NCBI GenBank assembly: GCA_021030905.1
Contig: JAGFMI010000020.1
Coordinates: 670,437-734,436 of the forward strand
DNA from: Pyrenula massariospora
Taxonomy: Eukaryota; Ascomycota; Eurotiomycetes; Pyrenulales; Pyrenulaceae
Direction: 5' to 3'
Length of the DNA stretch: 64,000 bases
The first letter of the stretch is position 1. Each line of letters starts with the position of its first letter. Position numbers and translations under genes: made by a program. Under the pieces are notes generated by a model. That model was given only the letters and a program-made list of their open reading frames with translations. It had not been told where the DNA came from and made no database searches. This document shows positions 1 to 64,000 of this stretch, one piece after another.

Positions 1-1741
1 GGCTGGGGGACGGCGGGGCTTAATTTGGGCTCCCGCTGCACAGCATCCCGGGGACTTGATAAACAGTTGCAGATTATAAGGCAGCCTCTTCACCCTTGTC
101 GCCTGTAGTATGCCAGTGCTCTTGTCTCCAAGGCTGTCTGCGAGGCATCTCCAACTTCACAACCCTAGGCAGTCTGCCCAGCGACAATGAGGTCTCTACC
201 CAAGTACTGCACCAACAGTCGCTCCACTGGCTGCTACGAGGGTCACCTGTTAGCTGGGTCGACTTGCCTTTTCCGCGGCTCGTAGACTCCTTCGCGTGCT
301 TTCGCTCCCGTCCCATGTCGGCCGGCTGCAACTTGACATCAAGCGCCTTGGCGCCCTCTCTGTCTCCCGTGATCGTGTGCTCTATCGTGTCCATCTTTCA
401 TTGACTATCCACACAAGTGCTATAGCACCAAGCCATCATCTCACCGTTTCCTTCGCCTCATTCCATCCCATGTCTGAACCCCGAGATAGACCTGGGCGCT
501 TGCGGCAACGATCCGGGTAGTCGGGACCCATCTATTTCCAAACCGGGCTCCTTGGTGCATCGAGAGAAGGAAAAAAGATCCGGGTGAGGTGCCTTGCAAA
601 AGTGTCCGTGAGTGCTCCGTCTATGAGAGATCTCACACTTCATTCTGTAGCGTTTGAGAGAATTGGACCATCAAACTGTGGAGCTCGTGTGGCAACGGAT
701 TTGTTTCCGTGACGGCTGAGATGCAAAAGCGCCTAAAGCGTATAGAACACTGCAACTTGAAGAAGCCATTGTGTCTTCTCACTTGCCAAGATTCGACATA
801 GCCAATTCTCATCGTAATTTCTGATTAACAAATTTGGTAGACCAGAGTGTATCCTATACCACGACCTCACCTCATCCTTATTAGCATCTTGTCGCTCAAG
901 GGAGCGACGTTAAAACGGTTGGCATACCCTACAAGACGTGATTAGAAAATTTCATAGGCGATGTCTGGTTTTATGAAAAAGCTAGAGCTGGCGGTACGAT
1001 ATTGTCTTTTCTCGTGCTAATTCATCTTTCCTTCCAAGGTATGATGAAAGAAGATAAGAACTTGAAACCGAAAGGTGGGATGAGATGATTCTTCTGGTGC
1101 GTGAATCTTGTCGAAAACAGAGTAACGTTCTTCATAGAGCAGATGCCGGACTAAAGTCACAATGCCCCGGTAGTACTGCCTACGCCGAAACAGCCTCTTA
1201 TCAAGTTACAAAGTAGTAGATTTACGATCGAGATGCACTACTAGTGACCGAGGAAGACTGCGCCAACAATCCGTTCTCGAGCGACCTCTAGAAGAGATTA
1301 TACAGGATTTCTCGCCCTTGTATCCAATGAATAACATTTCTTGGGCCAGGATTTTGAAGATTTGCATTACCCCGCTTTCAATGGTTACCGGCTTAGGCAA
1401 CGGGCGTGGCCGAGGTCATGACCCTCTGGTGAATATTGAGAATATGTATACTACCCACGTCCTGTAGTAGGAAAGCTCTCGCTCGAGCTATAGAGTTTCA
1501 AAAAGTAAAGGCTTCCTATCAGAATATCTGTCTCTGTCACGCGGTCAAGGAGTCCATCTATTGTGCTGCTCGCGCTCTGTTTATCTCCGCGCTATTCATC
1601 TATCTAATCAAAAACTTTCTTAGCAAATTACTGGAATGTCCATGAGACATAATGTTAATGACAATCCTAAGTGAGATCACTAGAAGTACTGGCTAGGAAT
1701 ACACCTTTCTCGCACTTCCCGTTCTTCCCTTTTTGAGCGCC
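1..1741. other. Intergenic sequence, no gene recognised
   Basis: Short open frames occur on both strands but overlap each other, lack family resemblance and show no convincing splice structure. The first 550 bases are pyrimidine-rich on the plus strand, as in many fungal promoters and 5' leaders, so this may be control sequence for a gene to the left of the window. The last part is the upstream region of the acyl-CoA ligase. Confidence 0.5.
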
Positions 1742-3506
1742 ATGATTTATCAATCAGAGAAGCAGTTTGATATTCCCAGCATTGACTTACTGACGCTACT
1801 CTTTGGTACTGTCAGCCACACTGTTAGAATTTGCCCGTTACTGACGACACGGCAATAGATTCCGACCAGTGTCAAGCAGACGAAGACTCGCCTCTCCACG
1901 CTGACGCTGCCGATCCGTCGCGCGTAATAACAAAGGCCACAGCAAGATCACTCACCAAGCAGATAGCATACAGTTTGCGCCATCAGTACAATGTCGGATA
2001 TTCCGGTCCAAATAGAGACGTCGTTGTGGTCATATCTAGTGGACAGCCTCTACTACCAATACTGTTCTACGGAGTCATTGCGGCCGGGGGAGTCTACTCT
2101 GCTGCGAGTTACACTTACACAGCAGCAGAGCTGACACGCCAAGTTGCAGAAGGAGAGTGTAAACTAATCATATGCAGTAGTGACACTCAAGACATTGCGC
2201 TTGCTACCGCCGAGCGCTGTGGCATTCCCTTCAGCCGCGTTCTCCGGCTCGAGTCCTCTCCGACCTGGAGTCTAGTCAGCGTCCAAGATGGCTTGAGTTG
2301 TATATCAGATGGAAAATTGGAATGGAAGCGTATCACCGACGCGACCGAACTCGAAAATAGCATTATATGCCTACTGTATTCCTCAGGCACCACTGGCCTA
2401 CCCAAAGGTGTCTTGCTCTCGCACACGAACCTGGTTGCCGAAGGTATCATACCATTACGCATGATGCTGGAATACGAAGCGAAAGCACGCTCCGCTGGAG
2501 AACATATTGCACCGTACAGCACCCTAGCTCATCTCCCTGCTGCGCACATTGCCGGTGTTCAAGGTTACTTTGTCAACCCTTTTCTCAGAGGTGGCATCAC
2601 GTACTGGATGCCGAAATTCGACTTTGAAAAGTTTCTCGAATACAACAAGAAGTATCAGATTTCATTCTTTTTCACGGTTCCTCCGATTTACCTTCTGATC
2701 GCCAAGCACCCGTTGGTCACAGATCAATTTGACCATTTGCAGCACGCAATTAGCGGAGCGGCACCACTGGGGAAAGACTTGCAACACGCCGCGAGCAGTA
2801 AGTTGGGCAAAGGTAAAACTTTTATCTCTCAGACCTGGGGATTAACCGAGACTACGGGCAGTGCGACTATGTTGCAGAAAAGTGAGGTGGACGACACTGG
2901 TAGTGTAAGTAGGCTGATGCCGAATATACTACTTCGGTACGTCATCAGCCAGCTGGAGTACTATCGACCATGTGATTCTCTAATTATAATAGGATCATCG
3001 ATGAAACGGGTGAGGACGTCGAAGAGGGCCAAGCCGGCGAACTATGCTGTCAAGGCCCCATCGTAACTAGGGGTTACTACAAGCGGCCGGAAGCGACAGC
3101 AGAGGCCTTCGTCGATGGCTGGTTCCGCACCGGAGACATTGGTCTCGTAAGAAAGGGCCTTATATATGTAGTTGACCGCAAAAAGGAACTCATCAAGTAT
3201 AAAGGCCTTCAAGTTGCGCCAGCGGAGCTGGAAGGCCTGCTGCTGTCTCATCCGCTTATCATGGATGCTGCAGTCATTGGTGTCCCCGGTGCAGGAACCG
3301 AGCTTCCGCGAGCTTATGTTGTAGCAGACAAGGCGAAAATTTCGGACACGGAAATCAAAGTGTTCGTTGAGAAGAATCTAGCAAGTCATAAGCAGCTGCG
3401 CGGGGGAGTGTTTTTCATTGAAGCGATACCAAAGAGTCCGAGTGGGAAAATCTTGAGAAAAGAGTTGAGAACTCTTGCACAGAAGCAGCCCAAAGCAAAA
3501 CTCTAG
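1742..3506 (+). CDS. Peroxisomal 4-coumarate-CoA-ligase-like acyl-CoA ligase
   Basis: Adenylate-forming enzyme that should activate a carboxylic acid with ATP and load it onto CoA. Exons 1742-1805, 1859-2936 and 2993-3506 give 551 residues, normal for the 4CL-like family. The first exon was found by continuity: it reads into a FDIPSIDLLTLLFD start typical of the family, and the 53-bp intron after it has a CTGAC branch site. Visible motifs are the phosphate loop YSSGTTGLPKG (about residue 195), WGLTETTG, GWFRTGDIG, the DRKKELIKYKG hinge and PKSPSGKIL with the late lysine. The protein ends in AKL, a PTS1 peroxisome signal, so the product is expected in the peroxisome, as for ligases feeding beta-oxidation or secondary metabolism. 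The substrate cannot be read from sequence. A start at a non-ATG codon near 1831 would lose the conserved N-terminus. Confidence 0.9.
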
Positions 3507-5891
3507 ACAGGGACCAGAGTCGACTTACAGCACATGTTACTCTGTAGTGGTCGAGGGCAAGAAAGCCTCATCCTCTCCCGCACCTGTAGCAGGTCCGAGT
3601 TATAATGATACTCTTCTGTTCCATCATTGACCCCTTGGTGCTCCAGAATAACTCTTTGAACCAACTGACACCTGCTAGTCCTAGTCTTCATTGCCCCTGC
3701 ATTGTTGCTTCGTCTGTCCCTACTCCCTCTTTTATTGCCAACTCGAAAGTCAAGGAGATCGAACTCCTCTTCAGTGAGCTGCCTTAGCTCTGCCTTTTCT
3801 AGAGTTTTGGTACAGGCCAGCGCTAAGTCAAAGCTCCTCCTTGCCCATCATCGTCCTTCCTGACGAGGTAAGCAAAAGTACCCACCATGCTTGCGACAAA
3901 GAGAAAGGGAAGACTAATGGAGGCCATCAATGATATTTTAGAGAGGCGACATGACCGTGGTAACTGTTCGGCAGGCGGGGCGGATTTCGGTAGTTGTGAG
4001 TTGGCTTGTGTTGTTCATGGGCCAGGAGGCTCAACTTCAGCAACTAGATAGATGGGCCGTTATCGCTTTGGAGGCTTGCGGACGAAAGATTCTAGGGCTT
4101 GGGGGTTTTGAATCTTTCTTTGCTCGTGTACAGCCTTTGAAACATTACTTTCTCGGGTGGATTTTGCGACCAAGGTGAACGGCATGGATAGAGATTTTTC
4201 AACGCGCTTATTGTTCGGTGCGATGCGACACTACTTTAAATTGTGAAGAGACAAAATTGTTAGATTCTGTGAGAGAATCACATTTATAGACTTCTAGAAA
4301 TTGTGTTCTGGAATCGGGGTCGCCATATTCCTGTGATTCGTTAATTAACTCTCTTGGAGCACAGACCCGCAATCTTCTTTCTCTCCGACAGAAATCTTGT
4401 TCGGCTCCATATCAAGCGCGACCTCAATCACTTCCAATAGTGCTAATCGGCAATGTTCAGTCGAGAGTTTCAAAGCTATTCCGCTAGGGAAATAGTAGGA
4501 TCAACTTGTGGTGTTTACGTCGAGCGTACTTACGGCGCAGACTTTCGGGACTAATGACTGTTTCTATCAAAGATATGCTGTGGACGTCAATGAATCTGCA
4601 TCTAGCCTCGGGCTTCGAACGCCATGAGTTACAAACTGGCAGGTCCCCCGGCGGTCAAAACCGCCTATCACCAAGTTCTAAAATGCCTATTGGTCGAGCG
4701 GGAGAAGCGAGCCTCAGAACGACCAACTTCTTTCCCAATTCATCGATGGTGGTGGTGGTCTTTGGGGCCAAAAATAGCCAGCCGCACAGCCTTGTAGCAC
4801 CAGGCAGGCTCTGAAGAGAAGAAGAGGAGGAAAAGGGGGAGGTTAGCAGGTGGGCTGAGCCAGAAGAAAGTCTCCGCAGCTGAAAGAGTCTCGGCGCGTC
4901 GCCCCGTCTTAAGAGATCCAAATTCCCATTTTTGTTTTCTGCACCTTTTCGAAATTGGAACTGTCGACAGTTTTCACGCGAAATCGCTTCGTGTCTCAAT
5001 CAGCTTTCCCGAGGGTCTGCAACGGACATTCCTGATTGCCTCGTCCTTTGGAAGATGCCAAGCTAGGCCTCAAGCCTTTCAGCCCTGAGAAGTCTTGCGC
5101 ATCCGTCCAAGCCGAGAGCAATCAATCGTCTGTCGTGACCGTCGTCGCCAGCAGCCGAGGCTTTGCGATGAGGACGTACTGCACCATGGAGCGGTGGGCG
5201 TCCTTCCCAGACGAGAGGACGGACGATGCCCTTCATGGCCCAGCTCGCATCCCTCGGCGCCAAGCCATCGATTGACGAACAGTCAGCTTCAACACCTCTC
5301 CCGACCTTCCACTGCTAACGTGAACAGGACTTGCCCCCCTCCTCGTCGTCCTGTCTGTGTTCCTATTCCCCTTTCAGTCTCGACCATGCCATGCTGTCGT
5401 CTACACAGCGTCCTATGCGGCATACTAGGCCTCTTTGGGCCTCCGCAATCACGCTCTCACCTGAGGCACCCGTTGCCTTTCTTGCCTTCTGGCGAACCAC
5501 CCTACCAAACACCTTCCCTTTTACCTTCCTTCTCCTTGCTCGCCACCATGACCCGCAAGTCAATTATTGGCTGTGATCACCGAGAACTTCTGTCATGTTC
5601 CCACTCCCCATTTGCCCAATTGCATTCGTACCCCCCGCGACCCCTGCCTGTATTACAGATACCCGTCCTTGAGCTGTAGTCGTCGTTACCTTTGCGTCGT
5701 ACCTCTACCAATATGGCTGCTTACCTTATCACCGCACGTCCTATGAACGTGGACGCTGTTTCCTTGATATTTCATCTCTTCCGCACCTCGCTGTCTTTCC
5801 TTTTCGTGCCCGCTCGCGATCTCTCTTTCGTTGACCGACTTGACTACGTGACTGCAAAATTATTTTATCATCTGTTGAGCAAGACTCCAAG
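3507..5891. promoter_or_regulatory. Long intergenic region and probable promoter/5' leader of the C2H2 gene
   Basis: About 2.4 kb without a credible gene. Bases 5300-5880 are strongly pyrimidine-rich on the plus strand, typical of a filamentous-fungal promoter and untranslated leader, and open frames there are an effect of that composition. No RNA gene or repeat was recognised. Confidence 0.4.
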
Positions 5892-8756
5892 ATGTCGTCC
5901 AAGATGTCGCCCAAGATGCAACATCATTGTGCTCTCTTCCACCAGGAACCACGACTGGCGTGCTTCAGCAACGCAGTGTAAGTACCTCCCGCACGTACCA
6001 AAAACCACTTGTCTAATTTCAAATGTAGAGATTGCGCCTGTCTTCAACAAGCCTGCTGCCCCTTATGCCATGTTCACATCTTTCCAGTCCAGGAGACTTG
6101 TGCTTTAAACCACGATCACTGCTACTCTCCGCGACTGTCCATCACCTCACCAATGCTGGCTCACCCTACTGGAAGTGTGCATCACTTTCATTGCACCTGC
6201 TACAACCACAGTGATGCGGCCACTAGAAGTCCTTCTTCTCCATCCCGTATGCGCATTAAGATGCGCCAGCTCTGGGACAAGGTTTTCCACCCAAAGCACG
6301 AAGGAAATCGATCGCCAGCGATCATCCCCGAGGATCCTCCTTCGTACGACGACGCGATTACTCAAAGTCAACATGCTACTTATGCTGTTGAAGGTGAAGA
6401 ATTTCAGTCTTGCTTTGAAGCCGATTCCTCGCAATCGAGATACGAGATGGAGGCGGGAGGATACATCAACCCAGCAGAGCTGGAAACGATCCCTACGCGC
6501 AAGGTCGATAGGCCTCAGGAGGCTTTTTCTTTCGCCAACCCGAAATTGCCGCGCAAAGTCCCTGTCCGTCAGCCGCAATACTCTGAGGCAACTTCGTCCA
6601 GCTTTAACTCTTTTGGGAGTTCCATTTTTGATAGTTCTCAAAGGCGCGACACATCGTCTACCGAGAATACTTCGATCTTTTCTCAAAACAGTATTTCCGA
6701 GCTTCCAGGAAGCTTTGCATCCGACTGGAAGGGCAAATCAGTCGACCGTCGACCTCAACTTCATTTGGATACAGGTATGAGTGGCAATAACATGCTCGCT
6801 GTGCCTATGCCTTCCAATGGAAAAGGTAGTGCTGTATCTAGCGCAAGCGAAATTTCGAACCTAACTGGAGAGCCGATGCTAATCCTTGAATCACCGGACT
6901 CCGTGCTTCCTCCAGAGGAGAAAGCCGGTGCATCTCGACAGGCTGCACAAGTGGTCGGAGACGATGGGTCATCTCTTGTTATGGCAAATGATTCTCCTTC
7001 GGTTGAGAAATATGACTTTGATCAGGGATATTCTGATAAGATTGTCTCTCCACAGGGTCATGACATCCATCAAAGCTCTCAGGATATGTTTCTATCATTC
7101 CCATGTGAATGTCATGGAATGCCAGAGCTTCCCCAACTAGCTCAAGAATTGCCACCAAGATTTGCTACTAGCCTCCATCAGGAGCAAATACTGAAGTCTG
7201 CTCCCAAGGAGACGCTGGGAAATATGGATCTTCAGATTCAGGCTAATATTCTTGACTCATGGAAAGTTGCCAACAACAGCGTTCTTGATCCTACGTTCCT
7301 AGGCCCAGTCATGGCTTTACGTCCCAGTCTTAGCCATGCGCTCAGCTGTCTCAGCTATATACAGCGCGGGCTTCCGCCGTTCGACAATCAGGAGGTCGTC
7401 TCATTTCTATTCTTCGCGTTCAATGTCCTAGCATCCCTGGCTTCCCCAGAAGAAAAGATTGCCTGTGAAGAAGTATTCTTCACGCAGGCAATGGTCTGGG
7501 TTGAAGCAATCAATGATCCGATTATGAGAGCCGCAGTTGACTTGTTTGTCGATATCGTATGGCTACCAGGAGCAATCCGGAGCCATTGTACCCACGGTCA
7601 TCGATGGTCTTGCGCTATGAAGCGCTTCTGTCCTGAGAGTACATTGTCTCTCTCTACGGCGGTGCAGGCGAAAGCTGCAGCAGCAAGTTCTGATCCTCGA
7701 CGGCTAATTAAGATGCTTCAGGAAAGCACCTTGACAATCGTTTGCAATCATTTTGTACATGGTTAGTCAAGCTCTGAAGTTTTGCTGAATATTTGCTGAC
7801 CTTAAGAAGTGCTCGAGAAAGCCGATTTATATTATCGCATTAATCCTTCTAACTTGCCTCCGACAACAATGACTTCTTTGCCGGGCCCCTCATTCCTTCA
7901 AAGTATGTGGAGTCACATCATCCTTCCGCTTAAGGAAACAGAGCATATGGCAGAGTTCCAGCCTCTGGTCAAAGAAGCTGGCAATTCCTTAGACCACGGT
8001 CATTGCCCTTCTTTAGATTTGCTTTGCAGTCAAATCTCTCAGCAGGCGGAATTTCTCATGCTAGCTTCAGAGTCGAACGTCCCTTCGCTTGCTTATCAGC
8101 CATTCATTCGACGGCTATTGGATCTCCAAAGGCGTGCTCGGAGTTTGGGAGATGCAGCAGAGTTTGGTAATTATCAACCCGATGTAATACTAGTTGTCGA
8201 GTGGGCGCTTGAGGCGGCAAAAGCGTTTGAGCCATCTTTTTCGGTTCCACCTGACGTCGTCATGGATGACGTACTACCTGAAAACGAGACAGCAGCTACA
8301 GAGATCGAACCCATCTCTACAAGCTACCACGCTTCAGGAGCGCCCACCGCCGCAAAGCCTTCCCAAGGCACTCGCCGCGCTTTGGGCTCCCAACCCGAAT
8401 ACATGCGTCGACGACGTAACAATCGTCGAACTCTTTCATCAGATGTGAATCCAAAACCAAGAGTACAGTGTCCCCTGTGCAACCAGCACTTTGAAGGGAA
8501 TGACAGGAAGAGCAACCTGAAGAAACATATCGACAGTGTCCATAGCAATAAGCAGTACGATTGCTGCTGGGAGAACTGCACCAAACACTATAACCGGTGC
8601 GACAACCTTGGCAAGCATGTGAAAGAAGACCACGTACCTAAACTATCACACAATGTCTGCCTCTGGCGAGGTTGCGGACAGTTCTTCCAGACCGATCCGG
8701 AGTTGAAGACGCATATTAAGAAGCATACTTCAAAGCCAAAAGCAAATACGTGGTAG
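5892..8756 (+). CDS. C2H2 zinc-finger protein, three fingers at the C-terminus
   Basis: Probable nuclear DNA-binding regulator. Exons 5892-5977, 6029-7761 and 7807-8756 give 922 residues. The last ~90 residues (about 828-916) hold three fingers in a row: CPLC...HIDSVH, CCWENC...HVKEDH and CLWRGC...HIKKH; the spacing of the last two resembles fungal fingers with a WxxC insertion. The rest is low-complexity and Ser/Pro-rich (about 70-350), then a helical region (about 400-770) with no family I recognise. The start is uncertain. The proposed one (MSSKMSPKM) lies in a 12-bp direct repeat and is joined by a good GTAAGT...TAG intron; the resulting N-terminus is Cys/His-rich. A later ATG at 6154 is the alternative. 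The 45-bp second intron is short but has a CTGAC branch site. Confidence 0.8.
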
Positions 8757-10699
8757 AGCCTACTGCTCCCACGCACACTCACTCTGCGTACTGATCGCTT
8801 CTGAGAAAAAGCTGGATCCTACAGTACAGCTCGACTGCTTCGTCGCTAATTGGTTTTATGACAGCATGATGGCACGACTTAATTTTTCCCTCGTAAGACT
8901 TCCAGTGTCTTGCTTGGTTCAGGGATGGCTGGAATTCGCGGGGGATTCTGATACAAACTTCTAAGTATCTTCATAGGCTCTAATATCCACTCTAATATTG
9001 TTATGAAAAAATGAACAAATTAATTTGAAAAAAATGTGATGTCTATTGTCTACTTCGTGCTTCTAGTGCCTTTAGGATCAAAAACGCTATTTTCTGCTCC
9101 TAAGTGTCTGTAAATGCTGGTGAATGAAGACTTGTTGTTTCCGAAAGTGAGAAACTCGGCTTACACCAGCTACAGCAGAGCCCCAAGCCGCCACCGACCT
9201 CGACACTGCTGACGTGCACGAGGGGTGGCGAGCGACGTGCACGGGGGCAAGCATCCCGGAAGCCGGTTTCGTGCTTCCTATGTGTATTTTACGTGGCGTA
9301 TGGTAAATACATAGATCCTGTATTTTATGGCGGTACTTTCGCCCTGTGGAGCGCTTGGGAATCCCAAACCAGTATGCGATTCGCCCCAGGTCGCCCTTCT
9401 AGGCAAAAGAGCCGGCGACAACGTTGGAACCCGGAGAAATGGTTGCTGGACTAGATCGCCGGCATGGGCATGCGAGCTGGCGGGGGAGTCAATGATTGGG
9501 ACCAACGAGGCGAGCGGTGAGATGGTTGACCAACGCGGGTGGAGCGAGAGTGCAAAAATAATGACATGAGAAGGCAAAAATCTAATCTAGCGGGAGCTGT
9601 CTCAAAGATAGCGCTTGTTCAAAATAATTATTACCTGCACCTGGCTCTTGTTTGAATGGCTCGCAGACCTGCAGCTCACACGCCCAATTCCGTTTTGCGA
9701 CGCCGATCCGCAAACTAGAGGCTGTTTTCCTGTATGAGCTTGCAGAAGGGGCATTTGTCAACCGGCTTAACAGCACGTCCTATGGCTCACCATTTCCCTC
9801 TCGTACAAGAATTCTGGGATCACTCTCCGTCTCCATTTTAACTCGCTCCTTCTGTCGTGCCGAGCCGAGACCAAGTCAACGAGCTGCAGGTTGGAGCGAT
9901 GATAGGTTGCCTTGCAGAACGGGCCCCTGGGCATCCGTGCAAGCCGCTACACCGTCCAAGGGCAGGCTAAACGAATCGCCGCCTCGTAGAGACGCAAGCT
10001 TGGTGAGGCCTTGTCGTTGGATGCCCAAGCGAGCGTCCTCTCGGATAGTCTTTCCCACCGCGAAGACGACTGTTGAACATGACTGGCCATTTACGGCTAA
10101 TTGTGACGACTGCCGGCGTCGTGATCAGGAGCTCTGGATAGCCTTGTGTTGCGTACTCTTGCTAGCCTGGGCTGATGTTTGCCACACGGATGACGTTGTT
10201 ACCTGTGGCTTGTCAGGTCCACCGCTTTGCTGCTATGACGACTTAGATCGATGATTCAATCAACTGGAATGATCAAGCACGAGGAGCTACAGTGTGGGCC
10301 AGTTCTGTGAGCGTCTCACCGGGATGCTTGTGTGCCGAAATTGAGGACGCAAATAGGCGAAAAACGACAACAACATTCAGGCAGACACGCTTTCCACGCG
10401 AATTTCCTGCTCAAATATTTCAATCTCAAAGTCATGGACATGTGAAAAGCGATCTGCGATCTGCCAAGGCGAAACTGTGACCGGAAGAGCGCGAGGCTGT
10501 TTGTTGGACCAAGGCTAACCATTTCCATTCCACGATGCTTTACCCTTCCAACAAAAAGGAGATCTCTTTGGAAACCACTCTAAAGCCGGGCGTCACGCTA
10601 ATTTCTGATAGAGCTGATGGACCGGCCCCGATTTGTTCACATCTCAGACCGCATGTCTCCCCACGAAGAAGGCCGCCGAGTCTGACAAATGTAGCCCGG
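8757..10699. other. Intergenic region, no gene recognised
   Basis: Starts AT-rich (8940-9120), then becomes mixed. A 10-bp direct repeat, GACGTGCACG, occurs at 9211 and 9234. A frame at 9652-10254 lacks an ATG and any recognisable domain, so I do not call it. Confidence 0.45.
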
Positions 10700-11101
10700 C
10701 TAAGCGCCCTCGCTCTTCACCTCGCCCAAGACCCGCTCAGCGACTCTGAAGGCCTCCATGCCGGCAGGAATCCCCGCATAAATCGATGCCTGCATTAATG
10801 TCTCACGGATCTCAACTTCACTCGCTCCATTGCTGACAGCGCCTCTGACATGCACGCCCAGCTCAGTAGACTTTCCCATGGCGCACAGCATGGCCAGGTT
10901 GAGCAGTGACCGGGTCTTCTTCTCCAGGCCGGGGCGTGTCCAAATCAATCCCCACCCGGCCTCCGTTGCGAGATCTTGCATAGGTTTGGAAAAATCGGAG
11001 GCGGCTGAAAGGGACCGGTTGACATGGTCCTTGCCGGCGACTTCACAGCGCACGCTGTATCCGGCGTCGTACAGGACTTTGCGGGCTTGCTCGATGTTCA
11101 T
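10700..11101 (-). CDS. Carboxymuconolactone decarboxylase family protein
   Basis: Intronless gene for 133 residues, the normal size of the gamma-carboxymuconolactone decarboxylase (CMD)/AhpD fold. Recognisable family elements are LLNLAMLCAMGK, HVRGAVSNGAS, EIRETLMQASIYAGIPAG and the closing EAFRVAERVL. The true PcaC enzyme decarboxylates 4-carboxymuconolactone in protocatechuate breakdown; many fungal homologues act in unrelated secondary metabolism, so the reaction here is open. I see no CxxC redox pair of the AhpD peroxidase type. It is transcribed away from the carboxylesterase at 11915 across an 0.8-kb shared upstream region. No signal peptide; probably cytosolic. Confidence 0.9.
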   Translation of the reverse strand: MNIEQARKVLYDAGYSVRCEVAGKDHVNRSLSAASDFSKPMQDLATEAGWGLIWTRPGLEKKTRSLLNLAMLCAMGKSTELGVHVRGAVSNGASEVEIRETLMQASIYAGIPAGMEAFRVAERVLGEVKSEGA

Positions 11102-11914
11102 GATGAGTGGGAAAGGAGGTCTTCCTGACAGTATTCAAATTGTGCAAGTATTGTAGTAATTTGGCGAAACTTGGGTGCAGTGGCTAGCTAAGTCAAAGTT
11201 GAATGTTTGAAATGCACTGACTTGCTCTACGTTATCTTGCTGATTGAAAGCCTCTCATTGGTAGTAGGTCTGCTCTCCGTCGTCTTTTGCATATCCACCA
11301 ATGCTAGCATTTGGTGGAGGGCGATCCTGTGGGGAGGCGGGGATGAAGGGGTCCACCGCGTCTATTCGTACTTGCCTGTCCATTAACGTAGAGAGGACCT
11401 CCTCAAGCGCTCATTCACCATGAATGGCGCCTGACATTTTCCAGTTGAAGGCCACCTAGTGGGAAGGCTGACCATCGCTAACCCAGCAGTTACTCTTTTG
11501 GGCAATCAACCTCACCTATGCCTCTTTTCTCAGGATGGTTGTAAGACGCACGGCATTCTCACAGTCAAAAATAATTCCCGCCCTCATCTGCCGGATGGAG
11601 TATTAGGTATCCTTTGAGTGTCAAGAGACCCTGAATCTCATGAACACCTCAATAGATCTTTAATTTTCCCGCGATGTTCTTGCTGTGTTTAAAGTAGTAA
11701 TCTGAGGGGTTATGAAAACCCTTTTGAACCCTTGTGGTTGATCTGCGCGACACGCTGCTATTGAAGAACGTCTGCTAGTTTATTAATTGCAGTAGTGCCT
11801 CAATCTACCTTTAGCCCTCATGATCTGATTTTCCGAATTCATTTTCAAGACTGAATCTATTAATTTTCGCTTGACTTGGTCTTCACAAAATCTTGAAATT
11901 CAATCAGGTTGACA
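11102..11914. promoter_or_regulatory. Divergent upstream region between CMD-like gene and carboxylesterase
   Basis: About 0.8 kb between two genes read in opposite directions. It must hold both promoters. No open frame, repeat or clear regulator site stands out. Confidence 0.4.
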
Positions 11915-13557
11915 ATGGCAAACATGGCGACCCTTCAACACCCGAGCCTTGGGAAGCTCTTAGGCACTTCACACGAAAAGACAAAACAGTACCTTGGACT
12001 CAAGTATGCCTCTTTGCGGAACCGATTGGCAACCGCAGAGCTTCATGAGGGACCTCTTTCGTCCACCGAGTACGATGCTACCCGCCATGGACCCTGCGCA
12101 CCGTCGCCGCCAATAGGTTGCAACATGGAATTCTCTTTCATCCAACAGTCTCTACCTACGGAGGAATCCGAGTTCTCAGACCTCGAATGCTTGAACCTTG
12201 CCGTCACCGTACCCAAAGGTAGGGCAGCAAACCTTCCTGTTCTTGTTTGGATCCATGGAGGCGGGTTCTTTATAGGCTCTTCGTCTTGGCCGCAGTGGGA
12301 TCTCAGAAAGATCGTTGAGCTTGGAATAGAGCAAGGCTTGCCCTTCATCGCCGTCGGTATCAAGTAAGTTCGCAACGAGAAGCAGAAGCACAGGGCTGAC
12401 AGTTCCTAAGCTACCGCCTCGGCGCTCCAGGATTTCTCACCTCGAAGGATCTCGGGCCCCTTGGGAATAAATCGAACAATGGCTTGCGTGACCAGCAGAC
12501 AGCTTTGCGATGGGTTCAGAAGCATATTTCTGGGTTTGGAGGTGACCCTGAAAATGTGACCGCCATCGGACAGAGTGCTGGTGGAGCAGCCGTCACTTTC
12601 CATTTACAGTCCACCGAGCCGCTGTTCAAACGAGCCGTCGCCATGGGCGGGACGTCTCTCTTACTAGCAAATGTAGCTCCCTTGGCTGCAGCCGAAGAGC
12701 AATATAAACATGTCTTAGAGCTTCTAGGCCTTGATGGTCTCCCGAAAGACCAGCTTCGCAAGCAGCTCACGTCAATCCCGTTCGCTGATTTCCTAACCAA
12801 AATCCCCCCAACCGTGCCAATAGGACCAGTTATCGACAGCGACATCATCCCCCACGCCGTCACGTTCAAGAGCCTAGAGACAGACAAACCACCCGTCGCA
12901 GGCGCCCAATGGTGCGAAGCGCTCTGGATCGGAACCTGCTCCCTCGACGGCATGATCCTGGTCGAAATGGCCCTAAGACCACGGATGAAGGGCATAGCGT
13001 CCGCTTTTTCCTCGTCGCTGCGGAAGAACCTGCCCCAACCCGACGCCGCTAACGAACTCCTCGACGCCTACACGCTATCGGACACCACCGGGGACGAAGA
13101 GGCGCTCCGCTCCATCGCGCGTTTCGCTTCGAATGCGGCCTTTGACCTCCCTGCTCAAGCCTGGGCGGAAGCGTTCTCGGGGAAGGCGCATGTGTACAAG
13201 TTCGACGAGCCGAATCCGTGGGCGGGGCCGTACAGCGGCGAGTCAACCCACATTCTAGACGCTGCGTTTGTATTTCAGAATTTCAATCACCTCCTCGGAC
13301 CGAAGCAGCAGGAGCTCGCCGTGGCTATGGGGAGGGATCTGGCGCTCTTTGTGAATGGGAAGGCTCCATCGTCCGATGCGGGTGGTGTGGCCGTACAGCG
13401 CGATGGCGTTAGAGTCTACCGGGTCAAGGAGAGGTCGGTCAGCCATTCTCGCAGTGGAGGTGATTCGCGGGGAGGATTATCTGCGTTGTGTAAGAAATCT
13501 GGGTTGAGCCAGGACGGGTTGTTATCGGCATGGAGAGCTTTCATGACAGGGCAGTAA
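11915..13557 (+). CDS. Type-B carboxylesterase (alpha/beta hydrolase)
   Basis: Hydrolyses carboxylic esters. Exons 11915-12363 and 12411-13557 give 531 residues, the usual length for the COesterase family. The 47-bp intron restores the conserved sequence GINYRLGAPGF. The oxyanion-hole motif VWIHGGGF lies near residue 110, the nucleophile elbow GQSAGG (catalytic Ser) near residue 190, and the likely catalytic His is in STHILDAAFVF. The usual DEG acid motif reads LDG (GTCSLDGM), an Asp in place of the common Glu. No signal peptide: the protein starts MANMATLQHP, so it is intracellular, unlike most secreted fungal members. The start is the first in-frame ATG. Near a Baeyer-Villiger monooxygenase (17574) it could hydrolyse the ester that enzyme makes, but one gene lies between and this is inference. 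Confidence 0.92.
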
Positions 13558-13844
13558 ATACGTCCGTTTTGCTCACATGTGGACAATTGTATAAACACAA
13601 AAATTGACGAATCTGATACCTAAATAGTGCAACGCTCTTGGAATACATACACTTGATGCAAGCCCTTAAATTGAATTGTTGCAGCGGGTCATATTTCCCA
13701 TGCGAATTGTACATCGTAATCTCCGTAATCGTTATCATGTCTGTTGAAAATTGAGAATGAGCGCCAATCGCCTAATTCCCTAGAAGGATATGGGTACATG
13801 TCATGGGCACATATCATGAATGCTCTCCGAAATTGTTTCCAACA

Positions 13845-15757
13845 TCAAATGCTCAGCCCCTCTAGCGCCTCTAAGAAACCAGCAATAGCGCCAGCACCCA
13901 AAATGCTTCTCGTAGCATTCTTTCGAATGTTTCTGTGGCTCTGCTTCTTAGCCTCCTTCTTCTCTTCTTCTGTCATCTTATGGCTCGATGAACTTTGTTG
14001 TGATAGTCGAGATGGAGACCTCGGCTTTCCATCCTGGGAAGCGGGTCGAGACGTCGGCTGAGCGGGGGTTGGCAGTCGTTGACTTCCTGGAGGAAGATAT
14101 CTTGGAGCATACGGTTGACCCGGTTGGGGGCTACTAATTCCTGGATATGGAGGCGGAGGTGGAACGCCACTAGCAGAGTAAGGGCTGCCAGGCGCCCAGG
14201 CATTCGGTACAGTCCCAGTGTGCAACGGTGGTAGCGGAGCCGAGAAGCTATGATGAGGTGAAGGGCGGGTTGCCATTGGAGACTGCGGCATGGAGAGAGA
14301 GGAACGTGGGGTAGAATAGGAAGTGTTCGTGGAAGAAGTGCTATATCTACTCTGGTGGCCGGATTTCTCTGACTGGTAGGAGTGCGGTCTACCCTTTTCG
14401 TCTTCGAACCGAATTCGCTTTTCCGTTGTGCTTCCACTTCCTTTGCGCCGCCGAGGATTTGGATCGGGAGAAGACTCCGATGTAGAGTCATCGCTAGAGT
14501 CGATGATGTGACGTCTGCTTGTATGATTTTTTCGAGATCGTTTCCCCTGATCTTCAGAATCGCTACCAACACTCACGCTTGGTTGATAGCCGGAGTACTG
14601 CTTGCGCAGATTTGATCTTTCTTTGCGAGCTGCGGCTGAATGTGGCTTCCGCCAATCTGTAGTCACTCCCTCGATGTAATAACCGTGAGGGCTTTCATCG
14701 CGCTCAAAATCGTCTTTGAATTTCCTGGGCTTTTCATCATCCGACTCGTAGAGATCATGAACAGATGGAGCATAGCGATATGAATTGCGGCCTTGCCCAC
14801 GCTCTCTTACTTCGTGCCATCTCGTCCATCGTTCAAGAAGAGGGTCAATCACACTGTCAGACACTCTGACCATATCTTTCGGGGACTCTCTGATACGGTC
14901 TAATGATGTATCGAGCTGTCCGAGGGAAACGCTGCCGAGCCGAGCTAATGTCGTAGGCATCGGGTCTGGAGGTGCTTCGAGGGCCAGTTGTGGCTGGCCA
15001 TTGGTTATCATTCCATGATTCCGAGCTTCAATTTCAGCTTTCTGATCTGCTAGGTCCTCCCGTTCGGCCGCATCGTACAATCGATCGAGCCGACTGTTTT
15101 GCCAGTATCGCACTATGACGATGTTTTGGGTTTCTGCCCGCTCCTGCTGAATCATATCTCGCTTCACAGCGGCCTCCTCTAGAGCGTCACTGCGTAAAGT
15201 GTAAGCCTTAAATTCTAAAACGCAACCTTGGAAAAGGCGCACGTACATCTTTGAAGTTGCAGCCATCATCTTGCCAAGCTGCAGAATTTGCAACATCACA
15301 AGGAGGCTCATCTTAAGCGACTCCAACTGCGCCAATAGGTACGTCACCCGGTGTTTCTTGAAGCACCACTTGAATTTTTGCTGGATCGTCGGAGAGACTG
15401 AACCATCTTCCTTTCTCGACTGCACCCTATCCAGCATATCCTCAATCTCGTCAAACACTAGTTTGCATTCATCGGTGATTTGCTTTGCCGTATCTAAGGC
15501 TTCTTTTGAATGAACCGAATCCGCAGCTTGCAGGGTTTGGCCGACCTGTTTCAACATCAAGGAGAAAAGAGTCACCCCTTTGGAGATGCTGTGGATCTCG
15601 ATCCCAGCAGACGCGACTTCGCAGCCCACGGCATTGAGGATGAGCGACAGCCGAAAGCCGGCACCAGCGACTCCGATGATGGAAGCAATAATCCCTAGAT
15701 AGAAGAGTGAGCGGCGGCGCGATGAGGTCCTGCTTGTCACATACCGATTTCCGCCAT
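13845..15757 (-). CDS. Protein with fungal NLR-type N-terminal domain, no NTPase domain
   Basis: Exons 13845-15694 and a 13-nt first exon, 15745-15757, give 620 residues. The small exon supplies MAEIG, joined to IIASIIGVAGAG by a 50-bp GTATGT...CTAG intron; this restores the typical start of the helical N-terminal domain found on many fungal NACHT/STAND and related proteins. Residues 1-~215 are this helical domain. Then come a charged, coiled-coil-prone stretch (about 220-270, QQERAE...AEREDLADQKAE), a long Ser/Pro/Arg-rich disordered region with prolines near 500-560, and a short conserved-looking hydrophobic end (GAGAIAGFLEALEGL). No P-loop is present. Function unknown; by analogy the N-terminal domain may be a signalling or membrane-acting module. 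It runs convergent to the carboxylesterase, 287 bp away. Confidence 0.85.
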
Positions 15758-17573
15758 CGTAGCTGCTTGTGAGAGCAAAGTAGTAGAAGTTTGGAAGGTC
15801 AGTGTTTGCTGCGAACACGGGGCTTCATGTTGCCTCGAGGCGCGAGGTTGCGGCTCTCAGCTCCTTTCGAGGGTGGGGACAGGAATGAGGCAATGGCTGC
15901 GGAACCAGTGAGACTTTGCGTATCTGGTGGATTGCACGAGACGCCTAGGGGCAAACAGTCGACCAGAGAGGATAGGGGGGATGCAGGTGGGATGCTGGAA
16001 GCTGTTCGTCAGACGGTGGGTGAACACTGCCTTGCTCCCCGCCGCGGGGGATTGGCGCGTTCTCGCACTCCCCCTGCTTCGCATATGCACGCGAAAGGCC
16101 ACTGAACCAACACAGCCTCGACATCTCACCCCCTCTGGAATCCATGACCCCAACATGACTTCACGCAGTTCCCAGACAAACAAGGTCGCTTGAAGGAATT
16201 TTAATTTTTGATCCCCGACAACCGTCCCTGGCCCACCAAACCCCCCCTTGGTAGAGTAGCCTTTCCAACACCATGGGAATGGTATCTCCAGCCTTGTCTC
16301 CCATCCTTTATTCCTCACCGACTTTCATTTGTGGCGCCGAACATTCCCTCGAGCGTGCTGGAGCCTTGCAGCCTGCTATCGATTTTGAATCCTAGGATGG
16401 TGCACCAGCGTTACATCCTACGCCTATCTAGATTGGACATGAATCTTATAAATCATAGGCAATCCTATGTACCGTTTTGGGTATGCTTTTCCAGGCATAG
16501 AGATATCTCCTTCACAGCGCCTGGATCAAAAGCAAAATTATCACCGTATTGCTTTTGGAAGGTTATTGAAAAGCGTCATCCGAGGCTTTACAAGTCTTGA
16601 TACTGCAGGATGTGATTTCTGTCTCAGAGCAATGCCTCTAGATTCAAGGTTCAATTGAGAAGACAATGTCAGATCAGCGAGAAGATCTTCTGTGATGATC
16701 CCACAACTCGAACTAATTATTACGCCGAGGCGTTCTACACTGTGTTTGCTCTGTAGAATAGCAAGACCGCTAAAAGTGATCATCTTCTGTCCTTTCACGT
16801 CTTGGATAAACTTTAGCCTCTCACTTTTTGTTCATCTTCTTACATTTAATGGTCTAGACTTGAAACACCCGACCACCTGACTCTTTTTGTCTTATTGACT
16901 GTATGGCTGCTTAATGATCCGCGATACGAGGTGCTGGTGCGAATGACGTTATGTACCTCAAGTACCTCCCCCAGCTGTACTTCTCTAAGGTACAGTACGC
17001 GAATGGAGATGCTAGCAGCTGGGTAACTGGATCGCTTCCTAAAGTTGACGGTTGATTAGGCTACTGTGGTATTTGTTTTGCTCTCCGTGCTCCTTCTCGT
17101 CCTAATTAGCTTTCTTACGCCCTCGGTTATCGAAATAGATGGGAGAATGTTGTTTTCCTGAGGCACGACATGACCTGAGCCAGCACTTCTCTCGTCCGCT
17201 TTGGATCGTCGCGGATTGCCAAATCGGTCTCCTTCCCCGCAGAGATGGGGTATTGCACCCCGCGCAAACCCACCCCACGAACTCACTTCATCAGCTTCAT
17301 GGATGTCTAGCTGTCGCGAATAACCGGAAAGCTGACTGCAGTGTGCCAGACAGCGACTCAATCAGAGATCGTACACCATCCCACCATGAGGAGACCGATG
17401 GTTCTGGACCAGCCTGGGTGCGGAGAAAAGTGTACCATTGACCTCCTGGACGAACTTGGGCTGCCTTGAGAATTCGTGCTTATAAACAGGGTACATGCTC
17501 AACCGTCCGCTCGTCCCTACGGCCACATCTACAACTTGGAGATTGACCTCAGCGACATATCCTCGCCGCAAGC
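15758..17573. promoter_or_regulatory. Divergent intergenic region with a TATA box ahead of the monooxygenase
   Basis: About 1.8 kb between genes read in opposite directions. No coding exon was recognised; open frames at 15791-16318 overlap on both strands and have no family match. A TATAAA at 17481 lies about 90 bases before the monooxygenase ATG and is a good candidate TATA box. Confidence 0.45.
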
Positions 17574-19294
17574 ATGCGCCAAAACATCGGAAAATATCAG
17601 TCGGGTGACCCCAGCTCCCTTAATGGCTCTGCAGAAAACTTCCCTGACGCAATTGACCTTGATGTCTTGATCATTGGAGCTGGATTTGGAGGAGTCTATC
17701 TTCTTCATTACTTGCGGAAAGAAGGGTATCAATGCAAAATCTTCGAAGCTGGGACAGCTCTGGGCGGTACCTGGCATTGGAATTGCTATCCTGGTGCCCG
17801 GGTCGACTCTCAAATACCGGTTTACGAACTCTCGATACCTGAAGTCTATAAGGATTGGACTTGGTCCCAAGCATACCCTGGTGAGTACATCTCTTGACGA
17901 CCTACAATATTGCTGATGGAAACTTTTGAGATTGGCGAGAACTACGCAAGTACTTTCAACATGCCGATAAGGTTCTGAATATCACGAAAGATGTCTACTT
18001 CAACGCCTGTGTAAATGCCGCCGAGTTTGATGAAGTTGCTAAGAAGTGGATCGTGAAGACCGAGGATGGACGTATCGCCAAGTCTACATTTGTCATCTGC
18101 GCCACTGGTTTCGCGGCAAAGCGCCATTTCCCCGATATCAAAGGTCTCGATTCGTTCAAAGGTGTTATTCACCATTCCTCCTTCTGGCCTGAAGAAGGTG
18201 TTGACGTCAAGGGGAAGAAAGTTGCTGTGATTGGTACAGGTTCGACCGGTGTACAGATTACTCAAGAATGTGCAAAGGAAGCTACTGAGCTCACCGTCTT
18301 TCAGAGAACCCCTAACCTTGCTCTACCCATGCAACAGCGGAATGTATACCCAGTACATCAAAAGAAAATAGACTATGACCAATTCTTCAAAGACCGTATG
18401 AAGACATTTGGTGGCTTCCCGTTCGACTTTGTGGACAGGGGCACATTCGACGATACACCGGAAGAACGAGAAGCGTTCTACGAAAAGCTCTGGCGCAATG
18501 GTGGATTCGAGTTCTGGCTTGCTACATACGACGACATGTTGTACGAAAATGCAGCAAATCGCGAGGCGTATAACTTCTGGGCCAAGAAGACGCGGGCGCG
18601 AATTTCAGACCCAAGAAAGCGGGACATTCTTGCCCCGATTGAACCGCCGCACGCCTTCGGTACCAAACGCCCATCACTCGAATCAGACTACTACGAGATG
18701 TTCAACAAGCCGAATGTTGACGTAATTGATATCAAGGCAAATCCTATCATCGAGATTAAGCCTGAGGGCATTGTCACTGCCGACGAAAAACTGCGCGAGG
18801 TCGATGTTCTCGTCGTTGCAACGGGGTTTGACTCTGTCACTGGCGGCATGAAGAACATGGGGTTCAAGAACATCAAAGGAGAGCCTCTTTCGGAGACGTG
18901 GGGGATGGGTACTTGGACTTATCTTGGGACCACCTGCAGTGGATACCCCAACTTCTTCTTCCTCTACGGAGCACAAGGTCCCACCGCATTTTGCAATGGT
19001 CCATCGTGTGTTGAGGCACAGGGCAATTGGATCATACGCGTCATCAACAAGATGAAAGCGGATGGAATCGCACAGATCAATCCGACTAGGGAGGCCGAGG
19101 AGACATGGACGAAGCATGTGAAGGAGATCTCAGATAAGACTCTATTTCCGCAGACTGCTTCGTGGTACATGGGTGCGAATATCCCTGGAAAGCCGCGCGA
19201 GCAGCTGAATTACGCTGGAGGACTTCCAAAGTATGAAAAAGAGCTGGGGAGTAAGTTGGATAACTGGGAGGGATTCGCAGTTGCTACCGCTTGA
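17574..19294 (+). CDS. Baeyer-Villiger monooxygenase (FAD/NADPH)
   Basis: Class B flavin monooxygenase that inserts oxygen next to a ketone to give an ester or lactone. Exons 17574-17880 and 17931-19294 give 556 residues, in the usual cyclohexanone-monooxygenase range. The 50-bp intron joins AYP to DWRELRKYFQHADK. FAD-binding GAGFGG is at residues 35-40, followed by GGTWHWNCYPGARVD. The Baeyer-Villiger fingerprint FxGxxxHxxxWP is present as FKGVIHHSSFWP at about 178-189. NADPH-binding GTGSTG is at about 204-209, and a second ATGF motif lies later (VVATGFD). No membrane segment or signal peptide; likely cytosolic. It is convergent with a Zn2Cys6 regulator ending only 115 bp away, which in turn is divergent from an enoyl reductase. 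Substrate not deducible. Confidence 0.95.
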
Positions 19295-19409
19295 ATTTAG
19301 GTGTAGACTTTAGTTAGATGTTGATGTCATATCGTGAATTGTCGTGATCGACGATGGCATGTCTGTATGAGAACAATCGTCAAAAGATACATTCCGTTCC
19401 TGTATGATC

Positions 19410-21479
19410 TTACGGTACAAGGGTTCCCAACCATGATAGAATGTGTCCGTCTATAAGGAATCTCTGTGAAAATGTAGCCGAATTCTGGACACCCGGAAAC
19501 GTCAGCGGTAGTATGGTTTGGTGATAACCATGATTGGAATAGAACAAGGTTCGCACTCTCTTCCACCTGGTCCGCCCAGCAAACACAGCGATATCACTTA
19601 CATCAGCAAACAAGGTAGCCTGTCCAATTCCCATCACTCGTCCAATCCAAGCCAGATGCTCGTTAAACATCTGCCTTAAATGTTGGGGCACAACAGATAG
19701 ACCCGAGGAAACATAGATCGGGTGCATGAGCAAGAGCCCACCAATAGCTTGGTTAGGGTATACAACAACCGTGCCTGTGTCCTGCTGAGGTGCGAGGAAA
19801 ACTTCCGGATTTCGGACCAAGTGGAACGGGATCGACGCAGCAATGCTCTCGGACAGGTCACGGGCTTCTTTTAGAATATCGCTGTCGGAGAAACGCGGCG
19901 TAGCTTCACTTTCGTCATCACGCTGCAGACGCTGGGAGCAGGTATGGATGAAGTCAAGGAGAACGAGACGAGTCTTGCGATAGGAGTTCCAGACAGCGCT
20001 CACGTACACTGATTAGGTCTTTAGATAATGTCATGTTGATGAAAATGATTATGCTCACGATCGAAATATGTCTCAATTCGGCTCGGACACGATTTTGTGC
20101 CTAACAGTGAGGCAAGCTCCTTCACTTCTGTCACCGGCCCGACTATTTTGGGCTGCCATTCTGCACGCTGCCTCCCAGGCCACATTGCAAACTCTTCGTC
20201 CACAGAGATTGCGTATTCTCTGAACTGCCGGATTTCTTGTAAAGGCGCTGCTTGGTTGGAAAATAGGAAGTCACCTTGGCGGAAGATGGGCGAGAAGCGA
20301 AGGAGAAGCGAGTCAAGGCCCTGAGAGGTAGACGTATTGGAGGGGCAAAGGATACCGAGACTGTGAGGCCACTGATGCTTTATCATGAGTGACATTTGAT
20401 AAAAACTTGTGATCTGGGGATGTACCATCAAAGGACCTTCAAGTACGCTGCTCTGCAATGTTTGATCTGCTTCTTGAAAAACCTGTGTCGCTGGGTGCCG
20501 ACCTACTGGCGAGTTTTCTCGGGATAGAATTGCTGCTACGCCTTTGACGTGGCTTCCATGGTCACTAGGATGACTCCTAGTAGCGGAAATAATCTGGGAA
20601 TGTGTTATCCTACGGGATCAAATGTACTCACGCAAGAGACACGAATTTACCTCAAAGAGCCCTAGCAAAACAGCCGTCGTCAGCGATATAACAGTATTCG
20701 AGACCGCCGGATCTGACATGGTGACCTGGAAAGAGCGCAGGATATCTGGATACGACAGTTTGGCTCGATGAATAAGATCGTGGTCACCGAGTTTGTTGCT
20801 GAGACTTGCAAAAGCCGCCATTTTTGCAGCTCTAGCCAGATCTGACGACGGTGACTTGTGGTAGGCAAGCATATCTTTTAGGCCATCAAGATAGCCTCGT
20901 GATAACGACTTATCTGCTGGCATGATGCAATAATCCTCCAGGAAGGCAGTCAAAGCAGACTGCTCTATGTCGCCATTTTGGAGGGCATACCGTAGCTGAG
21001 CCTGGGGCGTAGGTAGATGATATTGCACTTGGCAAGCAAATGCATGCCCTTTTGGATGCGGCTCGTCATTGCCGGAGTCTTTAGAATAGTATTGAAAGAT
21101 GAATCCTATCTCATGCTCATAGCCCTGACAGGAGAGCTTTGCTTTTGTGCATCTGTCGCATAACTATACATAAAGATGCTGTTAGCAAGTTCGACTGGGT
21201 TTGAGCCTCTGATACTTGGGGGAGGATGACAACGGTCATGTAAGCATTAGAATCGTATTGAGTCAGTTATGACAGTATCCTTAGGATGCCCACGCTATAG
21301 ATAGCCGAAACACTGCTAATAGGGAACCGAAAAACGCTTACCGGACGAGCCTCGTCACACTAACTCGAGCGTGGTTAGCAAGACATCAAATCAGATAAGC
21401 TACATGGAAGTGTTTAGCATGCCTTTTTGCGCCTCTTCTTGCATGTCAAGCAGGCTCGAGATATGCCATGATTGACCAT
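19410..21479 (-). CDS. Zn2Cys6 transcription factor beside the monooxygenase
   Basis: Fungal binuclear-cluster regulator. Exons in genomic order 19410-20008, 20059-20593, 20651-21163, 21342-21359 and 21423-21479 give 573 residues. The zinc cluster (Cys 10, 13, 20, 27, 30, 37; spacing 2-6-6-2-6) is split over three exons, the middle one 18 nt long (CDEARP). The first intron has a GC donor (GCATGC) with a perfect GCTAAC branch site, so it is either a GC-AG intron or a mutated GT donor that would damage the gene. The body resembles the fungal-specific regulator domain (LLGLFE...HVKGVAAIL, and the closing WIGRVMGIGQA). The 3' end is uncertain because a GTAAGT at about 19602 could start another intron. 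Position suggests it controls the flanking monooxygenase and reductase genes. Confidence 0.8.
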
Positions 21480-22257
21480 CTCCCACAGATAAGAGAAGAT
21501 CTAGAGTCACATAGATACGATAGCAGTAGAGTAACGAAAGCCCAGGAAGATTATTCAAAATCAATAATCGCTTGAGAAGAGAAAGAGTAAAATAGGAAAG
21601 CTGTCCGGTCGTATTTAAGAGATTGAAGCCTAGTCGACACAAGCAACTACCATGACAAGAGGTCTTAGAGCCACCGAAGAGTTTCGACAGCTGAGAGGCT
21701 TTGTACAATAGATCTGAGCCTGTCAACCTTGGAAACGACTTTGTGGCTAGCGATAGATGCCATCGTGGTTTACGAGAAAACCCATTTACATCCAGAACAC
21801 CATTTTAGGTTAGCTTTGCGCGCTCCCGTGGCAGAGGTTAGCGCTCTTCCCAACGACTCTTCCTCTTCCATAGTAGACGCGGACATATGAGGAATTAGGA
21901 TTCTATGCTCGTAACAGACAATACGCTACTGTCTCCTACGATTCTCATTCCTGATAGATTCGTAATGAATATTGTCCTGTAATTGGTTATCCCCTTGCCG
22001 AAGCGTTTGAGATCTGCCACAAGGACGGGGTCACAGTCACTCCTTAATGTCTTCCGGACATAACGGGCGTGTATACCTATTATTGACGTCTTTGAAAACA
22101 TGTGATCGCGGGATTAGGAGCTCGCTAATGTAGACTCGGAATATATAAATCTCAGCTGGGTACGTGCAATGCCCAAGTTCGTTCCAACCATATTCCTCTA
22201 TTCCGACAGCAAAACCAATCTCTGGGCTCTCTTGATAATCATCTTTCATTTTAAATA
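21480..22257. promoter_or_regulatory. Shared promoter of the Zn2Cys6 regulator and the enoyl reductase
   Basis: Divergent 0.78-kb region. A TATA-like ATATATAAA at 22141 lies about 115 bases before the reductase ATG. A CCG-N7-CGG pair at 22054-22066 has the everted half-site form many Zn2Cys6 proteins bind; the match is short and could be chance. No coding sequence was recognised. Confidence 0.4.
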
Positions 22258-23352
22258 ATGGCAAACAAAGCCGCTTGGCTTACTGCGCCTCAGGCAAGGC
22301 CATTCAAAGTCGATGATGCGCCAATGGCTGTCCCCGGGGCCGACGAGGTGGTAATTCGGAATCGTGCAGTTGCCATCAACCCGACCGACTGGGCGATGCA
22401 AGCCATTGGTACAATCGTGCAGAGTTACCCATTCATCGCAGGTTGCGATACGGCTGGTGAAGTCACTGCGATTGGCTCGGCTGTGCAAGAATTCAAGAAT
22501 GGCGATCGTGTCATCGCCATCATCGACCCTACCTCGAGCAAAAATACGGCGAATGCCGCTTTCCAATTGTTCTCTTTGGTCGCTAGCAACAGCATCGCCA
22601 AGATCCCAGACTCAATCACTTTCGCGGAGGCCAGTGTCCTACCCCTAGGTATTTCAACTGCTGCCAGTGCGCTTTTCCAAAGCGATACCTTGGCCTTGCC
22701 GCCACCCCAGGTAAACCCCTCGCCGACGGGAAAAGTTGTGCTTGTCTGGGGAGGTAGTTCTAGCCTTGGCGCTTGTGCGATCCAGCTTGTGGTCGGTGCA
22801 GGCTTCGATGTGGCAACGACGGCAAGTAGCCATAATCTGGAACACTGCAAAACCTTGGGAGCGAAATATGTGTTCGACCACACCAAAGAAGACGTCGTGG
22901 AGCTTATAACCAATACACTGAAGGGGGTGGAGTTTGGTGGTGCATTCTGCGCCATCATGAAACCGCAGGTCATTAAATACTGCGCTCAGGTGGCAAGCAA
23001 GCTTGGTGGCAAGAAATTCGTGTCGACAACCCTTGCAACTACGATGCCACTGCCGGATGGCTTGCCTGACGATGTTAAGGCATGCAATGGTAAGTGGCCA
23101 AAGTCCCTCTCGTGCACGTATGGGTGATGGCTGACATGCTTTCTGTGCCTAGTATGGGGAACGTCCCTCTTGCAGAACGAGGTTGGTCCTGCACTTTGGG
23201 GTAACTGGATACCTACCGCGCTGGCCAATGGGTCATTAAAGTGCGCGCCCCCGCCGTTAATTGTCGGCCAAGGTTTGGAGGCAATCCAGGACGGATGCGA
23301 TCGGTGCCGAGAAGGTGTTTCATACCAGAAAGTGGTAGTAGAGCTGCCTTGA
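22258..23352 (+). CDS. Medium-chain reductase, LovC/ToxD-like enoyl reductase
   Basis: NADPH-dependent zinc-free member of the medium-chain dehydrogenase/reductase superfamily. Exons 22258-23089 and 23153-23352 give 343 residues, normal for the family. The N-terminal GroES-like part shows AINPTDW, GCDTAGEV and GDRVIA; the cofactor-binding turn is VWGGSSSLG followed by AIQL. The 63-bp intron (GTAAGT, CTGAC branch) joins KACN to VWGTSLLQNEVG, and the protein closes with KVVVELP. Fungal homologues include trans-acting enoyl reductases of polyketide synthases (LovC, ToxD) but also stand-alone quinone or alkene reductases. No polyketide synthase is in this window, so a stand-alone role is more likely. 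Divergently read from the Zn2Cys6 regulator. Confidence 0.92.
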
Positions 23353-24032
23353 GTGGTGATTGCGCTGGGCCCTGCACTCAATGGGCTTGATGTGAAAAAC
23401 TGCTTTATATATTAAATTATTACCTTGGGGCACCGGCCTCCGGATTGTTTTCCCAACAGTTTAGACATTTTTCCCCCACCAAACAAATATTTTTATTACT
23501 TACTCAGGGTAGATGAGCAACAAGTGGCTTGTTGCGTGTGCGTTGTGTTCGTGGGAGAGAGCAACGAGGAGGTTCCAATCCATGGAAACGGAGCCAATGT
23601 GCCAAGAGCTCGCTTTCAAGCCAAGCCCTACCGATCGCCAGGCCGCGATCTCGCCAATCTACGACATGCGGAATGAGATCACCATCCCAAGCTCCCAACT
23701 CAATTCCCCCCAGGGGTGAAAAATTCACGCCGTTTCCAGCATTTTTATCTATGTAGCTATGTTCCTTGCAGTAAGCTGTTCCCAAAGATAGCATTTCTTC
23801 TTCAAATATCATCGTCTCTTCTCTCCTCGAAAATTCTTCGTCTCCGTGCGAGCCAGGTCCCTATTGCGGAAAGCTTTCTCGAACAGTCGGCAACATTCTC
23901 CGGCTCGGATGCGCTCTATTCTGGCTCCGCAGCCAGCCTCCCCGACCGCTTTGCCTGTCTATTTCTCTTCAGATCTTAAGTGGTCTGCAAGCCGTGAAAG
24001 GTCCTAACTTCTCTACATTGAGACCCAGCGCC
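23353..24032. promoter_or_regulatory. Upstream region of the photolyase gene
   Basis: About 0.68 kb, AT-rich at first (23400-23500) and pyrimidine-rich towards the photolyase. No gene recognised; short frames on both strands have no family match. Confidence 0.4.
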
Positions 24033-25790
24033 ATGCCCCCAAAAAGGACTATTGGTGCGGCCCTGAACGGCAAGCGCTCATCTGCTGAGTCCGCTACACC
24101 TCCAAGAAAAAAGACAAAGACGTCCGAAATATCGTTAGCGAGCGAGGAACATGGAATTGTTCTTCGACAGTTCTACCCTCCAGAAATGAACAATTCCCGT
24201 TGCGACATGTACAAGAATGGCGAAATCGAGAAGCCACTCCAGACGTTGTCGAAGGCGATTTCTGAAACCAAAGACAACAGAGAGAAAGTGTCGCTAAAAG
24301 ACGCAGTTCTGCATTGGTTCAAAACAGACCTCAGAACGGTGGATAATCATGCCTTGCATCTGGCAAGTCAAAAAGCCAAGGAGAAGGGCGTTCCTCTGAT
24401 ATGCTTGTACATCTTATCTCCTCAAGATTTTCAGGCTCACCTTACAAGCGCGGTACGCGTCGACTTCGTTCTACGAACTTTGCATGTCTTGCAGAAGGAC
24501 CTTGCAGACCTCGATATTCCGTTGTATATGTTTTCCGTTGAAAAGCGTAAGAAGCTTCCCGATGAAATAATTCAGTTTTGCAAGCAATGGGGTGTGAGTC
24601 ACGTTTTTGCAAACATCGAGTATGAGGTCGACGAGCTAAGGAGAGAGGCGTTATTGACACGAAAGTGCCTCGAGGCTGGGATTTCGTTCAACGCCGTGGC
24701 TGATACCTGTGTGGTGGAGCCCGGGAAGCTTTCCAGCCAGACCGGGACCCAGTTTTCTGTCTATAGCCCTTGGTACCGTGCTTGGGCCCGATACTTGAAC
24801 GAGCGACCAGCTATGATCGAGGGATTCCCACGGCCAGCAACCAACCCTGCGAGCACACGGAAGCGACTCTCAACGCTATTCGCGTGCAATGTACCAGAAC
24901 CCCCGGCAAATAAGAAGCTGTCTGAGGAAGAGAAGCAGAGATTCAAGAGTATGTGGCCCCCAGGTGAACATGAGGCGGATGAGCGACTACAGAAATTTAT
25001 AAAAACCAAGATTGGCCAGTACAAAGATCGGAGAAATATTCCTGCCGATAACGGCACCGCGGTGATTAGCGTCCATCTTGCGGCAGGTACGTTATCAGCC
25101 AGAGCCGCAGTGAGAGCTGCGAGAGATGCAAATTCAACCAAGAAACTCGATGGGGGTAATGTTGGCCATTCGTCCTGGATCAGTGAGGTCGCTTGGCGAG
25201 ACTTTTACAAGCATGTCCTCGCATGGTGGCCATACGTGTGCATGAACAAGAGCTTCAAGCCCGAATATACCAACATTCAATGGGAATACGATGCTGAGAA
25301 GTTCGACGCCTGGTGCGCAGGAAGGACGGGGTTTCCTATTGTCGACGCAGCGATGCGCCAGCTAAATCACACTGGCTACATGCACAACCGGTGTCGGATG
25401 ATTGTTGCCTCATTTCTGGCCAAGGATCTTCTGATCGACTGGCGCATGGGGGAACGATACTTTATGGAACACCTTGTGGACGGCGACTTTGCTTCTAACA
25501 ATGGTGGATGGGGTTTCAGCGCGAGCACTGGCGTTGATCCCCAGCCATACTTTCGCATTTTTAATCCCTTTCTGCAGAGCGAGAAGTTTGATCCTGACGG
25601 GAAATATATCCGCAAATGGGTGCCGGAGTTGAGCGCCATCAGCGGGAAGGCCATCCATGACCCTTTTGGACGCGGAGGAGAAAAAGCAGCGGCGAAGAGT
25701 GGTTATCCCCGACCAATAGTGAATCACAGCGAGTGTCGAGCCCGAGCATTAGCTAGGTATAAGGAAGGTCTTGGGAGGGAGACTGCATGA
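24033..25790 (+). CDS. phr1: Class I CPD photolyase
   Basis: Light-driven flavoenzyme that splits cyclobutane pyrimidine dimers in DNA. Single exon, 585 residues from the first in-frame ATG (MPPKRTIGAA); an upstream GTG frame extension is not needed. Residues 1-90 form a basic, disordered leader with a probable nuclear-localisation patch (PRKKTKT). The alpha/beta antenna domain begins near residue 93 (LHWFKTDLRTVDNHAL). The helical FAD domain (about 290-570) shows WRDFYKHVL, TGFPIVDAAMRQL, GYMHNRCRM, DLLIDWRMGE and NGGWGFSASTGVDPQPYFRIFNP, the class I CPD-photolyase core. Tryptophans of the electron chain appear to be in place. It differs from cryptochromes by the intact ASTGVD region and lack of a long C-terminal tail. 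The symbol follows fungal usage and is by family only. Confidence 0.94.
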   Translation: MPPKRTIGAALNGKRSSAESATPPRKKTKTSEISLASEEHGIVLRQFYPPEMNNSRCDMYKNGEIEKPLQTLSKAISETKDNREKVSLKDAVLHWFKTDLRTVDNHALHLASQKAKEKGVPLICLYILSPQDFQAHLTSAVRVDFVLRTLHVLQKDLADLDIPLYMFSVEKRKKLPDEIIQFCKQWGVSHVFANIEYEVDELRREALLTRKCLEAGISFNAVADTCVVEPGKLSSQTGTQFSVYSPWYRAWARYLNERPAMIEGFPRPATNPASTRKRLSTLFACNVPEPPANKKLSEEEKQRFKSMWPPGEHEADERLQKFIKTKIGQYKDRRNIPADNGTAVISVHLAAGTLSARAAVRAARDANSTKKLDGGNVGHSSWISEVAWRDFYKHVLAWWPYVCMNKSFKPEYTNIQWEYDAEKFDAWCAGRTGFPIVDAAMRQLNHTGYMHNRCRMIVASFLAKDLLIDWRMGERYFMEHLVDGDFASNNGGWGFSASTGVDPQPYFRIFNPFLQSEKFDPDGKYIRKWVPELSAISGKAIHDPFGRGGEKAAAKSGYPRPIVNHSECRARALARYKEGLGRETA

Positions 25791-26929
25791 GACTGCAGGC
25801 GCTGATGGAAAGGCAATCTGATAGACCCTGCCAAACAGAACACGTGAAGATGCAGCGCTGTCGCATTTCGCCTCGCTTTAACAAGTAAATACCTTTCATT
25901 CTTTGCATAGTAGGCATTTGCTTGATGAACGGGATAAATCGCCCCCATGACGGTGCTTGACCGAGCTCCTCCTTTGATGTGGAGAGGCAAACGCAGATGT
26001 CCCTCAGCTTCCGCGTCGAGCCCCGAAGTAGTGCGGCGGCCGCTACCGCCAAACATTTAAGCCTAATGTGCGATGAGGAGCGCCGTAACAGAGAATGCTG
26101 TTTGGCCATTCGAAAGGGCACTTCCCTGGGTGTGGAGAATGAGATGATTACGTCGTCAGCTCAATATGCAGGGAGATAATTGAAGACGGCGCAGATGTGG
26201 CCCACATGCTAGAGGAGTGCCTCCAACGGTGGGTGTTCTGGGTCGTGTACGTACAGTGCATTGGTGGTGTAACAGATCCGCCGACCCATCTTTCACGATC
26301 TATGCGAAGTATTACAAAGTCCTAGGGTAGCCGTTCTCCCGGTCGACGACTCAAGCTGGTGGTGGTAGTATCTCTGGTCAGGGAGGATGTTCCCGCTTGT
26401 CGAATCGGATATTTCTTGTTTTCAGGCCAAGCTTTCTGGCTGTTCGGCAAAAAGCTTGTTTTTCCCCCAGGCCCTTTCGACCCTTGGGGAGGCGCGGGCT
26501 CGAGCGTTGCAGGCTGGAGGAGCCGAAACGGCTGCGTCCCGGCGTGAGGATGGATGGGGAAAATGTGGAAAAGCACGCGATCGGGTGACGCGGCCCAACA
26601 GTGGCGCTTGATATTGCACGACCTTCGATTGGCGATCGTGCTCCCTGGCGGCAGGGTCTCCAGACACTGTGCAAAAGACCGGGTCCCCATCGCTGGTTCA
26701 AAAAGCGGCTGCCAGCCGCCGCCGATCGCCCAGGCGTCATTTCCATTTCTTGGCTCGCCGAACACTGCACGCGACATTTGCTTCCACTGCTCATCTTCAA
26801 CGACGGACCCTTTACCAATTCTTCGCACCCTGCAAAGTGAAGGGCGTTTCGACTTTTTTCTACTTGAGCGCCTCGCTGCATTGTCTGCTCCGTACCACGG
26901 CCCTCCCCGACTATGATTGGTGTACGATA
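25791..26929. other. Intergenic region, no gene recognised
   Basis: Bases 26320-26900 are open in several frames on both strands at once, which reflects base composition; none of the products resembles a known family or shows splice logic. It probably holds the LicD-family gene's promoter. Confidence 0.4.
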
Positions 26930-28102
26930 ATGCTCCACCTCCTTTACGGAAGTCTGCTCGTGCTTTCAAGTATCTCTACTCTCGTCCGCGCAGACGCAGA
27001 CTTTTGGCATGTGAGGACATCTCTCGACAAGGACAGGAGTGGAAAAGGAGGGGATCCAAAGGACAAATATTTCCGTAAGCTCGGATGAACATACTACACC
27101 GCTATGGCTAACAGTGTTTCATCTGCAGATGAGTCGACGTACGTTACAGTGCTTTTCAAACTTGCCCGTCGGCTACTAATCAGTCCTTAGCTTCCATCCA
27201 CACTACGATGGCCGCTTTGCAGCGGATGAAATCAACACCAATGAACGGCTCCCACATCTCACTGCTCTGATGCAAACCTTCCTCTCCACCATGTCTGACA
27301 TTGGAGCTGAAACTTGGATCATGCATGGAACATTGCTTGGCTGGTGGTGGAATCAAAAGGCAAGATGCGAGTAGAATTGGATATTCGGGTTGCTCATCTT
27401 ATCCGTAGATCCTGCCGTGGGACTCTGACCTTGACATTCAAGTCAACGAGCCGACAATGCACTACCTCGCAAAATACTACAACATGACCGAGTTCCATTA
27501 CCGACTCCCAGGGATCACCGATGGCCGCACCTACCTGTTGGAGGTCAATCCCCACTACCTCAATTCCAGCATCGAGGACTCGCTAAACGTGATCGATGCA
27601 CGATGGATCGATACGGAAACAGGCTTGTTCATTGACGTTTCGACCGTTCGAAAGAACTGGACTGCGATCGAGAATGGTGACGTTGGGGCTCTAATGGTCA
27701 AAGACAAGCACCACTATCGGGTGAGAATCAACCCCTGCACAAGAAATCCCGTGGCTTTTCTGATTATCATCAGGAAAGGGACATTTTCCCATTACGAGAC
27801 AGCTACTTTGAAGGCATCCATGTTAAGATTCCTTTTGAATACACCTGGCTGTTGGAAGAGGAGTATGGCAAGAAGGCCTTGACCCTCACCACATATGAGC
27901 AGTAGATCACCAATGTTGCTGGATTATCCCCCTGAACTGACGCCTTGGCAGTCATCGATTTAACAGCACAAGCAAATTGTGGGAACCGATCAGGTGAGAT
28001 ACGCTGTTATCCCAATCGATGATTCATCTGCTCATTTGTTGTAGGGGACCGCGACCTCGTCCCCATTACGCCCCAATTGGCCTCAAGAAGGGAGGTGGAT
28101 GA
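26930..28102 (+). CDS. Secreted/ER LicD-family (fukutin/MNN4-like) phosphotransferase
   Basis: LicD-type nucleotidyltransferase-fold protein, expected in the secretory pathway to transfer a phosphate-linked group to glycans. Exons: 26930-27074, 27129-27138, 27191-27359, 27409-27720, 27774-27901, 27952-27993 and 28045-28102 (287 residues). If the last intron is not removed, translation stops at 27997 (269 residues). Residues 1-23 look like a signal peptide. The signature is intact: WIMHGTLLGWWW, then PWDSDLDIQV (metal-binding DxD, Asp 115 and 117). Later parts read IDVSTVRKNW, RDIFPLRDSYFEG and GIHVKIPFEYTWLLEEEYG. Exon 2 is only 10 nt, and intron 3 has a GC donor (AAG|GCAAGA). Every join keeps frame and family sequence, so the structure is well supported except for the last exon. 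Confidence 0.85.
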
Positions 28103-28811
28103 CATGATTGGCTGCGACAGCATATCAGCATTGGCATCGTATGGCGTTATCACTTTATCGACCCCGCATTGGAACTGGCTAGGTATTTTGCATAAGATTG
28201 CAGATTAAGCTTTCGGAGCACTGATGGGCATTTCGGACATGGAGCCATCTTACTCAATATATAGGTATAGAAATACGGGTACAGCTGATGGACGAAAGAG
28301 ATAGACATATCAAGTAGCCAAAGCGCGAAAGGCGCTGAGATCACCTTGCCAAAGCTCGCTCAATCCTGAGTGAAAGACCGTCCGTATTCCTCAATGGGTG
28401 AGTCAGGAAGCTGAAGAGTTCAGGATAGCATGGGATCGACGTTGCATGAGAAAAGCCTTGTGATCAGTAGCTTAGCAATGAGGAGACCTGTAGAAAGGAG
28501 GTCTGGCCCTATGCTCAGGTAAGCCGCCCACCTGGTATCCACTTTCGAGCGTCAGTGGCCGACGCACGACAGCCCGATGGCGGCTTCGGGCATTTGACGC
28601 TGCTGGGGCGGAAGGTTGGCGGGCTTTGTCCATATCTTCGGACTTAGTATTCTCTAAAAAACTCTTTCACAAAGTCTGATTTTCATGGGTTGATCTGGTG
28701 AAATCTCAGAGCAAGTTGCGGGAGGAGGAGAACATTCCACCGCGCTCTCTCCCGGCGAGATCTCCCGCGCTACGGTAATCGGGCCTGGGTCGAGTACCAC
28801 TGCAGGAGGCC
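28103..28811. other. Intergenic region, no gene recognised
   Basis: About 0.7 kb between two plus-strand genes. No exon with family match, RNA gene or repeat was seen. It should hold the promoter of the next regulator. Confidence 0.45.
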
Positions 28812-31291
28812 ATGGCAAATTCCAATCCCCCGCATAGTAACGCGACTGGACTATCTGGAGACACCGTCAACGACGTTACCGTTGACAGTCCTCCACCGCC
28901 TGCCGATTCAACCCCACCAGCAAATACAGCGAGCTCCCCGGCCTTGAATCCCCGAAGCTGTGTTACCTGTCGGAAGCGCAAGGTTCGCTGCGATAAAAGG
29001 TACCCTTGCTCACCCGGTTGATGTTTTTCTCTGTTCTCCAAAAACCTTAGCTGACGCAGGCAAGGTATCCATGCCAAAATTGCACCAAAGCTGGGATCGA
29101 ATGTCACTTTCCAGGTCCTGGTAGAGCACCGCGAAAGGCGCGCAAGCAACCAGATAACGAGCTTCTCGCGCGACTCCGTAGGTTAGAGGGCGTGGTTCAG
29201 AGCCTAGGGGCAAGTGTCGAAGAAGATGGAAATACAACGCAGAAGCCATTGCCGGACACGACGGCGCCAGAAATCACATCTCCGCTGACTGCGAGCGAAT
29301 ATTATGATGCGGACCCAAAGAAGCCAGTCCCAAAAGCCATCGATAAGGAGTTTGGAAGGCTTGTCATTGATGAAGGTAGAAGCAGATACGTTACAAATTC
29401 ATTCTGGATGAGTCTCGGGGATGAGGTTTGACGCTGCAGCAAACAACGTAGTCCATTGCTAAAAGAAATATAGGTTGCTGAGATGCAATACATCCTTGAC
29501 GAATCTTCTTCGGATGAGGAAGAATATCCTTCACCAGATAATTCGGGGTCAGGGTCTTCAAATTCCCATCAAGGATTCCTGTTTGGCTTCTCCTCTACTT
29601 CTGCCAATCTCCGAGTTCTTCATCCTACACCGTCTCAAGTTTGGATCTTATGGGAGGTCTATAAAGAGAACGTGGATCCCTTATTGCGAATCCTCCATCG
29701 GCCAACAGTAAGGAACATTGTTACCCAAGCCTCAAATAGCCCGGAGAATATCAACAAGCCAACGGAAGCCTTGCTCTATTCCATTTACTACGCGGCCGTA
29801 ACCAGCCTTACTCCGGTGCAATGTCAAAAGTTGCTGGGTGAAGATCGGGATCGTGCCCTGAACAAATATCGATTTGCCATGGAGCAAGCTCTTGCCAGAG
29901 CAAATATCTTGACCAGCTCAAGTTTTATGCTCCTCCAAGCGTTCGTGCTGTTCCTCATCTGTGTCCGTCGTCAAGACGAGACTCGGCTGGTATGGACTCT
30001 AGCCGGGATAGCTATCCGTGTTGCGTTGTCTCTTGGGCTGCATCGTGATGGAGAGCAATTTAATCTTCCCCCTTTCGAAGTAGAGATGAGACGACGCCTC
30101 TGGTGGATGATAATCACCCTAGATACACGGGCATCTGAAGACCATGGAGCGGACTACTCAATTTTTGAGACTTCCTATGACACAAAGATTCCACTGAATG
30201 TGAACGATAACGAGATATCTCCAGAGATGTGTGAGCCGCCACAGGAGCGTGTTGGATGCACAGAAATGACTTTTAATTTGATTCGGTTCGATGTAGGCAT
30301 AACCATGCGTCGGCTTGCTACCTCGCCCATGGGTGGAGTGCGTGCTCAAGGTTTTGATCAGAAAACATTGGAAGAAAAGGAGAAGCTAATCGAGAAGTGC
30401 CACCGAAGAATTGAAGAGAGATATCTGCAGTATTGCGATATGAATGTGCCCATCTTCTGGGTGACGGCCACTGTCGGTAGGCTCATAATGGCAAAGATGT
30501 GGCTGATTGTGCACCACCCCCTACAAAAGGATACGCGTACTATCTCTGCAGACATACGAGATCGACTCTTCCTCACCTCCATTGAAGTCATTGAATTTTC
30601 TCGCCTACTTGAAGTCAACGAAAGCACTGCGAAATGGGGATGGCATTTTCGAACCTACATGCAATGGCACGCGGTGGCCTTTGTGCTATCCGAACTGTGC
30701 GTGCGACCTCTAAGCCCACAAGTCGACCGCGCGTGGAGGGCTGTAGATTCCGTATACGATGTCTGGGAATCGACAATTAGCAAGAGCAAGAAAGGAATGC
30801 TCTGGCGTCCTATGAAGAAGCTTATGGCGCGGGCACAGCAGACTCGTCAACGGCAGTTGCGAGAGAAAGATATCCTGCCCTGGAAAGGTCCACTCGATGC
30901 TACGTCGAGAGACCTTGGAGGAACACAGCGCGGTGTTGCCGGATCTGATGGCAACTCGAATTATCCCATCACGGCGGGGGCACTTGGGGCCGCGGCGGAA
31001 GCCATGGGATTGGATCTGGATGATAACGCTATGGCGATGGATCAGCAACCACCCGTTCCAGCCGTTGACTTTGGATTACCGCAGTCAGCGAATGTCACGC
31101 CGGCGCAGAGAAATTTGACTGACGAGGACATTAATCAGTGGCTTGGGCAGGGCGATCTCGACATGGCCCAGCCGGACTCCCAGTTTGCAAACTGGGCAAA
31201 CTGGGCACAGGTGGTCCGGGACTTCAACACTGACATTCAACAGGGAGATCAACAGATCCCGCCTGTGGGAGAAATGTCGGACTGGTTTTGA
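28812..31291 (+). CDS. Zn2Cys6 transcription factor with fungal_trans domain
   Basis: Nuclear regulator. Exons 28812-28999, 29065-29425 and 29474-31291 give 788 residues. A disordered, Pro/Ser-rich leader of 48 residues precedes the zinc cluster (Cys 50, 53, 60, 66, 69, 76; spacing 2-6-5-2-6, CVTCRKRKVRC...). An intron falls inside the cluster; of two nearby acceptors only the one ending at 29064 keeps the cluster in frame. A short coiled coil follows (LLARLRRLEGVVQSL). The middle-homology domain starts near VWILWEVYKENVDPLL and includes VALSLGLHRDGE and MRRRLWWMI, typical of the large fungal_trans regulators. The C-terminus is acidic with aromatic residues, a possible activation region. It lies 352 bp upstream of a DOMON-b561 gene in the same direction. 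Its targets are unknown. Confidence 0.92.
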
Positions 31292-31643
31292 GAGCCTTTT
31301 GGAGAGCGCCGAAGCGGCGGATATCACGTGTTGAAAATCCATATCTCTGCTCAGCAGTTTTTGTGGCAACGTAAATCCGCGCTCTGATGCGCGAAGTCTG
31401 GCCACCGTCCGGCTGATAGGCTGGGGGTTGTCTTCGTGGGCAGCTGAAACCGCCTTTAGGCGCCGCCCCTGAAATTAGATTTGGTCTGGCCGCTTGATAA
31501 GATTGGACCCCTCGAACCAACAGGGGGCTGAATCGTGCAAAGGGCGCGCCTCTCTCGCCCGCGCCTGATCACGATTTTCGCTCTCTTGAACACTCTGCAA
31601 AGACTTCGTTGTTATCAAAGGGTGGAAACGGCGACGGATCGTG
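31292..31643. promoter_or_regulatory. Short spacer upstream of the DOMON-b561 gene
   Basis: 352 bp between tandem plus-strand genes, holding the 3' end of one and the promoter of the next. No other feature seen. Confidence 0.4.
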
Positions 31644-33034
31644 ATGATTTCTTCAACCTCGAATTCAAGATGGCTGCGAGGCCGGACGGTGATCATCCTT
31701 CTGTTCCTGACTAGTGAGAGCTCCCCCCGCATTCCATTTCTCGGCAGAAACTCACAATTGGCCGCCTTCAGGTTTCTTTGTAAACGTCTTTGCGGTGGAT
31801 ATCCCGTCTTCAACCTTTGTGGAACATGGAGACACTGATTCAAATTCAAACCTGACTGTGTCACTCAATGTCCCTGCGCCGAACTCATTCGATGACCTCT
31901 TCTTCCATGTATCAGCTCCTGCAGCGCAAAGTTGGATCGCCTTCGGATTCGGCACGGCGATGAAAGATGCTCTCATCTTTGTGATGTACAAATCCCAGGA
32001 TGGGAAAAATGTAACCATCAGTCCCAGACTCGGTACAGGGCATGTAATGCCAGAATTTACATCCGCTGTGTCAGTGAAGCTCCTGGACGGTAGTGGCATA
32101 ACCGGAGGCGACAACGAAACTGGTGACTATGTCATTAATGCTCGTTGTACCGGCTGCCGGCATTGGGGCTCTGGGAGTTCTATCGACACTTCAAGCACGG
32201 CACAACCGATGATCTTTGCGGTTGGGGAGGCGCATAGCTTCTTTGCGACTGACAGTGTCAATGCGACGATCAGGCAGCACCAAGCTTTTGGCCATTTCAC
32301 GATGGACTTGAAGAATGCAACCGGGCGTGGTGGGATTCCATCAGACACCTCCAAACAGTCTGGTGTCGATCACAAGGGCGATGACAATACGGGAACTACT
32401 CTCGGAAGTGCCTTCCATGCAGCCATCATGACTGCGACCTTCGTCCTCGTCTTCCCAGCCGGAGCCGTGCTTCTGCGACTTTTCGAACGCGTCTGGCTCC
32501 ATTGGTTGGCGCAGTCTTTTGGCGTTCTACTTATTTTCATTGGGGCTATCGTGGGTATCTACATTAGCGAGAAGCATGACAAGGTAAGCAAGTTTTAAGC
32601 CCTCATCACTATTTGCCGTGCTAATTTCACTCTGGCAGCATCCAAAACTCAATTCCTTCCATCAGGGGTTTGGTCTTACAGTTTCAATTCTGGTCTTCGG
32701 TCAACTAGCTCTTGGAGCGGTGCATCACCGCATGTATTTGCGTACGAAGACACCGACAATAATGGGGAAAATCCACCGCTTCCTCGGCCCCTCATTGGTA
32801 GCTGGCGGGATCGTTAACGGTGCCATCGGGTTCCATTTCGCTGGAAGAGATGTACACATCATCCCATACGTGGTCGTAATTGTTGCCGTTGCGCTTGCAA
32901 TGGCGGCTGTCTTGTTCTTTAGGATGCGAAAGCAGAGGAGGACACAAGCGATGAACACACCTGCTGCTCAAAACTTCCGGGCAGGAGATGTTCCACTGGG
33001 TCAGTATAATGGTCCACCTCCCGGGGGACGATAA
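31644..33034 (+). CDS. DOMON (CDH-type cytochrome) plus cytochrome b561 membrane protein
   Basis: Probable transmembrane electron-transfer protein or ferric reductase. Exons 31644-31713, 31772-32583 and 32639-33034 give 425 residues. Residues 1-24 are a signal peptide or anchor (VIILLFLTS). The extracellular domain (about 25-205) resembles the haem-b cytochrome domain of cellobiose dehydrogenase: WIAFGFGTAM with a candidate axial Met, and HQAFGHFTMDL with a candidate axial His. Five membrane helices follow (AFHAAIMTATFVLVFPAG, WLAQSFGVLLIFIGAIVG, LTVSILVFGQLALGAVHH, FLGPSLVAGGIVNGAIG, VVVIVAVALAMAAVLFF), with His residues suited to b561 haem binding. The tail is short, cytosolic and Pro/Gly-rich. 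Such proteins move electrons across the plasma membrane; donor and acceptor here are unknown. The upstream Zn2Cys6 regulator could control it. Confidence 0.9.
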
Positions 33035-33945
33035 GATCCAAAAATGGAAAGGATTTGGAGTTTGGATCTCGAATTGGCGTTTTTGGGCGAAGGTCTACTC
33101 ACATTGGATGAACGAGGAGCACGTTACCGGAAAGGAAAATTTTTAGTTAGTTCAGTGGATAGACGATTTTGCGTGGTACATAGTTTCTTTCAACTGCAAA
33201 TATCTCGATCATCGCTACTAAGCAGACCACTTCCTTCAGTATCTTTAGTAGTATATTTTATTCTCTAAAGGAGAATGTAGTGTAGATGAGTATAGTACAA
33301 GAAGTCATCTGTTTCAGACCGGGCAGCTCAATTTTGACTTATTATATGACCTGTTTAGAGTTGTAGCTCACGAATCTTAGGTTATTTTGAACGTTCAAAT
33401 TCCTGAATTGGATCATGTGAATATATTAGGAACTCGGTGTAGGCGCCGGATTTTCTTTTTTCATCCAACGAGCCCTTGATGTGTCTGTGGTCAATCTTTA
33501 CTTTCGGAGGATGCTTCATAGAAAATGTTGCGTGGATCTCGCATCTTATACTGAAAAAAGCCATTTAGATCTAGAGTTCATGTCCGAAGACCTCGTTGGG
33601 CGTTGGATGTCTTGATAACGCCCTTCCCCAGCTAGAACCCCTGTCTTGTACTATGACGTGCAAGCTTTGGCCGAGATGGACGAGATCCGCCATCTGGACC
33701 TTTGTTTATTCCTGCCACTTGGTGAGACGCATGCTGCCCTAATGCACCTGGGATGACTCATTTCAACCTATGAGGGCATTGGGGCCACCAGCCACCAGCA
33801 TTGTTCACCCTGAAACGACTTATCTAAGCGTGCGCCTCGCTTATTCATCACCAGAGCCAAATCAGCCGGAAATGGAGCTCTGTCAAGCTTTATCCCATGT
33901 TCTACTTTGCAAAGTCTCTGCAGCTAGTGATACGACTCCGCGCTC
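33035..33945. other. Intergenic region, no gene recognised
   Basis: About 0.9 kb, AT-rich from 33130 to 33560. No family match in any frame, no repeat seen. Confidence 0.45.
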
Positions 33946-35466
33946 ATGGAAACCATGAAGTCGATCTTGCCATACAAGCGGGCCCACGATAACCGGGTAT
34001 CTGGGCGTGATCAATCAGTCCAACCGGCTCGACGGGGATTCTTCAAGGCTGCGTTTAAGAATTTCCTGATGCTCCAGTTGTTATTTTTGAGCTTGCTAGC
34101 TTATATATTTGGTTCTTTATACCGCTCTAATGAGCATATGCACAGAATCAATATTCTCTTCGTTGATTACGACGGTGGCCCTATTGGCGCTTCAATCCGT
34201 GAAGCCTACAAAGGGCTACAATCGGAAGCTTTTCCTTCATTGATCGAGCAACGTCCAGTAGTATACTCTTCGGCGGATGTTGAAAAATCTGTTTGCCGAG
34301 GACATTATTGGGGAGCTGTTCGTACCATGCCAGGGGCATCGGACAATCTGCAAGCAGCTTTGCGTGGAGAAGCGGCAGCAAGGGCGTACAATCCAGCAAA
34401 TGTCATTGGCTATGTATTCAATGAGGCCCGATATCCTGCGATCTCCGACGATACAGTCACAAATAATATTCAGAAACTCTCTTTAGCAGCATTTCAAGTC
34501 TACATTTCAAAAAATGGAGCAGATGCTCTGCGGACTCTTAACAAGACGGACCCATCAGCTATCATTGCCTTCTCCAGTCCCTGGAAGTTATCGGCAGTAG
34601 ACATTCAACCTACAACACAAGGTGCTCGACTGGTCTATAATACTCTGGTGGTGATCCTGGTGATGATTCAGGAGTTCTTCTATCTTGGAACCATCAACGG
34701 GTTGTACGGACAATTCAAAATATACAGGCGCCTTTGGCCGCACCGTATCATTCTATATCGGAATTCCATCTCCTTACTATACACATTCATCGGGTCCCTC
34801 TGCGCCACTGGTATGATTTGGGCCTTCCGAGATGGCTGGTCAGTCAATGGAAGCCAATTTGTCCTGACCTGGATGGTCCTCTGGCTATTTGGACATGTTA
34901 ATTTTTTGTCTCTCGATGTGTTTACTGTATGGCTTCCGCTTCCGTTCGTTCCGATGGCTCTGATCACCTGGATGATGCTCAATGTCGGATCCATCTTACT
35001 GCCATTCGAACTGATGCCAAGATTTTACCGATGGGCATATGTCATGCCTGCACATGAGCTCTATCAGGTGCTGACGGATATATGGTCAAAAGGCTGCAAT
35101 CCTCAATTGCATATTGCCTTGCCAATTCTATTTGCACTTGAAGTGTCGGGCTTGCTTCTCACGGCACTGGGTGTCCATCGAAGATGTCATCTTGCTGTGA
35201 TTGGAGAAGAAGAGGAAGAGAATGCTTTCCGGAAGCGTCTTGATGAGGCAATGGCCTATGAGCGAGAGAGAGACCGAGAAAAAGAAAAAGAGTCGCGTCG
35301 AAGGGGTGAAAGTCCACACCTTGCAGTTCAAAGCGAAAATGAGTCCGATGACAAAAACAGACAAGCTTTGTCGGCAGAAATTCAAAAGAACGACGAGGAA
35401 ATGCAGGAAGTGAATGAGAGATTAGCCAAATCACGAGCAATAGGCGTATCTTTCCATCTGGTGTGA
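33946..35466 (+). CDS. SNG1-like membrane protein (DUF3533 family)
   Basis: Intronless, 506 residues. Family pattern: a basic cytosolic start, first membrane helix at about 37-57 (MLQLLFLSLLAYIFGSLY), then an extracytosolic domain opening with INILFVDYDGGPIG, and about five helices in the second half (LVVILVMIQEFFYLG, LLYTFIGSLCATGMIWAF, LTWMVLWLFGHVNFLSL, MALITWMMLNVGSILLPF, LFALEVSGLLLTALGV). A long charged tail follows, rich in Glu, Arg and Lys and likely coiled coil. Yeast SNG1 gives resistance to nitrosoguanidine and affects membrane-lipid asymmetry; fungal DUF3533 proteins are otherwise uncharacterised and are sometimes called MNNG-resistance proteins. Two in-frame ATGs start the frame (33946, 33955); the first is used. 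Confidence 0.9.
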   Translation: METMKSILPYKRAHDNRVSGRDQSVQPARRGFFKAAFKNFLMLQLLFLSLLAYIFGSLYRSNEHMHRINILFVDYDGGPIGASIREAYKGLQSEAFPSLIEQRPVVYSSADVEKSVCRGHYWGAVRTMPGASDNLQAALRGEAAARAYNPANVIGYVFNEARYPAISDDTVTNNIQKLSLAAFQVYISKNGADALRTLNKTDPSAIIAFSSPWKLSAVDIQPTTQGARLVYNTLVVILVMIQEFFYLGTINGLYGQFKIYRRLWPHRIILYRNSISLLYTFIGSLCATGMIWAFRDGWSVNGSQFVLTWMVLWLFGHVNFLSLDVFTVWLPLPFVPMALITWMMLNVGSILLPFELMPRFYRWAYVMPAHELYQVLTDIWSKGCNPQLHIALPILFALEVSGLLLTALGVHRRCHLAVIGEEEEENAFRKRLDEAMAYERERDREKEKESRRRGESPHLAVQSENESDDKNRQALSAEIQKNDEEMQEVNERLAKSRAIGVSFHLV

Positions 35467-36419
35467 ATGAAGGTTGAACAAGAATCAAGATCCATACGGC
35501 ATCTCTTCTCATTGCTAAATTTGGAAAACTAGATTGTATCAATATAACGAAATACCGACGTGACAAACATGACCACTGCACTAACGTGTTATAACTGTTC
35601 GTGCCCTCGATTTGAGACCCCTTGAATGTTGTAACTCGAAGTTCTAGATTTGGGGCCGACGAATATCGTAACTGTGGTACAAAACTACCTAGCTGCTGTA
35701 ACAATTGCAAGTGATGATGGGCAGGCCGTGATTTAAGGCCCTGGAAAGCCAAGTAAGACGTGCTTAAGATTGTGGGAGCTACCGCAGCTCGGGGTCGGCT
35801 ACCAGAAATCATGGCCAATCCGGTCAACAGCAGGCGCCCGCCACACTGAACATTGGATCGGCCGCGACTCCTGCCACTCAGCCTCGTAGGGACGTGCTCT
35901 CGGAGACTCTCCGCCAAGCCGTGGACAGCTCGCCTCCCTCTGGTCGACGCTGACAACAACAAAGATATGTGGTTTGCCTCGAAAGTGGTTCGAAGCACAG
36001 ACTTTCGAGGGCTGTTGGAGCTGGTTGGATATCTAGAGATGGCCATCACGGGACGGGTCACCCCCCGGGAGCTGTGTAACGTGACTCCACGATCTCTCCA
36101 CGCCGAGCGACGCCTCCCGCTGTGGGGTAACTAACCATGACTCCAAAGCCCCCTCGCCCGTGAATCTCTCCCCCACCGCTGATCCGCCCCAACATCTCTA
36201 TCTCTCTGCCTCCCTCCCTCGCCCTCTTTCTTGCTCAAATCTAAGATTGACTACCTGTCCTTTGCTCAGACTACTTCGTTTCTGCACGTACCTCTGCCCC
36301 TCAAATTGTTATGGATCCGTGAGACTCATAGTGAGAGCAATGTCCTGTTACAAACGCTTGCGGAACCTACATGCTGCAACTCCCCCGCCTGATCTCGTGC
36401 CCCGAGTTGTTGGCCGCCT
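35467..36419. other. Intergenic region, promoter of the MFS gene
   Basis: About 0.95 kb. A long minus-strand frame from 36061 into the preceding gene has no family match and is treated as a shadow. Bases 36150-36290 are pyrimidine-rich, as expected just upstream of a fungal gene. Confidence 0.45.
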
Positions 36420-38388
36420 ATGGCGAAAGGGCAGGTCGGTCCCAAGCTTCCGGCACAGCAATTGCTAATCCTAGGTACAAGGAGTATCCCTTTCTTTCAC
36501 ACCGGGCACTGACCAGATTTGTTAGCAATATGTCGATTCGCCGAGCCAGGTTCCTCTACTCGCTTCCTACGGCATCTTGATTCGCTGACCGTCACTAGTT
36601 GCCTTTTCTTCCGTATATCCCTACCTCGTGAGCAAATTAGACCTGATTTGTGAAATAAACCACTAAGAGTCACAGCCTGAAATGATAGAGTCGTTCAACG
36701 TTCCCAAGAAACAAGTAGCATGGTGGGCCGGTCTGACGTCTGCTGTCTTCTCTCTGTCCCAAGGATTGACTGGTGTATCATGGGGAGCTGCCTCTGATCG
36801 ATTTGGGCGAAAGCCAGTCATTATCGTCGGCTTGACATTCACCATGTTGATGGCCATCTTTTTCGGCTTCTCACGATCCTTGACCTGGGCACTAGTAGCA
36901 AGAGCGCTACAAGGAGCGTGCAACGGAAATGTTGGAATCATCAGGACGATGGTCGCGGAGATGGTACCCCAGAAAGAGTTACAACCTCGTGCATTCAGTA
37001 TCATGCCTCTGGTTTGGACTATCGGCTCCATCTTTGGTCCTGCACTTGGCGGCGGACTTGCCAATCCAGCAGCCCATCATCCAAAGATCTTTGGCAAGAA
37101 CAAGTTTTTTCTCAAATTCCCTTTTGCTCTACCAAATATTGTCGCAAGCATTTTCTTCTTGGCCGGACTGGCGACCGGAATATTGTTCCTTCGCGAAACG
37201 CTTGAATCACGGATGCATCGTAAAGACTATGGGTTGAGGCTCGGAAATCTCATCGCCCAGGGCTGTTGGCGAAGGCAATATCGTGACGACCGGATCGAGG
37301 ACGAAGACGAGGCAAATCCGTTTCTTGCGGATGGGCAGAGCAGTGCCTTGTCTAGCCCCGTAGCAAAAAGAGACCCCAAACCGTTGTCAAAAAAGATCAA
37401 TTACAGGGATGTTTTTTCGCCGCAGTCCAACATCAATCTGGCGGTATATACGTTACTCGCTATGCATTCTGTGGCATATGACCAACTGCTGCCCATCTTT
37501 ATGCACTATCCAACACAGTCAATCTCGGACCCGGAGGTACAGCTACCCTTCAAATTTGCTGGAGGATTCGGTATCGATTCCGATCGGGTTGGACTCCTCT
37601 TCATGCTTTACGGCATCTTCGGCATGTTCATTCAATTTCTCGTCTTTCCGCCACTTGCACGTAAATATGGTGTTTTAAATTGTCTTCGAGCGTGTGGTAT
37701 CACGTTCCCAATCATCTACATCCTCACCCCATATACTGCTCTCTTCTCATCGACCTGGGCGAAGGAAGTAGCCGTATTTGCTCTCATGCTCTGCAAATGC
37801 TGGACAGTCATATTCGCATTTCCATGTTCGACCATCTTGCTTACAAACTCAGCCGCCAGTCTTAGGATTCTTGGTACTCTCAACGGTGTCGCGACAAGCG
37901 TATCAGCATTCGGGAGAGCAGCTGGGCCCGCGCTCGCTGGCGCAACATTCAGTGGAGGGGTCAAAGTTGGATACGTTATTACTCCCTGGTGGACATTGGC
38001 TGGTGTCTCGGTGGTTGCTCTAGTACCAATGTTCTGGCTGAAAGAAATGGAAGGCTTTGCTGCCGAACCAGACAGCGGAGATGCTTCTGACGACGAAGAA
38101 GAGAGCGCTATACCGATTCCTCCATCGCAAGATCGTCAAGTTAAGGCGAGCCGAGGTTCAAACGATGAGGCAATAGAAGATGATGAGGATTTTAGCTCTG
38201 AAACACTGTCGCCTATAGCGACCAGACAGGGTAGAAACAACGGGAAGACTGTCAAAGGCATGGAACGACGGATGTCCAGTCCGATTGGTATGGGTGACGG
38301 GATTGGGCCAGGCAGTGCCCGGCGTTATAGCAACAAATTGGGAACAACGAGAAGCGGACTTGGGACTGGTGGCTCGACATATCATTGA
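36420..38388 (+). CDS. Major facilitator superfamily transporter (YCR023C/ZIFL-like)
   Basis: Integral membrane transporter of the DHA-type MFS. Exons 36420-36474, 36526-36549, 36599-36627 and 36676-38388 give 606 residues. Three introns of 48-51 bp sit in the first 108 coding bases; joined, they read MAKGQVGPKLPAQQ, then ICRFAEPVAFSSVYPYLPEM, the strongly conserved start of this family, so exon choice is secure. The MFS loop signature is intact (SDRFGRKP), followed by RALQGACNGNVGI and the family stretches FSIMPLVWTIGSIFGPALGG and KFPFALPN. A charged central loop splits the two six-helix halves. The C-terminal ~120 residues are acidic and Ser-rich, likely a cytosolic regulatory tail. Relatives export organic cations or metal chelates; the substrate cannot be told from sequence. 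Confidence 0.93.
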
Positions 38389-38697
38389 GATATAATGGAC
38401 GGTTCGCGGATTAGACTGGGCATTAAATCGGCTGGAAGAATGGACCTAAAGCATCATCAACGGATTGGGCAATAGATTTGGGATTGTTTTGCTAGCAGAC
38501 CTTGGAAAGAAAGATAACATTTCGCTTAATGTAGCCCTCATCTCGCGATTTTCGTGGCTTTTCCAACCCTGGATGGTGACGCAGTGTCATGAGATCCTGT
38601 GTTCGAGAGAAGATCGAAGAGTTAGGCAAGTCGCAACAATCATTATTAATGTATGACATGATTTACTCAATGAGCTTTGTTGACTAGACCGTCTGAA
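38389..38697. other. Convergent 3' spacer
   Basis: About 0.3 kb between the ends of two convergent genes. AT-rich; expected to hold both 3' untranslated regions. No other feature seen. Confidence 0.45.
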
Positions 38698-41004
38698 TCA
38701 TTTTAGAAGTGCTGCTGCTGCCCGTATTTTACCATTGATGACATGACTCCATCGTCCAGCGTTAGTCGCATTGCCATCCTCAAAAGACTCCACAAGGCCA
38801 GGAAACGTCGCCCCAGCATATCCTGTCCATCGTCCTGGTGCAAACACGACGTGCTTGAACCAGGATCTATTATCAAGTCCTTCTGGATGTAGAAAGACTC
38901 TCTCCAGGCTTCTGTACTTTGCATTCGCCTTCTTCACTTCGTAGAATAGCTTGACCTTCTCCCACCATTTCCACCACGGGATATCGTCCTTCAATCGAGA
39001 CGATAGCTCAGTGGTGTACGCGTCGAAAGCGGTGGCCGCCTTTTGAAACTTGACGATAGATTTCTCGAGAGCCTTGAAGGAGAATGAGAACGATGATTCT
39101 TCAGCAACCGCTTTCACTCGCTCAAGGTATTCCTCAAGGCCATATCCGTACGCTGTAGCGTTCAATGGGATAATTGGAGTTTCAGCGAGGTCAGCAGCAA
39201 TCAAAGCCATGACCTTGGCAATTGTTGTGTGATATTGCCAGCTTGGATCACCAAATTTCTCCATCCAGTGAAAACTATCGTAGTTAGAGTGATAATGGTA
39301 GATCGCATCATTTTCCCCAGTTTCAAAGCCTAAATCAACTGAAGAAATTCCGGCAAAATCCTGGAACGCTGTAAAATCACTTCCAGATCCCATAGTTCTA
39401 ATGAAGCCGCTCCAAGTATCGCGAACGGTCTGTCCGGGAACGGTCTGGTTGGGAGATTGGACGAGGCTTGTTGCTTTATAGATGGCCGCATTCAATAGCG
39501 GAGATGCAGCCGTTTTGAAGCTTCCGCCTCTCGCGCCGACATCGACGTTAAGGTATGCAAAGGTCGAGGCCTTTAGCCATGGAACATATTCCTCAACCCA
39601 CTCTGTCGAGCCCACGAGCCCATATTCCTCGCCGTCCCAGCTTGCAAAGACAATTGTCCGATGCGGTTTCCAACCTTGCTCGAGCGCCTTCCCAAACGAT
39701 CGTATGACCTCATTAATGGCGGCAGAGCCCGAATTTGGATCTCCAGCACCTCCAGCAATCCAGGCATCGCGGTGATTGCCGAGTACAATGACCTCGTCAG
39801 GGAGCGTACCGTTGATAACTCCAATCACGTTCCATAAAGGATTGGTCACATATTCTTGCTCATTCACCAGATTTAAAGTGAGCTTTGAAGGACCAATATT
39901 GTATTTTATCCCTTTGTACTCAAGTCCACCTCCTTCCCATCTCTCGCCAAAACTTGATGCGCTGGGGCCAACCCCGTTTAGAGCTTTGAGAAGAGGCAAA
40001 GCATCGGCGTAGGATATCGGCAAGGAAGGAATGGATGGAATGGAGAAAGTCTCGGCGCGAGGAACACCAGGCTTGGAAGGGTAGCCTGGAGTCGTCGGAT
40101 CACCAGGTAAGATACCTGATGTAACAGCTTAGCAAAGGTCAGCAAAGAATTCAGTACACGTACTGAGAAATTGCACACTGCCTCTTTGGACACTGCTGGG
40201 ATTACGGGCGGGTCCATCTGGATACGTTTTGTAGCCATTTAGCTCGGTGGTATTGCCATCCTCTTGCGGATCAGTGTAGATAACCATGCCAATCATTCCT
40301 AGCTCCTCCGCTCGTTTGACCTTGAGACCGCGAAAAATTCCGCCATATTTTGCTAGCGCAATCTTGCCTTCCAATGTTACGTTTGCCGCCCGGAGATCTT
40401 CAAAATCTTGGTAAGTACCGAAGTTGACGTACACATATTCACCGGTGACATTGCCGCTCGCAGAGTAGCCATGGAAAGTTGGAACACTGTTTATAAGGCC
40501 GGTAGTGGAATCCTCCTCTAGAACGTCTTCTTTCAAGCTGCATTCATATTCGACCTTTTCGCCATCCAGCAAAGCGAGACGATGGTCGACAGGGTAGTTG
40601 ATGTAGACATCGTATGAGGCAATAGAAGATTTGACGCCGAACTCTTCCCATTTCTCGCGCGTGTAGATAGCTTGGCTAAGGTTTTTTCCCGCGAGATGTG
40701 GGCCCGCCGTGTAGTACTGGCTCCATTCTCGCGCCTTTTCCTCAGATGGTGTTTTGAGGATGATATCTTGAAGATCTTCGTAGGAAACTCCTTGTGAATT
40801 AGGCCATGATTTCGGATATGGCGTTGACCATGGAAGGTACTGTCGATGGGGGAAGGGTATGAGGAAAAGGAGCACGACGACAATCACCGCGGTTGAGAGT
40901 AGGATTGTACAGAAGCGCCGAAGTGTCGAATGAGGGTATCGTGGACGCCGCGGTTCAACCTGGACGACGGCAAGCAGAGGCGTCCGCTCGCTCGCCATTG
41001 CCAT
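38698..41004 (-). CDS. M28B peptidase, glutamate carboxypeptidase II/transferrin-receptor-like
   Basis: Zinc aminopeptidase or carboxypeptidase of the M28 family. Exons 38698-40115 and 40164-41004 give 752 residues, the usual length for this type II membrane group. A basic cytosolic start precedes one membrane helix at about 31-51 (CTILLSTAVIVVVLLFLIPF). A protease-associated domain includes YVYVNFGTYQDFEDL and GKIALAKYGG. The co-catalytic zinc site is complete: GNHRDAW (His, Asp), DPNSGSAA, WDGEEYG (Glu-Glu) and a late HYHSNYDS (His). A helical dimerisation-like domain forms the end. Several N-glycosylation sequons lie in the lumenal part. The location is likely vacuole, endosome or plasma membrane. 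The first ATG on the strand is at 41004 with a second at 40998; either could be used. Confidence 0.94.
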
Positions 41005-41847
41005 CAAAATTATCGTCACTGACAGCTTGTTGAGGAGCTGAAAGTCATCTACAGCAGACGCAAATCCAACTGCCTTTCACGTTGTAGGGTAGGGCCATGA
41101 TCTGCAACGACTGACATCACTGAGAGCGGAGCAGGCCACTTGCAGCCTTTGTTCACCCAGGCTCCCCTAACTGTCCCCTTATTGTCCCAGAATTACAGTT
41201 AAGGCTCAATACAAGCATCAAAGGCTTCCCACTGAGTGCTCTTCTTAAAGATCAAAGAAAACTTTGTAGAATAGCAGCGGCCTCTGTTCCAAAGTCTGAG
41301 ATCTTTAAATATATATCCGTGAAGGCCTCGAGCTATTAAGCCTCTAAAAGGACTTACAGGATACACAATAAGGTAGTTGCTTGTTTCTAAGGCTTACTTC
41401 ACACCTGCAGCTTCAGCGTCGCCATAACATTGTCCCGAAGATTGGACATCACGCATCTAAATCCTTGCGGGCTTCCTATAACAGTTATTCAAAATGAGAC
41501 AACGTTTACCGAAATTAACCCCTCTGCCAATATGCGCAGTAATTCCCGGGCAGAGGCACCTGATTGCCATCTCCAATGAAGCAGGCTTTCCATATCGACG
41601 AGCGGAAAAAATTTCTCGAAGAGATCGGAGACATTAGTTCTAAAGACAACCGAAAAGTATACCTTTCGAGCATAGTGAAAAGACATTTAATGCTATGAGA
41701 GGCACAAACTTGAGGGACCCGAAGATGACAATCTTCCGTCCGTCGAAGGGATACTAGAGGTTCATAAAGCCTTGACATCTTCCTTAGGAAAACGACAAAT
41801 GAAGCACGCAACTATTACTGCCTGGATGCAGCTTGGCGTCTTTGAAG
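41005..41847. promoter_or_regulatory. Divergent upstream region, M28 peptidase and GH43-like gene
   Basis: About 0.84 kb between genes read apart. It must contain both promoters. No exon, RNA gene or repeat was recognised. Confidence 0.4.
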
Positions 41848-43374
41848 ATGTTCGCAACTTACGCGTTTCTGACCGCGCTTCAAAGTGTTACAATATCAGC
41901 TATTGGGGCTCCGACCACCATTGAATCGACTGGTAATCCAATCATTGCCGATGGATCCTACTACTCAGCGGATCCAGCACCGCTGGTCGTCAATGACACG
42001 TTGTACATTTTGTCAGACCGCGACGAGGCGGCAGTGAATCAAAATGCCTTTGTCATCAACGAATGGCAAATCTTGCTCTCGAAGTCACCTAGCCCGTCAG
42101 GAGGGCAATGGACATTCTATCCTGATCTTGCTCGTCCTGACGATATTTTCTCCTGGGCTAGCCCTGGAACTGCCTACGCGGCACAGATTGTTCAGGGAAC
42201 CAATGGAAAATTCTATCTATACGCCCCCGTCACACAATCAAATTCGCCCAATGCTGATCCATTTGCTATTGGCGTTGCAGTCGCCGATTCTCCTCTCGGA
42301 CCGTACAAAGACGCTCATCCTGCTGGACCAATCTTGTCACAGTCTGTTCCCGCGCCCGGTAACAACATTCAGAATATTGATCCTACCGTCCTTGTGGACG
42401 ACGATGGCAAGATTTATATATACTGGGGAACTTTTGGCCAACTTAGGGGCTCTCAACTGTCAGCAGACATGATCACACCTGTTGGATCAGTGACGGCCGT
42501 TTCCAGCTTGACTGGTTATTTTGAAGCTCCTTGGATTATGAAGCGCAAGAACACGTATTATATGCTTTTTGCTGCCAATAACGCAGGCCCAACATCTCCA
42601 TGTACTCCTACGTCGTATCACGCCTGCATCGCCTACGGGACGGCTGCATCACCATTAGGCCCCTGGACATTCCGCGATGTAATTCTCGGAATTGTGTCTT
42701 CCACAACCTCTCATTCCGGCGCGGTCGAATTCAATGGGCAATGGTATCTAGTTTATCACACAGTAGACGCATCAGGCGGAGGTAATTTTCGCCGCAGTGT
42801 TGCCTTTGACGTCCTTACGTGGGATGATAGCAAATCTCCGCCGTTGATCAACAGGATAACTCAGACCAAACGACCGCAGCCTTCTTCATCACCCACCCGC
42901 AACATTGCCCCAAGAGCGAAAGCCAGCTCGGTCAATGGTACTCCAATACAGTACTGGGTCGAATCTCTCCATGACACTAAAATCCCTGCTAATCCACTAC
43001 CACCAGAATACTGGTCCTCCTATACTGGTGACTCCTCTCCGCAGAAAAGCACCCTGGTGTACACATGGAACAATACGGTTACCTTGGACGGTGTACGCAT
43101 GGTATTGTTCGCCGATCAGCCTGCTGGGTCAAATATAGGCGTCCCGCCTCCTGCAGATTGGTATGTTGAGTATTCTGATGCGTCGGGATCTTGGGTGAAG
43201 GTTGTCAACTCTTCGACATTTCCAGTTGCGGTGACAGACGATCCTGGCGAAGTTCGATTCTCTCAGATAAAGACAAGTTCGATCCGTGCCATCATTACCG
43301 CATCGGGGAGTGGAGGGAAGTTCGGAGGAGTCGGTGTGAAGGAATGGGAGGCAAATGCACCGACTGCGTCATAA
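41848..43374 (+). CDS. Secreted glycoside hydrolase, GH43-like
   Basis: Probable secreted beta-xylosidase or arabinanase. Intronless, 508 residues from ATG 41848; a TTG extension upstream is not used. Residues 1-20 form a signal peptide ending SAIGA. The five-bladed propeller shows the three family acids in order: Asp in SADPAPLV (general base), Asp in IDPTVLVDDDGKIYIYWG (pKa modulator) and Glu in GYFEAPWIMKRKNTYYMLF (general acid). A His in SHSGAVEF is also typical. The C-terminal ~150 residues (from about 350) form a separate beta-rich domain with WNNTVTLDGVRMVLFAD, resembling carbohydrate-binding or F5/8-type sandwiches. Plant cell-wall arabinoxylan is the likely target by family. This is the last clearly metabolic gene before the subtelomere. 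Confidence 0.92.
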   Translation: MFATYAFLTALQSVTISAIGAPTTIESTGNPIIADGSYYSADPAPLVVNDTLYILSDRDEAAVNQNAFVINEWQILLSKSPSPSGGQWTFYPDLARPDDIFSWASPGTAYAAQIVQGTNGKFYLYAPVTQSNSPNADPFAIGVAVADSPLGPYKDAHPAGPILSQSVPAPGNNIQNIDPTVLVDDDGKIYIYWGTFGQLRGSQLSADMITPVGSVTAVSSLTGYFEAPWIMKRKNTYYMLFAANNAGPTSPCTPTSYHACIAYGTAASPLGPWTFRDVILGIVSSTTSHSGAVEFNGQWYLVYHTVDASGGGNFRRSVAFDVLTWDDSKSPPLINRITQTKRPQPSSSPTRNIAPRAKASSVNGTPIQYWVESLHDTKIPANPLPPEYWSSYTGDSSPQKSTLVYTWNNTVTLDGVRMVLFADQPAGSNIGVPPPADWYVEYSDASGSWVKVVNSSTFPVAVTDDPGEVRFSQIKTSSIRAIITASGSGGKFGGVGVKEWEANAPTAS

Positions 43375-44396
43375 AATAATATTTGTCCTTTAAAAGACTT
43401 CGGACGTTAACGCAAAATTTCTAGGTGGCGTTGCTGGATCTTTCACTCCTTCAATATCGCTACGCTGTGGTGATTGTGTTCCTCTCTCAGGGGATAAGAA
43501 AGTTACGGCAAGCTCTATACACATCAGCGCCGCTCACCGGTATCATCAGAATACCTCTCTCCTAATCAAGAAGACTAAATCTACGCATTTGTCGCTAAAA
43601 AGCTCGCTTGAAATTAATAATGCTTGTATGGCTCATCGCCGCTTGCTTCGGCCGATGTCTATTATGTCTTTATAGGGTGTATTAGCTTACAAAACTATCC
43701 ATTTGGACACCTTGTCCAGTATTCTGAAACAACATTTTAGGAAATGTTTACGTATCCATTCAAAGTATCTGCAGAATTTCCGTGTAGTTTCTATTGTTCA
43801 CCTTGACTTTGCTGCGGTGAACAACACCTTCTGGTCGCCCGACTCCATGTAGATCTTTATCGACCTTTGTCGGGATTTCCACAATCAATAAACTTGCCCA
43901 ACTATCGATAGGATAGATTTCTAAAAGGGCGTGAGTAGGCTATACGTAAGGTATTGAGTTGCTCGTTGGTTAGCGGCTAATTATGATTAATTGATGAAGA
44001 AAGTTGACTGCTAATTATATTCAGATACCTTTTCCTCGTTTGACAAGTTGGCAAAATAAGATTAAAATATGTATCACGAGGAGAGGATGTTGGTTTATCA
44101 CCCAACATTCCCTAACGCCGCTATTCTAAAATAGTATTGTTGCGGCCTATCAATTATAATCAACACATTCACTCCATATCCACACTACACCTACAGCGAG
44201 GTGGTATTGCTAGCGTAGCACAATTGCACTCACTACCAATGCGGTAGTTTCTGAGAGGAGCCGAAAGTCTTAGTATACCTACAGCAACTCCGATAAATCA
44301 ACTCATAATACTCTAGGCAGAATATTAGGTATGAGCTATACTGATGAGTCCTGATCAGCCCAGGAGGTCGCGAAGATACTTGCTGGTTAGTAATCT
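43375..44396. other. AT-rich intergenic region at the start of the subtelomere
   Basis: About 1 kb, AT-rich (notably 43900-44170), no coding exon recognised. It separates the ordinary metabolic region from the helicase/NLR region. Confidence 0.5.
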
Positions 44397-47300
44397 TTAA
44401 CAAAGAGGGGAATAGCGATAGATTACTTCGAGTCGAGCCTGAGAAAAATCCTTCCTATTAGGCGAGCCATTGCTCAGAGTCAAATCTGCAAGGTCCCTCT
44501 TCTTCTCCTGCAGTGCCAAAACGTTCTATATGACATTGTTAGTTAAAGCGATCATTACACGATTGACTTTGAGATTGATTTAGTTCAATAGGTGAGCACA
44601 TTGTAGGCACCACTTACCTCTTCGAAAGAGTCGCGTATGACAAATCGCACAGTCTTTACTTCCTTTGCCTGGCCGATGCGATGGATTCGGTCAAGTGCTT
44701 GCTCTTCAATAGCGGGATTGAATTGGGGCTCCATGATGTATGCCCTACATGCCGAAGTTAATGTTAATCTGGGCACCATTAGCTTCCCAACCAAATAAGT
44801 CGAGGGGAAAGAGCGGCTTCACCCTGTGCCTCCGCAAGAGATGGAAATGAGGAACACCCGACACGAGGCGTCACTCTCAAATTGCTTAAGCGCTTCAGAT
44901 CTCTTTTGAGACGACAGAGTCCCGTCAAAGCGAGCGCAATTGAAACCGCGAGCGCTCAATTGGGCCTGCGCAAGGTCCAGAGTTTTTGTCCAACATGAGA
45001 AGACAAGGCTAGGCCATGGTTAAAGATGACTTACTATTGTACCTGGTCAACTACTCACCATTTTTGATCCGGCCGTAGCTGCTGTATATCGGTAACCAGA
45101 GCCATTATTTTTGTAGACGATCTCGGAGGAACACTAATGAAAGGAGAATCAGTACGGCCAAGATGAGCCGTCGGATGACTTCGGCTGGAGCAATTCTGTT
45201 CGAGATGGTTGCAGACTTTAAAGCAATTTGGCAAGTCCAAATTTGCTTCTGCGCAAGAACTGCAAAAAAGGTTTCGGTCCTGCGTGATGAACGGATGATC
45301 GGTTGTGTCAGCGACCGTTCCTAACGAGTCGACCGGCGCGCTGGATACATCGACCGTGCATCTGCAACAGAACGCAAGGTTAGCGTCTTGTAGTAGCTCA
45401 AATGTGCTTTGAGCTATCTCTACGGTCCAAGGGCCGGGACTTTCAGTGGCCAATGGCGACATCTGGTCCATGTAATGGTTGAGACCATGATTACAGATGA
45501 GCCGCAGGTTATTGATCCAACGCAAAGTATTCAAGAAGGAGCCTGATAAAGACATGAGATCCCCGTTGGAGCGCTTGTCGTGTAGGGGTCGCTTGACTTG
45601 CTCGTAATATTGCCTTTCTGCATCGTCGAAATTTAAGTATTGAATGACATCGACTCTTCGAGGAAGCTCGATTGCTGTCTTTGGCCGACGTAGAGTGATG
45701 TAGTTAACTAATATCTTGAGTGTTGCTAAGGCACAAGGATCGCCTTTTGCTCTCCATGCTCGTGTGATGTGACGGTCAAATGTTTTGAGGTCATCGAAAG
45801 GATATATGTTAATAAATTTGAAAAGACTGAAGATGTCTCGAAGTGTGTTTTGGACTGGAGTCCCAGTCACAGCCCAACGTCGAGACGCATCCAGATCGTA
45901 TATACTTCTAGCCAAGGACCGATCGGGGTTACGCATTAGGTGCGCTTGAGAGATCAGCAATGAATTCCGATCTCGGTACAAGAGACTGAAGCCGCTATAC
46001 CTTCGTCCACGACGACTCTTCGCCATCTAATGGAATAGAGACTGCTGGGTTCCCCTGCTGCTTTAGAAGTTCTCCATTCCTTAGATACGAGAGAACACGA
46101 AGTTATTAATACGTCCAGATTGCGAACCCCAGCGAATATTCTGTTACGGGAAGGGCCATAGTAAACTTCGATCTTGAGTTGACCAGGTTTGACGTGACTA
46201 GAGATCGTCATTGAGTACATTGAGATTATCAGATACATGCAGGAGCTGTCAAACCTTCGGAACTGCTTTTGCCAGGTCGTCACAACTGTAAAATAGAACG
46301 TAAGAATCAATCATAGCTTGATAGGAATAGTACTTACGAGATGGTGGAACGACGATAAGCGTTGTGGCAACCTCAACCTTGCCAAGTTGAGAACGGACTT
46401 CCAAAATACCTTTTTGAGGGGATAGCCTAGAAGGCGTGAGAGGATCCGATGAAATCAAAGCTATGATATTTAGGGACTTTCCAAGACCTGGCGCGTCAGC
46501 AAGGACACCTCCACGAAATTCAGGAGGCGATCTCGATTCAATTACGCCCGTAATTGTATTATAGTAACTGTGAGGCAAATTATCAGTCGGGCCATGTTAC
46601 AAATTCTTTGCTGTCCCATTACCCTGTTTGCCCTTCTTCAGTCAAGGTTCTTTTCCAGATTAGAGATCTGGGACCCTCAAACTCCCAGCCTTCTTCTCTC
46701 TGTTTCATAAAGGATAAAGCCTGCAGTTGATGCCTAATGAGAGCTTAGCACGCTTAGCTCTAAGTCGTGTTCTGAGTCGTAGCACTGCCTGAAGATTGCC
46801 AATTACACGTACTTGTAAAGTTGGGTCTGCATCGATGGAGGAGTCTTCGCCTCGGACAAAGCCGCCTCACCTACGTGGGAAAAGAATACGTCAAGCGGAT
46901 TGGAGGCTTTGATCGCGATAGCAGAATGCGACCGGAGTGTTGGTAGAGAAAGCGTGTACTGAGTACCTTGATTTGGACGGCGAAGTCGATGTGGGTTATG
47001 ATATTCTACATTGCGGTCGCAATTTTGTGGATCTTGGAGATGAATTCCATTTGAATTGAGAATCCTGCCGATTGGTTCATAGGCTTCAATAACCCCATAG
47101 AGAATGCAGAAGCTCTCGTAGCAGTTGTTCCTCGAAGATTGTGTGCCATGATAGCTCCGCTTCGCACCTGACAAGGTCTTTTTGAGAGTCTTCGAGGCCC
47201 AGAATTGCAATTCGATTCGGGAATCCTTTTGCAGGTCATGGAGCAAGTTAATAAGTTTCGAATCTTCGACAGTTGCCCAACATCTCCCGTCACGGAATTG

Positions 47301-47539
47301 AAGAGTAGGAGAGCCAGGCGCTAGCTGTAGCGGAATGACCGCCGTTGACATTTCTGCTTGGTGGGCGAACGTGAATTTACACGGCATACCAACGATCTAC
47401 ACAAATTCAGCCTTTTAAATACCGAATTTATCGATGATGCATTGGGTTGAAAACTCACCATGCCAAAGCAAACATGTTGCGATGAATTCCCGGTTTTCTC
47501 GGCATTAAGCAGTGTTGAGAAGGCCTCTGTGGTAGCCAT
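44397..47539 (-). CDS. SNF2-family DNA-dependent ATPase, Rad5/HLTF-like
   Basis: DNA translocase of the SNF2 superfamily, expected in the nucleus. Ten exons: 44397-44525, 44618-44768, 44823-45008, 45059-45944, 46001-46197, 46255-46285, 46338-46567, 46623-46733, 46813-47396 and 47459-47539; 861 residues with frame kept at all nine joins. Motif I is GLGKS in GGVLADAPGLGKS (the usual DEMGLGKT is altered). Motif II is DEAH at 410-413, completed across an intron. Motif III is WAVTGTPVQN. After the insert the C-terminal lobe reads KCLVFSCWTKTLDLAQ, CGGTGLTLTSACRAYIMEPQ and DRIHRIGQ. Between the lobes, where Rad5-type proteins have a RING, there is only a Cys-rich piece (CCRC, FCSSC) that does not match a full RING. 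It lies head to head with the NLR at 47982. Confidence 0.9.
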
Positions 47540-47981
47540 CTCCAGCTCCAGCGCCAGCTGAGAAGGCAGCACTGGGCGTTACCTAGCCGAGATAGGACAA
47601 CGAGATTATCCTCTGACTATGCTGACATGGGCCCCTATGAGCACCTATAGGCACCTTCAATCAGTGCAGTCTGACGCGTTGAAAAGGATAGTGACTTGGC
47701 TAGATCAATATGATGGATGATTTTCCTGTATGTGAAAATTAAGTACCCGCGAAAGTGTGTAGAACGCGGGGGGCGCAGCATCGCCCGTGGCACATGCACC
47801 GCCGCATCGATTTTCTGGATGTGGACGAGGGGCTGTGTCGCAAGGATTCAGCCTTGTATTTGGGATCGAAGCATTCACCATTTTCTCTTCTTGTTCCTTG
47901 AGATCTCATGTATGCACACAGTGATCCTCGGATGCGGGAAGCAGGTGCGACGATTCCTATAGCGCTTGTCACACCATATAG
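47540..47981. promoter_or_regulatory. Bidirectional promoter, SNF2 gene and NLR
   Basis: 442 bp between the two start codons of divergently read genes. A short frame at 47717-47962 overlaps one on the other strand and is not called. The small spacing suggests shared control elements, but no specific site is evident. Confidence 0.5.
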
Positions 47982-50900
47982 ATGGCAGTCTCAACACCCT
48001 CCATGATCGATCAGGCAGTCATCAATCTGAAACATCTTTCGACCGAGAATGAGACTCGCCAATTCCAACATACTACGTTAGGGGACGTAGAGCTGATGAT
48101 GTACGAGATCGAGGACCAGCAAGCGAGCCGTATGTCGTTGCAGAATCTTCGGAGGTTGGAACCTCTACTGCTGTGGTTGAAAGACTACGGAAGCATTGTG
48201 GACACCATGTGCCAAGGCTATTCACCAATGGCCTTTGTATGGGTCAGGCCTGATGTAGCCCATTCGTTATTAGAAGTATCTGACATGGCTTAGGGTCCAA
48301 TCAAGCTTGTTCTGCAGCTTTCTTGCCAGTATAAAGAGCTCTTCGAAAAACTTCTCGACGCTTACAAGCGGATTGCGGAAGTGCTACCCAGCATGCAAAA
48401 GCTAAAACTAGTGTTCGGACGCGATGAATCTTTCCAAAAGACCATTGGCATGTTATTTTGTGACATTGCGGAGTTTCATCAGAGTGCTTACAAGATAGTC
48501 CGAAGGCGAGGTAGGCATGACTAAGATCTAATGGAGAAATTATCATTCACAAGGTACAGCACTCCATTATGTGTACGCTGTGATGTGGGGACTCTTTGAA
48601 AGTCGCTTCCGATCTATCCTTGACCGTATTGAGCGACATCGTGATCTCCTCGACAGGGACTCTGCATCAATACATTATCTCGAAATGAAAAAATATCGAG
48701 AAGAAGAGGTTCAAAGGCTCGCAGATCTTGAGAGCCGGCGCAATTTTGAGATGACGCAAGAAGTGATCATTTGGCTCTCGGCGCCAATAGATGAACAAGA
48801 AGAGATACAGAGGTACTTGAGTGAGACCCGGCTAGATGGGAGTTGTGACTGGGTCCTCGAGGATACCGATCTGAGCAGGTGGCTGAATGAGACCGGAGGT
48901 CCGCTATCAAGGTCTTTGATTTGGCTCAGAGGCATTCCTGGAGCAGGTAAGAACTAAGCGCACTTTAAAGCCGAGCAAGTCAACTTCGAAGTACTAGAAG
49001 AATTATACTAGTGGCGTATCATCGTGAGCATGTGAATGCTTACAAACCCAGGAAGAAGATTGAACATTGTGAGTGCTGACGACCGATCGCTATAGGTAAA
49101 AGCACCGTGTGCTCCGAACTTGTGGAGCACTTTAAACAATCCGGCGCCGCGGTTCCATTGTACTTTTTCTGCAACGATTCAGGAAGCGGTAGAGGGTCTC
49201 TAGTCCAGATCTTGAGAGTCCTGACCCGTCAGCTATTACACGTTAGCTCTGATCTTATTCCCGCCATCCACTCCACCTACTTGCAGAAGCATATATCAGC
49301 ATCCTCTCCACAAGTTCTGAAAGGCATAATCAAAGATGCTTGCAGTGATTCAACTAAGATTCGTGTTATTATCGATGGTCTCGATGAATGTGATGAGCGG
49401 ACGCAATCTGAGGTTATCAGATTGCTATCCGATCTCTGCACTACCTACCACTCCTCATTCAAGGCAATGATATCTAGCAGGGAAGTACCCCAGATCAATC
49501 GTCTACTCCCTCAAAGGACCGAAATTGTTCTGCACCAGAGAACTGAGAAAGCAATCAAGCTCTATATACAGACAGGTATCCAAGAATTGAGAGCACTCTT
49601 TCGCGAAATCACGGAGGAGGTTGTCGACCGTTTAGAAAAACAATTACTTGAAAAGGCAGGAGGTGAGGAACCATGTTCTATAATAGAGTAGACTTGAGGA
49701 AGCTTAAAAGTTTACAGGCATGTTTTTGTGGGTGAGACTCGTAGTAGAGGCTCTGAAAGAGGAAATCTCTGAACAAGGCCTGGAAAGTGCGCTAAACACC
49801 ATCCCAAGGGATTTGGCCAACGCGTAAGACACCGTACGCTCAAACTTGATTCTCATTGACAGAAAAAGCTACGAAAGAATTATCCTACGTATTCGACAGA
49901 AGCGTAGTCAAAGACTACAGAAGGTTATCTTGCGTATATTGCAGTGGGTCACGCTTGCCATGAGGCCAATCAAAGAACACGAAATCGAGGCCGGTGTTGC
50001 CTTGCAACCAGAATGTCTTGTGCTAAATGAGAAAACGAAAATCCAAAAGACCATAATTGATCTCTGTTATCCCTTTATTGAACGGCGCTACGGGGGCGGC
50101 GTCGAAGTCATTCACTTCTCTGCGAAGGAGTAGGAACTTGACAGCCATTTGGTAAACATTTGCTGACGGACAAAGGTACTTGCTCGATCCAGACCATGCT
50201 GTATTCCCAGATCTGTGGAAACCCCAGTTCGACATCACATTCTCATGCATCGCCAATTTGATTGCTTCTCTTGATCTTCTGCGGTCCGGTCGTGAGACCA
50301 TAAGTGATGAGGCAGCAGAGACCCTTGTCGTGAAGGGCTACCTTGGCCTTTTCAAATATGCTCATCGATTTTGGTTGGATCACTTTCAGGCATATATCCT
50401 AGCTGCACCTGCCTCGGACAATCTTCATCCCGAGTTGCTTTCAATAATAACGGACCTTATTTGTGTTTCTCAACATTATAGATGTCTAGGTATGGATTTA
50501 GAAAGCACAAATACCGCGCACACTGGTCTCGATATTTTGGTCAATCACCCGCAGATCCTTGACACCATTGTGCGATCCCTCACCTTCAGAGACAAAGAAA
50601 CAAATGTGAGAAACAAATTCGCTGCACGCGAAGGTTTGACTCTCACACTAAATGTGTTGAAAAGCTGTTAATGATTATGATGGCAGATGTGTTTAAGTGG
50701 GAAATTGAGAACGATCATCTGCCATTCACACTTGTAGATGATCGACTGAACGTCATCTCTGAGAAACTTTTATCGATGGACGAAGCCAAGCTGCCTTCTC
50801 ACATTATAGCTCAGGACTTGCGTTCTTTTCGCAAAACAATCGGCGCTCAGGGCTTCTGTTGTCGATACAAGACCTGCCCTCTCGCTGAAAACGGATTCCA

Positions 50901-51261
50901 TGATGCGAAATCGAGACTTGATCATGAAGCAACCCATTTTCCAAATCATACTTGCAACCAATGCGATTTCAAAGTACGAGGATTCCGATCGAAGGGTCAA
51001 TTACAGAAGCATCACAAAAAATATCACAGTGTTCGACCTGAGACCTGGAAGTCGGCACAGTCTGATGACCCTGAACTTACCTCTCTTCTAAGGCCAAATG
51101 ATGAGGATGCCGGAAATGCTAGAATGCCAGCCACCTCACCTCCTTCGCCCATTGAATTCGATATTAACGATCTTGACCCTGATGTCTTAAAAGATTTTGA
51201 CTTCGATGAATTCCTCAGAACTGATCCCACAGAATCCAATAAAATCTTTACTACTGATTGA
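47982..51261 (+). CDS. NLR-like NACHT protein with C-terminal C2H2 fingers
   Basis: STAND NTPase of fungal NLR type. Exons 47982-48242, 48294-48510, 48554-48946, 49096-49662, 49718-49823, 49863-50129, 50176-50633 and 50687-51261 give 947 residues, all in frame. The N-terminal ~190 residues match the DUF7708-type domain of fungal NLRs (PMAFVWGPIKLVLQLS, LLDAYKRIAEVLP). The NACHT P-loop is GIPGAGKST (Lys 292) and Walker B is VIIDGLDEC (Asp 384), followed by an SSRE sensor. A helical region follows, then two C2H2-like fingers at about 814-865 (FCCRYKTCP...H and CNQCDF...HHKKYH) and an acidic end DFDFDEFL. No repeats (WD, ankyrin, TPR) are present. The fifth intron is only 39 bp, near the lower limit; without splicing a stop follows. 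The family is linked to non-self recognition and programmed cell death; the ligand is unknown. Confidence 0.85.
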
Positions 51262-52852
51262 ACAGGCGTGGAATTTTCAGATTTCACCTAGGAAAGTATA
51301 CAAATGAAATCACTTGCCTCTTGCAGGTGTTTTGTGGGTCGGTGGATTCGCTATGTTGATGATCCTGTGTATGAGTTACCACTTCGCCACATCAATAGGA
51401 GGCAGACTGGTGGGCTCTTAGGCCATGATCACACTTAGAAAATAATCTTCACATGAATGCTCGGAGAATACAACTCATCTGGGACTTCTTCTACTACCTT
51501 CATAGACATTCACTGGCTTGACATTATCTATACCTATATACTATAAGCTTATGCTGCATTGGATGAAATGTTCTTACTTGTCTTAGGTGTCTTTATTTCT
51601 ATGTACTCGAATTACGTGCGCCGCACGTCAAGCTTAAGGTAAAATTCCTTTGTATACGCGAAAATGTCCGTGGCCTTATTAATTTGAACAACATGGTATT
51701 CAGACGTAAAAAGAGAGTCTACCTGATTTATGACCTAGCGACATCTTAAAATAATATCGTATGGAGTGTCATGTCTCACTAAAACTATTGACGATAATGA
51801 ACGGATTATACATCGCCTTGTTAGGGTAAAAGGGAAGACTAATATAATACTTCTTGAATTCATTAAAGTAGAGAGCCAACTTTTTATGCTCAGCATCAGA
51901 AAGTGCAGTCGAAGCAGTATGGCGTGCCTGGTTGAAGGATTTCGTCATGGCTAGCCTTGCCAGGATTCATCTATCGTCATACTAAATGGTCATTTGCGGG
52001 CAGCCCCTGGGAGCTGATTTCGGGGCGATCTCTGTCTGTAGCCCTTATGTGCTATGCCTTGTCTAGTCGATGTTTCGTGTCAGTGTTATAGATTGCCCTA
52101 GATTAAAGCTTCTGGTAGTGATACACTGTGCTTGGCACTCAAGACCTAATTCATAAGCTGGAAGACGCTGTACGGCGAGAAACATAAATGTTTCTCGCCG
52201 AGTCTCTCGTTTCTAAAACCTCCGAAAAGGAATAATTCTGGCTTAGGCGATAGCTAAGCATTTTGATGTGGTCATACAGCTATTCACGGAGATATTTGGC
52301 GCACAAAAATGACGAAAGATCGTCGGCGTTCCCTCATAGTACTGAGGTAAAGCTATCGTCGGAGACGGTGGCCATCGTCGAGTTCAGTGCCTATGTGGCC
52401 GGGCCACCTGGCGAACGAGCTTTGGTCGCTCAGACAGCTGAGAGGGGGGAAGTCCGGCGGCACTTAGCAATTGATGAGAAGTCCGACAACAAGTCCGCTT
52501 TGTTTCGAAGTAGCGGCTACTAGATTATGTACGTAAGTTGAAGGAGCTGCTCGATTTTCCGGCCCTACACTGATCTTGTAATATAAATATGTGTAGAAAG
52601 GTAGAGTACTGTTCACATCGTTCCGTCAAGCAAATATGCTTATAGATTGCAACAAGCCTTTCTATAATTGAAGATCAAGTATCTCGTCCCTTTCCCATTT
52701 TCCCCAATCACATTGGCAACGTTGACCTCATCCCCATATTTCGACCTCCCACGCGCTTATTTACCGTGCTAAAGACTTTTAGTACTTACTATCTCCCACT
52801 GCCACCCAAAAACGATACTTTCTTGGAGCTTAGAGCCTCAGTTATGACGGTG
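51262..52852. other. Gene-free subtelomeric stretch
   Basis: About 1.6 kb, mostly AT-rich, with no supported gene. It contains the 28-bp palindrome at 52173-52200. A frame at 52263-52523 has no family match. Confidence 0.45.
52173..52200. repeat. 28-bp near-perfect palindrome
   Basis: Two 13-base arms, CGGCGAGAAACAT and its exact reverse complement, are separated by AA. It could form a hairpin or be a dyad binding site. It is not followed by a T run, so it does not look like an intrinsic terminator, and no gene abuts it. Confidence 0.85.
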
Positions 52853-53294
52853 TCACTTTCCGGAATTTGGGCTAGTCTTCTTGAGCTTGTCGTCAGCAAT
52901 GCTGCCAATAATCGCCCCACCAATACCGCCAAGGGCCCCGTGGCCGGAAATATTTCCGGTCAGACCGCCAGCAATGCCACGATCACCATCTGCTGATGGG
53001 GGTTGCGAGGTTTGAGGGTAGTCTATGAACTCGTGTTGCTGGAGCTCGTAAGGGGCAGGCTTGGACGGTCTACAGGTAAGAAACTTAGTGACGTGGATAG
53101 GGAGTGGCTTAAAAGAATGAGGGCGGAGGTACTAACTCAGAGAGGTCTTGCTGGGCTAAAGGAGCATGGCCGTCCTTTCCGAGGAGTGGCTGTTGGCTTT
53201 CACCTGGTGTTGATGGCTGCTGAGTTTGCCGATCGTAACTTTGGTTTTGGTCTTGTTGACCGTGATGGCCTTGGTCCTGGGTTTGCGAAGACAT
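52853..53294 (-). CDS. Small glycine-zipper protein
   Basis: Two exons, 52853-53069 and 53137-53294, joined by a 67-bp intron (GTTAGT...CTGTAG), give 124 residues. The first exon is Gln-rich and disordered (QTQDQGHHGQQDQNQ, repeated Gln-Gln pairs). The second continues in frame with PSKPAPYELQQHEF, then a glycine-zipper region (GIAGGLTGNISGHGALGG, IGGAIIGSIADDKLKK) and stops. The layout, a Gln/Tyr-rich leader, then GxxxG repeats and a lysine-rich end, matches a widespread class of small fungal glycine-zipper proteins of unknown role that may insert into or coat membranes. The opposite strand is open over much of this stretch, which hides the gene. Good frame continuity over the intron supports it. 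Confidence 0.75.
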
Positions 53295-54796
53295 TGTTAA
53301 TAACTTGATTGATCACGTATTGGACTGAAAATGCGAGAGCAGTGATCGAAATGGGATGATATCGACACGAAGAGCAGATAAAGAAATATATAGGCTCTAA
53401 GTCCAAGAGTAGGAACAAACGGGCATGAGGCGACCATATCAAATCTGCTCCACCAAACTTAGCAACAGGCCGTCCAGGTTACTTAGAGACCGTGATACCA
53501 ATTTCGCTTATCTGACATGACAAATTCTGATCCCGGTTAATTTTGGTAAGCATTAAAGATTTAGCTGGGCCTCTAGAGGAGCTTGAATGAGCCGATCTGA
53601 GATCTGGCTCCAATAGCTAGTACTTACTTTTCATTTATCGAAAAAGAACCGGGTGAGCGGTAATCAATTTTCACCTTGAGAGTCGTGGCTAGCTGTAATC
53701 ACTCAAGAAATTTATTGAAATTGCTCAATCGCTATAGTATCTTATCGATATTCCTTCGCTTTCCTTTTTGCGACTTGCTATGTTCTTACTTTTAAATTTC
53801 GGAGACAGCGATAGAAGATACGGCAGGTGTCTGCGGAACTTGGAAGACAGATTATGCTCGGCTAGTATGCATTAAGGAAGACTAAAAGAATCGAGATGTC
53901 TCCAAATGTACGGCGCCCTGCAGCGGTTCAGCATTTTGGTAAGCAAAAATACCGTGCTGTCAGCTTACCTCACTTATGAGTGATCGAAGATGTGAATACG
54001 CAGACACCATGTCGTAGTCTCTGAGAACTCGATGCTGTTGAAATTTCTAAATCGAGTTTTTGATTACTGGAGTCTTGCTGCATCTCTCAAATGATAATCG
54101 AGACAATCAAAATGATCCTCAATCAATCTAACAACCCTGCTCCCACATTCATAAGCGAACCCCACTTCTACGTCGCAATCTATCTTGCGCTTTAACACAG
54201 AGTGGCCAAAGTTAAAGAATGACTTTACTACTGATTCCAATTACTATAGTGTCCAAGTGCTCTATTATTAGATGTCATTGAGGTGTTCTCTTTTTCTACG
54301 ATTGCTAATTTAACTTGTACAAGTTGCGGAAGGTAGTGTTTGATCCATAGTATTGGATCTGCCCGAGCCAGGCTTTCCAAAGGCAACCCCCCGGCAATAA
54401 GCTAGATCTAAAGAGTTAAGACGCCTGAAAATCATGGACAAGCTCTTTTGCAAGGACAGTGCACGTCTTCAGAGGATCATGGATGGATGGTCGGCGAGGG
54501 TCAGAGCTATGCCACGAGAAAGGTGAGGTTTCGTTATAATAGAAATTACCTTAAAGCGAGGGAGCGATAAATTTTCTGGCAGAGTAAAAGAGATGAAGTC
54601 TTGGCAATGATAGCAACGTCTTTCTACATGCTTGCAAACAGACGGATGAATAGCAAAAACACAAAGAAATGAGTGATGACCTCGACGATCACGCGTGGAT
54701 GGTAAAAACCTGATCTTTGCAGTGGAGCACCTTGCTTTGTGTGAATGTGTATCAGTGCTGACAGATTGCGGGTTAACTGTCATGAACTATTTGTGA

Positions 54797-54961
54797 ACTA
54801 GCAAGCGTAAAGGTTCTCTTCACGATCTAGAGGTGATTTCGCTGCTGCTTGATGGTTTAGACGAGTGCATGAATGGATGGTATTCGGTGGATACGGAATG
54901 GAATCATTTGCGATGTGATGAAAACGACTTTAATCTACTTAGGGTATTATGGGTGAGATAA
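54797..54961 (+). pseudogene. Possible NACHT/NLR relic with a Walker-B-like motif
   Basis: A stop-to-stop frame here encodes LEVISLLLDGLDEC, which has the form of an NLR Walker B strand (hydrophobic run, then DGLDEC; compare VIIDGLDEC in the NLR at 47982). No P-loop or other NACHT motif was found nearby. It may be a decayed NLR fragment or chance. Confidence 0.3.
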
Positions 54962-55254
54962 GGAAAAAAACAAAGAGCATTTCTTGGTTGCAGGTTTTGT
55001 ATAGGAATGTTTTCTTCTCTTTCTATCAAGGGAAACGTGGAAATTCTGAGATCAGGAGTCGTGGAGGACTGAGTCCAAGGTGCGCACACGAATGAGGACG
55101 GAAGCATTCTGTGTTCGCTCAATCTTGTGCAGCTAACAAGATGTTTCGGTCCACATCACGAGAGCATCTAAAACAAATCTGATAAACGGCCATCGACATA
55201 TATTTTCCTAGCGGATATTGTCGTTTGCGATTACTAATGTAGAAAAGGGCTACT

Positions 55255-55386
55255 TTATAGTAAGTCCGGGATTTTATTTCCCAAGCACCTTAGAAACACC
55301 ACGACGACCATTGCGAAGGCTGTTAGCGGAAGAGCGATGACGCATAAATGCCGCTGTCCGAAATCGAGAGATCGGAAGTCGCTCAT
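55255..55386 (-). pseudogene. Possible start of a rhodopsin-like (Pth11-type) membrane protein, truncated
   Basis: The frame opens MSDFRSLDFGQRHLCVIALP and runs through a hydrophobic helix (ALPLTAFAMVVVVFLR) before a stop, 43 residues in all. This resembles the first segment of fungal seven-helix rhodopsin-domain proteins, but no further helices follow, so if real it is a relic. A competing frame on the same strand (55274-55561) is longer but has no family match. Confidence 0.2.
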
Positions 55387-57521
55387 GGTTATGCCGAGGA
55401 AGCTCGTAGTGATAGAGGGAGGAAGGAAGAAAGGAAGAAAGGAAGATGATGATCACGGCGGTGAATGCTCGAATGGCTATTTTATGGGCCTCTTGCTCAA
55501 ATTCGCGCCCCTGGATGAAGCCGTGCTCAATCTGCTGGAGCTGGAAAGGAAGCTGTGGCATGGTTGCATATTCTTCTCCAAGAGACGGTTAATATTTCCA
55601 AGGCCTTGTTGTCCGAGCTCGTGCTTTTATAGGCGGTTTCGGTGTATCAATTTGAAAGCTTTTCGGAGTTGGTACTAGCCAGAGCCCAGGTCACGTGTAC
55701 GTGAAGTTAAAGATAGACTCGGTCTCTTCTAACAACCGTATTAGGTCTTCTCTCGGTTGTGTCCGAGGGTGATGTTTGATCTGAAAAGCCTATTTATCTG
55801 TGGTTAACATGAGGTGTTCCCGCTAACTTCGGTGTTGATGTACTAGTTGAAGAAGCGGTCATTGGTAGAAGAACGTAGAAGTATGCCTCCATCTGCGACG
55901 CAATGACTACTTATAAGATAAAAAGCACACAGATTCAGGAGAAAAGGAAATAATCTGCCTTTATGACAGTGAATTTACATCCGTTATTAAAGCTTATTGT
56001 CATCGGCGCTACCTTAATTAGTTGGTCCTAGCGATTGGTCGCAGAAATCTTTCGATCTGCTTGCAGCACACCGTCATCCGAGAAGCTTGAGATAATGATA
56101 TCAGTGCCTCCTTGTCGGATTTCCGAATGGAAAATCTTCACGCGGTGAGCAAGAATCTACCTACCGGCAGGTTGCAGAAACGCCTGAAGCATGGGAATGT
56201 GGACTTTGCGAAGAAGAATTTTTGTTATAGTGTCCATTGGCTGTTGGGAATATAGATCAAGCACAGATAAAATATATATTCGTAGTGAGCGATCGATGGC
56301 ACGAGCGCATTGTGCGGAAGCTGTTCTTGGCCGCTTTGCCCACTGGTCACCACAAACAGTACGCTCAGAAAAATGGCCTATGTCATGGACTTACTGATTT
56401 CTCGACCGTCCATACGATGAATAATCGGACCAAGTTCTTTGTCCTGTGTGGTCTGCGGAGTAAAGGCTAGGTCATTAACATGGCGAAACAAAATCATAGC
56501 AAAGAAATTTTATTTTCGTTAATTTCTAGCACCCCAAACAAAATGAGCTGAATATAGCTGATTCGTTACATCTTTAGATGAGCAGTGTGATTAAGAAGGG
56601 TTTGCATAAAATACTCACTGAAGTACTTCTTTAGTTGTAATGCAAATCACTATGTTATCGTCTTATATCCATCAAAATCCATGCGCTTCAAGCATTGCTG
56701 TCGGAAGAGTTTCCCTCCTAGCATTGACCCACACTGGCTTGGCCTTGGGGTCCATTGCAGCCTATCTAAGGTTCTGGATCTCATAGTAAAAGAACTTGAG
56801 AATAAGGTCCCAAGAAAGACAACCAAGGTCGAATAATTATACCCCGTCCCACGTTTGAATTTACCTAGGAAGCTGGATAGGTAACCTGGCAGTCCTTGTC
56901 ATGAAACTTTCACATTGTGCGAGCCAAAAATAAACTCTACCAGCCAAGCACTTTGCACGGAGAGCGAAGCGGCGGTTGTTGGACTATCTGAGAGATCCCT
57001 TTGTCCTTGTATGCATGAAATCTCTACACCTAATTTCCCTAAAGCGACATGCCAGTCCACCTCGATATCTCGTCAATCAATTGCTGAGTTCATCCCTGGT
57101 AGCGAGTTGAAGCAAGTGGCTTGGATAAAAAACGCCACAGAGGTATGTTGTTCCAACAGAGGCTTGGTTAGCTCTGTAAACCAAATGGTCGTAGGAAAGC
57201 CTACTCTCAACCCAAAACTCCACACGGCGATGACTTCTTCGGCGAAGCCTCAAATCAAGAACGCTCGCGGGAAACGTATATGTTGGTCGGATCAGATGTA
57301 GGCTCATGGTGAAGAGAGTATGGTATTCGTTTACGAGCGAAAGCAACAGAATATCGACCATTTCGCCGACGTTAGTAGAACTCTATTACTTAGCGTCGTT
57401 TCAAATTACTTTTTGTCTACAGTCTATATGTTTCAGCCTAAAGCATCGGCCACTTCTTGTATATTTCGGACTATTCCCGGAGCCACGCAAACTTTTCTTC
57501 TACCCACACATCCAGAAAATT

Positions 57522-59028
57522 ATGAATATAATTTTATTGCTTGCTTTCCTTGTTCCATTTTCGTCAGCTGCTGGTCAGGAACCATACACTTACTGGATTG
57601 ATTCGTCTTGTACAACGCCACGTTATGGAACAAACGTGAGAGACGCTATCGACGACGCTCGACTCTTGGCTGGACGTGCAGCTGAGTCACTAAGAGCAAA
57701 AGACCCACTACGATTAGAATATCTTAAACGGCTCTTTATACCAAATGGACAGATTGGCTCGTCACGATTCAAGAGCCGCACCAACCAAGTTGGAAGTAAG
57801 CGGATACCAAGCCTATTCATTGGGAAGTTTATGGTTTAATAAACCCCGTAGAAGTGCTTGGCCATCGTGACCTGGAGCCCGGCATATCAGGAATGCAGGA
57901 AGTACCAGATCGAAAACAGGCAAATCTTCGCTTTTATTGCGATAACGACCGGTTAGAAACCTTTCGGCGGAGTCCTACCAGATGGAAACTTCGACTCGAT
58001 GACTTTTCAACGATGTGGTATCCACATTATATACCGCAACTGTTCCGACCATCTTTAGCCGATTTTGATCCGCAGATACACACGCACGAACAATGGCAAG
58101 AGTGGGAAGACCCAGCTAATGGAGTTTTGATGGGCAAGACTATGGGTTGCAATAAAGAAAATATAAAAGCCCAAACATACATGCAGCCAATCCCTGGGTG
58201 GTCGGATCCGGGACAGAAGGACATGAGGGTTACTATTACGGTTAGTTATGGAATTTATCTGTTTATAGTAACGCTGAGTAAAAGCTATTTATTTTAGTTA
58301 TGCGATAGTCTTTTTAAAAGAACCGACTTCGGGCAAATCAACTATAAGGTTGAAGGTATAACCCAACGAAAAATGTTTGACACCTACTCATGGTATTACT
58401 ATCTCTTCCGAGAAAGTCCTGAAGTTACAAAAAGTGTATCTTTCATTGACACATTCTTCATATCGTACATTTCCCTGGGAATATTACATGAGGTTAGATT
58501 TTATTGGATATTTACCTTCGATCCCAGTTTGGAACGCTAACAATCATTTTCTAGATGTTGCACCTTCCCCCTTGGAAGTGTAAGTTGAAAGATACCAGGA
58601 AGTTCTTTTCCAGGATGTTGACATGTTCCGCGAAGCACTTCTCCCTCATATTTTATATGACCTACTCCCTCTACGAAACACAATCACTCGCTGATTCTTC
58701 AAATAAGGAATTTAGGCTAACGGGCAAAACATATAGGTACTGATATTCGGCTTCCAAATCTTGGGCCTGATAAGTGGGCAGGCAGCTGGAATGACGTCCA
58801 GCAGCTCAATCCAGAGCTTCAGCTCCTAAATGCTAATAACTACGTTTGGTTCTGCTTTGTGAGTCCTCTGCCGGCATACTTTATCCCGTAGAGAGCTTAA
58901 AATATGCTGACACTAGAGATTTTCGTTAGTTGTCTCGTATGGCAGAACAAGGGTGGCGGCTCGCCGTGAACGATGCATCCGCAAGACAAGGATGGATTGA
59001 CGAGATTGCGGGCGTGGCCCAACCTTGA
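57522..59028 (+). CDS. Secreted HExxH metallopeptidase-like protein (deuterolysin/Lys-endopeptidase type)
   Basis: Six exons: 57522-57795, 57852-58240, 58298-58492, 58555-58579, 58737-58858 and 58930-59028; 367 residues with frame kept throughout. Residues 1-17 are a signal peptide (MNIILLLAFLVPFSSAA). The mature start YTYWIDSSC, then NVRDAIDDARLLAGRA, resembles fungal secreted proteins of the aspzincin-like group. The zinc motif HEMLH (285-289) is split exactly between Glu and Met by a 62-bp intron with a perfect GCTAAC branch site. A 25-nt exon and a 157-bp intron lead to CTDIRLP, a candidate third-ligand Asp, then LNANNYVWFCF, like the NADNYxxF end of deuterolysin-type enzymes. The usual GTxD reads CTD, so activity is uncertain. 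Likely an extracellular protease or protease-like effector. Function inferred from motifs only. Confidence 0.75.
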
Positions 59029-60937
59029 TCCAATACACCCGTGCCCGCAGCTTCCAGACCGTAAGGCCATTACTGGTAATACAGGTAGAGTTAGCTAGAG
59101 GATCCCGCACCCATATAAGCGTTGGAAAGGCTTCAGCGAGCTGCCAGCTTCTTTACATTCTCCATTTTAAAGCTATGTCAATTACCTTAGAAACCGGTCC
59201 CTGAACGAGGTATGCTAGCGAGACAAGATTTCTAAAATGTGTCTACTTTTCTAAAATAATGGGTTGGAAATCGTTCACATGAAGCTTCTTAAAATCTCTG
59301 GATAGCATTGACGTGAGTATGACGTCTAACAATCTTTCACAAGGATACAAATGTGGAGAAGAGAACAGAGCTGGTATTAGTCGGAGAGAACAAACCCTGG
59401 ATTCCAGGTTCCACCTGAGCCGTGCTTGCTGTGGCGTTTATTCTCCTTCTCTAGATCGACCGATTCCTCACGTTTATTGTACTCCTATATTTGTATGTAA
59501 TGGCCGTGATTGCTCCGGCGTACAGAATCAGTAGTTTTCCGAAAGCTGCCATGGTGTCTAGGCTGTGGCTGAAATGGGTTTATTCTGTAACTTGAAGAAG
59601 CGTTCTATAACTTAAGGTAAGAATTTTATATAGAGATGAGGCAGCATGCCACAAAGACTAAGTTAAGAGATATTGTATGGGAGAATGTCAATGATCCCAG
59701 AGAAAATGCCGTACATCCAAGTCTAGAAACCATTGATAGAATTAATGTTCGTCGGAAGAAATACACAGAAAGTCGAGCGGTCTTCAGGAAATGTTTGTTG
59801 AAATTAGAAAAAGATTATCGTTGGCAGAACTCTTAGCAGCAAAACCACTGCGGAGGAGCTTATCGATATCGACAATAAATATTGATATAATCGACCATAA
59901 TATGCATTTGCACATTACCGAGAAGGCAGTATGTATAAATATTTAGAAGAGACCATGCTTTGACTAATTCTTCCCTTTTTCTGTCAAGAAAATCCGGCTG
60001 GCGTGTACAGCCTTACCTTATAGATTGGATCGTTGCGACACGTCTGAGGATATCGACGAAGTTCTGGATACTTTTGGACACCCTAAAAAAAGGTGCGGCC
60101 TATTGTTTGTGGAGCAGACATAACACCTTCGAAGCGCGCACTTGCAATAGAATAATGGGTCCGAGCGTCGTTGTCATTTTCCAATAAGAGCACCCAGTGT
60201 CTGCCGTAGACACGGATTCTAGGTATGAAGTGCCCGCTGAAGACCATGTTCGTGGACGACTGTAGCCCTATCCATTCAAATTGCGTTGAGGGCCATGCCA
60301 AATTTTTGGGTTGCAAGTCTCTGGAGACGCCTCCGCGCTCTTAATCTGATCACTATGATGCTAACCCGCCGGCCTCAAACAGCCTTTGGCTTCGACTCTA
60401 TAAAGCACTTCCAGAATTGTGTTCTTGATATAGCAGCGCTTCGTTTAACGTGCGTGATCCTTGGTGGCGGAATTCAGCTGGGAATACTTGTATTTCGCCC
60501 GGGTAAGCTTAAGCGGGACCGTAGGATGCATTAAGCAGGCATCTGGCTGTAACGCCAATGGCTCTAGGCCAAAGCGCCTGCTCAAGCCCAGAAATACCGC
60601 CGTCCAACCCAAGAAAACGCGGACAAACGCAGACTTAAGCAAACTCCCAAGCTTACATTGGTTATGTACAGTTTCAGCTGCTGTAGTCTACCAAAGCAAG
60701 CTTATCCTAGCTCCGACAAGACTGTCTGAACTCGATGGATGCATGAATTTCGACTTGGCATGGAGAATCGAGCGATTGCGACGAGTCGGAGCCTTGTGTG
60801 GCTGAGCCATCTGTACTTAGCCCATCAGCCGCTGCAGTCGTTATCAACCAGCGCCCCAGCGTCTGACCATGATGTTTCTCGCCTGTATCTCAACATGAGA
60901 AGCTTGACAAACATTAACAATTAGAGTCAATGAATGT
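59029..60937. other. Subtelomeric spacer with decayed coding remnants
   Basis: About 1.9 kb upstream of the last gene. It includes the frameshifted remnant at 59636-60117. Frames at 59313-59534 and 60286-60805 have no family match. The last few hundred bases should hold the promoter of the terminal NLR. Confidence 0.45.
59636..60117 (+). pseudogene. Probable frameshifted gene remnant, family not recognised
   Basis: Protein-like segments follow each other in different frames. The first is LRDIVWENVNDPRENAVHPS...AVFRKCLLKLEK (59636-59836). A one-base shift near 59815 then gives LSLAELLAAKPLRRSLS...HNMHLHITEKAV up to a stop near 59945. Further on comes RLACTALPYRLDRCDTSEDI...VLDTFGHPKKR up to about 60117. 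The composition looks like real coding sequence, but no GT-AG joins rescue one frame, so decay is likely. I do not recognise the family. Confidence 0.35.
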
Positions 60938-63915
60938 ATGATGGAAGCGTTAGCAGCGCTTAGTCTAGCCGGCAATATCATTCAATTTTTGGACTTCACA
61001 TCAAAGATTATCTCCAAGACTGAAGATTTCCATCGCGCGGGTGCTCCTGCGCCTGTTCTCAGCCTTGAGGCCACAAGCAAGGACATTGAGAGCCTGACTC
61101 CAAAACTTCTTTCATCTGCGCCATCCTCGCCTAGCCTCCCGAAATGCTCACCAGAAGACGACAAGGTAGGCATATCTGTTCCATTGAACCGTGATTAACA
61201 TTTTATAGGCTATCAAAGATCTCGTGCAAAGCTGCAGATCTGTCTCTCATAGGTTGATCAAAGCTATAGATCAGATAAAAGTAACGCCTGGTCAACCAAA
61301 ATGGAAGTCATTCCAAAAAGCTCTGAAAGCCTCTTGGAAAAAGGATGAAATCGAAAATCTTGCAACTGAGATCCTAACATTCCAGAACGAGCTGAAATTT
61401 AGAATACTTGTAGGTCTGAGAGCTTCCGTCGACGCAAAGGCTGTGCAAGATGACAAACGCTTCGAAAAACTTGATATGGAATCCCAGAACATAATCAAAG
61501 CTATTCTCCAATCGCGGGAGGTCTTCAAACACGAGATTGTTACTTCGACGGAAACAATCCTAAAGCGACAAGACCAGAGTGAGAAATTGGCTCTCACTCT
61601 TCATTCGGAAACTCTCAGAGCTCTGGGAGCCGTCGTGAAAGAAAAACGTGCCACTATCGTCGCTCGTTGTCTGAACATGATTGGCTACCATTCAATGCGC
61701 GTTCGCGAGGAAGACATTTCCCCTGCTCACCGCAAAACGTTTCAATGGATTCATGACGAATCAGGCCGTCAAATGGGATCATCTAGTAACTTTGTTGAAT
61801 GGGTTCGGACTGGAAAGTGCTGTTACTGGGTTCAAGGAAAAGCTGGGTCCGGTGGGATTATACCTATCCTGAAAAGTAGCTAAGCGCTAACACATTGCAG
61901 GTAAATCAACTCTGATGAAGTACATCACCGATTCTCCAGAGATAAAAAAATGCATGAATCAGTGGGCGAGTGGATCAACTCTTGTCTCTGCCAGATTCTT
62001 TTTCTGGGGAAGCGGTACTTCACTGCAGCGCTCTCAAACTGGTCTCTTCCGCTCGCTTCTATATACTCTCATTAGCCATCGAGAGGAACTCCTTGAAATT
62101 TGCTTCCCTCGGCTGTACGATAATGTGAACGAACAAAGAGACTACTCAAATGATTTTACGCTAGGGGAATTAAAGAATGCCTTTTCCAAGGCACTTGAAT
62201 GTGCCACGCCTCAGCAGAAGTTTTGTTTCTATATCGATGGTATTGATGAGTTTGAGGGAGACAAGGTAGAGATATCGGACTTTTTTAAATCTATAGCCTG
62301 CGACCCTCGGTTCAAAATTGTCGTGTCAAGTCGTCCAATTCCTGCCTGCATTGACGTCTTCCACGATTGTGCAAGTTTAAGACTGCAAGACATAACGAGA
62401 GGAGATATTCATCAGATTGTGAACGACACAATTGGTACGCATCGGTGGATGAAAGAGATCCAAGAGGAGCAACCGGCTGAAGCTTTAGCTTTGGTAAGAA
62501 AGGTTACGGAACGAGCTTCTGGAGTCATTCTATGGGTGATTTTAGTTGTACGTTCATTAATGAATGGGCTTCGAAACTTTGACACAATTGAGGACTTACA
62601 TACGCGGCTGATGGCTTTTCCAACTGAGCTGAAAGATCTTTATCAGCACATGTTTGTCTCTATGGAGCCTCTTTATCGAAAACAATCATCGAAGATCTTT
62701 CAACTAGTCCGCCTGTATCGGGATATATCATGTTGCAGAACGTATGTGGACGACGACATGATTGGTATTACTATACTACAACTCTACCATGCGACTAAAG
62801 GAGAGCCGGAGCATGCAATTACGCACAGAATACAAAGCTTGTCAGCGTCCCAAAAAAGAACAAAAGCTACAGCTATGGAAGGTCGTCTACGAAGCCGTAG
62901 CTGTGGCTTGCTCGAAGTCAGGCACGGTACATGGTACGGGCACGGCTTTTGTGACTCCCCTGTTGTGCTCTTTCATCACACTGTTCTAGACTACCTCTAC
63001 GATCCTAAACTATGGAAACATATTGTCTCTACGATAGATTCGATGATCTCTGTAACAAAGTATATTGATGAAGTTGCGCGGCTCTGGCTTCACCATGAAG
63101 AGGACATGCAAAGACAACAATTCGCAGAAATTGACCTTGATAACCTCACTGAAAAGTATGCGGAGGGTATGCAATTTGACAGTTGCGGTCACCGAGGGCA
63201 GACACAGATTTTGCTTTCTGATCCTGCCTTTGCCCGTCTAAGTAGGCGTTTCGGGCCGGAGCCAACCTTCTTCTCAGTCGCAGCGGTGCGTGGTCTCCAA
63301 ATATATGTCTGCGAGAAACTTTGTAGTCCGGAAGTCATGAAAATGCATCCCGATCATAGGTCTCGAGTGTGGTCTAATCTTACAGTGGCAAAAATTGACG
63401 GAGTCTGCCTGCACCAGTCTATCAAAATTTTTTTTACCCCAGGTGAGGCTCAAGAAAAGAGGCAGCATCATCTTACTCTGATCGCGGAAATACTCCAAAG
63501 TGGAATTAATGTAAATGAACCTCGGACACACAAGTCTGTACCTTCCTTCCAAAAAAATCAGTCTTTCCATCAAGACATGAGTATTCTTGAAGAAGTTACA
63601 GGCCAAAGCATGTGGACAGTCTTCCTCAGATATGTTGACCACTGGAATTTCAACGGTGCCTGGGATCTGGCGTCGCTCTCTGAGTCTAATTCTCTTAAGT
63701 CTTTCGAAACCATAGCCGACAAATTTCGCAATGCAGGGGCAGATTGGGAAGCTTCATATATCCGCAATCAACGACAGCGCAAAGCTCAAATCGTGGTATC
63801 AGAGGCATTTGATACACTTCTTGAGCAACAGCGTGTACATCCACGAAATGAAGGCCTAAGAAAAAGCGAGTCAGACACCCCGACATCTGAAGCACAGAGC
63901 AATTGCTCGGGATAG
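60938..63915 (+). CDS. NLR-like NACHT protein, terminal gene of the chromosome
   Basis: Exons 60938-61165, 61209-61851 and 61901-63915 give 961 residues. The N-terminal helical domain begins MEALAALSLAGNIIQFLDF, the common start of fungal NACHT proteins; a long helical linker follows. The P-loop is QGKAGSGKST (Lys 292), interrupted by a phase-1 intron at the same codon as in the NLR at 47982. Walker B is FCFYIDGIDEFEGD, followed by VVSSRPIP and a winged-helix-like region (ERASGVILWVILVVRSL). The C-terminal part has HTVLDYLYD and weak ankyrin-like pieces (EILQSGINVNEP, KFRNAGADWEA), then a polar tail. The stop codon is only 11 bp before the first perfect TTAGGG, so there is no room for an ordinary 3' untranslated region. 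The gene may have been cut by chromosome breakage with little loss, or its original tail is missing. Likely an immune or allorecognition receptor. Confidence 0.88.
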
Positions 63916-64000
63916 GGGGGTGGGGGTTAGGGTTAGGGTTAGGGTTAGGGTTAGGGTTAGGGTTAGGGTTAGGGTTAGGGTTAGGGTTAGGGTTAGGGTT
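63916..64000 (+). repeat. Telomere, TTAGGG repeats
   Basis: Twelve perfect TTAGGG units plus TT run from 63927 to the last base; the G-rich strand points outward as expected for a right chromosome end. They are preceded by GGGGG-T-GGGGG (63916-63926), which looks like a degenerate first unit. The array is cut by the end of the window or assembly, so its real length is unknown. Confidence 0.98.

Follow-up and report, generated by a model that had tools for sequence, protein, structure and literature searches.

An NLR-like gene that ends at a telomere in Pyrenula massariospora, probably at a capped chromosome end

At one contig end of Pyrenula massariospora (assembly GCA_021030905.1), a gene for an NLR-like receptor closes with a TAG codon that is separated from a TTAGGG array by only a few G-rich bases, and the question raised is whether the gene was cut there and the raw end capped, or whether a complete gene has come to lie directly beside a telomere. 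The window, by which we mean the whole stretch of 64,000 nucleotides analyzed, covers bases 670437-734436 of contig C12, and its end is the last base of that contig; the genome assembly comprises 37.8 Mb in 33 contigs, with 66 contig ends. The features at the end of the window are given below, with the exons joined by eye at GT/AG sites.

60938-61165, + strand: exon 1, with the start codon and the N-terminal part of SesA (splice by eye, translation, Pfam)
61209-61851, + strand: exon 2, which ends within the P-loop (GKAGSG|KST) (sequence, translation)
61901-63915, + strand: exon 3, with the rest of NACHT (NPHP3_N), DUF7791, the C-terminal region, and TAG (open frame, Pfam, structure model)
63913-63915, + strand: stop codon TAG, the first three bases of TAGGGGGGTGGGGG (sequence)
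63916-63926, + strand: G-rich junction GGGGGTGGGGG, 11 bases, either an irregular first telomerase product or an older seed
63927-64000, + strand: TTAGGG array, truncated where the contig stops, with the first full TTAGGG at 63927

The spliced gene consists of three exons and encodes 961 amino acids, with start codon, introns, and P-loop all in place. Its last-exon frame is open over 674 codons (61891-63915), and the end of the gene reads TGC TCG GGA TAG GGG GGT GGG GGT TAG GG... A first-pass annotation had described a frame that stays open to the TAG at 63913-63915 and passes, after 11 G-rich bases, into perfect TTAGGG; the former is correct to the base, and the latter is borne out by the sequence and by Tandem Repeats Finder, which assigns 12.8 perfect copies to positions 63924-64000. 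The GGG ahead of the first TTAGGG is in telomeric register. Unique DNA is here joined directly to terminal telomere repeats: the window sequence contains no repeat between the gene and the array, and the last 624 bases have no second copy in the genome, matching only themselves. With only 11 bases between TAG and TTAGGG, there is no room for a polyadenylation region belonging to the gene.

Whether the array is a telomere can be judged from the remainder of the assembly. The last 500 or more bases were read at all 66 contig ends (one, C26L, reads N), and 24 of them carry an outward terminal TTAGGG array. Matches to (TTAGGG)3 number 161 + 89 in the genome, every one of them at a contig end and facing outward, and the arrays therefore behave as true telomeres. 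Their length is another matter. Pure terminal repeat amounts to 74-77 bases at 24 of 24 telomeric ends, and the same maximum of 77 is reached at contig ends made of TAA (70-77 bases in the seven with a run of at least 20) and of poly-C (25-77 bases, n = 6). A true telomere of 77 bases was rejected on the grounds of this common ceiling, which is apparently one of assembly, so that real telomere length cannot be read from the array; a maximum of this kind would be expected from word-based assembly at a word length near 77. At C2R and C6R, the arrays extend to 139 and 132 bases, closing with 76 and 75 pure bases, respectively. Each of these two contains one variant repeat, TTTGGG in C2R (L010) and an extra A (TTAAGGG) in C6R (L012), and no other irregular repeats occur inside the 24 arrays. 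At 11 of the 24 telomeric ends, GC is at most 0.24 in the last 300 bases; low GC is a frequent trait of mutated repeats in fungi.

The absence of a subtelomeric repeat behind the gene, to which the first-pass annotation also drew attention, stands, and it holds likewise at the other telomeric ends as far as they were read. An all-versus-all comparison of the 24 ends (about 10 kb for nine, including the window, and 423-431 bases for 15) revealed no junction-adjacent element common to them in the sequence compared. Only four matches were obtained, all among C5L, C6R, C13R, and C14L, none of them lying at both junctions and none involving C12R. One stretch about 3 kb inside C5L is matched by C14L at 86%. 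An element beside the telomere common to many ends, as in a classical subtelomere, was not seen, and since the other ends are alike in this, its absence behind the NLR gene is no peculiarity of that gene. Colletotrichum higginsianum, in which 24 telomeric ends were likewise examined, is reported to differ in that conserved repeats are present at all 24, each end having one of three elements (PMC5576322), whereas no such common element was found beside the junctions compared here. In rice blast, telomere-adjacent DNA is described as poorly conserved, which is attributed to truncation and the formation of new telomeres (PMC8381367).

The protein encoded at the window end can be placed with some precision. 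Pfam matches above cut-off are SesA (residues 13-133), NPHP3_N (264-435), and DUF7791 (544-671); the NACHT model itself scores 24.2 bits, 2.5 bits short of its cut-off of 26.7, and the P-loop is GKAGSGKST. As predicted, the protein combines an N-terminal SesA-type domain with a P-loop-containing NACHT NTPase, the pairing by which a fungal NLR is recognized. No Pfam repeat family that would indicate C-terminal sensor repeats was matched, and the model has a helical C-terminal region. The DUF7791 match stops at position 135 of the 162 in the profile; among seven relatives scanned, it reaches 152-160 in six and 125 in the remaining one. Around window positions 63001-63080, some 50 residues that P0001 and P0002, two related proteins, have at the end of DUF7791 are missing from the NLR, possibly through an in-frame deletion. 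The family is a large one, with at least 50 exon-level genome matches to the NLR at E <= 0.001, its own two exons counted. A structure model of exon 3 (61903-63912), built on an alignment of 35 of the 120 listed relatives, has a mean pLDDT of 80.2, with the last 22 residues below 50; searched against the PDB, it gave weak matches, mostly to ORC/Cdc6-type ATPases (best E 2.1e-4, TM-scores 0.16 and 0.25).

Whether the gene was once longer is the central point, and here the evidence comes from its relatives, of which there are at least 206 matches, with comparisons drawn from the 120 listed. The closest among the matches listed are P0001 and P0002, both 37% identical to the window protein. Their alignments end at window residues 939 and 940, beyond which they continue for 208 and 204 residues, and 22 and 21 residues of the window protein remain; net of this unaligned end, their C termini are about 185 residues longer. 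The two are 80% identical to one another overall and 70% across their last 506 residues, so that the tails are conserved between them. Among the best 7991 candidates, the P0001 tail was found in P0001 and P0002 only. In a search of the genome run without a positive control, the last 218 residues of P0001 matched nothing at E values up to 10. In the P0001 model, the part without a counterpart in the window protein consists of a helix (697-715), then a long stretch of low confidence (718-882), and at the terminus a second helix (883-904). These models suggest that a cut would have taken away little fold, the loss being mainly of a tail predicted to be disordered in the closest relative and the predicted folded core being kept. 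From these comparisons, we infer that the gene once extended further. Across the broader family, the window gene has 292 residues after residue 669 compared with a median of 365 in 85 measured relatives from the 120 listed, 12 of which have less than the window gene, although tail lengths are uncertain because the metagenomic ORFs were predicted without introns. Moreover, because the last 22 residues do not align, the end of the gene may be lineage-specific rather than cut.

Three further telomeric ends carry reading frames that stay open for 140-143 codons into TTAGGG:

L096, 3498-4500: frame at C21R, spliced, 565 codons, with a Clr5 domain and TPR matches below cut-off
L097, 4004-4500: frame at C22R, 141 codons, downstream of a homeobox-KN gene
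L098, 3713-4500: frame at C29R, a protein without Pfam match

The most informative of these is C29R. Along most of its length it has counterparts of 37-45% identity at 11 other places in the genome, of which two contain internal stops; 14 further matches are weaker. In five of five internal paralogues (five of the 11 places were retrieved), a second exon lies downstream of the point at which C29R enters its telomere, amounting to 490 open residues in L100, from which the query was taken, and 413-502 alignment columns in the other four. At the C29R locus, there is no second exon. Because the exon present in all five paralogues is missing, the comparison shows this end to be a gene cut by its telomere. 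The remaining two are less easily placed: C21R has a single relative, weakly matched (E 1.3e-4, 9% of query covered), and no match in its own genome except itself, and for C22R, paralogues exist for the earlier exons of the upstream homeobox-KN gene, with no match to its last open frame in the two paralogue loci searched, so its membership of that gene is putative, as would be any truncation. At C17L (L047), an open frame of 116 codons stops 78 bases short of the telomere. The frames differ in how they enter the repeats. In C22R, the first telomeric codon is TAG; C21R and C29R enter in the frame TTA-GGG and by translation would acquire a stop-free Leu-Gly tail.

How often a gene would be met at a telomere by chance was estimated for the nine GC-rich telomeric ends, defined by a GC of at least 0.43 in the last 300 bases, a threshold set after the data had been seen. 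A long frame reaches the junction at four of these nine, one being the window, which had been picked by a reader, and at none of the 15 other ends. Of cuts placed at random where the window is GC-rich, 35% meet a frame of this kind; for 10-kb pieces taken at five other contig ends, the rate ranged from 4.5% to 67.5%. The probability of four or more in nine is P = 0.40, on which an excess of genes at telomeres above the random-cut rate was rejected, and among these ends no preference of telomeres for genes is seen. Each of the four frames is directed toward its telomere (P about 0.06 on an assumed forward rate of 0.18), which is suggestive at most of an orientation bias. The telomeres lie about where random cuts would fall, and this fits the capping of randomly broken or eroded ends.

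The origin of the stop codon depends upon that of the G-rich tract. The pattern GGGGGGTGGGGG has 110 matches in 37.8 Mb (52 + 58 by strand), or about one per 344 kb, a control pattern giving 46 + 66; at this frequency, its occurrence exactly at the junction is unlikely to be chance. At the other 23 junctions, no run of five or more G lies beside the array. The tract may have been synthesized by telomerase as an irregular first stretch, in which case the TAG is telomere-made, or it may be an older tract that attracted telomere addition, in which case the TAG may be the native stop. In yeast, TG-rich tracts are reported to be preferred sites of telomere addition (PMC10055226). The tract in the window is like them in being TG/G-rich and oriented toward the new telomere, and unlike them in that it is known from sequence alone and may itself be a product of telomerase.

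Taken together, these observations are probably best explained by breakage or erosion in or just behind the NLR gene, followed by capping by telomerase. The chromosome would once have extended beyond the gene; its end would have been lost, and telomerase, which we infer to be the maker of the new end, would have capped what remained, either within the C-terminal tail or at most a few bases from the stop. The product would be what is observed at the junction, namely unique sequence that passes through a few G-rich bases into TTAGGG, with the receptor retaining its predicted folded core and losing mainly its tail. The first-pass annotation had proposed a break healed by new telomere addition, with the stop supplied by the junction. 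A capped break or eroded end is indeed the best-supported reading, from the pattern of the 24 ends, the cut at C29R, and the greater length of the two nearest relatives; its claim about the stop holds only if the tract is telomerase-made. A different view is that nothing has been removed, the TAG being the native stop and GGGGGTGGGGG the native flank, with the telomere seeded on the G-rich tract behind it. The yeast preference for TG-rich tracts would accommodate this (PMC10055226), as would the shorter tails of 12 of the 85 relatives, the predicted disorder of the last 22 residues, which is possible in a natural C terminus, and the case of Avr-Pita in rice blast, reported intact 48 bp from a telomere (PMC8381367). 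We nevertheless consider a complete gene unlikely, given that the two closest listed relatives have C termini about 185 residues longer and that its 3′ flank would be 11 bases, without a polyadenylation region of its own.

Very improbable, in our judgment, is an assembly artifact, or an interstitial array with the gene continuing on an unjoined contig. The contig halts at 77 pure bases exactly as contig ends of TAA and poly-C do, and for that reason a contig end alone is no proof of a chromosome end. Against this, no contig end carries an inward array, no inward or interstitial (TTAGGG)3 was found in the genome, and the tail of the relatives was not found elsewhere in it by the search mentioned above, which had no positive control. 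That the gene was instead copied or moved to an existing end, by capture during telomere repair, so that no chromosome was cut at this point, can hardly be credited. Internal sequences are reported to be captured at failing telomeres of rice blast (PMC8381367), and NLR-like genes are many here (the 50 or more exon-level matches, own two exons included); the last 624 bases are, however, single copy in the genome, and the gene has its start codon, introns, and P-loop in place.

If the end was indeed formed by breakage or erosion and capping, a number of consequences would follow for the gene. In its transcript, no more than 11 bases would separate the stop codon from UUAGGG, and a 3′ region belonging to the gene would be lacking. 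An array of (TTAGGG)17 is reported to be enough in Neurospora for a repressive domain some 225 kb in extent to be induced (PMC5752202), and telomeric silencing of the NLR gene is for this reason plausible. The Leu-Gly frames of C21R and C29R are of interest because mammalian TERRA, according to work cited in PMC10602879, is translated into dipeptide repeats. A bolder proposal, which we regard as distinctly doubtful, is that telomeres have repeatedly been added within genes oriented toward the chromosome end, yielding gene-telomere fusions whose mRNAs run into UUAGGG in the manner of TERRA, so that the telomere supplies the 3′ end and even codes for protein, and a trimmed NLR with a complete core comes under telomere control. 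Were this true, the entry frame would set the product, giving a stop at the junction (the window NLR, C22R) or a stop-free Leu-Gly tail (C21R, C29R). Such loci, if real, would be natural tests of transcription from gene to telomere, of the way in which an mRNA is completed when the gene supplies no 3′ region, and of the fate of ribosomes on stop-free telomeric codons. The window offers a clean case of a gene that ends at a telomere, in a genome that has at least one other telomere-cut gene and two more frames entering telomeres, and capping of this kind would be one route by which the variable tail of an NLR is trimmed with its predicted core kept. A literature search, too narrow to claim absence, returned no gene reading into a telomere and no fungal NLR at a subtelomere.

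Several known systems provide points of comparison. The window gene resembles fungal NLRs of SesA-NACHT-DUF7791 architecture in having SesA, NPHP3_N, and DUF7791 above cut-off, and differs from them in its shorter DUF7791 match, in the approximately 50 residues that are missing, and in the telomere at its end. For the junction, a parallel is found in Plasmodium falciparum, where deletions of pfhrp2 and pfhrp3 are reported to have breakpoints capped by telomere repeats, those of pfhrp2 lying predominantly inside the gene (PMC11458181). Telomere repeats cap a break in a gene, as is proposed for the window; there, this was shown by reads from field samples compared with a reference, whereas here it is deduced from one assembly, distant relatives, and paralogues. 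In the rice blast fungus, Pyricularia (Magnaporthe) oryzae, truncated chromosome ends are likewise described to gain new telomeres, 19 of 24 of which are reported to have grown from seeds of 1-4 nt (PMC8381367, PMC7367193). There, as here, TTAGGG is joined to unique, poorly conserved DNA, and a gene, Avr-Pita, lies 48 bp from a telomere; the process is documented there across strains and single-spore cultures, whereas the join described here coincides with the stop of an NLR-like gene and is seen in one genome. What the window adds is probably one more instance of a process already known, seen as capping inside genes in Plasmodium and as terminal truncation in rice blast.
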